From Lentimicrobium sp. (GTDB taxonomy: Bacteria > Bacteroidota > Bacteroidia > Bacteroidales > Lentimicrobiaceae): 39,913 nucleotides of DNA. A program made the position numbers and the translations under genes. The notes under the pieces are model-generated. The model was not told where the DNA came from. It made no database searches and worked only from the letters and a program-made list of their open reading frames with translations. The stretch covers positions 1 to 39,913 of the forward strand of contig JANJXJ010000060.1 in assembly GCA_024709105.1 (NCBI GenBank), in the 5' to 3' direction. This document shows, one piece after another, positions 1 through 39,913 of the stretch. Every line of letters begins with the position of its first letter. The stretch's first letter is position 1.

Positions 1-228
1 ATGGAAATTAATAAATTTGAACGTATTAAAGAACGTATTCTCGACCTCAATTCACTAGGCACAAAGTTGAGAGAGCGCAGACTTGCGATTTTTAGTTTGC
101 TTGATGAACATAACACACTCTTTGAATTGGTTAGAAAAGGATATTTAGTATTAGGATTAGTTAAAGACAATGCCGAGGACCCATTCGAACCAATTCTTCA
201 AAGTAAATTTTTGAATAATCCGGAGTAA
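1..228 (+). CDS. Small helical protein of unknown function, possibly 5'-truncated by the window edge
   Basis: A 75-residue reading frame runs from the first base of the window to a TAA at 226-228. I do not recognise the family. It is charged and predicted mostly helical (KFERIKERILDLN, then LGTKLRERRLAIFSLLDEHN), with no signal peptide or membrane segment. The ATG is the very first codon, so the true protein may begin further upstream. Its last codons (NNPE-stop) lie inside the first 24-bp unit of repeat element A, so the C-terminus is probably set by the insertion of that element rather than by the original gene. It could be the tail of an accessory protein. Confidence that it is translated is moderate; no function is assigned. 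Confidence 0.4.
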   Translation: MEINKFERIKERILDLNSLGTKLRERRLAIFSLLDEHNTLFELVRKGYLVLGLVKDNAEDPFEPILQSKFLNNPE

Positions 229-535
229 AGTATGCCACGATTCCGGAGCAAAGCATGCCACCCATTCCGGTCTAAACCAGGCCACCCATTTTATTTAAAT
301 GTCTTTCAAATCCCTTTTAAAAGGCGTTTAAATGTAGTTTGAAAGGTTTGAGATGGATAAAATGGATAGTTTTAGCACCTGAAGTTGAAATTATTTCTCT
401 GTTATTCAATGGAATTGCTAAAGTTCATATTTTTGGGGTGGAATTGGCTTGTTGTGCAACTATAGAATGAAGATCGCATGGATGAAAAATACACAGTGCC
501 GCGTGTATTTAATGTTTATGGCAAATGCTATATGA
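218..535 (+). repeat. Intergenic element A with three IS21-type 24-bp end units
   Basis: Three head-to-tail copies of a 22-24 bp unit lie at 218-239, 240-263 and 264-287 (ATTCCGGAGCAAAGCATGCC followed by ACCC is the best copy). Such serial units resemble the multiple transposase-binding repeats at ends of IS21-family elements. They are followed by an imperfect hairpin (CAAATCCCTTTT ... AAAGGTTTG, 307-350) and a tail that matches element B closely, including TTTGGGGTGGAATTGGCTTG at about 433-452 and a GCGTGTATTTAATG stretch near 500. No istA or istB is present, so this is a remnant or a non-autonomous intergenic repeat. Confidence 0.6.
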
Positions 536-656
536 AGACACAACAAGAAAGGAACGAATGACAATTGAGAACAAAATATTTAAGATAAACCGCCACCTGT
601 TTTACTATGGGACAAGCAAACTAAACAGGGTATTGCGGAGCTTTGTCCCGCGTGTC

Positions 657-680
657 GTGGGTTCGATTCCCTCTCCTCTT
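657..680 (+). pseudogene. tRNA 3' half (T-arm and acceptor strand)
   Basis: Bases 657-673 form a recognisable T-arm: stem GTGGG, loop TTCGATT, then CCCTC, with one T-T mismatch. A 7-nt acceptor-like strand, TCCTCTT, follows at 674-680. No matching D-arm or anticodon arm lies upstream. Instead the 5' half of a tRNA starts immediately downstream at 681. It is either the remnant of a tRNA gene cut by recombination or one part of a permuted gene. Confidence 0.6.
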
Positions 681-725
681 GATAGGATAGCTCAGTTGGT
701 AGAGCAACAGACTATTACTCTGTTG
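681..725 (+). pseudogene. tRNA 5' half (acceptor strand, D-arm, anticodon arm)
   Basis: The segment has the canonical order of a 5' tRNA half: acceptor-like GATAGGA (681-687), TA, D-stem GCTC/GAGC (690-693 with 702-705) enclosing AGTTGGTA, A706, and a perfect 5-bp anticodon stem ACAGA/TCTGT (707-711 with 719-723) around the loop CTATTAC. The anticodon would be ATT (Asn-like, but A34 is unusual). After base 725 the sequence turns into an A-run, and no T-arm follows. The 3' half lies directly upstream at 657-680 with no gap. Confidence 0.65.
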
Positions 726-884
726 AAAAAAAAGAATGAAGAACAGGGCAGAAATGCTCAAACTGAAATTGAGTTTGCAAGACAAGGGATACCGTTTGGA
801 CAATTTGTTCAAACTCAACTTGACTTCCCTCTATTTTGGTGTTCTTCATTTTTTCTGTTAAAAACTATTTTAAAAAACATATAA

Positions 885-1610
885 ATGGGAATATTTAAAA
901 AGCATTACCAGGTAAAGCCCAACACCATTGGCTTTCTATATCGTAACAATGCTTTGGAGCAAAAACTGAAGCCGGGTTACCACGAAGTTTGGGATTGGAA
1001 AAACAGAACTGAGTTATTTCTTCTTCCTCAGACTTCAAAATTACTGACAGTAACAAACCAGGAAGTTTTAACCAAGGACAATGTAGCTCTTCGGTTTTCC
1101 TTCAACGTGATTTACAAAATTGTTGATGGACAGAAATTTCTTGACAAGTTTGCACTTGACAGACAGATGAGTGCTATTATTCAAGAAGCAGAGCAACGCA
1201 TATACAATATCGTTCAAATCTATCTAAGAAACAGGATTGCGGAAATGGATAGCGAAACGATAAATGAAAAAAGAAATGAACTGACAGAGTTCAAAACAGA
1301 TGAAATGGAAAAAGAAGTTTCAGAATTTGGTATTACGATAGAACAAGCACAACTGCGTGACTTGACATTTCCAAAATCAATTCAGGACTTATTCGCCAAA
1401 CATTTGGAAGCAAAAATCAGAGCAAAATCAGAATTAGAAAATGCAAGAACAGCCGTTGCGACTGCAAGAGCTTTAAAGAATGCTTCTGAACTTATGAAAG
1501 ACGATGATAACATTAAGTTCTTTCAAATCATTGAGACAATTACCAAAATTGCAGACAAAGGAAAACACACATTTATGATTGGCGATATTAATCAACTGAC
1601 GAAAAAATAG
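885..1610 (+). CDS. SPFH/band-7 (slipin-like) protein lacking a membrane anchor
   Basis: A 241-residue protein with the SPFH/band-7 fold typical of slipins and prohibitins. The N-terminal half carries the beta-rich SPFH core (GFLYRNNALEQKLKPGYHEV, then LTVTNQEVLTKDNVALRFSF). It is followed by the usual helical region with FGITIEQAQLRDLTFP and an alanine/glutamate-rich coiled-coil segment (LEAKIRAKSELENARTAVAT). Family members scaffold membrane microdomains and often pair with NfeD proteases. Here I see no N-terminal membrane helix and no NfeD neighbour, so attachment would have to come from a modification or a partner. The ATG at 885 is chosen because the SPFH core starts right after it and the upstream frame is the tRNA-fragment region. 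The next reading frame is a broken ATPase fragment, so operon context gives no functional clue. Confidence 0.75.
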   Translation: MGIFKKHYQVKPNTIGFLYRNNALEQKLKPGYHEVWDWKNRTELFLLPQTSKLLTVTNQEVLTKDNVALRFSFNVIYKIVDGQKFLDKFALDRQMSAIIQEAEQRIYNIVQIYLRNRIAEMDSETINEKRNELTEFKTDEMEKEVSEFGITIEQAQLRDLTFPKSIQDLFAKHLEAKIRAKSELENARTAVATARALKNASELMKDDDNIKFFQIIETITKIADKGKHTFMIGDINQLTKK

Positions 1611-1618
1611 GATGATGA

Positions 1619-2248
1619 AATGAAGCTTTTGCCATAACACAGGTTTGGCAACAGGCAGCTCACCTTGTGCCCCCAACTTTTGAGCCGAGCCGTGAGGTTA
1701 ATGAATTTAACTCTCATTTGCTTTTACATCACTTTTTGGATGACTATGACCAGAAATGGCTCAAACAGTTTGAAAGTTTTGCCCAGGCAGATAGCCAAAA
1801 ACAGGCGCTCATTTTTGCAAGGGAAGTTGGTGCCATAGACAACACCACCTACCGCCAGATGGCCGATTGTGATACCCTCAAAGCAAGCAATGACTTGAGG
1901 CTTTTAAGAAATCACAACTTGTTAAAATCCAAAGGAAAAGGAAAGGCAACCTATTATGTGGCCAGTGATGGATTAAGAGCACCCGTTTCTGAATTAAGCA
2001 CACCACCTCCGGGTCTTAGCACACCACCTCCGGGTCTTAGTACACCACCTCCGAACCTAAGCACACCACCTCCGGGAATTTTTGAACGGATAGGTTCCTT
2101 AAACAAAAGGGAGCATGACAATGCCAAAGTAGAGGCAATTATTATGGATTTGTGCGAATGGAAGCCGCTTAAAGCTTCAGAGATTGCAGGATATTTTCAG
2201 AAAGAGGAAACCTACTTCAAACGGAAATACTTCCGTTCTTGCGCATAA
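1619..2248 (+). pseudogene. Fragment of an AlbA_2/HATPase_c_4-type ATP-binding (RecG-like) regulator
   Basis: The frame is open from 1619, after two stop codons at 1613-1618; the first usable start in it is GTG at 1667. The segment LHHFLDDYDQKWLKQFESFA ... TYRQMADCDTLKASNDLRLL ... LLKSKGKGKATYYV matches my recollection of the C-terminal winged-helix region of ATP-binding proteins with an AlbA_2 N-terminal domain (often misnamed RecG-like helicases). The N-terminal DNA-binding and ATPase domains are missing. The 3' end is also cut short: after EETYFKRKY the frame runs into a 7-bp hairpin (2220-2237) and stops at FRSCA. A four-unit LSTPPPG repeat interrupts the middle. I read it as a decayed gene remnant, although a short expressed peptide cannot be excluded. 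Confidence 0.55.
1994..2077 (+). repeat. Four tandem 21-bp units encoding LSTPPPG/N
   Basis: Four consecutive 21-bp units start at 1994, 2015, 2036 and 2057 and encode LSTPPPG, LSTPPPG, LSTPPPN and LSTPPPG. The units differ only at a few positions (for example AGC/AGT and GGT/AAC). This is a recent in-frame expansion that forms a proline-rich linker inside the ATPase-fragment reading frame. Confidence 0.85.
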
Positions 2249-2280
2249 CCATTCGTCACTATTATACTTTGTATCATAAT

Positions 2281-2304
2281 AGTCAGGCCAAAGCTGACTT
2301 TTTT
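2281..2304 (+). terminator. Candidate intrinsic terminator after the SPFH/ATPase-fragment region
   Basis: AGTCAG (2281-2286) pairs perfectly with CTGACT (2294-2299) across a 7-nt loop and is followed by a T-run through 2304. A second perfect 8-bp inverted repeat, ACTATTAT/ATAATAGT (2258-2265 with 2276-2283), overlaps its left arm, so two alternative hairpins are possible. The position is 30-50 bases after the last reading frame. Confidence 0.55.
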
Positions 2305-2558
2305 ACTACGATAGGTAATTTATATAATTTATCACTATTGTCCGGGAAAAAGCATAAGATTACCTTCATTGAGCTTTAGCGCGTAATAAGGTTTTTGCCG
2401 GGAAAAGGAATTTTAAGGTTAAGATTTTATTGTTTTCTATACAGAATAAACTGCCTTTGTATAGATTTCTTAAATTTCTTTACGAATAACAGTCCGGGGC
2501 TTAATGGAATTGCCGTTAATTATTGACTTGGAAACAAAAAGAGTATTAAATGCTATAT

Positions 2559-2880
2559 ACTCCGGAGCAAAGCAGGCCACCATTCCGGACTAAAGTATGC
2601 CACCATTCCGGAGCAAAGTATGCCACCCATTTTACTTAAACAGCTTTAAACCCCTTTATAAAGGCATTAAAATGGAATTTAAAGGGTTTGATTGAGCAGC
2701 AGGGAAAGCATGGGGTATAACGGTTAAAAATCATTCTTTGGCACCTTGTGGTATTGGAAAAGCTACTATATTTGGGGTTGGAATTGGCTAGCGGTGCATG
2801 TGATGAATGGATGGACACATGGAAACAATACACACAATGTTAAGCGTATTTATTCATTACGGCCAACGCAGAAAAAACAC
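2559..2880 (+). repeat. Intergenic element B with three IS21-type end units
   Basis: Three 23-24 bp units lie at 2559-2581, 2582-2604 and 2605-2628 in the same orientation as element A. A hairpin TTTAAACCCCTTT ... AAAGGGTTTG (2645-2690) and a tail similar to element A follow. The tail includes TTTGGGGTTGGAATTGGCTA (about 2770-2789) and TTAAGCGTATTTATTCATTA (about 2839-2858). The stretch between 2305 and 2558 holds nothing I recognise apart from two short CCGGGAAAA copies. Confidence 0.6.
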
Positions 2881-2923
2881 AACATTCAACTGATAACGCA
2901 ATAATTTAAAAACAAAGATTTAT

Positions 2924-3565
2924 ATGCACTATTTGAAATGTAACCATTGCGGACACTTTAACGAGGTCAAAACAAAGTATTTGGTATTTTGTGAAAGCTG
3001 CAGCAAGAAACTTGATAACACTTTTAACGAATGGGCCAATCGCAATCCGGACAAGTCGTTTGAGGATTATAAACAATTGATCTGTACAACTGAAAAAACC
3101 GATTTATCAAAGGAATTGCATAAAACCAAGAACATTAAAGGATTAAAATATTGGATTGGCTTTGCTGTTGCGTTTGCTGTTTTTTCGGTGATTGGACAAA
3201 TTGGTGGAGAAAAACTGGCTGGATTATTTCGCAAGCCTGCATTTGATAAGGCATTAATGGAGACCGCAAGTGAAATTAATAAATCCTGCCCGATTATGAT
3301 TGATAATGCAACAAGATTAGACAATGCAGTTGCATTGCCAAATGATGTATTTCAATATAATTACACATTGGTCAGCATGACTAAGGACTCTGTTAATATT
3401 GAAGAGTTAAAGGCCTATCTGGAGCCGGCAATTACAAATTTTGTGAAGACTAATCCTGACATGCAAACCATGCGGGACAATAAGGTAACTGTAAATTATT
3501 ATTATAAGGACAGAGAAGGAGTGTATTTATTCACAATATCCGTAAAACCAGAACAATATGAATGA
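2924..3565 (+). CDS. N-terminal zinc-ribbon, single-pass membrane protein of unknown function
   Basis: A 213-residue protein. It opens with a four-cysteine zinc ribbon (CNHCGHFNEVKTKY, then FCESC, residues 5-26). A charged linker follows, then one membrane helix (GLKYWIGFAVAFAVFSVIGQ, about residues 72-95), and a C-terminal extracytoplasmic domain starting ASEINKSCPIMIDNATRLDN. The INKSCP/DNATRLDNAVALP stretch looks like a conserved domain of uncharacterised Bacteroidota proteins, but I cannot name it. The ribbon probably binds Zn in the cytoplasm, with the C-terminal domain in the periplasm. It is the first gene after element B, and the following exported protein starts about 165 bp downstream. 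No enzymatic residues are apparent. Confidence 0.7.
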   Translation: MHYLKCNHCGHFNEVKTKYLVFCESCSKKLDNTFNEWANRNPDKSFEDYKQLICTTEKTDLSKELHKTKNIKGLKYWIGFAVAFAVFSVIGQIGGEKLAGLFRKPAFDKALMETASEINKSCPIMIDNATRLDNAVALPNDVFQYNYTLVSMTKDSVNIEELKAYLEPAITNFVKTNPDMQTMRDNKVTVNYYYKDREGVYLFTISVKPEQYE

Positions 3566-3731
3566 TAAAAAAGAAGCACAGACTGCACACGGTATAAATA
3601 ATCGCTGTTTCGGCAGGTAATTAATTGGTTATTGTCAGCTTTAATCCCGTACCTAAGGATGTAACTTAACAGAAAATCACCTTCAAATCCTAGCTGGCTA
3701 TGTTGCCGAACATGGGTATCAAACAAAAAAA

Positions 3732-4517
3732 ATGACCAGAACCATCCGGAAAGCTTTTATTCTTTTGATTGTAACCTTTTGGATTCATGATTTAAAAGGA
3801 CAATCAGCAATCCAGCGAGATACCTCAATAATTCATCCTGTCAAACCTAAAAGTGTCACTTTAATTAAAACGGGTGAAGTTTCTACAGACTCCATGATAC
3901 GGATTCTAAGTCTTATTTCAACCGGTATATGTGACCCGGTATATCCCAATGAATTGGGTATTTCAATGATTGGTAGCTTAAATTCTCACACTTTCGGAAT
4001 AGGACTTGATTTTAAACCCAGGTATTTTAACCGTTTTGTTGCAGATTTATTAGTTCGATCCGACTTCAGTAATAATTTTATCGTTAATTCGGGTTTGGAA
4101 ATCAAATATTTATCCAGAAGGTCACCAATTGATATCAGATTGGAATATAGCAGATACAATCTAACAAAGACAAAACTGATTGATTATCATAAATATTTAG
4201 CCGGTGTGATTTACAGGATTCCCGGGTCTTCAATGGGATTACTTATCGGTGAGGATAATTACCAGGCTAAAAACAAAATTGGCTTTGAAATATTCCATAA
4301 ATATAGGTTTAGAAAGGCAAGCAACTCATACTTTGAACCCTCTAAGCCAGTCGCAGATATCTATACCGGGATTGGCTACTGGAACAACAGGATAAATTAT
4401 AAGGTAAAGTTTGATTATCTGCTGAACTATTATATGAGGATAGGGATTGGATATGAGAGAATCTATGACTTTAATGAATTTATTCTTACTTTTAAATATG
4501 TAGTCTTTTACTTTTGA
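3732..4517 (+). CDS. Exported, probably outer-membrane beta-barrel-like protein of unknown function
   Basis: A 261-residue protein with a Sec signal peptide (AFILLIVTFWIHDLKG, cleavage near GQ at residue 24). A body of alternating strands rich in Tyr, Ile, Arg and Gly follows: HTFGIGLDFKPRYFNRFVAD, SGLEIKYLSRRSPIDIRLEY, YYMRIGIGYERIYDFNEFIL. The chain ends in aromatic residues (KYVVFYF), a common trait of outer-membrane barrels. The size would fit an 8-10 strand barrel. I recognise no named family. It follows the zinc-ribbon membrane protein on the same strand, and element C begins downstream. Its role could be structural or as a small porin or adhesin; that is inference only. Confidence 0.6.
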   Translation: MTRTIRKAFILLIVTFWIHDLKGQSAIQRDTSIIHPVKPKSVTLIKTGEVSTDSMIRILSLISTGICDPVYPNELGISMIGSLNSHTFGIGLDFKPRYFNRFVADLLVRSDFSNNFIVNSGLEIKYLSRRSPIDIRLEYSRYNLTKTKLIDYHKYLAGVIYRIPGSSMGLLIGEDNYQAKNKIGFEIFHKYRFRKASNSYFEPSKPVADIYTGIGYWNNRINYKVKFDYLLNYYMRIGIGYERIYDFNEFILTFKYVVFYF

Positions 4518-4620
4518 ATAATAAATGCCTGTTCCCGCAAGCAATGCTGCCAAAAAGGGTTTAGCTTCACAGCCGCACCATATGCCGGGGGCACACCTCC
4601 GGGGCTATTACATCAAAAAC

Positions 4621-4712
4621 CTCCGAATGTTCGGGATGCATTTGAAACACTTTACATTACACTGTGAAACTCTGTGGTAAACTCTCCCGAATTCTCGGGA
4701 TGTATGTGAAAC
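4621..4712 (+). repeat. Two ~30-bp repeats, each containing a small palindrome
   Basis: Bases 4621-4650 and 4683-4712 are diverged copies of one motif: CTCCGAATGTTCGGGATGCA versus CTCCCGAATTCTCGGGATGT and flanks, both running into TGTGAAAC-type sequence. Each contains a short hairpin (CCGAA/TTCGG and CCCGA/TCGGG). GTGAAACTCTGTG also appears twice (near 4664 and 4708). They sit downstream of the barrel-like gene and may act as terminators, but they lack long T-runs. Confidence 0.5.
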
Positions 4713-4731
4713 TCTGTGCTACTTAAAAAAT

Positions 4732-4990
4732 ATTCCAACTCAAACCAGGCCACCCATTCCGGAAAACTGGCTTTACACGGCCCGGGTGGTTTAATGTGTT
4801 ATACTTCATTTAAAGTTGAATATTCATCTTTGGAGCTTTGTGTATTTGGATAAGTTAATATTTTTCAACAGAGCTTGAACCGAAGGCCGGGCAAGCGCAT
4901 TTCTCTTAATTTCGCAAAGCCCTGTAAATCTTTTCCCTGTGTGCCAAAAAGATATGTTACAAATATTAATTTTTGTACTTTTGAATTTGA
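4732..4990 (+). repeat. Intergenic element C (degenerate, one and a half IS21-type units)
   Basis: ATTCCAACTCAAACCAGGCC plus ACCC (4732-4755) matches the third unit of element A, and a partial second unit starts at 4756 (ATTCCGG). The downstream tail shares GGAGCTTTGTGTATTTGGA (about 4832) with the GGCACCTTGTGGTATTGGA region of element B. It also shares TTGAACCGAAGGCCGGGCAA (about 4872) and TGCCAAAAAGA (about 4942) with element D. The copy is older than A and B. Confidence 0.5.
4976..4983 (+). promoter_or_regulatory. Bacteroidota-type -7 element for the ErcA-kinase pair
   Basis: TACTTTTG fits the TAnnTTTG consensus of the Bacteroidota primary sigma factor. It ends 22 bases before the ATG at 5006, giving a short leader. 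No clear -33 TTG lies at the ideal spacing. The site falls in the tail of element C, so an older repeat seems to have supplied the promoter. Confidence 0.45.
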
Positions 4991-5005
4991 TTAAAATAAC
5001 CTGCC

Positions 5006-6169
5006 ATGTCCGACAGAATACAATTGAATCCCCGAAAATTTGTTGCACCGGAATATATTTTTGGAGTTGACTCCAGACTCATGGCAGCGGCGTATTGTCA
5101 AAAGTTAGGCGGACGGAATATATTTATTGTAGTTGATGAATTCATTAAAAAATCTATTTGGTTTAAGGAAGTAGAAAACGGCTTGCAGAAAACAGGGCTC
5201 GAATACCATGTTTTTTCATCAGTATCTCCCAATCCGCGCGATTTCGAAGTAATGGAAGGAGTAAATGCCTGCAAGGAAAATAAATGCAATTTAATTCTTG
5301 CGCTGGGAGGCGGAAGTGTAATGGATTGTGCAAAAGGCATCGGAATCGTTTCTACCAACCACGGACACATACATAGCTATGAGGGTGTTGATGTTATTAG
5401 AAGACCAATGCCCCCTTTAATCTGTATTCCAACCACAGGCGGAACCTCTGCCGATGTTTCACAGTTTGCTATTATCAACAACACTACCGAAAAATATAAA
5501 TTTGCCATCATCAGCAAGGCAGTTGTCCCCGATGTGGCGCTTATTGATCCGGTGGTCCTGACAAGTATGGATGGTTTTCTTACTGCCTGTACCGGTTTGG
5601 ATGCCCTTTCGCATGCTTTTGAAGCTTTTGTTTCGAATGCAAATTCTGCTTTTACTGATCTGTATTCGCTCGAAGCAATTAAACTAATTTTTTCAAACCT
5701 TCCCGACTGTATAAATAACCCCGGTGATTTGCAGGCACGGGGCAAAATAATGCTGGCAAGTTTATATGCCGGTCTGGCATTTTCAAATGCAAGTTTAGGT
5801 TGTGTACATTCTCTTGCGCACAGCCTCGGAGGCTATTTAGACCTGCCGCACGGAGAATGTAATGCCATATTATTGCCCCATGTGGTGGATTATAACTTTA
5901 ATTCGGCACCCGACCGGTATGTTAAAATTATGCAGACTGTAAACCTGCCTGTAAACAGCAATACAACCGAATTAAAGAAAACATTAACCGGATACCTGAT
6001 CGGTTTTAAAAACAGTGTTGGCATAAACACCACCTTAAAAGACAAAGGAGTAACAACCGACATAACTACTATACTCGCAAAACGGGCAATCAAAGACCCA
6101 TGCAATGCAACCAACCCCAGAATACCGGTTATGGAAGACCTGAGAGCAATAACCAATGAAGCACTGTAG
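5006..6169 (+). CDS. ercA: ErcA-like iron-containing alcohol dehydrogenase family protein (probably regulatory)
   Basis: A 387-residue group III iron-dependent alcohol dehydrogenase. The NAD-binding GGGSVMD is at residues 101-107. The metal ligands are all present: D199 and H203 in TGLDALSHAFEAF, H268 and H282 in CVHSLAHSLGGYLDLPHGE, with the same 14-residue spacing as in FucO. Several stretches (RKFVAPEYIFG, SVSPNPRDFEVMEG, TTGGTSADVSQFAIINN, ISKAVVPDVALIDP) are closer to my memory of pseudomonad ErcA than to catabolic enzymes. ErcA is an ADH-like protein that acts with PAS histidine kinases in control of alcohol oxidation. The next gene, three bases downstream, is such a kinase, which supports a regulatory role. 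Since all metal ligands remain, an active dehydrogenase or a substrate-sensing enzyme are both possible. Confidence 0.8.
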   Translation: MSDRIQLNPRKFVAPEYIFGVDSRLMAAAYCQKLGGRNIFIVVDEFIKKSIWFKEVENGLQKTGLEYHVFSSVSPNPRDFEVMEGVNACKENKCNLILALGGGSVMDCAKGIGIVSTNHGHIHSYEGVDVIRRPMPPLICIPTTGGTSADVSQFAIINNTTEKYKFAIISKAVVPDVALIDPVVLTSMDGFLTACTGLDALSHAFEAFVSNANSAFTDLYSLEAIKLIFSNLPDCINNPGDLQARGKIMLASLYAGLAFSNASLGCVHSLAHSLGGYLDLPHGECNAILLPHVVDYNFNSAPDRYVKIMQTVNLPVNSNTTELKKTLTGYLIGFKNSVGINTTLKDKGVTTDITTILAKRAIKDPCNATNPRIPVMEDLRAITNEAL

Positions 6170-6172
6170 TTT

Positions 6173-7807
6173 ATGGAAACCAACTGGAATGAACACAGAG
6201 ATAAAATTATAGGGCTTGGAGAACATTCATTGCACAAAAGTTATTATCCTGAGTTACAGGAGAGAATTGATGAGCTGGAATTATCGAAACGCAACCTGAT
6301 GACATTGATCAATAGCGTGAGCGATGCAATAATAATTCATGATAAGGAGGGTAAAATACTATTGCTGAACAATCAGGCCAGGAAAATCTATAATATTGAT
6401 GACGCTGACAATAAACAATATACCATTTTTGATATAACTTCCTCCGAACAGGAAAGCCACCTGCTGCCGGAATTATGGTCAAATGTACTTAACAACAATA
6501 CCCGGGTTTTTGAATGGCTGGGCAGGCAGCTAAAAACCAACAGGGAAATTCCAATGCAGGTATCCTTAAATTCCACCATTTGGGATGACCAGCATGTTAT
6601 TGTTGCCATTGTGCGTGATTTTACAGAACGCAAAGAGTTTGAAAAGCAAATTATTGCCGCCAAGGAAAAAGCCGAAGAAAGCGACCGGCTTAAGACTGCT
6701 TTTCTGGCCAATATGAGCCATGAAATCAGAACTCCGATGAATGGGATTATTGGTTTCACCAACCTGCTGAAATCGCCGGGATTAAGCACCGAAGATCAGC
6801 AGGCTTATATTGAAATTATTGAAAAAAGCGGACAGCGGATGCTGAGCACCATTCAGGCCATCATTGATATTGCAAAAATTGAATCGGGCCTGGAGAAAAC
6901 TGACGTATCAACCTTCAATCTGAACAGACTGATGGGCGATCTGTTTGAATTCTTCTATATTGAAGCTGCAGGCAAAAACATTCAGCTGACCATTACCAGT
7001 CAATTGCCCGACAAAAATGCCCACATTCAAACCGACAAAGAAAAACTAAACTCCATACTAACAAATCTTATCAAAAATGCCATCAAATACACGCACAAGG
7101 GCAGTATTGATTTTGGATATTCTCTGGATACCGGCAAAGAAGATCCTGTTTTGAAGTTCTGCATCAAAGACACCGGCATAGGAATACCCGCCGATAGACA
7201 ACAAGCAGTATTTAATCGTTTTGAGCAGGCCGATATTGAAGACAGGGCTGCATATCAGGGATCGGGACTGGGCCTGGCCATTGCAAAATCTTATGTTGAA
7301 ATGCTGGGCGGAAAAATATGGCTGGAGAGTGAGCCGGGAGTTGGTTCGGTTTTTTATTTCACACTTCCGTATAACACAGAAGCTAAAATCAAGGCAGAAA
7401 CCAAAAACATTTATTCAGGAGATCCGCTGCAGCCGGACAGTAAACTTAAGATTCTTATCGTTGAAGACGAAGAAGTTGCTGCGCTTTATCTGCAAATTAT
7501 ACTCAAGGAATACGGCAAAGAGTTTCTGGTTACAAAATCAGGGGCAGAAGCTGTAAAAATCTGCAAAAACAACCCCGATATTGACCTGGTTCTTATGGAC
7601 ATTAAAGTTCCTGAAATGAACGGACACGAAGCCACACGAAAAATCAGGGAGTTCAACAAAAATGTCTTTATCCTTGCACAAACCGCTTATGCGCAGATTG
7701 GAGACAGAGAGAAGTGTATTCATGCCGGTTGCAACGACTTTGTATCCAAACCAATCAACAAAGGGAAGTTATTGGGCATAATTGATAATTTTTTGAAATC
7801 CGAATAA
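6173..7807 (+). CDS. Soluble PAS hybrid histidine kinase paired with ErcA
   Basis: A 544-residue hybrid kinase with no membrane segment. Order: N-terminal segment IGLGEHSLHKSYYPELQERI (residues 13-32), PAS domain about 40-155, HisKA with phospho-acceptor H183 in MSHEIRTPMNG, HATPase with N302 (N box), DTGIGI (333-338) and GSGLGL (363-368), then a receiver about 425-542. The receiver has acidic E431/D432, phospho-acceptor D476 in LVLMDIKVPEMNG and K527. The start is three bases after the ercA stop, so the two genes are surely co-transcribed and probably co-translated. The LGEHSLHKSYYPELQ segment resembles the N-terminus of PAS kinases next to ercA in Proteobacteria as I remember them. No output regulator is encoded nearby, so phosphate must pass to a distant partner. 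Confidence 0.88.
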   Translation: METNWNEHRDKIIGLGEHSLHKSYYPELQERIDELELSKRNLMTLINSVSDAIIIHDKEGKILLLNNQARKIYNIDDADNKQYTIFDITSSEQESHLLPELWSNVLNNNTRVFEWLGRQLKTNREIPMQVSLNSTIWDDQHVIVAIVRDFTERKEFEKQIIAAKEKAEESDRLKTAFLANMSHEIRTPMNGIIGFTNLLKSPGLSTEDQQAYIEIIEKSGQRMLSTIQAIIDIAKIESGLEKTDVSTFNLNRLMGDLFEFFYIEAAGKNIQLTITSQLPDKNAHIQTDKEKLNSILTNLIKNAIKYTHKGSIDFGYSLDTGKEDPVLKFCIKDTGIGIPADRQQAVFNRFEQADIEDRAAYQGSGLGLAIAKSYVEMLGGKIWLESEPGVGSVFYFTLPYNTEAKIKAETKNIYSGDPLQPDSKLKILIVEDEEVAALYLQIILKEYGKEFLVTKSGAEAVKICKNNPDIDLVLMDIKVPEMNGHEATRKIREFNKNVFILAQTAYAQIGDREKCIHAGCNDFVSKPINKGKLLGIIDNFLKSE

Positions 7808-7835
7808 TTACACTGACGGTAAATAAGACTTAAAC

Positions 7836-8230
7836 ACTCACACCCCACCAAAGTAAAATCGCAGCCGCAAACCTGTTACTGCAGCAAACAAAAAACGCAT
7901 AGGCAAAACCATCCTGCGGGGATTTTCCTGCCCGGGGATTCTGGTTATTAAAGGCCCGGTGTTTGGATGTTTCAGAGTGAAGCGGGCCAACATCTTTTTT
8001 TAATGGTTTATAATTTCCTTTTTAAAGACATTAAATGAAGAGAAAGGGTTTATGTTAGTTGAAGGAAGCGGCGTTGGCTTTGAAAGTTGAAATTTTTGGG
8101 TTGGTATTTCCCGGAACTGGAATTGTTTTTATTTTTGCTAAGCAATTGAACTGAAGGCCAGGCGAGAGTAATTTCGGGATATATGCAATCTTGTATTGAT
8201 CAATTTGCCGGGCATCATACCAAAAAGACA
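7836..8230 (+). repeat. Intergenic element D: 150-bp direct-repeat block plus element tail
   Basis: Bases 7836-7990 are a direct repeat of 9152-9297. The best part is TTTTCCTGCCCG, GGGATTCTGGTT and AAAGGCCCGG followed by GTTTGGATGTTT (about 7923-7971). The downstream part (7991-8230) has the hairpin-like stretch TTTCCTTTTTAAAGACATTA ... GAAAGGGTTT seen in A and B. It also has GAACTGAAGGCCAGGCGAG and CCAAAAAGACAA shared with C. The 24-bp units are absent. Confidence 0.5.
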
Positions 8231-8235
8231 ACCAA

Positions 8236-9123
8236 ATGAATAAAACCAAAATTAAAATTACAACAATATTCCTTCTTATGCTTTTTATTGTATCGTGCGA
8301 TAAAAGCGAAAGGAAATTAGAATCTTTACCATCCGGTTTTATTTCGGTTAATGATTTTAAAGTACATTACAAGGAATATGGAAAAGGCGACAAAACCCTG
8401 ATATTTATCCACGGCTGGGGATGCGACCTGAACACCTGGAAATATCAATTTGACTACTTTAAAGATAAGTATCGTGTAATACTTATTGATTTACCTGGTT
8501 ATGGACAAAGCGATAAAGATGAAAAAGAATATACAATTGATTTCTTTGCTCAGTCTGTTTTAAAGATAATCAGTGATTTACAAGCAAGAAAACCCGTATT
8601 GATTGCACATAGCATGGGTCTTCCTGTTGCGATTGAAGTATTGAAGCAATTGAATACCGACAACGCAATGCTATGCAATATTGATGGCGTTTATTTTGAC
8701 TTCCCTGCAGACAGCGGTGAAAATCAGCAGTACATTGAAGGACTGAACAGTTTTGCCAATATGTTTAAAGGTGAAAGCTACAAGCAGAATGTTGAGTTAT
8801 TCTGTAAAGGATTCATCACAGAAACAACCCCTGAAGATGTAAGTGATTACATATTGGCAACAATGACTAAAACGCCTGAAAACATTGCGTTTCAGTCTAT
8901 GAAAAGTTTAATTGACGAAAAGAACTGGGATAAGAAAATAATCAATAATAAAACAATTGCGATTTATGCCAAAATTTCGGAATTACCACCTGACAATGAA
9001 AATATTCTTAGGAAGCAATTTACTGATTTAACATATATAGAAATGGAAGGAGTAAATCATTTTCTTATGATGGAAAAACCAAAGGAGGTGAATGAAATAT
9101 TGGAAGAATTTATTGAGAGATAA
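8236..9123 (+). CDS. Lipoprotein alpha/beta hydrolase
   Basis: A 295-residue protein with a lipoprotein signal (TTIFLLMLFIVSC, lipidated C21) and an alpha/beta-hydrolase fold. The oxyanion motif HGWG is at residues 59-62, the nucleophile elbow AHSMG places S126 as nucleophile, and H275 in GVNHFLMME is the catalytic histidine. The usual acid after strand 6 is not obvious: the segment AIYAKISELPPDN offers D253, displaced from the common G-x-x-D position. It probably acts on a small ester or lactone at the cell envelope. The gene stands alone between two direct-repeat blocks (7836-7990 and 9152-9297), consistent with arrival as a single-gene unit. The substrate is unknown. Confidence 0.8.
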   Translation: MNKTKIKITTIFLLMLFIVSCDKSERKLESLPSGFISVNDFKVHYKEYGKGDKTLIFIHGWGCDLNTWKYQFDYFKDKYRVILIDLPGYGQSDKDEKEYTIDFFAQSVLKIISDLQARKPVLIAHSMGLPVAIEVLKQLNTDNAMLCNIDGVYFDFPADSGENQQYIEGLNSFANMFKGESYKQNVELFCKGFITETTPEDVSDYILATMTKTPENIAFQSMKSLIDEKNWDKKIINNKTIAIYAKISELPPDNENILRKQFTDLTYIEMEGVNHFLMMEKPKEVNEILEEFIER

Positions 9124-9151
9124 TTCACGGAACCAGTCATAAAATTCACAA

Positions 9152-9420
9152 ACTCACTCGATCCGCCAAAGAAGAATCGAAGCACCAATGCAAATAAAAC
9201 ACACACAGGCAAAAACATTCTGCGGTAATTTTCCTGCCCGCGGGGATTCTGGTTTTTAAAGGCCCGGCGTTTGGATGTTTTGGGGTGAAGCTGGGCGTTT
9301 CCCTTGAATAGCTTATAAAACTTCCTGAAAAGTATTCTAATTTGTGTGGAAGTTGCAGGCTGATGTAATTCAATACCCGGTCTTCTTTGGTTAAAGTGTT
9401 TATCTGAATCATGAACCACA
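9152..9420 (+). repeat. Intergenic element E, second copy of the direct-repeat block
   Basis: Bases 9152-9297 match 7836-7990 closely in the core: TTTTCCTGCCCGCGGGGATT, CTGGTTTTTAAAGGCCCGGC, then GTTTGGATGTTTTGGGGTGA. The following 120 bases are a weak match to the tails of C and D. No 24-bp unit is visible. With D it brackets the hydrolase gene as a direct repeat in the same orientation. Bases 9421-9515 hold nothing I recognise. Confidence 0.55.
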
Positions 9421-9515
9421 ACTCAGGAATGGACAGGTTTTAAATTTTAAAGAGCAAAGCCCTGATATCTATCATAATACCCGACAATCAAAAACAAATA
9501 GTCTGGTGTACAGTC

Positions 9516-10433
9516 CTACTGAATTTCGATTATTCTTTCTTCGATATTGGTTTGTCCTTCAGCATTAACTTCTCTGGTTTCAACAGAATAAATAATCCAA
9601 CCCGATCCATGTATGCGCGAAGCTATCCGGATTTCATTGGTGACCAAAGGCATATCCTTGCTTTCAGGAGCAGCCACGTTAAGTGTTTCCGACATTTTAA
9701 CCAGATAATCATACACGGCTTTTGTGAGCTGTTTTGAATCAATGGTCTGTGTCATTCTTACTATGAAGTTGTTATCATCAGGATTTAGCTCATCAAGCCA
9801 AACAGTCATTTTTGTATCGAAAGGTTCACCGCCGTAAAGATTAGCAGCCTTCATTTCAGCAATGTATTCCTCGCCATATTCGTATCTGCCACCATGAAAA
9901 GTGTAAAATTGATGCATTTCTTTAATAGCCGCCGACTCTACAGATTCTTTCGTGCTAAACATTCCTGCCATCTGATTAATATAATTTACAAACTCGGGCA
10001 TATCCTTGATTTCATTTTTTACTATTTCGATGCCTTTCAGAATATAATCACGAATATCCTCCCAGTTCATAACTTCCTGAAATTCACCAATTTCATTGGT
10101 ACGTATGGTTACATTCAGGTTTTCAGAAATTGAAAGTAGCTTTTCTAACAATGGATTTTCAGACAGAATTTCATAATCTCTGTAAAGCCAGTTAATTATG
10201 TATGAATCGGCAGTGGAATCCACAATAGAAATATCTACAAAGTATTTATACGATTCTCCGGATGTAGTGTCAGAATCTTTAATCTTAAAATCTTGCTGAG
10301 TCACAATATAGGTCTGTTTATCATTCTTGTTCCAGTAACCTATCACCTGAGCTGTTGAATCGCTCATATCAATCTGACCAAAAATTTTAATACTCAATAA
10401 AAAAAACAGTCCAAAAATTTGTAATCTTTTCAT
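9516..10433 (-). CDS. Exported protein of unknown function
   Basis: A 305-residue protein with a Sec signal peptide (QIFGLFFLLSIKIFGQ, cleavage near residue 20). The mature part alternates strands and helices: TYIVTQQDFKIKDSDTTSGE, YFVDISIVDSTADSYIINWL, LNVTIRTNEIGEFQEVMNWE. It resembles the layout of uncharacterised Bacteroidota periplasmic proteins with a DUF6263-like body, but I cannot assign it with certainty. No lipobox, cysteine cluster or catalytic motif is visible. It is the only minus-strand gene in the first 13 kb and stands between elements E and F, so it has no operon partner. Confidence 0.65.
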   Translation of the reverse strand: MKRLQIFGLFFLLSIKIFGQIDMSDSTAQVIGYWNKNDKQTYIVTQQDFKIKDSDTTSGESYKYFVDISIVDSTADSYIINWLYRDYEILSENPLLEKLLSISENLNVTIRTNEIGEFQEVMNWEDIRDYILKGIEIVKNEIKDMPEFVNYINQMAGMFSTKESVESAAIKEMHQFYTFHGGRYEYGEEYIAEMKAANLYGGEPFDTKMTVWLDELNPDDNNFIVRMTQTIDSKQLTKAVYDYLVKMSETLNVAAPESKDMPLVTNEIRIASRIHGSGWIIYSVETREVNAEGQTNIEERIIEIQ

Positions 10434-10639
10434 GCTAAAAATACTAATTAAGTTCTTAACTGTTTGATATACTGCCGGTTATTTACGACAGTGTTAACTG
10501 ATTTAACATACCTATTGTCATCTGTTTTCAATTCCTTCTCCTATTCTGCCATACAGGAGCAAACCAGTTACCGGCTCCAAATGTACCATATTTCTTATTC
10601 CCTTCTGACTAAAACATTTATGATCTTAAAAACTTTTCC

Positions 10640-10764
10640 CAGACTTCACAATCTGAAAGGCCTTTAAAAAGGATTCAAATATGATTTATAAACTGTTTAA
10701 ACATTAATCCTATGGTTTAATTGGCATACTTTACACCGGATTGATGAACTGTAATTGTCCGGTT
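10640..10764 (-). repeat. Intergenic element F, inverted relative to A-C
   Basis: Read on the minus strand this is an IS21-type end with the A/B arrangement. On the plus strand TTGGCATACTTTACACCGGA (10721-10740) equals the complement of the A/B units (TGGCATACTTTAGTCCGGA), with a second, degenerate unit up to 10764. To its left GGCCTTTAAAAAGG and TATAAACTGTTTAA match the reverse complement of the hairpin region of B. Bases 10434-10639 show nothing recognisable. Confidence 0.5.
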
Positions 10765-10886
10765 CATTCCAGGCATTATGTAAGCCTTGTCATTCAATTT
10801 TACCTGTTGTTTCATCCATTCAGCCATCCACAACTCAAGTTGTATTCAGCAGCAACTCAAATACGGCATTAGTTGGATCTGAGCAT

Positions 10887-10910
10887 CAGCTTAGGTAAAA
10901 ACCTGAGCTG
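10887..10910 (+). other. Ten-base-pair hairpin upstream of the methyltransferase gene
   Basis: CAGCTTAGGT (10887-10896) pairs with ACCTGAGCTG (10901-10910) through one G-T pair around the loop AAAA. Only three T follow on the plus strand, so it is a weak terminator. It lies 110 bases before the methyltransferase ATG and could end read-through transcription or act in the leader. Confidence 0.4.
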
Positions 10911-11020
10911 TTTGAATAAACCGTATATTTGAATTCCCAAAAAACTACAACCAAAAGGTTTGAGCAAGGCTACTTTAAAAACTTAAGACTTGCGGATTAA
11001 AATACCAACACCCTGGATTA

Positions 11021-11908
11021 ATGAGCCCTCTTCACGAAAATATTGATCAGCAATTTGGGTTTAACCAGGGCAAAAATCTCTTTTATCAGGGAATTCTGGA
11101 TTGCCTGAGGTTCAGTCCTGAAACATTAGCTGCCATTGAAAAAATGAACACCTTAGATACAGACTCAGAGAATCTGCTTATTGATGAGCTCACCCGCAAA
11201 GCCATTCAGGAATTTTGCCGGATTAATCAATATTACACATTCAACAAAGAAGACAGACAGGTTTTAAGGAATTTGTACACTGAATTGGTTGCCAATCTTA
11301 AAAACCGCACTTCCGCCGCCGACGTCATAGCTGAACAACATTACCAGAAACTGATTAACTGGCTTAAGCAGACCAATCCCTTTGCCGAACAAATCTACAG
11401 CCCCAAAGGCGAGATGATCGAAGCGGTGGCCTGTTCAGAATATAGTCCTGAGCTGCAGATTGAAATTCTGGATCTGGACATCAAACTAGTGGCTTCGCCT
11501 GTGCTGGATATCGGATGCGGAAAACAGGGCCGGCTGGTTATGTTTTTGCGCGAAAAGGGATTGGAAGCCTTTGGATTCGACAGATTTGCCGGTGAAAACC
11601 CTTATTTGAGCAATGCTGACTGGTTTGAATTTCATTTTGAGAGAGGCCGGTGGGGAACCATCATCAGCCATCTGGGGTTTTCAAACCATTTTTACCATCA
11701 CCACGTAAGAAACGACGGTAATTTTGCGGAATATGCCCGAAAGTATATGGAGATTCTGGAATCGCTCAAGCCGGGAGGCAGTTTCCATTACGCCCCGGCG
11801 TTGCCCTTTGTGGAGCAGTATCTTGACAGCGAAATGTACCGGCTGACCACAAGAAACATCGGGAGTTATGAGTTTAAAGCCAGCAAAATCACACGGTTAC
11901 GATTTTGA
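11021..11908 (+). CDS. Class I SAM-dependent methyltransferase
   Basis: A 295-residue protein. The N-terminal ~150 residues are helical (for example IQEFCRINQYYTFNKEDRQV) and match nothing I can name. From residue 158 a Rossmann methyltransferase core begins: motif I SPVLDIGCGKQGRLV (159-173), acidic D187 ending strand 2 (EAFGFDR), then a motif-IV region WGTIISHLGFSNHFYHHHV and a post-motif LESLKPGGSFHYAPAL. Binding of S-adenosylmethionine is well supported; the substrate is not. There is no signal peptide, so it is cytoplasmic. It lies upstream of a VOC protein on the same strand with a 69-bp gap, and the two may form a small transcription unit. Confidence 0.75.
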   Translation: MSPLHENIDQQFGFNQGKNLFYQGILDCLRFSPETLAAIEKMNTLDTDSENLLIDELTRKAIQEFCRINQYYTFNKEDRQVLRNLYTELVANLKNRTSAADVIAEQHYQKLINWLKQTNPFAEQIYSPKGEMIEAVACSEYSPELQIEILDLDIKLVASPVLDIGCGKQGRLVMFLREKGLEAFGFDRFAGENPYLSNADWFEFHFERGRWGTIISHLGFSNHFYHHHVRNDGNFAEYARKYMEILESLKPGGSFHYAPALPFVEQYLDSEMYRLTTRNIGSYEFKASKITRLRF

Positions 11909-11977
11909 CAAAACAGTAAAAAGCTGGCGTTGCTCCTGACATAAAAAGAACTTTAAACAGATTTAAACATCCACCCC

Positions 11978-12448
11978 ATGAAATACATCTGTCCCCTGAT
12001 TACTGTTGCCGATATTCAACGTTCGCGCTGGTTTTACGAAAAAATTCTGGCTCAGACAGTAAAATACGATTTTGGCGAAAATGTTACATTTCAGGGCGAT
12101 TTTGCCATACATCAGCAAGCGCATTTTCAGCAATTGATCGGCTCAAAACCGGTACGCCCGGGCGGAAATAACTTTGAGCTCTATTTTGAACATGATGACA
12201 TAAATGAAATGGTGAGCCGGCTTAAGGAGCATCAGGTTGAATTTGTGCACGAAGCCCGCGAACAACCCTGGAGGCAAATGGTTGTAAGGATATATGACCC
12301 CGATATGAATATTGTGGAGATTGGTGAGTCGCTCGGGTTTTTATGCTTCAGGCTGAGCAAGGATGGGTTAACAACAGAGGAGATTTCAGCAGCTGTCGGC
12401 ATTCCGCAAGAATTTGTCAAAAACGCTGTAGCCGGATTCGGCATTTAG
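11978..12448 (+). CDS. VOC-superfamily (glyoxalase/bleomycin-resistance-like) protein with C-terminal extension
   Basis: A 156-residue protein with one vicinal-oxygen-chelate module. It opens with CPLITVADIQRSRWFYEKIL and closes with the typical VVRIYDPDMNIVEIGESL, whose final glutamate is a usual metal ligand. The central ELYFEHDDINEMVSRLKEHQ fits the second beta-alpha unit. Family members are metal-dependent lyases, dioxygenases or drug-sequestering proteins acting as dimers. A tail of about 35 residues (LSKDGLTTEEISAAVGIPQE) resembles a short helical DNA-binding-like segment, as seen in some VOC proteins of this phylum. No resistance or glyoxalase assignment is justified. Confidence 0.75.
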   Translation: MKYICPLITVADIQRSRWFYEKILAQTVKYDFGENVTFQGDFAIHQQAHFQQLIGSKPVRPGGNNFELYFEHDDINEMVSRLKEHQVEFVHEAREQPWRQMVVRIYDPDMNIVEIGESLGFLCFRLSKDGLTTEEISAAVGIPQEFVKNAVAGFGI

Positions 12449-12595
12449 CTCATCTGGTTTTATGCTACCATGGTCATTTGTGCTGAATTCCTGACTCCGG
12501 GTCAGTAGTGGAGTTGGGTTTAAAAAGAAATGTATTATCAATAATATTCTCGAATAAAGCCATACCCGGACTGTATCGAATATTGCAACAATAAT

Positions 12596-12603
12596 TAATT
12601 TTG
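12596..12603 (+). promoter_or_regulatory. -7 element (TAATTTTG) before the DUF3784 gene
   Basis: TAATTTTG matches the Bacteroidota TAnnTTTG consensus and ends 38 bases before the ATG at 12642. No ideal -33 TTG is present at 18-21 bases. The assignment rests on the single element and its position. Confidence 0.4.
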
Positions 12604-12641
12604 TTTCCATACAAACCATCATCTTCAGGAACCGCCTCAAA

Positions 12642-13355
12642 ATGGATATACTTACTCTGATTACAGGTGCATTTATGATTGCACTGGGATTCCTGGTAAA
12701 AGCGGTGCCCGGCCTGATTGCCGGCTACAATACCATGCCTGCTGAGCAAAAGAAAAACGTTGATATTGAAGGTTTGTCAGGTTTTATGCGCAATGGGCTG
12801 ATTGCCATAGGATCGGGCATAATTGCCGGGTATTTTGTTTTTAAATGGCTGGGATTTACCACAATTGCAAACGCCATGATCCTTGTGGTGACCCTGACTG
12901 GAGTAACTTTGCTGGTAATTTTTGCACAAAAATATGATCACAACCAGCACAAAAAGACAAACTTAGCTTATCTGATACTGGGTGCGGCAATGGTCTTTGT
13001 GGCAGGACTGATTGCCTATGGATTTGTACCCACGGGTATTCATTACAACAGGGAATCGGTGCGGTTCACCGGTATGTATGGAACAGAGGTAAACATATCT
13101 GAAATCGCACATATTGAATTGGCAAACACCCTGCCGGAGATAAAAATGCGAACCAATGGCTTTGAATTCGGGCCGGTGAAAAAAGGTATGTTTCAGCTCG
13201 AAGGCATCGGCAAATGCCGTCTGCTTATTCAACGCAACCATCCACCCTACCTGGTAATTACCCAACAAACCGGCGAAAAAATCATCCTCAGTTATAAAAA
13301 CCCAAACAACACCCGCCTTGCATTTGACAGGCTTACCATCTGGCGGAAGCCTTAA
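12642..13355 (+). CDS. DUF3784-type membrane protein with a C-terminal soluble domain
   Basis: A 237-residue protein. The first ~100 residues are typical of DUF3784: a first helix, then KAVPGLIAGYNTMPAEQKKN, VDIEGLSGFMRNGL and two more hydrophobic helices (AIGSGIIAGYFVFKWLGF, ANAMILVVTLTGVTLLVIF). A fourth helix (YLILGAAMVFVAGLIAYGFV) precedes a C-terminal part of about 95 residues rich in strands (YGTEVNISEIAHIELANTLP ... LLIQRNHPPYLVITQQTGEK). That part looks like a bacterial PH-type fold. Function is unknown for the family; many members are SdpI-like neighbours. The gene has its own probable promoter at 12596. Confidence 0.7.
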   Translation: MDILTLITGAFMIALGFLVKAVPGLIAGYNTMPAEQKKNVDIEGLSGFMRNGLIAIGSGIIAGYFVFKWLGFTTIANAMILVVTLTGVTLLVIFAQKYDHNQHKKTNLAYLILGAAMVFVAGLIAYGFVPTGIHYNRESVRFTGMYGTEVNISEIAHIELANTLPEIKMRTNGFEFGPVKKGMFQLEGIGKCRLLIQRNHPPYLVITQQTGEKIILSYKNPNNTRLAFDRLTIWRKP

Positions 13356-13607
13356 AATCGGCGATGTTTATCAGACCATAAAGCATAATAATTAACCGGA
13401 TTTTGTGCCTGCCGAATTGAAGAAAAAACTGTCAGGCTATTATTAATCATTGAAATGTTCTTTCATTTGAGCAAAACAGCAACTTCAAATGTTAATATTT
13501 CTGTCATGCAAACCAGAGGGGTTGCGAAAAGAAACTTGACCTGTGATTCACAGGACAATTTGTAATCCTTAGCGAACGATTATAAGTATTCCTGAAAAAA
13601 ACTATTT

Positions 13608-13775
13608 ATGAGCAAAAAGACCAATTACTTTTTTCTGTCAGGGTTTTTCCTGGTTGCGTTTCTTGTAGTTCAGTTTACCGGCATTTACGGAAACCCGGGC
13701 TGGTTCAAGGCATTTTTACTGATTCTGAGCGCAACATTTCTTATAAGCGGGTTTGCTGACAGAAAAAAGGAATAG
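13608..13775 (+). CDS. Small two-helix membrane protein (55 residues)
   Basis: This ORF translates as MSKKTNYFFLSGFFLVAFLV, VQFTGIYGNPGWFKAF, LLILSATFLISGFADRKKE. It has two hydrophobic segments (about residues 8-24 and 33-48) and positively charged ends, the classic layout of a two-pass small membrane protein. It begins with ATG and stops with TAG, 20 bases before the convergent acetyltransferase gene ends. Codon use and the helical pattern look real, but I recognise no family. It lies 250 bp after the DUF3784 gene on the same strand. Confidence 0.55.
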   Translation: MSKKTNYFFLSGFFLVAFLVVQFTGIYGNPGWFKAFLLILSATFLISGFADRKKE

Positions 13776-13795
13776 AATGGCTTCTTAATATCTGC

Positions 13796-14317
13796 TTAAA
13801 CCCCCGGTTCACTTCCAATTTCAAGCTTCCAGTTTATCAGAGTTTCTGTTTCACCAATTTTAATGAAATTGTTTTTTTCAAGCACTCTCGAAGAGGCGAT
13901 ATTCACTTTGTCTGTCGAGGCAAGGATGGCTTTTACAATTTGTTGAGCTTTGGCCCATTTAATAAGACCACTCAGGATTTCTGTCATATACCCCTTTCCC
14001 TGAAACTCGTCATACGTTCCGTAACCGATTTCTATAAAACCATCCGGATTGGGTTCCCCATAAATGCATATGTCGCCAATCATCCTGTTTTCTGTTTTTA
14101 GAATTGCGGTCCAAAGTGTTGAATACAAGTAGTTTTTTGTCTTGTCTGCTACGTTTGGAATGATGGTTTGTTCAAGAGCTTCCTTTAGTTCCGGAGAAAT
14201 CTTTCTTGAAGATTCTTTTAAGCCAAGTTCTTCTTCAAGGGAGTTATCGCATTGAGCATATTTAACCAATTGTTCATAAGTCAATGGCCTTAATGTCAGT
14301 CTCTTTGTCTTTATCAT
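13796..14317 (-). CDS. GNAT acetyltransferase, RimJ/RimL-like
   Basis: A 173-residue GNAT protein. It starts MIKTKRLTLRPLTYEQLVKY, the usual RimJ/RimL opening, and contains the acetyl-CoA-binding stretch YDEFQGKGYMTEILSGLIKW (the Q-x-x-G-x-G/A-type loop) and ASSRVLEKNNFIKIGE near the end. It would acetylate an amine on a small molecule or a protein N-terminus in the cytoplasm. The start is 12 bases from a run of ten 7-bp repeats lying in its upstream region on the minus strand. It is 187 bp downstream of the radical SAM gene on the same strand, so it may be transcribed with that system. Confidence 0.8.
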   Translation of the reverse strand: MIKTKRLTLRPLTYEQLVKYAQCDNSLEEELGLKESSRKISPELKEALEQTIIPNVADKTKNYLYSTLWTAILKTENRMIGDICIYGEPNPDGFIEIGYGTYDEFQGKGYMTEILSGLIKWAKAQQIVKAILASTDKVNIASSRVLEKNNFIKIGETETLINWKLEIGSEPGV

Positions 14318-14328
14318 ATCCTTACCCC

Positions 14329-14398
14329 TTTTATCTTTTATCTTTTGTCTTTTGTCTTTTATCCTTTGTCTTTTGTCTTTTATCTTTTGTCTATTGTC
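14329..14398 (-). repeat. Ten 7-bp tandem repeats directly upstream of the GNAT gene
   Basis: On the plus strand the units are TTTTATC or TTTTGTC with two single-base variants (CTTTGTC, TATTGTC), ten in register from 14329 to 14398. On the coding strand of the acetyltransferase they read GAYAAAA, starting 11 bases before its ATG. The tract is purine-rich on that strand. Copy-number slippage here would change promoter spacing or the leader of the gene. Confidence 0.85.
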
Positions 14399-14504
14399 TT
14401 TGTTTTGATTTTGCGCTCAATTACTGTGAATGATCAGGATATTGCAGGATTCGTAATTGTTTTTAAGAACTGCTGTGCTTTTTTAAAAATTACTGAATTA
14501 GGCG

Positions 14505-15623
14505 TTATTGCTTCAACATTATATTTCGGGACAACTCTTTTTCTCCTTCTTCAATCCGTTTTAAATGACAAAATAAAAGCTGGCCGGTTTTTTCATCTCT
14601 TAAATGCATTCCGTTTCCCTCACAAAATTTATAATGTTCACAGTCAGCACATATGCCTGTCTTAGTCCAGCTTTTATCACGAAAAACAGAGTATCTGTTC
14701 TCCCATATTTCCCTGAAATTGTCTTTATAAATGTTTCCCTGAATGAAATTCTCTCTCAGGTTCGGGCAAGCTGATATTGAACCATCGGCCAATATTGAAG
14801 CAATATTTATCCCCGCCCTGCAAATAAAGAAATTATCTCTGACTTTTTGTTCGTAATTACCTAAAAATCCTTCGCAACCATAGTTTAGGTTTATCTCCCC
14901 TTCTTTTCTGGTTTGTGATATAAAATCAAACAACCCTTTAAAATTTACCGGGTTAAGTTGTAATTCTTTATGATCTTTGGCTCTGCCTGTTGGAAAAATA
15001 GTAAATATTCTCCATTCCCCGATTCCGGCTTTAATCAGCAATTCCTTGATTTGATTCAGCTCACTAAAATTTCGTTGATTTACACAGGTTACAACATCAT
15101 AAACTATTCCCGGAATTGATGGCAGCAAACGAACTGCGTTAAGCGCAGAAGAAAAACTATTTGAGTTTCCTCTCAGCCAGTTATGGCTTTCTTCTAATCC
15201 GTCAAGACTTACAGTAATTGCTCTTAGGCCGGCATCTAACAGAGATTCAATTCTATGTTTGTTTAACAACATTCCATTCGATACTATTCCCCAGGGGAAA
15301 CCTCTTTTATATAATTCAGCCCCTGTTTGTTCCAGATCTGTGCGCAGTAATGCCTCTCCTCCAGTTAATACTATCATCGTTTTATTTGGATTAACAATAC
15401 CCGATATTTCATCAATCGCTCTTAAAAAATCTTTGGCAGGCATATCCTTTACTGATGCATCTTTTTTACAATCGCTGCCGCAGTGAATACATTTCAAATT
15501 ACAACGCAAGGTACATTCCCATAGGATATAATTTAACTGGTGGATTTTACTTTCGTTGTCTTTGTATTGTTTAAATAGGTTAAGAGCAATTTTTTTGCGT
15601 AGAGAGATTCTATTTGATTTCAT
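14505..15623 (-). CDS. Radical SAM/SPASM enzyme of a radical SAM/lipoprotein system
   Basis: A 372-residue radical SAM protein. The [4Fe-4S]-SAM motif CX3CX2C is C41, C45, C48 in CTLRCNLKCIHCGSDC, followed by LTGGEAL (86-92). The C-terminal SPASM region has seven cysteines (C250, C268, C286, C325, C328, C334, C352) in the CX2CX5C arrangement with a last distant Cys, enough to bind two auxiliary clusters. Such enzymes modify peptides or proteins. The sequence and the partner gene agree with the Bacteroidota rSAM/lipoprotein system (TIGR04133 with TIGR04134, from memory). Its start overlaps the stop of the lipoprotein gene by 14 bases, so the two are co-transcribed. The likely substrate is the lipoprotein, although modification has not been shown to my knowledge. 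Confidence 0.85.
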   Translation of the reverse strand: MKSNRISLRKKIALNLFKQYKDNESKIHQLNYILWECTLRCNLKCIHCGSDCKKDASVKDMPAKDFLRAIDEISGIVNPNKTMIVLTGGEALLRTDLEQTGAELYKRGFPWGIVSNGMLLNKHRIESLLDAGLRAITVSLDGLEESHNWLRGNSNSFSSALNAVRLLPSIPGIVYDVVTCVNQRNFSELNQIKELLIKAGIGEWRIFTIFPTGRAKDHKELQLNPVNFKGLFDFISQTRKEGEINLNYGCEGFLGNYEQKVRDNFFICRAGINIASILADGSISACPNLRENFIQGNIYKDNFREIWENRYSVFRDKSWTKTGICADCEHYKFCEGNGMHLRDEKTGQLLFCHLKRIEEGEKELSRNIMLKQ

Positions 15624-16044
15624 TTTCAGGATTCAGTTTCGTGTCAAATTCTTTAGTTGCTTCACCGCTATACCAATCGCCATCACCACCTGTAAACTCA
15701 GGGTTTTTAAATTCTACAATAGTATCCAGTACATTAAATTCACCATTTGTTTCTCCATCAATATCCCTGAATTCAATATGATAGGTTTGGTCTGAAGGTG
15801 ACCCCCATTTGTCCGCAATCTGATATTCTCCCCTGGCGTTTGTAAAAGAAGTATCACCTTCCATTGACACTCTGATGTTTTCAATTGGCTGGTCGGTTAC
15901 AGATGATCTTACTTTTCCTTTAACTACAAATTTAGCAGAAGGTGTTCCATATTCATCTTTTGAATCGCAGGCTGTAGAAAATCCCAGCATTGTTAACAAT
16001 CCGGCAATCAATACGTTGTAGGTTTTAAGGAATCTGATTTTCAT
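15610..16044 (-). CDS. Lipoprotein partner of the radical SAM enzyme
   Basis: A 144-residue lipoprotein. The signal peptide ends LLTMLGFSTAC, with C26 as the lipidated residue. The next residues DSKDEYG are acidic after a Lys, like the lipoprotein export signal (K followed by D/E) that sends Bacteroidota lipoproteins to the cell surface. Residues about 40-75 (VVKGKVRSSVTDQPIENIRV, then GEYQIADKWG) form a carboxypeptidase-regulatory-like beta sandwich. The tail has GGDGDWYSGEAT (118-129), a conspicuous glycine/aromatic motif. It fits the family that I remember as TIGR04134, found next to TIGR04133 radical SAM enzymes. Apart from C26 it has no cysteine, so a Cys-based thioether is unlikely. A -7-like element lies 150 bases upstream. 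Confidence 0.78.
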   Translation of the reverse strand: MKIRFLKTYNVLIAGLLTMLGFSTACDSKDEYGTPSAKFVVKGKVRSSVTDQPIENIRVSMEGDTSFTNARGEYQIADKWGSPSDQTYHIEFRDIDGETNGEFNVLDTIVEFKNPEFTGGDGDWYSGEATKEFDTKLNPENEIK

Positions 16045-16193
16045 AGTTATTGGATTTCTTTCAATTCAATGATGTGTGTTTTGTGCAACTACTCTTTTTG
16101 CTTGCCCACAAAGAAAAAACTTTCAACACAAGAGTCAATACTGCTCAGCATTCACATTTGCTTCAGCAAAAATGCAAGGCAGTTAGATCCCTC

Positions 16194-16201
16194 CAAATTT
16201 A
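16194..16201 (-). promoter_or_regulatory. -7 element for the radical SAM/lipoprotein operon
   Basis: On the minus strand TAAATTTG fits TAnnTTTG and would start transcription near 16188, leaving a leader of about 145 bases before the lipoprotein ATG. A clear TTG at the -33 position is not seen. The long leader is unusual beside the short leaders elsewhere in the window. Confidence 0.4.
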
Positions 16202-16302
16202 CCAAGTTTAATTATTCCATAGCTATAGAAAAAATTAAATCATGAATTTCACGAAGCAGGATAACCCTTTTTGATGGAGTAAATTGGCAAACGTATGTTT
16301 TT

Positions 16303-17310
16303 CTAATTCTTTAGTGCGTTTGGCGCCTCAGTTTCTATTTTCACTGCCCAGGTTATTTTTCTTAGTCTTTCCTGAATTATTTTTAAAGTATTTAAAATTT
16401 CGTCTTCTACAGGAAACATTCCATATACCAGATTTTTAAAATTGCCGGTATATGAGCCTCTCAGCTCATTCCAAACACTTTCCGGGTCTTTAAAAATAAG
16501 TGCTTCAGCAGGATGATGAATTAACCACTTGTTATTGTTTTTGAAACTTACCACATCATCATTGGCTACTTTCACAAGCATTTGATCAAAATCCTTTGAG
16601 TAAAAAAATGCTGAAAATTCTTTATGCATCAGCAGCTTATGTAAATCGTAGGTGTGACGTATCTTTTTCCTTAAATTGTTAACCGGGTCTGTACTATAAG
16701 AAAACCGAATCAAACTCATAATTTTTTCACAAATGGTTCTTACTGGTTCTAAAGACATTAAGTCAAATGGGAGCAATCCATTTTCTTCAGCAATCTCAGA
16801 TTGATTATTATTTAACATCATTTGTCCTGCAAACGATATGATACTTTTGGTGGTGCAAGGCTCAAAATATCCTAGCCAGGTTGATTCCAATATGATAACA
16901 TCTCTAATTTGTCCATAATCACCTTTAAATTCTTTGTTGTAAGCGTGCGCTGTTTTACGAATCATGCCCTTTTTATGCGTAATTCCTTCAATGTGAACTT
17001 CGGGCAATACGGTTTCTACAACAGTGCTAACTTCCTTTAATTTTGTTTTTAATTTGTTGTCTGTTTCACCTTCCCGCCTCAATACAATCAGGTCAATATC
17101 TTCTGAAAAACGTTCAATCAGATTATAACACTTTGATAGTGAGGTTCCTCCTTTAAACACGGTATCTTTCCCGGTTTCATTATTGAAAATGGTAAATAAG
17201 ACATAGGTTACCCAATAATCCTTTTCAACATATTCGGGCTGCAGGTTCATCTGCTGAGCGGTATACCTGATAGCATCTCTGTAAAGTGAAATGTTTTTGT
17301 GCAGTTTCAT
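16303..17310 (-). CDS. AbiEii-type nucleotidyltransferase toxin (type IV toxin-antitoxin)
   Basis: A 335-residue protein of the AbiEii/DUF1814 nucleotidyltransferase family. The signature is VFKGGTSLSKCYNLIERFSE (51-70) followed directly by DIDL, giving GG(54-55), K60 and the acidic pair D71/D73 of a DNA polymerase-beta-like active site. The conserved LRKKIRHTYDLHKLL region follows at about 214-228. Family toxins inhibit growth, often by adding nucleotides to tRNA, and are countered by an AbiEi partner. The preceding gene (17307-18035) overlaps this start by four bases and has the matching antitoxin architecture. The active-site residues are intact. Such pairs act in phage defence by abortive infection or as stabilisation modules. 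Confidence 0.85.
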   Translation of the reverse strand: MKLHKNISLYRDAIRYTAQQMNLQPEYVEKDYWVTYVLFTIFNNETGKDTVFKGGTSLSKCYNLIERFSEDIDLIVLRREGETDNKLKTKLKEVSTVVETVLPEVHIEGITHKKGMIRKTAHAYNKEFKGDYGQIRDVIILESTWLGYFEPCTTKSIISFAGQMMLNNNQSEIAEENGLLPFDLMSLEPVRTICEKIMSLIRFSYSTDPVNNLRKKIRHTYDLHKLLMHKEFSAFFYSKDFDQMLVKVANDDVVSFKNNNKWLIHHPAEALIFKDPESVWNELRGSYTGNFKNLVYGMFPVEDEILNTLKIIQERLRKITWAVKIETEAPNALKN

Positions 17311-18035
17311 TCAATGTGCCATTTTGATTTAACCGGCAAATCAGATTCATTTATGCCTAATTTGATAATAGTAAGCGGATGAAGGCTTTCTTTCAATTTT
17401 TCCAGCCCTTTCATACTGATGCCATTTTTTTCTAAAATAGCTCCTAACAAAGCCCTTACCCTTGGAGGATAGTTTAAAGCATATTTGATTAATAATTCGG
17501 TCTGCCTTTCATTAAGCTCTTTAACAATGGCACTTAATCTGCTGATTGCACGGGATACCGGACAATCGGGAATGCGTTTGATGTCTTTGAAAGCATCCAG
17601 CAATCCCAACATCTCATAGTTGTTGTCAGTTACTTCGGCGTAGCTTTTAACTGCATCGGCTTTTAGTGCGCCACTGTTGATGTTAATGCGTTTACTGCGG
17701 CTGGCAATTTTTACACGATATGCCAGTTGAGTGGTTAATCCAAGGCGATTGTATAGCGATGTGCCTGTTTCATAGGCTACCCGTTTGCCATTTTCAAACA
17801 AATAGGGCCGGAGCAGTTCGCTGTAATCGGGCTTCAATTCACCAAAAACTGTTTGCTCGGGTTTGTAAAATACGCCTTTTGACACTTTCTTAATCAATCC
17901 CTCTTTCCGAAAACGTTCCAATGCTTTGGCAGCTGTGGTATAGTCTTCTTTTGCTATACACAAATCTTCATATCCAAAGGTTTTTCCTTCGGGTAATTGT
18001 TTGATTCGTTTGCGTATTTCTGCTGCCAATGCCAT
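17307..18035 (-). CDS. AbiEi-like/DUF6088 antitoxin
   Basis: A 242-residue protein with an N-terminal winged helix (IRKRIKQLPEGKTFGYEDLC ... KALERFRKEGLIKKVSKGVF, about residues 5-55). A middle domain follows with RVAYETGTSLYNRLGLTTQL and a C-terminal helical part. It corresponds to the DUF6088/AbiEi-type antitoxins that bind their own promoter and neutralise AbiEii without forming a stable complex. The gene overlaps the toxin start by 4 bases (ATGA-type coupling). The ATG lies just four bases beyond a perfect TAACTTTG -7 element, so the mRNA is probably leaderless. A 14-bp inverted repeat over the -33 box is the likely binding site. Confidence 0.82.
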   Translation of the reverse strand: MALAAEIRKRIKQLPEGKTFGYEDLCIAKEDYTTAAKALERFRKEGLIKKVSKGVFYKPEQTVFGELKPDYSELLRPYLFENGKRVAYETGTSLYNRLGLTTQLAYRVKIASRSKRININSGALKADAVKSYAEVTDNNYEMLGLLDAFKDIKRIPDCPVSRAISRLSAIVKELNERQTELLIKYALNYPPRVRALLGAILEKNGISMKGLEKLKESLHPLTIIKLGINESDLPVKSKWHIE

Positions 18036-18039
18036 ATTA

Positions 18040-18068
18040 CAAAGTTAGTTAAAATTTTATAATGTCAA
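18040..18068 (-). promoter_or_regulatory. Promoter of the AbiE pair (TTG-N18-TAACTTTG), leaderless
   Basis: On the minus strand TTG at 18068-18066 and TAACTTTG at 18047-18040 are separated by 18 bases. Transcription should start at or next to the antitoxin ATG (18035). This is the best promoter match in the first half of the window. Confidence 0.65.
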
Positions 18069-18097
18069 GTTATTGGCGCAGAAAACTTGACATTATA
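18058..18097. promoter_or_regulatory. Perfect 14-bp inverted repeat, candidate AbiEi operator
   Basis: TATAATGTCAAGTT (18058-18071) and AACTTGACATTATA (18084-18097) are exact reverse complements with a 12-bp spacer. The left arm covers the -33 TTG of the antitoxin promoter. AbiEi antitoxins are known to bind inverted repeats of this scale and to repress their own operon. The arm-to-arm distance of 26 bp is about 2.5 helical turns. Confidence 0.7.
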
Positions 18098-18113
18098 TAT
18101 AATATATCAGTAG

Positions 18114-18306
18114 TGACCGACTAAACCAAAAAATGGCAGAATTATGTGTTCGAGATTCCTCACTACGTTCGGAATGACAGGCAGTTACCTTTTTTTGGGA
18201 GGGGGTAGGCGGCGGCTTCGCTGCCGCCTACCCCCTCCCCGCCAAAATCGTCTGAAAGCCTTGTCATTTCGAGCGTAGCGAGAAATCCCGTAGTTTTTGT
18301 CGGTCA
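18114..18306. mobile_element. 193-bp palindromic MITE-like element
   Basis: The ends TGACCGAC (18114-18121) and GTCGGTCA (18299-18306) are perfect inverted repeats. Inside, CGAGATTCCTCACTACGTTC and TTTCGAGCGTAGCGAGAAAT are imperfect inverted copies of the widespread GAGATTTCTCGCTACGCTCG-type palindrome. In the centre a 17-bp perfect stem (18197-18213 with 18223-18239) encloses GGCTTCGCT. No transposase is present. It lies downstream of the glycosidase operon, so it may also end transcription before the AbiE promoter. No target-site duplication is clear. Confidence 0.7.
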
Positions 18307-18383
18307 ATAATGATAATATACTCACAAAATCCCCAGGTCAGTTAAGGTAAAGTGGCTGTAAAATTTCCCGGCAGATCCCCGTT

Positions 18384-20291
18384 TCAGAATGTAACCTGTC
18401 TTAAAACAGTTTTGCCTATGGGAATTAGTTTCACACTTTCCGGTTGACCGGTTTTCTGGTTGATGAGTTGGGTAAGAATCTTACCTTCTTCATATTTTAT
18501 TGCTGCGTCATTTATAAAGGTAAATCTTTCTGCAGATAATGGTTCATAAGTGTAGTCCATGAAATTACCTGCATAGACTTTCCCCGGTATTTCTTTTGCA
18601 TCAATCGGCAAGGCAAAGAGCAAAGCACCATAAGAAAAATAATGCAAGCCGTTGTTGTCGGTGTTAACCTTAACCTCTGCAACAAAAGAAACTTTTACCA
18701 CATCATTTGCTGAAAATTCTCTTTCAATCACTAAAAAACCGTCCTCAATTACATATTCCTCATTCGTTTCTAAATCCCTTGCCCAATTGGGTTTCCTGAT
18801 TTTAAGTACGAATTTTGATGATCCGGTTTGAGCTATTCTGAATTCGAGATCATTTTTGTAAGGATATTCTGTAATGGTTTCAATTTTAATATGATTGCCT
18901 TCAATTGTAGTTTCCAGAACATTAGGCATTAAAAGTGCGGCAACCAATGTATTCCCGTTTTCCATCATCCAGGAATTCTGGACAAAATAGGGCGTAATCC
19001 GGCCTGCATTGGGATTACAGCAAACGGCAACATCCTGATGAGCAGGGGAATATTTGTAGCGGGTTTGCTTTCTTCCGGGTTCTGCTTCTCCGTTTTTTGT
19101 TCCCGACATTTCAAAAGAATTATCGGTTTTTAAATAGGCAATGCATGAGTGTTCAGGATTTCTGGAGCCCTGCGCAGCATTATAAAAACCGTTTTCAATG
19201 TTATCTCCAACCCGGGCGTTCCCGGTTTTCTGAAGCAATAGGCTATAACTATCAAGCAATTCCTGTAACGAACAATATTCATAGCCGGTATGAGTCGCAT
19301 CTGCGTTGCGCCCGGCAATCCACTCATCGCCTATGGCACCACCACTTATGGTGATTGCATCGTTTATTCTTTTCAGGTAAATATCGAGCGCTTTTGAAAG
19401 TTCTGAATCACGGGAAGCATATTTTGCAATAATTAAGGTCCTGATATGCTCAAACGTATGCACTCCGTGTGATGTAAGTTTATAGTCAGGATTCAGGATG
19501 TTTTTCAATTGTGCATCCGCTTCGGATTGATAAGTATCTGAAAAATCCTTGTAAAGAAATAAGGCATAAGTTCTGTATTTTTCATCTCCGGTATGAAAAT
19601 ACAGCCGCTCCAGAACATCGGTAAATGTTAGTCCATGCGAAACACCGCCGTTAAATGAATTTCCCGAATAGAAAGGGCTTGAAGCATAAACAGGATAATT
19701 CTGCATTACATTATCCACTGCCCTTTCTACGGCTTTAAACACCTTTTCATCTTTTGAAAACTCGTAATACGCAAGCAAACCTCTGAACAAAGTTGCTTTC
19801 GACCACAATTCGCCATTTTCAGAATTGAATTTGTAGCGCAGTTCTTTATCGTAAATTCCAATGTAGCCATCTTCATCCTGAGTTTTCAAAATCGTTTCAA
19901 CATACCTTGTAACTTTATCGATCCCTGTTTTATCGTCGCACAATATTACATTACGCAAATAACCATCCCACCAGTTCGACTGGGTTTCGCTGTTCCACCA
20001 TTTGTACTGCTCATCCCCTTCGGCATCACCTTCTTTCATATTACCCAGGTCTTTTGCTTTTGAATGTTTGTGAATGCGGCCTGTACCATAAATAGGGTCA
20101 TTAATCAATTCCGGAACAATCTGATCAAGATTGCCCACAAAACCTTCAATGTCGCTTTGCATTTGTTCTTTTACCCATCCTGCTGGTTTTATGCTTCCAA
20201 AAGGGAATGGCACAAATTTTTCTCCGGGCAATTCCTGTGCAGTGGCTGATGAAATTATCATACAAAAAATCAGTTTTAGATATCTGCTCAT
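18384..20291 (-). CDS. GH127 glycosidase (beta-L-arabinofuranosidase family), exported
   Basis: A 635-residue protein with a short signal peptide (LIFCMIISSATAQ, cleavage near residue 19) and an (alpha/alpha)6-barrel of GH127 (DUF1680). The zinc/thiolate site is intact: E338 and C340 in HTGYEYCSLQELL, and the C424-C425 pair in DVAVCCNPNAGR. In the Bifidobacterium enzyme HypBA1 the equivalent Glu-x-Cys and Cys-Cys hold zinc, and one of the Cys is the nucleophile. A C-terminal beta-sandwich follows (about 440-635). Expected activity is release of L-arabinofuranose or a related sugar in the periplasm. It is the third gene of a three-gene operon, 18 bp behind the tandem esterase; the element at 18114-18306 follows. 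Confidence 0.88.
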   Translation of the reverse strand: MSRYLKLIFCMIISSATAQELPGEKFVPFPFGSIKPAGWVKEQMQSDIEGFVGNLDQIVPELINDPIYGTGRIHKHSKAKDLGNMKEGDAEGDEQYKWWNSETQSNWWDGYLRNVILCDDKTGIDKVTRYVETILKTQDEDGYIGIYDKELRYKFNSENGELWSKATLFRGLLAYYEFSKDEKVFKAVERAVDNVMQNYPVYASSPFYSGNSFNGGVSHGLTFTDVLERLYFHTGDEKYRTYALFLYKDFSDTYQSEADAQLKNILNPDYKLTSHGVHTFEHIRTLIIAKYASRDSELSKALDIYLKRINDAITISGGAIGDEWIAGRNADATHTGYEYCSLQELLDSYSLLLQKTGNARVGDNIENGFYNAAQGSRNPEHSCIAYLKTDNSFEMSGTKNGEAEPGRKQTRYKYSPAHQDVAVCCNPNAGRITPYFVQNSWMMENGNTLVAALLMPNVLETTIEGNHIKIETITEYPYKNDLEFRIAQTGSSKFVLKIRKPNWARDLETNEEYVIEDGFLVIEREFSANDVVKVSFVAEVKVNTDNNGLHYFSYGALLFALPIDAKEIPGKVYAGNFMDYTYEPLSAERFTFINDAAIKYEEGKILTQLINQKTGQPESVKLIPIGKTVLRQVTF

Positions 20292-20309
20292 TGGTTTGGT
20301 TTTTAATTT

Positions 20310-22076
20310 TTACCTGCCGAAGATAAATATTAGTGCTTCGGGTAATCTTTTGTTCCATGAAGACTCTGTATGTTCAGCATCTTTTTGGTAAATTGTTTTC
20401 CAATTCTTTTCCGGAACCTTATGCTTTATCATCAATTGGTCTATTTTTCTTTGGGTTGGATGGTACAGAATATCCAGTCCGGAATCTGCAACATCCATAA
20501 ATATTTTATTGCTCTTACCAATTAGTGGTAGTTTTTCATCGAAATATGCAATCACCTGACCAGGAAAAGGATTATTCTCAGTTTGAAAAATCCCAATCCA
20601 ATGTGTTGATAAACAAATAGCTGAACCAAAAACACCGGGATATTCAAGCAAGGCATAGGCAGAAATAATACCTCCTGCACTACTCCCCATAATGGCCGTA
20701 TTTGCTTTGTCTTTTTTGGTGGAATACGATGAGTCTACAAAAGGTTTTAACTCTTCGACTATAAATTTTAAATAATTATCGGAATAGGGTTTAAAGCTGC
20801 TGTTTGTCCTGCTTTTTTCATTCAGCTTATCACTTACAAATTCCTGTTCTTCTTTTGTAAGTTGATAAAAAACTTTCTCAGGAAGATATTCCTGCAACCG
20901 ATTCGCGTTTCCGTTATTAATTCCTACCACAATTATTTCCGGAATTGCGCCGTTTTCAGCGAGCTCTGTAACTATATCATCCACATCCCATGCCTGATTG
21001 TTCCAGGTATTAGACGCATCGAAAAGCAGCTGTCCATCGTGGGCATATAAAACGGGATATTTTTTATTCGGATGATAATCTTCAGGCAACCATATGTCTA
21101 TATTTCTGCCGGGAATATACTTTGATTTGAAATTTTCAATATGGTCGATTTTGCCTTTTGGCGTTTCCTGAAGTTTCCGCTTTTTTAACAAATATTCCAA
21201 TGGAATTTCCAAATGTTTGGCCCAATCTGTTTCATTGTGACCAGAACCTTCAAATACCAGGGATTTGTAGTTGTAATCCTTAAAGCCAAAGTCCCTGAAT
21301 AATTCATCAATAATTCGTTGATAATTATTGTAATACTGATCTGCTTCCTTTGTCCCATGGTCCTGATATACCCTTAAATCCAATGGGGATGGCATATGTT
21401 TTTGAAAATAATTGAATGCCGCAATCGGTATATCCGAATTGGGCTGACGCTGACCAATCCATGCTGTAGATAGCCCCATTACCCCACCAAACTTCTGAGG
21501 ATATTTGGAAACTGCATACATTGAGATGAGTCCGCCCATGCTGCTACCCCCGATAAATGTATGTTTTTTTCCGGTGTTCACGCTAAAATGGGCTTCAATA
21601 TGGGGCATTAACTCATCTGTAATGAATTTTAAATAATTGTCAGACTGAGGGATGTTTTGCAGCCAGGTATTCAAAAACTCTTTTTTGAAGTCTTCCCTTA
21701 AATCATCAAGAAAAACCTGAGGGAAATATTCGGAATGTCTGTATTTCCCATTGTTCCATATTCCTACTACAATTGTTGCATTTATCTTATTTTCATCAAT
21801 TAAGCGTTGCATAGTTTCATCAACGCCCCATTCCTGCTTATTCCAGGTGTTTGCAGAATCAAAAAGCATCTGACCATCATGTAAATAAAGTACGTCATAA
21901 AATTGACCCTCTGAATAATTATCGGGCAACCAAACGTCGATGTTTCTTGGTGTTACATATTTTGATTGAAAATTTTCAATTCGTAAAAGTTTGCCAGAAG
22001 CTACATTTGGCAATGCACTTTGTGCAAAGGATGCAATGTGCAGATACACGAATAAAAAGATCAAAGATATTCTCAT
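20310..22076 (-). CDS. Exported tandem esterase: two fused EstD-type alpha/beta-hydrolase domains
   Basis: A 588-residue protein with a signal peptide (ISLIFLFVYLHIASFAQ) and two homologous esterase domains joined head to tail. Domain 1 (about 30-300) has DVLYLHDGQMLFDSANTWNK, nucleophile S179 in GGSSMGG, D239 in VYQDHG and H280 in EGSGHNE. Domain 2 (about 308-588) has PVLYAHDGQLLFDASNTWNN, S466 in MGSSAGG, D531 in DVADSG and H569 in DAEHTE. Both triads look complete. Such domains remove acyl groups (feruloyl, acetyl) from polysaccharides. The gene overlaps the GH92 stop by 4 bases and lies 18 bp before GH127, so the three are one operon. The two domains differ enough to suggest different substrates. 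Confidence 0.85.
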   Translation of the reverse strand: MRISLIFLFVYLHIASFAQSALPNVASGKLLRIENFQSKYVTPRNIDVWLPDNYSEGQFYDVLYLHDGQMLFDSANTWNKQEWGVDETMQRLIDENKINATIVVGIWNNGKYRHSEYFPQVFLDDLREDFKKEFLNTWLQNIPQSDNYLKFITDELMPHIEAHFSVNTGKKHTFIGGSSMGGLISMYAVSKYPQKFGGVMGLSTAWIGQRQPNSDIPIAAFNYFQKHMPSPLDLRVYQDHGTKEADQYYNNYQRIIDELFRDFGFKDYNYKSLVFEGSGHNETDWAKHLEIPLEYLLKKRKLQETPKGKIDHIENFKSKYIPGRNIDIWLPEDYHPNKKYPVLYAHDGQLLFDASNTWNNQAWDVDDIVTELAENGAIPEIIVVGINNGNANRLQEYLPEKVFYQLTKEEQEFVSDKLNEKSRTNSSFKPYSDNYLKFIVEELKPFVDSSYSTKKDKANTAIMGSSAGGIISAYALLEYPGVFGSAICLSTHWIGIFQTENNPFPGQVIAYFDEKLPLIGKSNKIFMDVADSGLDILYHPTQRKIDQLMIKHKVPEKNWKTIYQKDAEHTESSWNKRLPEALIFIFGR

Positions 22077-24232
22077 TGGTTTGTCATTTTAAAGATTAGA
22101 AGTCCTCCTTTTATTATGTCCTGAAATGTAATAAAAGGTTCATGAATTTGTTTGCCATTTAAAAAGCGGGTGTCATTAAAAATAGCCTGATCAGAAAAGT
22201 TTTCAGCCTGAATGGTAAAGGTTTTGTTATCTGAAAGATGAATTGTGGCTTTTTTCACTTGCGGACTACCCAGAACAAATTCCCCGTTTGCCGGATTTAC
22301 AGGATAAAAACCCAGTGAGGAAAGAATATACCAGGCACTCATCTGCCCGCAATCGTCATTGCCAATCATTCCATCGGGCGTATTGTTGTGAAATTCTTTA
22401 ATCACCTGATGAATGTACTTTTGCCCTGTTTTCGGTGTGTTGCTGAATGCATACAGATAAATGATATGATGGCTGGGTTCATTGCCATGTGCATATTGCC
22501 CTATCATGGCTTCCTGTCCCAGAAACTTATCCGGATTTATGGCTTCAGTAGTGAAAAAAGTATTCAGATGACTGGTAAAAACTGATTTCCCTCCCAATAA
22601 ATCTGTCATTCCATCAATATCGTAATGAGCCGGTGTCCAGAAATACTGCCAGGCATTGGCTTCGGTATAATCGCCCGGATTATTCAATGGCGAAGTCGCC
22701 TTTAGTGGATCAAAAGGTTGGCGCCAGTTTCCTGAGCTGTCTTTACCTCTGAATAGTTTTGTTTCACTGTCAAACAGGTTTTTGTAATAGGCTGCTCTTT
22801 TAGCAAAGGTAAAATATGTGGCTGTATCATTCATTTTTTTTGCCATCTGAGCAACACACCAGTCATCAAAACCACTTTCCAGAGTTCGGGAAACGGCTTC
22901 ATTATCAAGCTTGTCAAAAGGGTAGTATCCGTATTGATTGTAGAGCGTCCAATCCGAATTGATATGATTCCGGGTTGATGTTTCTACCACAGCCTGCAAT
23001 GCTTCCTGAGCATCAAAGCCATTAAAACCATTGTTGTAAGCAGATAATATCATGGGGATGGCATGATTACCTATCATACAATAGTTGTCCTGACCCCAGG
23101 CTGTCCATATGGGAAGAAACCCGGCAGCCTTATGATGTTCGAGCATAGAATTAATGATGGGACTTATTTTTTCGGGCACCAGAATTTGCAACAGCGGGAA
23201 TGCAGCCCGATACACATCCCAAATGGATAAGGTAGAATAATACTGCCTGTCTTTTGCCTGACGAACCAGATCATCAGCTCCCCTGTATTTCCCGTCAACA
23301 TCGGCTATGTTTGATGGCTGCAGAAGCAGGTGGTAGATCGAAGTATAGAATATTTCTTTCTCTTTGTTTCCGGCTTCAATATCAATTCTGTTCAGGTATT
23401 TGTCCCATTCATCCCTGGCATTTTTTCGTACCTGATCAAAATCCCAGTGGGGCAGTTCGGTTTCCAGATTCAATTTTGCACCATCCACTGAAACGGATGA
23501 CATCGCAATTTTAACTTTTAAAACTCTGTTTTCTGAAAGCTGAAAATCAAATAAATATCTGGGAGCTTTTTCATGTTCCTTTTTGCTGAGGAGTGTTGAT
23601 TGTATAAAGGGCTGGTCGAAAGTTACGGTGAAAAAGTATTTCCGGTTCACCCAGTTTCTGGTAGCACAATAACCCGAAATGGTTGTATTGTTTTCAATTT
23701 TTACATCACTTTCAACGACCAGGCCTGTTTGATTGTTTTCGTCAAAAACAAAACGCAGGCCATGCTGCAGATCCAACAGCACCTTTGCTTCAGAACCGGG
23801 AAAAGTATACCGGTGAAAAGCCACACGTTCAGAGCAGGTTAATTCTACCTGAACATCGTCCTTTTTAGTCAGCGTGTAATAACCAACCTCCCCTTTTTCT
23901 GTGTTTTTGCAGTAGGAGTTTTTAAGTCTCTCTTTTGCCGGATTGACCGGAAGGAGCAGCACATCGCCCATTTCATTAATTCCTGTTCCACTGAAGCGGG
24001 TTTGCGAAAAACCAAGTAAAAAAGTATCCTGGTATTGATAACCACTGGTATAATTCCAGCCAAAATCTTTGTTGTCGGGACCGGGTTGCACCATTCCAAA
24101 AGGCATGGAAGGACCGGGAAAAGTATGGCCGGTTCCATCGGTGCCAATAAAAACATTCACAAACTGAGAATGATCTTGTGCACATGCCAGGGCTGAAACC
24201 GCTATCCATAAAGCCAGAAGTGAAATTTTCAT
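22073..24232 (-). CDS. GH92 alpha-mannosidase family glycosidase, exported
   Basis: A GH92 protein of 719 residues from the ATG at 24232; this start gives a clean signal peptide (MKISLLALWIAVSALACAQ), whereas the upstream ATG at 24259 adds nine residues ahead of it. The N-terminal beta-sandwich has the family opening NVFIGTDGTGHTFPGPSMPF. The (alpha/alpha)6 barrel carries SIWDVYRAAFPLLQIL, YTEANAWQYFWTPAHYD with the likely catalytic acid Glu, HGNEPSHHIIYLYAF and GNDDCGQMSAWYILSSLGFY with the catalytic aspartates. GH92 enzymes are calcium-dependent exo-mannosidases on N-glycans or yeast mannan, by inversion. It is the first gene of the operon and overlaps the esterase start by 4 bases. The exact linkage cannot be read from sequence. 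Confidence 0.9.
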   Translation of the reverse strand: MKISLLALWIAVSALACAQDHSQFVNVFIGTDGTGHTFPGPSMPFGMVQPGPDNKDFGWNYTSGYQYQDTFLLGFSQTRFSGTGINEMGDVLLLPVNPAKERLKNSYCKNTEKGEVGYYTLTKKDDVQVELTCSERVAFHRYTFPGSEAKVLLDLQHGLRFVFDENNQTGLVVESDVKIENNTTISGYCATRNWVNRKYFFTVTFDQPFIQSTLLSKKEHEKAPRYLFDFQLSENRVLKVKIAMSSVSVDGAKLNLETELPHWDFDQVRKNARDEWDKYLNRIDIEAGNKEKEIFYTSIYHLLLQPSNIADVDGKYRGADDLVRQAKDRQYYSTLSIWDVYRAAFPLLQILVPEKISPIINSMLEHHKAAGFLPIWTAWGQDNYCMIGNHAIPMILSAYNNGFNGFDAQEALQAVVETSTRNHINSDWTLYNQYGYYPFDKLDNEAVSRTLESGFDDWCVAQMAKKMNDTATYFTFAKRAAYYKNLFDSETKLFRGKDSSGNWRQPFDPLKATSPLNNPGDYTEANAWQYFWTPAHYDIDGMTDLLGGKSVFTSHLNTFFTTEAINPDKFLGQEAMIGQYAHGNEPSHHIIYLYAFSNTPKTGQKYIHQVIKEFHNNTPDGMIGNDDCGQMSAWYILSSLGFYPVNPANGEFVLGSPQVKKATIHLSDNKTFTIQAENFSDQAIFNDTRFLNGKQIHEPFITFQDIIKGGLLIFKMTNQ

Positions 24233-24281
24233 TGAAAAGGTAATTAAATTACAATACAAAATTCATCGTTTACAAACAATA

Positions 24282-24289
24282 TAACTTTG
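24282..24289 (+). promoter_or_regulatory. -7 element of the AraC regulator gene
   Basis: TAACTTTG matches the TAnnTTTG consensus and predicts a start near 24296, a leader of about 60 bases. No good promoter for the divergent GH92 operon is seen in the same 124-bp gap, which suits an activator-dependent promoter. Confidence 0.45.
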
Positions 24290-24356
24290 CCGGAACTATC
24301 AGGAATTGATGTAATTTTACCATGAATTAATCATATTGCATACCTGAAATGGCAAA

Positions 24357-25211
24357 ATGAAAGCATATCTGGAACAAATTACAACAAAGTCTGACAGTTC
24401 TATTGCGGTCCTTAACCTCAACCTGAACTGTTTTGAAGGCCCGTATCATTATCATCCTGAATTGGAACTCACCTGGATCAGGAAAAGCTCAGGGACCCGG
24501 TATTTGGGTGGGAATGTTTCAGATTATGAAGCGGGAGATCTGGTTCTGGCTGGAGCTGATGTTCCGCATTGCTGGCGCAGCAAGGATGAATCGAAGCCTG
24601 AATCTGCGCAGGCGATTGTTATTCATTTCAGCCCGGCATTTGCAGGGGATTCATTTCTGGAACTTCCTGAACTGGCTAAAATCAAAAGGATGTTTGAAAA
24701 AGCAAAAGCCGGAATTTTAATTAAAGGGGGGAACAAGGAGAAAATTATCTCAAAAATGAAGCAATGTGTGTTTAAAAGTGGACTTGACAGGCTTTTAACA
24801 TTTATTGAAATACTCAGTCTTATATCCAACTCATCTGAAAATGAACTGATTGATCAACAATATACCGCAGTGGCAACCTCCCCCTTCGAAACAGAACGTT
24901 TTCAAAAGGTTTTTAGTTATCTGATTGAGAATTATCATCAGGAAATCAGCCTTAAAACGGTAGCCGGTATTGCCAATCTGACTCCGACTGCATTTTGCCG
25001 GTATTTCAAAAATGTAACCCGCAAAACCCTGATAGAAATTCTTACTGAATTCAGAATCAATCAAGCCTGTGAACTACTCAGGACAACGGAAAAATCAGTG
25101 AATGAAATTTGTTTTGAATGCGGGTTTGGAAATATCTCCTATTTCAATAAAGCATTCAAAGTATCCACTGCTTATACTCCCTCACAGTATCGCAACTTGT
25201 TTATTATGTAG
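24357..25211 (+). CDS. AraC-family regulator with N-terminal cupin domain
   Basis: A 284-residue AraC/XylS protein. The N-terminal part is a cupin: PYHYHPELELTWIRKSSGTR with the histidine cluster, then GDLVLAGADVPHCWRSKDES. The C-terminal ~100 residues hold two helix-turn-helix motifs (ISLKTVAGIANLTPTAFCRY and VNEICFECGFGNISYFNKAF) and end with the usual YTPSQYR. Cupin-AraC proteins of this type often respond to a sugar. The gene is divergent from the GH92-esterase-GH127 operon and shares its upstream gap, so it is the probable local activator. No hybrid two-component system or anti-sigma pair, the usual regulators of glycan loci in this phylum, is present. Confidence 0.88.
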   Translation: MKAYLEQITTKSDSSIAVLNLNLNCFEGPYHYHPELELTWIRKSSGTRYLGGNVSDYEAGDLVLAGADVPHCWRSKDESKPESAQAIVIHFSPAFAGDSFLELPELAKIKRMFEKAKAGILIKGGNKEKIISKMKQCVFKSGLDRLLTFIEILSLISNSSENELIDQQYTAVATSPFETERFQKVFSYLIENYHQEISLKTVAGIANLTPTAFCRYFKNVTRKTLIEILTEFRINQACELLRTTEKSVNEICFECGFGNISYFNKAFKVSTAYTPSQYRNLFIM

Positions 25212-25859
25212 AACTTAAGTAAGTGCAGAACTGTATTTTTCAGGCATTTACCCTGTGACCAGACACAAACCATGTCCTGCCTGACCACTTCACATTTATC
25301 TCATCCTAAAATAAAACAGGGGGAAGATTCTTTGGTCAAGAATAACAAATATCAACATCAAATACCCCGATATTTCATATCATAAAATCATAAGCGAAAC
25401 AAATACTGCTTTACCATGCAGGCCTTAGACGTCAACCAACAGGTATTGGCCTGGGGGAAAAAATGTATCACGTTTGGCAGGGGAGATTTATAGGAAATGT
25501 TAATTGGACTGAGCCCTGTTCAGTATACTAATCAAAGAAGTTTTCAGTCTTTAATTGCCACGTCTTCCAGCAATACAGGTGATTAGTCTTAAAGCAATTA
25601 AAATGTATTCAGTATAATCAACTCACAACAAGCAGGCTTAAATACAGAAACAGAATCGTACAAAATATCCACACATCATTATTTGCTCAGCTTGCTGAAA
25701 TATGCTTGCCATCCCGATCAATCCTTTCTTCAGAAACCAATACTCAATGAATCACCAATCATGCCATCAACTTAAAGTACTGATCAAAACAATCAAAAAA
25801 ATAACATTCCGTTTTTAAGGAAATAAAAAATCAAATCTTTACCATAATTTTGTATAAAG
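25212..25859. other. Gene-free stretch of about 650 bases, nothing recognised
   Basis: The interval is AT-rich and shows no ORF with coding character, tRNA, tandem repeat or clear hairpin. A promoter for the next gene starts at 25860. The lack of decayed coding signal argues against a recent pseudogene, but an older one cannot be excluded. Confidence 0.4.
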
Positions 25860-25890
25860 TTGCCCTCACAGTTTAAATCGGGTAAATTTG
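25860..25890 (+). promoter_or_regulatory. Promoter of the SEC-C protein (TTG-N20-TAAATTTG)
   Basis: TTG at 25860-25862 and TAAATTTG at 25883-25890 are 20 bases apart, a good match to the Bacteroidota -33/-7 pattern. The leader would be about 32 bases. A second -7-like TAATTTTG lies at 25845-25852 and may be an alternative start. Confidence 0.6.
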
Positions 25891-25928
25891 ACGGTTAAAA
25901 ATAGTTCTCCCTTTTCAAAGTCAAAACA

Positions 25929-27593
25929 ATGAGAGAAATCCTCAGAATTCAGTTCCCGTTTCATGGTTATGAAATAACTACTGATAAACACTTTCAGGAT
26001 CGCCTTTACGGAATTACCCCTGAATTGTCAGAATTACTTGAAGAGGTTGCAATTGACTGCCAAACGAGAAAAGAAAACCGTTTTGTCAAAAAACTGATTA
26101 CACTGATCAATGAATATCCTCATATTCCCATGTTTAAAAATTATCTTTCCGTGGTTTACAACAGGCGGGGAGAAAAGTCTAAAGTCCGGGAAGTTGAGGA
26201 ACAACTTTTCGAACTTCATCCCGATTATTTATTTAGCAAGTTGGCAAAAGCCAGTGAATATCTTGTGGCTCGCGAGTTTGATAAGATACCCGAGATATTA
26301 GGCAAAACTTTTGATTTAAAAGACCTGTATCCCGATAGAAAGGTTTTTCATTTTTCAGAATTAACCAATTTCCTGTTTTTTGTTATAAGATATTATGCCG
26401 CAACCGACAATTTGGCATCAGCTCAGCGAAACATGCAATTACTTGAAGAATTGGCTCCTGAAAATGATTTAACACTTGAAGCGAGGAAGTATATTTTTAT
26501 GCTCACAATAGACCGGGCAAAGAAAATAATGGAAGAAGAAAAAAGCCGGAGTATTATACCTGTTTCAAAATATTTTCCAGCAAAAACCGGCAAGAGAAAT
26601 CCTCCGGGTTTTAATCATCCCCAAATATCCGGTTTATATTTAACTGCCTTCGACATTCCACGGTCATTGCTTGAGGAAATTCTGAAACTTCCGCACAAAA
26701 CAGTAGTTGAGGACCTTATATCTGTTTTGCACGATGCTATTGACCGTTATCATTACTATAACAACGAAAGTAAGGAAACGGACGAAACAGAAACAGCATT
26801 TCCGCTTCATGCTGCATTGCTGCTGGCAGAATTGCGGGCAGAAGAAGCCTTGCCGGAAATTTTACATTTTTTGGAATTTAATGACGAATTTCAAGATTTT
26901 TGGTTTGGAGATATTGGCCTGGATTCATTATGGATGGTTATTTTCCAGTTGGGCAAAAATCAACTGGGCCTGCTTCAGGCGTTTTTATTGAAGCCAGGCA
27001 TTGATACTTTTAGCAAATCCTGTATTACCAATGCGCTTTGTCAAATGGTGTTGCATGATTCAGCCATTCGGCCAAAAGTTCTTGATCTTTATAAAGCCGT
27101 ATTTACAACTTTTGCCAATGCAAACCTTAATGACAATCTGATTGACAGCGATTTCCTTGGCTATGCAATAGATAGCGCTATATCATGCTCATTGTCTGAA
27201 CTTTTACCCGACATTAAAACACTCTATGACAAAAACTACGTTGCACTTAGCATTAATGGAACGTACAGCCAGGTTGAAATGAGTTTTAAAACACACCCTG
27301 AAAATCAGGGTAGGCAAGAGGTCATTTCAATGTTTGAGTTTTACGACAAGATTCTTGAAAACTGGGATTCAGTTTGGAATGACATAGATGAAGATGAGGA
27401 TGAGGATGAATTGCCGATGTATTTTGATAATGATTCTGAATGGGATGATACAGATGACTCTGAGCCGGGAAGCCATTTTCATAGTTTTATTCCTTCAACC
27501 ACACCGATGGTTTCTGAAAAAATCGGCCGAAACGAACCCTGCCCCTGCGGAAGCGGCAAAAAATATAAAAAGTGCTGTATGAAAGAGGACTAA
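25929..27593 (+). CDS. SEC-C motif protein with TPR-like and DUF1186-like regions
   Basis: A 554-residue cytoplasmic protein. Residues 1-200 form helical repeats of TPR type ([40 protein letters not shown]). The middle part (about 235-430: [40 protein letters not shown]) looks like DUF1186, which in other proteins also precedes a SEC-C motif. A strongly acidic stretch ([20 protein letters not shown]) follows, and then the C-terminal SEC-C zinc motif [16 protein letters not shown] (CxC then CC). SEC-C tails bind zinc and tether proteins such as SecA to the ribosome or to partners. The gene stands alone with its own promoter. Function is not known. Confidence 0.75.
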
Positions 27594-27691
27594 GTTTACG
27601 ATGAAGGAACTGCCTGAACATGCGTTCGGTAAGCTTCAGGAGCTCAAGATAAGTTATGCACTATTCCTAAATCCCAACCTTTGGCCCTCTC

Positions 27692-29806
27692 CTACCGGTT
27701 GTTGTTGTAGCCTATACTTACCTCAACAAACGACCTGGGAATCCACATGTTTTTCCAGTCCTTGCACCCTTGTACTTCCGATTTGCCAAAGTCAATATAA
27801 TCGAAAGACACTTCTCTGCCCGAGGGATAGAATTTAATCCGGTGTTTGATCTTAACAATACTCTTCTCAAATTCAGGGTCGGGGCGTAAATTATCGCAAT
27901 CCCAGCCGTCGCGGTGAAACTTTATTCCATAATCGCCGGCACCATTATAATCAACAGGGATATTGCGCAGTTCCACATCAATCCATTGTTCTCTCGATTT
28001 GGCGCCGCCTTGCTTAAACCAGGTAAAATGCATATGCGACTTCAGCCAACTGAGTCGTTGATTGCTGTATTCGCCTTCTACCCATCCGTCTTCGTGTTTG
28101 CTGTCAAAAAGTTTTCCTTTGAAACTGCCTCCTTTTGATATCTGGAAACCAGGGAAACTTCCGCCCGTTCCCGGACTTTCAATCAGCTTGTAATCACTTT
28201 TGCTGAATTGCTGATCGTCCATATCGTGACCGTTGGTATAATGCATATAGGCATAGATTTTGAAGTCGAGCTCATAATTTTCGGCTACTACAGGTTCGCG
28301 CTTCTTGGGTGCTGACTGCATTTTTTGTTGCTCAGACTTAACAGTAACGCCACCAAATTCAATCTCTGCATGAACCCATGCATTGTCAGCCGGAGAAATT
28401 TTTCCTGAAAACCTGCCATCGCGGGCTTCCAGCTTTCCGAGCTCATCGAGAGTTGCGGTTTTAATCACCACCAAACCATTGTATCTGATGGTTTTGGTGT
28501 ATTCCTTATCGGTTTTGTGAATGATCTCCCCGGTTATACTTCCATCTTCCGAAAGCGAGATGATTTTTACACTCAATTCAGGGATAAAAAGCCTGATGGC
28601 GTGTAAACCGGCTTCTTTAATGGCCGGAATCAGGGCTGTGGCCTGTGATTTAACGCAGGCTTCGTCAAGATAAGGATAGGTTTTAGAAACAGGGTATTTG
28701 CTGAAAAACCAGGTATCGGTACATAACAACACTTCGTTATGCCCTATTTTGCGCCGGTAGTAGTTGTTCTTGTAAGTTGCAGCGCTGAGTTTCGGAGAGT
28801 TGTACACATAATCGGGGTGAGTAAGTGGTTTTACCTCATTCCCTTTCCAGTCGGTGCCCGAAATGGTTTCGGTGGTGAAGAAATTTTCGTTGGTAAAAAG
28901 CGCCAGTTGGTGTGCTACATCTCTTATGGTAGCCGACTTTTCAAATTTCAGTGCCAAATCAGCATCAACTTTTCCCCGCTGAAATTCATCCAATCCGCCA
29001 TCGTTGCTCGTTTGGAATTCGGCCATCATTTCTTCGTATGTATCGGGATTTCCAAAGTACGACATCATTTTAAACGGAATGGAAGGATGGGCATCGTTGC
29101 GCACATGCGACGGGCAGCCGTTGTCGGCTATCATATGAAGTGTTTCTCCCAGCGAGCGCCAGGCTTTGGCCATCAGGGCTTTGCGCTTTTCAGCATCCTT
29201 TTCCTCAAGAGCCCCTTTCACGAATAATTTTCCGTTCTCCCAGGTGTAATTGTGCTCCAGCACTCCAAAATTTCCACTCTTACCGATAGCCCAGGATACC
29301 CCGTCGGTATTGGGGTTGGTGAACTTATTCTGAATCCAGTTAAGGAGTTTGCTGTTTACATCATCGGTAAGGTGTCTGCTGCCATCGGCCCGGGTAGGAT
29401 CGTAAAAATGCCGGAAACTGGCAGGCACTTCAGGTACATCGGCCGAATACCCGCCATGGGCAATCCAGTCGACGGGTGTTTTTTCTCCAACATCTTCAGT
29501 ATAAATGGTTTCACTGTACATCCAGTTGGCCAGATCTTCATGAAAACGGTCAACTTCTGAAGGATTGAACAAGCCGGGTTTGCTTATGTAGTTGCCTCTG
29601 AGCTTAACCTTATCGAGTTTAAACTCATACAGCTTGAATTTTTTCATCGAAAAGTTGCTTTTGTTGTTCTTTTCGAGAAATGCTTTTACAATGAATTTAT
29701 TAATGGTGGGGTGATTTTTCTGATTGCCATAACCTAAAAACAAAACCCAAACTGCCAGCAGGGCAATCAATAGAATCAGCGGGGTGTATATCTTCACTTT
29801 TTTCAT
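27692..29806 (-). CDS. Large exported protein with a zinc-dependent phospholipase C-like N-terminal domain
   Basis: A 704-residue protein with one N-terminal hydrophobic segment (IYTPLILLIALLAVWVLFLG), either a signal anchor or an uncleaved signal. Residues about 30-400 look like the all-helical zinc-dependent phospholipase C / S1-P1 nuclease fold: HPTINKFIVKAFLEK near the start and the metal-binding type motif LGETLHMIADNGCPSHVRND (H-x3-D, then P-S-H). Further His and Asp residues occur in GGYSADV and FHEDLANW. The second half is beta-rich (LSVKIISLSEDGSITGEIIH), followed by a tail with many Trp and His. Family identity is a fold-level guess. It is encoded 12 bp after a zinc-ribbon membrane protein and is certainly co-transcribed with it. 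Confidence 0.6.
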   Translation of the reverse strand: MKKVKIYTPLILLIALLAVWVLFLGYGNQKNHPTINKFIVKAFLEKNNKSNFSMKKFKLYEFKLDKVKLRGNYISKPGLFNPSEVDRFHEDLANWMYSETIYTEDVGEKTPVDWIAHGGYSADVPEVPASFRHFYDPTRADGSRHLTDDVNSKLLNWIQNKFTNPNTDGVSWAIGKSGNFGVLEHNYTWENGKLFVKGALEEKDAEKRKALMAKAWRSLGETLHMIADNGCPSHVRNDAHPSIPFKMMSYFGNPDTYEEMMAEFQTSNDGGLDEFQRGKVDADLALKFEKSATIRDVAHQLALFTNENFFTTETISGTDWKGNEVKPLTHPDYVYNSPKLSAATYKNNYYRRKIGHNEVLLCTDTWFFSKYPVSKTYPYLDEACVKSQATALIPAIKEAGLHAIRLFIPELSVKIISLSEDGSITGEIIHKTDKEYTKTIRYNGLVVIKTATLDELGKLEARDGRFSGKISPADNAWVHAEIEFGGVTVKSEQQKMQSAPKKREPVVAENYELDFKIYAYMHYTNGHDMDDQQFSKSDYKLIESPGTGGSFPGFQISKGGSFKGKLFDSKHEDGWVEGEYSNQRLSWLKSHMHFTWFKQGGAKSREQWIDVELRNIPVDYNGAGDYGIKFHRDGWDCDNLRPDPEFEKSIVKIKHRIKFYPSGREVSFDYIDFGKSEVQGCKDWKNMWIPRSFVEVSIGYNNNR

Positions 29807-29818
29807 AGCTCCTGATTG

Positions 29819-30604
29819 TTAAAATCTTACCAATTTCCATTGCCCGTCGTCACTCAGCGCGAATTCGGCTGTATAGGTTTTCCCCTCAGCATCAGAAAAT
29901 TCATACAGCGAGTAAATGGGAGTGGAAATCCTGAGTTTCCTGTTTTTGAAGGCTTTGGAATACTCACTCATGTAAGGTTTGATTTCTTTGAAGGCATCCC
30001 TGTATATTTCCTGACTGCGGGGTGTAAGCATTTGCTTGAGCAGGCTGGTATCAGCGCGCTCAAATGCTTCTTCCACAGTTGCAGCCGCTTGTTTCGGATC
30101 TCCTGTATCTGTGCGAACTTCGGGAGGGGCTACTTCAGCAATGCTATCATCAATGGAAACAATTCCGGGAATATCTGTATTGGTGAGCGTGTTGCCTTCA
30201 GAACCAGGGCCAACCGGCTCATCGCCCAGAAAATACAGGGCAGTGAGTCCGGAGATTCCAAGAATAAGAACAATCAACAGGGTTTTCCAGAAACATCCAC
30301 CTTTTTTCTTTTTCCTGGCTTTAGCAACATTCTGAGGCGCTGCCTGTGCATGCCGGGATGTATGAACCGCCCCTGCCAAATGCTGTGCAGGTGTCGTCTG
30401 CACTGCCGGTGTTGGTGGAGTTTGACTGGATACCACATTGGCGATGGAAGCGCCACAATGGGCGCAGAACTTTTCGTTACCGCTTACTGGTTTGTGGCAG
30501 AGCGGGCAAGTGCCGGCTCCGGGAGCACTCATCTGTGCACCGCACTTACTGCAGAATTTTGCACCTGCTTTGAGAGGGTTTCCACAATTGCTGCAAAATG
30601 ACAT
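29819..30604 (-). CDS. Double zinc-ribbon single-pass membrane protein
   Basis: A 261-residue protein. Two zinc ribbons open it: C4, C7, C18, C21 and C33, C36, C47, C50 (CSNCGNPLKAGAKFCSKCG, CPLCHKPVSGNEKFCAHCG). A Pro/Ala/Gln-rich linker (about 58-95), a basic patch KARKKKKGG and one membrane helix (FWKTLLIVLILGISGLTALY, about 105-126) follow. The extracytoplasmic C-terminal part (DPKQAAATVEEAFERADTSL ... AEFALSDDGQWKLVRF) looks like an NTF2-like domain of the DUF4878 sort. So a cytoplasmic zinc sensor or scaffold is joined to a periplasmic domain. It is the first gene of an operon with the PLC-like protein. A full-length antisense frame lies over it, which is a by-product of codon bias. Confidence 0.75.
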   Translation of the reverse strand: MSFCSNCGNPLKAGAKFCSKCGAQMSAPGAGTCPLCHKPVSGNEKFCAHCGASIANVVSSQTPPTPAVQTTPAQHLAGAVHTSRHAQAAPQNVAKARKKKKGGCFWKTLLIVLILGISGLTALYFLGDEPVGPGSEGNTLTNTDIPGIVSIDDSIAEVAPPEVRTDTGDPKQAAATVEEAFERADTSLLKQMLTPRSQEIYRDAFKEIKPYMSEYSKAFKNRKLRISTPIYSLYEFSDAEGKTYTAEFALSDDGQWKLVRF

Positions 30605-30790
30605 ATAAAAACTGTTATAAACTGACCTGAAAACTTAGGGGAAGCAAGTTATAATAATTATTTTGTTTTAGAGCTCAAGAATTAAATAAATGTAGATAAA
30701 ACCATGAATAACCCACGAAAAAAGATAATGCTGCAGCATTGCTGTAACATTTTAAGTCAGAAACATGCAGGTTTGTAATACAGCAATTTG

Positions 30791-30798
30791 TAATTTTG
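30791..30798 (+). promoter_or_regulatory. -7 element upstream of the GNAT gene
   Basis: TAATTTTG fits TAnnTTTG. It would give a start near 30805 and a leader of about 80 bases to the ATG at 30887. A TTTG lies 15 bases before it, a little too close for an ideal -33 box. The predicted start falls near an alternative GTG at 30815, which argues for the inner ATG. Confidence 0.35.
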
Positions 30799-30886
30799 AA
30801 ATTGTTTCTGCATTGTGCCAGACAATCCAAAAAGCCGGGCTTATTTCATAGCAGTACTTATAATTCCTTTAACCTCAAACACCTCC

Positions 30887-31402
30887 ATGAATATTGAAAT
30901 AAGTAAAATAATGCCTTCAGATGCCGGCAAACTGGCTGTGCTTAAACAACAGGTTTGGATTTCGACCTATGCAAACGAAGGAATAAATGAAGAGTTTTCA
31001 GGGTATGTCTTATCGGAATTTACCAGGGAAAAAGTTTTAAACTCGGTCTCAGATCGAGACAGATTAACACTGGGGGCATACTACAATCAAAATCTTACTG
31101 GCTGCGCTGAGATAATTTTATTACCTGAGCGTCCTCATCAGGCAGTAAAGCCTTGCCCTGAAATTGCAACTTTGTATGTACTGGAGCGATTCCAGGATCA
31201 AGGAATTGGGAAAATGCTGCTGACAGAATGTTTACATCGGCTGCAGGAACTTGGCTTTTTACAAACCTGGCTTACTGTATATTACAGGAATGAAAAGGCA
31301 ATCAGATTCTACGAAAAAATGAATTTCTTAAATGTAGGTGAAACCGATTTTGAACTGGGATCAAACAGATACAAAAATTACATAATGTTGAAAGACTTGT
31401 AA
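30887..31402 (+). CDS. GNAT acetyltransferase
   Basis: A 171-residue GNAT protein from the ATG at 30887, where the domain opens (MNIEISKIMPSDAGKLAVLK). A frame upstream to 30815 adds 24 residues without homology to the fold. The acetyl-CoA loop is ERFQDQGIGKMLLTECLHRL, followed by GFLQTWLTVYYRNEKAIRFY and FLNVGETDFELG, a typical end of a GNAT domain. It is cytoplasmic and its substrate is not predictable. It is followed after 97 bases by a small ferredoxin-like-fold protein. Confidence 0.8.
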   Translation: MNIEISKIMPSDAGKLAVLKQQVWISTYANEGINEEFSGYVLSEFTREKVLNSVSDRDRLTLGAYYNQNLTGCAEIILLPERPHQAVKPCPEIATLYVLERFQDQGIGKMLLTECLHRLQELGFLQTWLTVYYRNEKAIRFYEKMNFLNVGETDFELGSNRYKNYIMLKDL

Positions 31403-31499
31403 TCTTGAAAGTTTCGGACAATCCCTTCTGCACAAGCATTCTGATTATTTAAATTTGCAATCTGACCGGAATAACCCGGCTGATTCAAACCCAAATAAC

Positions 31500-31787
31500 A
31501 TGAAAATACTTGCCATTGAAAAAGAGGTTAAATCGGCTGACTGGAGTAATACTGAACTCTTGCTAGGCGAAGAAGCCCGCCATGTTTTCGAAATGTATTT
31601 ATCGGGGAAGTTAAGAGAGATATATTTTAACGAACATCATGAGGCTGTGTTGTTGCTGGAAACATCAGATAAACAGGAGGCTCTGGATTTGCTTGATTCT
31701 CTACCTTTGGTAAAATCAGGAAAGATCACATTTGAAATAACTGAATTAAGGCCGTATACCGGATTTCAAAGGATTCTTAATATGTAA
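31500..31787 (+). CDS. Small dimeric alpha-beta-barrel-like protein
   Basis: A 95-residue protein from the ATG at 31500 (MKILAIEKEVKSADWSNTEL). An upstream start at 31455 would add 15 unstructured residues. The pattern of strand, helix (GEEARHVFEMYLSGKLREIY), strand with LLETSDKQEAL, helix (ALDLLDSLPLVKSG) and strand FEITELRPY is typical of the ferredoxin-like dimeric alpha-beta barrel, the fold of YCII and muconolactone-isomerase-like proteins. These are often small-molecule-binding proteins or oxygenases. No catalytic residue can be named. The weak genomic link is to the GNAT gene upstream. Confidence 0.65.
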   Translation: MKILAIEKEVKSADWSNTELLLGEEARHVFEMYLSGKLREIYFNEHHEAVLLLETSDKQEALDLLDSLPLVKSGKITFEITELRPYTGFQRILNM

Positions 31788-31820
31788 GCATTCTGTTGAC
31801 ATAAAATTAACATAAGAGGG

Positions 31821-31841
31821 AATGATAAATCATTACTTTTG
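31821..31841 (+). promoter_or_regulatory. Palindrome AATGAT-AA-ATCATT abutting a -7 element
   Basis: The 14-bp palindrome AATGATAAATCATT (31821-31834) overlaps the first base of a TACTTTTG -7 box (31834-31841). A regulator bound there would sit on the promoter of the 7TM-AraC gene. The predicted leader is about 135 bases. Confidence 0.4.
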
Positions 31842-31980
31842 AGGAAAGATTGAAACTTCAGGATTTCACTTATAATTACGAATAGCACCTCAGGTGCCTC
31901 AATTTTCTAAATATAGTGGAATAAAAAGTTGAAATCTCCGTTATTAATCACCTGATTATTTCATAAACACAGAACAACAA

Positions 31981-33093
31981 ATGCTTCCCGACAGACTTAC
32001 CCTGCTGTTTGCCATAGTGAACTTTTGTTTACTCTTCATGCTGTCGTTTCTGAAATTTACGAACCCTCTGAGGGTTAATCAAAAAGGAAACCTTTGGTTT
32101 GGTTTATTTCTGCTGTTCTGGGCAAGTTACTGGATTGATGAAGTATTTATTCTGGCCACCGGCTATCCTCCATCACCGTATGAACAGTTTATTATTAGAA
32201 TAATTCAGGGTTTTACCCCTTTTGTTCTGTATCTAAGTGTTAAATTTTACACCCGGCCCTCTTACAAATTCAGTAAAACTGTTCTTATATATCTCCTGTT
32301 ACCGCTGTCTTATATATTTCTGCTGTTTTTCAGCACGTTTGGAATATTTATTCAACCCTGGCTGAAACATGTTCTTTTTGCACTTTTTTTAGGGCAGGCC
32401 ATGTTCTTTAGTGTGATTTCCTATCTTGCCATTGTAAAACATCAGAAAACTGTATTGCAGTACTCTTCCGACACCGAATCGGTAAACCTGTTCTGGATGG
32501 AGCGGATTTTAATTGTCCTGCTGTTGGTTGTAGCAATTTCTTTGATTTATAATGTATTTTTTAATCCTGGTTACATGAATCTGTTCATGAATATTCTGTT
32601 TCTTGTTCTTATTCTTTACATTTCATTTTATTCATTGCGGCAAAAAGAAGTTTTCCCTTTCAGCGAAACTGCTTTTGAAGAGGTGTTATTGATAGATGCA
32701 GAAACAGACCTGGATAAGGATAAAATTAAAATTATACCCGATTCTGAGCTTATCGAATGGAAAAACCGGCTCAATCAGTTTATGCTCAGCAGAAAACCTT
32801 TTCTTGATCCGGAACTGAATCTGGTAAAACTTGCGAGCCTCTTCGGAACATCACCTCACCGGTTATCTTACATCATCAATTCGGCGTATAACATTAACTT
32901 TTCAATATTTATAAATAATTACAGAATAGATGAAGCCAAAACTTTATTGCTGAATCCGAAATTGCAACATTACTCGGTTCTGGGAATTGCTTTTGAATCG
33001 GGCTTTAATTCAAAAACCACTTTCAACAATACTTTTAAAAAAATCACAGGAATTACTCCATCCGAATTCAGGAAACAAAGTTCAACTTTATAA
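31981..33093 (+). CDS. Membrane-embedded AraC-family regulator (7TM-like N-terminus)
   Basis: A 370-residue protein. About 220 N-terminal residues form seven hydrophobic helices (LLFAIVNFCLLFMLSFLKF, LWFGLFLLFWASYWIDEVFI, VLIYLLLPLSYIFLLFFSTF, and others to LFLVLILYISFYSL). A linker of about 50 residues leads to a C-terminal AraC double HTH (LVKLASLFGTSPHRLSYIIN and YSVLGIAFESGFNSKTTFNN, ending GITPSEFRKQ). Such proteins sense a ligand or lipid state in the membrane and bind DNA from it. The gene lies 140 bp upstream of a four-gene operon in the same orientation, so it is a likely local regulator. The SDR operon has its own -7 element. Confidence 0.82.
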   Translation: MLPDRLTLLFAIVNFCLLFMLSFLKFTNPLRVNQKGNLWFGLFLLFWASYWIDEVFILATGYPPSPYEQFIIRIIQGFTPFVLYLSVKFYTRPSYKFSKTVLIYLLLPLSYIFLLFFSTFGIFIQPWLKHVLFALFLGQAMFFSVISYLAIVKHQKTVLQYSSDTESVNLFWMERILIVLLLVVAISLIYNVFFNPGYMNLFMNILFLVLILYISFYSLRQKEVFPFSETAFEEVLLIDAETDLDKDKIKIIPDSELIEWKNRLNQFMLSRKPFLDPELNLVKLASLFGTSPHRLSYIINSAYNINFSIFINNYRIDEAKTLLLNPKLQHYSVLGIAFESGFNSKTTFNNTFKKITGITPSEFRKQSSTL

Positions 33094-33199
33094 TCCGGAA
33101 CATATTCAATTTCTACAGTACTGTTTATCAATACTTTAATATCTGGCTGCGGAGTAGTTCCAAATCCTAATCCTGAACAGCCGGGTGCGAACAGCACTC

Positions 33200-33207
33200 T
33201 ACTTTTG
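33200..33207 (+). promoter_or_regulatory. -7 element of the SDR/epimerase/START operon
   Basis: TACTTTTG fits TAnnTTTG and predicts a start about 20 bases before the SDR ATG at 33234. The -33 region has no TTG, which suits a promoter that needs an activator such as the upstream AraC-type protein. Confidence 0.4.
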
Positions 33208-33233
33208 CTTCGTTAACTCAACATAACTAACTG

Positions 33234-34022
33234 ATGAACGCAAAAGAAAAAAAGTATGCCCTGGTGACCGGGGCGGGCAAGGGTTTGGGCAAAGCATTTG
33301 TTTACGAACTTGCCAAAAGAGGGATAAATATTATTCTGGTTAGCCTTCCCGGAGAAAATCTGAAAGATCTTTCTTCTGATTTGGAAAGCACCTATTCAAT
33401 CGTAACCGCTTATTATGAAACTGACCTGTCGGTTGGTTCCAATGTTATAGCATTGAGTGAATGGGTAAACAAACACTTTAATGTATATATGCTTATCAAC
33501 AATGCTGGCACCGGAGGCTCGCGCAGATTTGCTGAAGCAAGTGTGGAATACATCAATCAAATTATTCAATTGAATGTTACAGCCACATCATTGTTAACGC
33601 ATCAGCTACTTCCAAACCTTATCAGACAAAAACAGGCATATATACTGAATGTTTCCAGTCTTGCTGCTTTTACTCCCATGGGTTACAAAACTGTGTACCC
33701 GGCTTCCAAAACATTTATTCATTCCTTTTCCAGAGGACTAAACGAAGAACTGAGAGATACCAGTGTTTTTGTAAGTGTGGTAAACCCCGGAGCAATGAGA
33801 ACCAATCCTGAGATTACAGCCCGGGTTGACAAACAGGGATTTTTGGGAAAGTTGACCCTGATTGATCCTGATAAAGCTGCAGCCCGGTGTATTGCAGGCC
33901 TGTTGAGGAAGGATTCGGTGATTATGCTTAATCCAATAAGCTGGCTGGTACTTAGTTTAATCCCTATATGGCTTAGGCTGCCGCTTATGACCAATGCTGT
34001 AAAAAAGGAGGTGTGTGCATGA
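33234..34022 (+). CDS. Short-chain dehydrogenase/reductase (SDR)
   Basis: A 262-residue classical SDR. The cofactor motif TGAGKGLG is at 12-19, NNAG at 89-92, and the catalytic residues are S141/S142, Y155 and K159 (VSSLAAFTPMGYKTVYPASK). The region after the fold is longer than usual and ends in a hydrophobic stretch (LNPISWLVLSLIPIWLRLPL), which suggests membrane association like the steroid or long-chain 3-ketoacyl reductases of the 17-beta-HSD12 type. Its stop overlaps the next ATG by four bases. It is the first gene of an SDR-epimerase-START-DUF2062 operon. A role in fatty acyl, sterol-like or terpenoid lipid reduction is inference from these neighbours. Confidence 0.85.
   Translation: MNAKEKKYALVTGAGKGLGKAFVYELAKRGINIILVSLPGENLKDLSSDLESTYSIVTAYYETDLSVGSNVIALSEWVNKHFNVYMLINNAGTGGSRRFAEASVEYINQIIQLNVTATSLLTHQLLPNLIRQKQAYILNVSSLAAFTPMGYKTVYPASKTFIHSFSRGLNEELRDTSVFVSVVNPGAMRTNPEITARVDKQGFLGKLTLIDPDKAAARCIAGLLRKDSVIMLNPISWLVLSLIPIWLRLPLMTNAVKKEVCA
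34004..34012 (+). promoter_or_regulatory. Strong Shine-Dalgarno site setting the epimerase start
   Basis: AAAGGAGGT ends seven bases before the ATG at 34019. The strong site in a phylum that rarely uses one supports ATG 34019 over the in-frame GTG at 34013, and it allows translation re-initiation at the SDR stop. Confidence 0.6.
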
Positions 34023-35017
34023 AAAAGGTCTTTATTACAGGGATTACAGGATTGCTGGGAGCCAATCTGCTCCAATCCTTTCTTGATGATGGAGTACAGG
34101 TTACAGGGCTGGTAAGGCAACGTTCGAAGTACAAGGGGCCGGTCCATCCCTTACTCACGTTAGCTGAAGGAGATTTATTCAGCGACCTGACCGGATATAT
34201 GCATGATGTGGATGCTGTAATACATGCAGCTGCCGAAACCAGCCAAAGTCTGCTCAATTACAGCGAATATTCCAGAATCAATTACAATGGTACTTTACTG
34301 CTTTATTTAACAGCATCCCATTGTAATGTTAAGAAGTTCATTTTTATCAGTTCGGCCAATTCGCTTGGTTTTGGGACGGCAGAAGAACCCGGAACAGAAA
34401 ACTCTCCGCTAAAAAGTCCTTTTGATAAATCATTTTATGCCCGATCGAAAACTGAAGCTGAACAATATCTTCTCAACAATGAAACCCAAACCAGGGTAAT
34501 CATTTTAAATCCTTCATTTATGCTTGGAGATCTTGATTATAAACCCAGTTCAGGAAAAATCGTGAAAATGGGATTGCAGAAACGGGTAGTTTTTTGTCCG
34601 CCCGGAGGTAAAAACTTTGTTCATGTACTGGATGTGGCAGATGCAGCGAAAAAATGTATTGAACTGGATTTAAACACTGAAAGGTTCATCATTGCCAACG
34701 AAAACATGAACTATCGCAAATTCTTCAGGAGACTGGCTGAATTAACAAACCAAAAAACAACCGTCATCACACTTCCTGCTTCTGTATTGATTTTCATGGG
34801 ATACCTTGGCAATTTTATCAGATTTTTTGGAATACGCAGCAGCCTTGGCCTGGTGAACATGAGAATACTTTGTATTGAGAACTTTTATTCGAATGAAAAA
34901 TCAAAACGGATGCTGGGGATGAAATACCGTCCGGTAGATCAGGCCATTATGGACTCTGTTGCCTGCATCAAAAACTTAAACACCCAACTCACAAACTACA
35001 ACAACTTAAAAAAATGA
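34019..35017 (+). CDS. NAD-dependent epimerase/dehydratase (3-beta-HSD-like extended SDR)
   Basis: A 332-residue extended SDR from the ATG at 34019. The NAD motif is GITGLLG (8-14) in VFITGITGLLGANLL. Catalytic residues are S111/S112, Y140 and K144 in SFYARSKTEAEQY. The C-terminal part ends with LGMKYRPVDQAIMDSVACIK, typical of the 3-beta-hydroxysteroid dehydrogenase/dihydroflavonol reductase-like group. That group reduces or oxidises hydroxyl groups on sugars, sterols or flavonoid-like molecules. Its start overlaps the SDR stop (ATGA) and its stop overlaps the START gene start by four bases, so the genes are translationally coupled. Confidence 0.82.
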   Translation: MKKVFITGITGLLGANLLQSFLDDGVQVTGLVRQRSKYKGPVHPLLTLAEGDLFSDLTGYMHDVDAVIHAAAETSQSLLNYSEYSRINYNGTLLLYLTASHCNVKKFIFISSANSLGFGTAEEPGTENSPLKSPFDKSFYARSKTEAEQYLLNNETQTRVIILNPSFMLGDLDYKPSSGKIVKMGLQKRVVFCPPGGKNFVHVLDVADAAKKCIELDLNTERFIIANENMNYRKFFRRLAELTNQKTTVITLPASVLIFMGYLGNFIRFFGIRSSLGLVNMRILCIENFYSNEKSKRMLGMKYRPVDQAIMDSVACIKNLNTQLTNYNNLKK

Positions 35018-35652
35018 AAACCATAACACTGTCAGCTCTATTTTTTGCATTGGCAATAATGAGCAATCAGGCAAATAGTCCGAATGTTGCATCTTCTTAC
35101 ACATTCATAAAGAAAGATAAGGATATTTCCTTGTCTTGCCGGGAATTACAGCTTCCTGATAAGAGAAAAACAAGGGAGATCAGGGCTGAATTCAGGGTAA
35201 AAGCAGATGTTTCAACGATCCTTGAGGTAATAACTGCTGAAAAGTATGCTATACACTGGATGAAGGGAGTAAAAGAATTTTCGAACCTTAGTATGGCGAA
35301 ACAGAATGGCTGGTATGCCTACATCAGGTACCAGATGCCCTGGCCATTGAATGATCAGGATTGTATAATCAGATACAGGATTAACAAAAACGAATCCCAA
35401 AAAAGATATGTACTTCATTTGGATGGCATACCTGACTATATCCCGCAAAAGCCCGGAATTGAAAGAATTTCGCATTTATGCGGAAGCTGGACCATTTGCT
35501 CCGTATCAGATGAAGGTTGCAGTGTAGTGTATATTATTTATTCTGCACAAAAGGCAAAATATCCGAGATGGGTAACAGACCCTGTCATTCAGAATAATCT
35601 GATAAATACTATGGCGGCTATGAGAGAAATATCTGAAACAAAAAAACATTAA
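35014..35652 (+). CDS. Exported START/SRPBCC-domain lipid-binding protein
   Basis: A 212-residue protein with a Sec signal peptide (MKTITLSALFFALAIMSNQA) and a START-type helix-grip body: REIRAEFRVKADVSTILEVI, YAIHWMKGVKEFSNLSMAKQ, YAYIRYQMPWPLNDQDCIIR, then WTICSVSDEGCSVVYIIYSA and the long C-terminal helix. The RYQMPWPLNDQD stretch resembles the conserved START-domain segment where membrane lipids are gripped. START proteins carry a hydrophobic ligand (sterol, phospholipid) in a cavity. A periplasmic START protein after two dehydrogenases suggests transport or protection of the product. It overlaps the preceding gene by four bases and lies eight bases before DUF2062. Confidence 0.78.
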   Translation: MKTITLSALFFALAIMSNQANSPNVASSYTFIKKDKDISLSCRELQLPDKRKTREIRAEFRVKADVSTILEVITAEKYAIHWMKGVKEFSNLSMAKQNGWYAYIRYQMPWPLNDQDCIIRYRINKNESQKRYVLHLDGIPDYIPQKPGIERISHLCGSWTICSVSDEGCSVVYIIYSAQKAKYPRWVTDPVIQNNLINTMAAMREISETKKH

Positions 35653-35660
35653 AGTCGTCC

Positions 35661-36107
35661 ATGAAACCACTTAAATCAATAAAGTCAAAACTATTGGCTA
35701 TTAAAACCACTCCATCAAAAGTTTCCGGAGGATATGCACTGGGTGTATTTTTGGGTACAACTCCGTTTATTGGTGCCAAAGTTTTCATAGCATTAGGCCT
35801 TACTGCTGTTTTCAGGTGGAGCAAAGCTGCTTCAGTAGTCGGTGTTTATCATATCAATGTGCTGACTGCTCCTTTATTTTACTCGTTTGCTTTCGGTATC
35901 GGAAAATGGATTTCAGGCTCAGATACAACCCTGGCCATGCCTGAAAAAATGAATGCTGCCTGGGTATTCAGCACTCTGTATGGCAACTGGGATTTTCTAA
36001 AATCCCTGCTGATCGGTGGATTGATCCTCGGAATTCCAATGGCACTAATGGCTTATTTCCTCTGCTATGTTTTCCTTATAAAAGCCAAAAAGGTTGAGTG
36101 CATATAG
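35661..36107 (+). CDS. DUF2062 membrane protein
   Basis: A 148-residue protein with the DUF2062 pattern: TTPSKVSGGYALGVFLGTTP, FIGAKVFIALGLTAVFRWSK, then VVGVYHINVLTAPLFYSFAF. Two or three hydrophobic helices follow, ending in SLLIGGLILGIPMALMAYFL. Family members are poorly understood; they are often encoded near glycosyltransferases and lipid-modifying genes. It is the last gene of the operon. After it a 285-bp gap contains no recognised gene. Confidence 0.8.
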   Translation: MKPLKSIKSKLLAIKTTPSKVSGGYALGVFLGTTPFIGAKVFIALGLTAVFRWSKAASVVGVYHINVLTAPLFYSFAFGIGKWISGSDTTLAMPEKMNAAWVFSTLYGNWDFLKSLLIGGLILGIPMALMAYFLCYVFLIKAKKVECI

Positions 36108-36392
36108 ATGTAAGGATCGGCTGGGTTATCTCCGTTTAATTATACTATTGTTTTCAAAATTGCTCTGCAGAAATGCCACTCAAAATCGATCAGGTAAAGA
36201 ATTCGGGGCTATTTACAATTCCGTTCCAGAAGCCTTTGTTGCATTAAAGCTGGTGATAAATCACTAGTCTTTGTCTACTGTGAGGCAATGGATAAAAACA
36301 AATTATCAAAGTATGGCAAATATCTTTTGCAAAAATTCTATTTCAGTAATCTCAAAAAAACTTTTACCTTTATATCGCATTTCTTACATCCC

Positions 36393-38396
36393 ATGAGCCG
36401 CGCCCTGCTGTTGTGCCTGTGTCTGAAAATTTTCATTATTTCCGGCGTCTTCGCTGCGCCGGTTGAGAGGCATGAAACAAAATGCGATACCGCACTTATC
36501 CGGACATTGATACTAAGAGCATCTGATTCAGAGTCAGATTCTGCGATTTTTCTCTATAACCAGGCCATACAAATTGCGGAAAAATGCCTGGCTTCAGGAG
36601 GCAGCAAAAGCTTCGTAAAAAAAGTAAGTCAAAAACAAATCAGAGCAAAGCTTAATCTTGGATTAATATTTTATCAGCGCATTGACTATACAGTTGCCAT
36701 AAAACTTTTCAGTGAAGCTTTGCAGGAAGCCCAATCCATTGGTGAGACTCTGCTGATTGCAGAAAGCCATTTCAATATTGCAGAAGTTTATCTCGAGCAA
36801 AGTCAGTTTCTTGATGCCATGGAATCTTATCACCTTTCACTACTGGGTTATGAGAAAATAAATGATGATTCCGGACAGTTCTGGTGCCTTGCTGGCATGG
36901 GAATAGTTCAGAAGCAGAGTGGTAATTATAAAGATGCTGAGTTGTTCTACAACAAGGCTCTGCAAAAAGCCAGGAATTCCGGAATGACCTATGAAGAGGC
37001 CATTTGCCACAATAATCTTGGTAATATGCACCGGAAAACCGGCGATTTTTCCAAAGCAATGTCTTCCTACGAAAAAGCGATAGAGGTTTTCAGAAAAATG
37101 AATGATGATGCTGCAGTTTCAGATTGCCTGAACAATATCGGAAACCTTTACAGCGACAATCACAATCCCTTCAGGGCACTGGAATATTACAGCCAAGCCC
37201 TGAAAATAGCTGAAAAATTAAAGGATGAGTACCGGCTGATTATACGTTATAAAAATATGGCTGGTGCATATACCGAACTAAAAGATTTCGAAAATGCAGG
37301 ACTTTTTCTGGATGATGCCCTGAAACTGGCAGAGAAATCGGGAGACAAATCTTTTCTTGCTTCCTGCAATATGTTATATGGAAAGCTGCATTCGGTAAAA
37401 AACAACCATTCCATTGCCACTGCTTTTTTTAAAAAATCAGCAGATCTTTATGCTGAAACCGGGGTCAGGCCTGAGCAGTGTGAAGCCTTGATTGAACTCG
37501 CTTTTTCCTTACTCCGCGAAAACAATATCAAAGAAGCCTTAAAATACGCATTGGAAGCCTTCGGGATAGCTGAATCAACCGGATCACTCAAAGCAAGGCT
37601 TGAGGCAAGTATTTGTTTGGCTGAATGTTATGAAAAAGATAATAATCCTACACAGGCATATGCCTTTCTGAAAAGTGCTAACATGTTAAATGACAGCATC
37701 TATACGGCCGAAAAATACAGAACAATTGAGGAAATAGAAGCTGGTTTTGCCCGAAGCCAGCTAAAAAAGGAAAATGAGGTACTTAGTCAAAATGCGATTT
37801 TGCAGAAACAAGCTATTCGTACCCAAAATATTATTATGTTGTTGCTTGGTGTGAGCCTGGCAATGGGTTTGGCGCTCATTTGGCTTATTTATAAGCGAAA
37901 AAATGAAGCCAGGCGCGAAACTGGAGAGATCAAACAACGAAGCGAAGAAGAAATAGGCCGGCTGAGTAAGGACCTGTTAGCCAAAGAGCGTGAGCTTACT
38001 TCTAAGACAGTTTTTATCAATCAGAAAAATCAATTGATTGAGAAGCTGATCAGGGAATTGGATGAACTTAAAAAAACCGGGGCATCGGAACAGGCAATCC
38101 AGCACCTTCAAATTCAATTAAAGCAAGAACTTGCTCCCAATGCATGGAAAGAATTTGAAATACAGTTTAATGAAGTACACCCTGATTTTCAGGCAAGGCT
38201 GTTGAATAGTTTCCCTGATCTCACTCCTGCAGAGCGCAGACTTTGTGCATTTATCCGCCTCGATATGAATACCCGCGAAATATCCTCCCTTTCCGGTCAA
38301 TCTATTAAAAGCATTGAGGTTGCCCGCACCCGGATCCGGAAAAAGCTGGGAGTCCCGCATGAACAAAACCTTACCAATTTTATCGCCCTTATCTGA
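36393..38396 (+). CDS. TPR-repeat sensor with LuxR-like C-terminal HTH (one-component regulator)
   Basis: A 667-residue protein from the ATG at 36393, chosen because a signal-peptide-like segment (MSRALLLCLCLKIFIISGVF) follows directly; the frame is open upstream to 36288. Tetratricopeptide repeats fill about residues 50-440 (AICHNNLGNMHRKTGDFSKA, CLNNIGNLYSDNHNPFRALE). One membrane helix (IIMLLLGVSLAMGLALIWLI, about 480-500), a coiled coil (EIGRLSKDLLAKERELTSKT) and a C-terminal LuxR-like HTH from about 610 (LTPAERRLCAFIRLDMNTRE, SIEVARTRIRKKLGV) follow. The HTH has no phosphorylation domain, so the periplasmic TPR part is the presumed sensor. This architecture is common in Bacteroidota. It stands alone in the operon sense. 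Confidence 0.85.
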   Translation: MSRALLLCLCLKIFIISGVFAAPVERHETKCDTALIRTLILRASDSESDSAIFLYNQAIQIAEKCLASGGSKSFVKKVSQKQIRAKLNLGLIFYQRIDYTVAIKLFSEALQEAQSIGETLLIAESHFNIAEVYLEQSQFLDAMESYHLSLLGYEKINDDSGQFWCLAGMGIVQKQSGNYKDAELFYNKALQKARNSGMTYEEAICHNNLGNMHRKTGDFSKAMSSYEKAIEVFRKMNDDAAVSDCLNNIGNLYSDNHNPFRALEYYSQALKIAEKLKDEYRLIIRYKNMAGAYTELKDFENAGLFLDDALKLAEKSGDKSFLASCNMLYGKLHSVKNNHSIATAFFKKSADLYAETGVRPEQCEALIELAFSLLRENNIKEALKYALEAFGIAESTGSLKARLEASICLAECYEKDNNPTQAYAFLKSANMLNDSIYTAEKYRTIEEIEAGFARSQLKKENEVLSQNAILQKQAIRTQNIIMLLLGVSLAMGLALIWLIYKRKNEARRETGEIKQRSEEEIGRLSKDLLAKERELTSKTVFINQKNQLIEKLIRELDELKKTGASEQAIQHLQIQLKQELAPNAWKEFEIQFNEVHPDFQARLLNSFPDLTPAERRLCAFIRLDMNTREISSLSGQSIKSIEVARTRIRKKLGVPHEQNLTNFIALI

Positions 38397-38597
38397 AATT
38401 CATCAAATCCTGCTTTTTCTAAAAAAATATTGGGTTGTCTAAGTTTACCAAAGATTAACCTGATGACTTATTAGCTTCTTTAGTCCTTTATGACATCTTC
38501 CCACCAAAAAGCATATAACGCTATTTTTCAACTCTTTAGCTAAAATGAATTCTTTTTGAGTGTTTTTGTAGGGCATCCTGAAGGATATTGTAAGGTA

Positions 38598-38635
38598 TTA
38601 TAAATGTGTGATTTATAAATCCCGCTGTAGTTTTG
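38598..38635 (+). promoter_or_regulatory. Perfect 8-bp inverted repeat next to a -7 element before the large lipoprotein
   Basis: TTATAAAT (38598-38605) and ATTTATAA (38611-38618) are exact reverse complements with the spacer GTGTG. Nine bases later TAGTTTTG (38628-38635) fits TAnnTTTG. The start would be near 38642 with a 57-base leader to the ATG at 38699. A regulator binding site at the -33 position is likely; the upstream TPR-LuxR protein is a candidate. Confidence 0.5.
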
Positions 38636-38698
38636 TCAGAGAATTCAGTTGGCTGTGAACAGATGCTTTCAACTGCCAGACTAACAACACAAACTACT

Positions 38699-39811
38699 AT
38701 GCAAAGTATGCCGGTTACCATGTTAACATTAGCTTCAATTGCACTTTTTGCATGTAACTCCGGGCAAAGTTCCGAAGAAAAGGATGGATTTTCGTCAACT
38801 GGTAATGGCAAAAATCAGATTATGGTTTTTCACCGCTGCAGCGAACCCAACGAAAACGCCTTCACCTTTCTGGTTCCGGAAAATTGGCAGATATCAGGTG
38901 GTATAACAAGAGTGGATGCAGGCAATTCTGGTGGTTCGGGTAATGCCATTGAAGCAAAGCTGTATATGAAGCTGAGCTCAGCAGATAATAAATCAGGAAT
39001 GGGCTGGCTGCCCGATACCCGTTTTTTCGATATGCGGCGCTATCCGGGGCAAAACCTTGCTGCTCCGATGTTTCCCGATGGCAGCAATTACAACGGCATG
39101 ACTGTAATTCGAATTATGGCACCAGAAGAGTTTGTAAAAGCTGTGGTTCTTCCTTTTGCTCATCCACATGCACAAAACCCAAAGATTATAAGTGTTCAGC
39201 AACTTCCGGAACTTGCCTCGCAGTACAGTAAGATTTCTGCCTTAATGCTTGGCGGATATCAGTTTGAGTATCAGTCAGCCATTATTACCCTGGAATATTC
39301 TGAAAATGGTATTCAATATCTCGAAAAAATTGTTTGCACGATTGAGGACTGGGGGCCGGTGGGCGGCGGACTCTGGAGTAATAAAGAAACCTGGTATGTG
39401 AGGTCAGAAAAGTCACTTTTTGAGGAAATGGCTCCTGTTTTTGCTACTATCGGTCATTCTGTAAAACTCAATCCTGAATGGATTGCCCGTGAAATCCGCA
39501 GCCAGCAGGTGAACAGTAACATTGCCCTGCAAACCCAGCGCGACATTGCCCGCATTGACCGTGAAATCACGGAGCACCGCACCCGAACCAACTCAGCGAT
39601 CAACCACGACATGTACCTCAACCTCACCGGACAGGAAGATTATACCAATCCGTTTACCGGCGAAACCGAACGGGGAACCAACGAATGGAAATATCGCTGG
39701 CAAAATGAGAGAGGGGATATTATTTATTCTGATAATCAGAATTATAATCCCAACGAAGACACAAACCTGAAAATTCAGGGATTTAAAAGATCAGAAGTGA
39801 GAAAAAAATAA
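38699..39811 (+). CDS. Large lipoprotein of unknown function
   Basis: A 370-residue lipoprotein from the ATG at 38699 (MQSMPVTMLTLASIALFACN, lipidated C19). Frames starting earlier (38633) would put the promoter inside the gene. The mature part begins with a Ser/Gly/Glu-rich stretch (NSGQSSEEKDGFSSTGNGKN). A globular region follows (FTFLVPENWQISGGITRVDA ... GYQFEYQSAIITLEYSENGI). Near residues 275-330 there is a helical stretch with basic Arg-rich repeats (NIALQTQRDIARIDREITEH) and a tail with YTNPFTGETERGTNEWKYRW that I recall from uncharacterised Bacteroidota proteins. No family name can be given. It may be exposed at the outer membrane. The next reading frame starts 19 bases later and is probably co-transcribed. 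Confidence 0.72.
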   Translation: MQSMPVTMLTLASIALFACNSGQSSEEKDGFSSTGNGKNQIMVFHRCSEPNENAFTFLVPENWQISGGITRVDAGNSGGSGNAIEAKLYMKLSSADNKSGMGWLPDTRFFDMRRYPGQNLAAPMFPDGSNYNGMTVIRIMAPEEFVKAVVLPFAHPHAQNPKIISVQQLPELASQYSKISALMLGGYQFEYQSAIITLEYSENGIQYLEKIVCTIEDWGPVGGGLWSNKETWYVRSEKSLFEEMAPVFATIGHSVKLNPEWIAREIRSQQVNSNIALQTQRDIARIDREITEHRTRTNSAINHDMYLNLTGQEDYTNPFTGETERGTNEWKYRWQNERGDIIYSDNQNYNPNEDTNLKIQGFKRSEVRKK

Positions 39812-39830
39812 ACATCAAACCCCGTAAAAC

Positions 39831-39913
39831 ATGAAAACACATTACCTGAAGTTAATGCCCATAATTTTTACTTTAATCATTATCAAGGCTTTGCCAGCTT
39901 TAGCTCAAAATTC
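39831..39913 (+). CDS. Exported protein, 5' end only (cut by the window edge)
   Basis: The frame starts at the ATG of MKTHYLKLMPIIFTLIIIKA and continues LPALAQN to the last base. These 27 codons form a signal peptide with the usual LPALAQ cleavage site. The gene is 19 bases after the large lipoprotein and in the same orientation, so it is likely to be the second gene of that operon. Nothing is visible of the mature protein. Confidence 0.6.
   Translation, partial: MKTHYLKLMPIIFTLIIIKALPALAQN

Follow-up and report, generated by a model that had tools for sequence, protein, structure and literature searches.

An overlapping gene pair of Lentimicrobium sp. raises the question of which residues of a lipoprotein are modified by the radical SAM/SPASM enzyme encoded beside it, and by which reaction. 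The pair lies in a stretch of 39,913 nucleotides (the window), on the minus strand, where the lipoprotein gene comes first and the enzyme gene follows directly (Table 1). A previous sequence-only reading had recognized it as a TIGR04133/TIGR04134 system whose genes overlap by 14 bases. The two ORFs and their overlap were confirmed, and both proteins score above the curated cut-offs and are members of their families (enzyme, 591.6 bits against TIGR04133 (rSAM_w_lipo), cut-off 425; lipoprotein, 113.8 bits against TIGR04134 (lipo_with_rSAM), cut-off 39.8). The same reading described the system as one without known chemistry. Both families are already catalogued, and more can now be said on this point: the modified site is very probably xYGxP, and tyramine excision is the likely reaction. 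We propose that the enzyme is probably a lipoprotein splicease, which acts on -Glu31-Tyr32-Gly33-Thr-Pro- by tyramine excision. The pair is adjoined on the same strand (16303-18035) by an AbiEii-type nucleotidyltransferase gene (PF08843) and the DUF6088 gene that precedes it, which resemble a type IV toxin-antitoxin pair.

Table 1. Positions in the window of the gene pair and of the residues discussed in the text.
Feature	Position	Strand	Basis
TIGR04134 lipoprotein gene, 144 aa; proposed substrate	15610-16044	minus	ORF and profile match
TIGR04133 radical SAM/SPASM enzyme gene, 372 aa; proposed lipoprotein splicease	14505-15623	minus	ORF and profile match
Overlap of the two genes, 14 bases	15610-15623	minus	ORF coordinates
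Lipoprotein C26, expected lipidation site	15967-15969	minus	Invariant in 40 lipoproteins
Lipoprotein E31, residue X of XYG	15952-15954	minus	Position before Y32
Lipoprotein Y32-G33-T34-P35, proposed splice site	15940-15951	minus	Y, G and P invariant in 40 lipoproteins
Lipoprotein GGDGDWYSGEA, residues 119-129; interpreted as structural, within the domain	15658-15690	minus	Not invariant; confident in model
Enzyme CxxxCxxC motif (C41, C45, C48)	15480-15503	minus	Invariant in alignment of 28 enzymes
Enzyme SPASM region, C268-C352 (C268, C286, C325, C328, C334, C352)	14568-14822	minus	Pfam and alignment

The enzyme passes the Pfam Radical_SAM and SPASM models and contains both the CxxxCxxC motif and the SPASM cysteine set. 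When 28 enzymes were aligned, C41, C45 and C48, which are expected to be the ligands of the SAM-binding 4Fe-4S cluster, were invariant together with the six SPASM cysteines, and C250 was nearly invariant. The earlier statement that the SPASM cysteines are complete is consistent with this. In the structural model (mean pLDDT 92.8), an N-terminal helix (res. 8-27) precedes the SAM barrel. Sequence and fold searches of the PDB returned SPASM and other radical SAM enzymes, and SkfB and SuiB were the best matches in the fold search.

The lipoprotein consists of a signal peptide, a short tether and a transthyretin-like (CarboxypepD_reg-like) domain. C26 is expected to be lipidated and is the sole cysteine of the mature protein, as had been claimed, and the acidic residues noticed after it are D27, D30 and E31, so that the motif reads C26-DSKD-E31-Y32-G33-T34-P35. 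The Pfam match to CarboxypepD_reg is weak and below threshold; in the fold search the domain is similar to the transthyretin-like domain of carboxypeptidase D, and the PDB matches have transthyretin-like, CnaB and dioxygenase folds. In the AlphaFold model (mean pLDDT 91.5), YGTP immediately precedes the first strand (res. 36-47), and confidence is lower for residues 21-30 (mean pLDDT 64) than for residues 31-40 (mean 87). The residues invariant in 40 aligned lipoproteins are C26, Y32, G33, P35, G43 and G72. Conservation beyond the lipobox, which had been named beforehand as a test, is therefore present.

To count the motif across the family, 136 hits with at least 250 phmmer bits were collected, and removal of copies with an identical stretch left 124 distinct enzymes. 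A script searched the ORFs on the same strand, as far as 2,500 nt upstream, for a lipobox-like cysteine and YGxP, and found a partner at 106 of the 124 loci. Its lipobox pattern was too strict (L057 was missed by it), and the 18 misses were inspected. Four of them are cut by contig edges and were removed (L002, L054, L104, L184), six have YGxP (L057, L125, L143, L145, L169, L189), four have YG without the proline (L081, L153, L154, L176), and at four no YGxP or YG partner was found (L107, L160, L187, L188). A YGxP partner is thus present at 112 of 120 informative loci (106 by script and six by eye); together these loci have 139 partner ORFs, in which the motif occurs 156 times. One of the 112, L078, is doubtful: its lipobox reads on as CYGPF, and the match to YGxP, VYGEP, lies far behind. 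At L107, which is among the misses, the only upstream candidate appears to be the C-terminal piece of such a lipoprotein. L187 is an exception, whose 93-aa upstream ORF is a lipoprotein with CYAPAPYDEEWY where CYGxP is expected. In the six loci added by eye, the partner is upstream in three and downstream in L125, L145 and L189. The downstream partners L145:919-1692 and L189:752-1576 start with AQ-YGAP after the signal peptide and have no lipobox cysteine in the stretch inspected; they are perhaps a non-lipidated version.

Three controls were applied. YGxP occurs in 20 of 2,563 other mechanical ORFs of 50-250 aa from the same loci, most of which are probably not genes, in 203 of 11,200 shuffled partners, and in none of 33 TIGR04134-like proteins in loci L010-L035. 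Since the motif itself had served to choose the partner among the several ORFs of each locus, a motif-blind test on the immediately upstream ORF was added. For 112 of the 124 enzymes, an ORF no shorter than 45 aa ends at most 60 nt from the enzyme start, and in 99 of these 112 it contains YGxP. The pairing of lipoprotein and enzyme is far above chance, and xYGxP is strongly supported as the modified site.

The partners have little else in common. They include domain proteins, mini-lipoproteins of 51-85 aa, helical repeat proteins and proteins with a C-terminal motif; 17 of the 139 partner ORFs are no longer than 85 aa, and the smallest mini-lipoproteins have 51. Two or three motif copies are present in 15 partner ORFs, and the L079 partner has several EYGP-type units. 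In 33 of 126 partners with a recognized lipobox the tyrosine directly follows the cysteine, and elsewhere it is mostly 6-12 residues away. A signal peptide serving as recognition leader was considered and found to be a weak candidate. In 33 CYG-type partners the mean pairwise identity is 0.34 before the cysteine versus 0.26 after the motif, whereas in 61 other partners the 20 residues before the cysteine are less alike than those after the motif (0.20 versus 0.30). As the two groups give opposite signals, such a role is not claimed.

Several further arrangements were observed. The genome that contains the window has a second pair, of the CYGTP type (FQACYGTPRDFDPDV; G000:C52:3-463 in L003, L006 and L126; G000:C140:1-819 in L002 and L127), whose enzyme shows up as one piece at the end of each of two contigs, probably parts of a single gene. 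At L009 (G172:C2), two family lipoproteins, with EYGSPSAKF and MYGAIQIVKF, lie away from the enzyme gene, which in that genome is on another contig with its own partner; it is possible that they are substrates in trans. Downstream of the enzyme, a same-strand ORF of at least 50 aa lies within -40 to 60 nt in 42 of 124 loci. Those noticed by eye are substrate-like in L125, L189, L154 and L176, and others recur only in similar loci (L141/L142/L146 and L036/L123).

In a sample of 295 genomes from the order, TIGR04133 is above its cut-off in 61 (66 match at E 1e-80); in a class sample of 395 genomes it is so in 6. TIGR04134 is above cut-off in four of the latter 395, all within the six with TIGR04133. 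In the remaining two, G141 and G359, YGxP partners below the TIGR04134 cut-off adjoin the enzyme (L038, L040). The enzyme is thus not usually found without its lipoprotein, as the pair interpretation requires. The pair also occurs in records labelled Spirochaetota (L064, L078, L122) and Hydrogenedentota (L065).

The proposed chemistry comes from a neighbouring family. We take PlpX to be a member of TIGR04103. On Nostoc plasmid C057 (L121), a TIGR04103 enzyme (853 bits, cut-off 725) neighbours a Nif11 precursor with the C-terminus ALYGLPPELF and is followed by a 71-aa ORF, which from its place would be PlpY. EYGTPSAKF of the window and LYGLPPELF of Nostoc agree in the tyrosine, the glycine, the proline and the aromatic residue at +7. 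The window enzyme is 27.6% identical to the Nostoc enzyme and scores 147.4 bits against TIGR04103, far under the cut-off of 725, so it is no member by that model. As in PlpX-type clusters, a substrate candidate with XYG adjoins the enzyme (EYGTP in P0002). PlpX is described as a SPASM radical SAM enzyme that works together with PlpY, a truncated RRE, and belongs to a cluster whose leaders are Nif11- or nitrile-hydratase-like (PMC11002830), and PlpXY is reported to convert X of XYG by tyramine excision (PMC10533398). In the latter study, tags ending RPGYGLPI were accepted in extended form at two FtsZ sites, most FtsZ tag variants, including LYGLPI ones, were not accepted, and one PlpA-type tag is ...GYGVVFP, so that proline is no rule of the known reaction (PMC10533398).

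The relation was also examined in two trees. The second has 41 rows, namely 21 of TIGR04133, 12 of TIGR04103/TIGR03913 and nearby enzymes, and 8 of an outgroup (PqqE, MftC, NirJ, NirJ2-type, TIGR04053, pseudo-SAM and two Paenibacillus enzymes). In this tree the first two sets are split from the 8 others with 97/90 support, and PqqE and MftC are on very long branches. The first tree, with other outgroups, left the grouping of TIGR04133 with TIGR04103 undecided; two of its heme rows, L196 and L197, are probably wrong ORFs (branch length 6.36). They were dropped from the second tree with the TIGR04133 rows L043, L046 and L067, and the outgroups L200-L203 were added.

A YG protein resembling a substrate is present at 7 of 13 loci of the neighbouring clade (L136, L192, L134, L124, L132, L190, L121). 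In L136 (G073:C3), the ORF just 3' of the enzyme at 3428-4879, a TIGR04103/TIGR03913 relative, encodes 214 aa in which KYGYPC occurs five times and KYGYPGC stands at the end, and it looks like a multi-core substrate. L192 has the C-terminus ...VMYGTGVRM, and L134 has ...LYGTPPVPLY near its C-terminus. In L124 (Aureibacter), L132 and L190 (Azospirillum), small proteins with P/LYG motifs lie beside TIGR03913-type enzymes; those of L124 and L190 have a DUF1843 annotation or match and that of L132 is alike, and these DUF1843 proteins may be splicease substrates too. L138 and L139 have only doubtful YG ORFs, and no YG ORF was found within 700 nt at L133, L135, L137 and L191.

Tyramine excision at E31-Y32-G33 is proposed because of the Nostoc motif match, the chemistry of PlpXY, the tree grouping and the YG proteins of the neighbouring clade; the reaction chemistry, its timing, the surface display and the purpose are inferred. 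The enzyme would act on -Glu31-Tyr32-Gly33-Thr-Pro- before the prelipoprotein leaves the cytosol, and would excise a piece of one tyrosine (tyramine) at E31-Y32-G33, leaving a reactive spot. The modified protein would then be exported and lipidated on Cys26, and the reactive ketoamide would sit in the short tether that joins the anchor to the folded domain, five residues away from the anchor. As a guess, its purpose might be covalent capture of a nucleophile, for instance to trap a protease or to attach the protein to an amine.

Other sites and other reactions have to be weighed against this proposal. The sequence-only reading had placed the modification in a Trp-Tyr/Gly tail. The window protein does contain GGDGDWYSGEA, and a W..G tail occurs in 48 of the 112 nearest partners (56 of 112 have a Trp anywhere behind the motif). 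However, the alignment that had been suggested as a check on GGDGDWY puts all invariant residues outside the tail, the W..G tail is absent from aligned CYGxP partners and mini-lipoproteins, and AlphaFold predicts a confidently placed loop and strand here (E125-132; residue blocks 111-130 at 94-97), apparently part of the folded domain. The tail was rejected as the site and is very improbable. A Cys-thioether was also rejected; the sequence-only reading had already doubted it, and X is cysteine in only 24% of the motif copies, which makes it improbable as a general product. That the lipoprotein is no substrate and the genes are merely co-transcribed is scarcely credible. No biochemistry of the pair was found in the openly available literature, which leaves room for this explanation, but partners of unrelated build retain xYGxP, some of them in several copies.

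Conservation of YGxP would equally be expected from other Tyr-Gly chemistry. A fixed aromatic followed by a small residue suits the aromatic-X-X motif of cyclophane maturases. In a three-residue cyclophane (a triceptide-type C-C bond), the Tyr ring would be joined to the beta-carbon of the second following residue in Y-G-x, and the residue at +2 bears a beta-carbon in 154 of 156 copies. The two exceptions have glycine (KYGGPTADY in L066, KYGGPPVDY in L148), although other copies there could be the substrate. Among 130 immediate upstream ORFs, YG.P is found in 99 and WG.P in 7 but FG.P and HG.P in none, and the enzyme groups with TIGR04103/TIGR03913 in the second tree. These observations speak against a cyclophane, which we consider quite unlikely. 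Another modification of xYGxP, such as a crosslink from Tyr to a distant residue, oxidation of Pro or Gly, or epimerisation, is favoured by a proline almost as constant as Tyr-Gly and by a Y or F at +7, which 58% of the 153 sufficiently long copies have. This aromatic is not required, however, four loci have YG without Pro, and for the known reaction beside the neighbouring family only XYG is given as the motif (PMC10533398), so such a modification seems rather unlikely. Tyramine excision by a lipoprotein splicease remains the preferred explanation.

No statement of site or reaction for TIGR04133/TIGR04134 was found in the openly available literature, and an earlier description in print is possible; a survey of spliceases, reportedly by Scott et al. 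in Chem in 2022, may include the TIGR04133 family. For a catalogued enzyme family that had no assigned chemistry, the present analysis supplies a defined site and a reaction that can be tested. It is conceivable, though we hold it tentatively, that a large Bacteroidota-centred splicease family acts on membrane-anchored lipoproteins without PlpY and places ketoamides in the envelope beside the lipid, and that in the CYGxP branch the lipidated Cys becomes an alpha-keto-beta-amino acid. If this is true, many gut, rumen and environmental Bacteroidota and some spirochaetes would have a reactive ketone on their lipoproteins, and the CYGxP branch would have a new kind of lipoprotein N-terminus. Ketoamides of the splicease type are reported as protease inhibitors (PMC11117315, PMC10373908), and labelling of ketoamides by tetrazines is demonstrated for Gly-derived ones (PMC10533398). 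Given such labelling, the modification may be detectable in cells.

The pair can be compared with several known systems. SkfB and SuiB, which are not among the rows of the second tree, resemble the enzyme model in fold, and the SPASM maturases PqqE and MftC fall outside the TIGR04133/TIGR04103/TIGR03913 clade in the second tree; the substrates and chemistry of all four differ from those proposed for TIGR04133. The spliceotide systems, PlpX/PlpY of Pleurocapsa and TIGR04103, likewise have a radical SAM/SPASM enzyme beside a substrate gene, and xYGxP with the +7 aromatic is shared with Nostoc L121. In contrast, the PlpX substrate is a peptide with a Nif11 or nitrile-hydratase leader and PlpY is involved, whereas TIGR04133 has a prelipoprotein. 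The window lipoprotein has no Nif11 or NHLP leader but a lipoprotein signal peptide, and a phmmer search of 189 loci with the Nostoc 71-aa ORF, a single diverged query that found only itself and that a diverged RRE could escape, gave no PlpY-like ORF. The TIGR03913 GDL-motif maturase is a neighbour in the clade, and its small DUF1843 partners have a YG motif near the start; compared with TIGR04133, the enzyme is longer and the partners are short and lack a lipobox. The names of the NCBIfam models TIGR04133 and TIGR04134 state neither chemistry nor site, and the partner set found here is wider than the TIGR04134 model, including mini-lipoproteins and repeat proteins as well.
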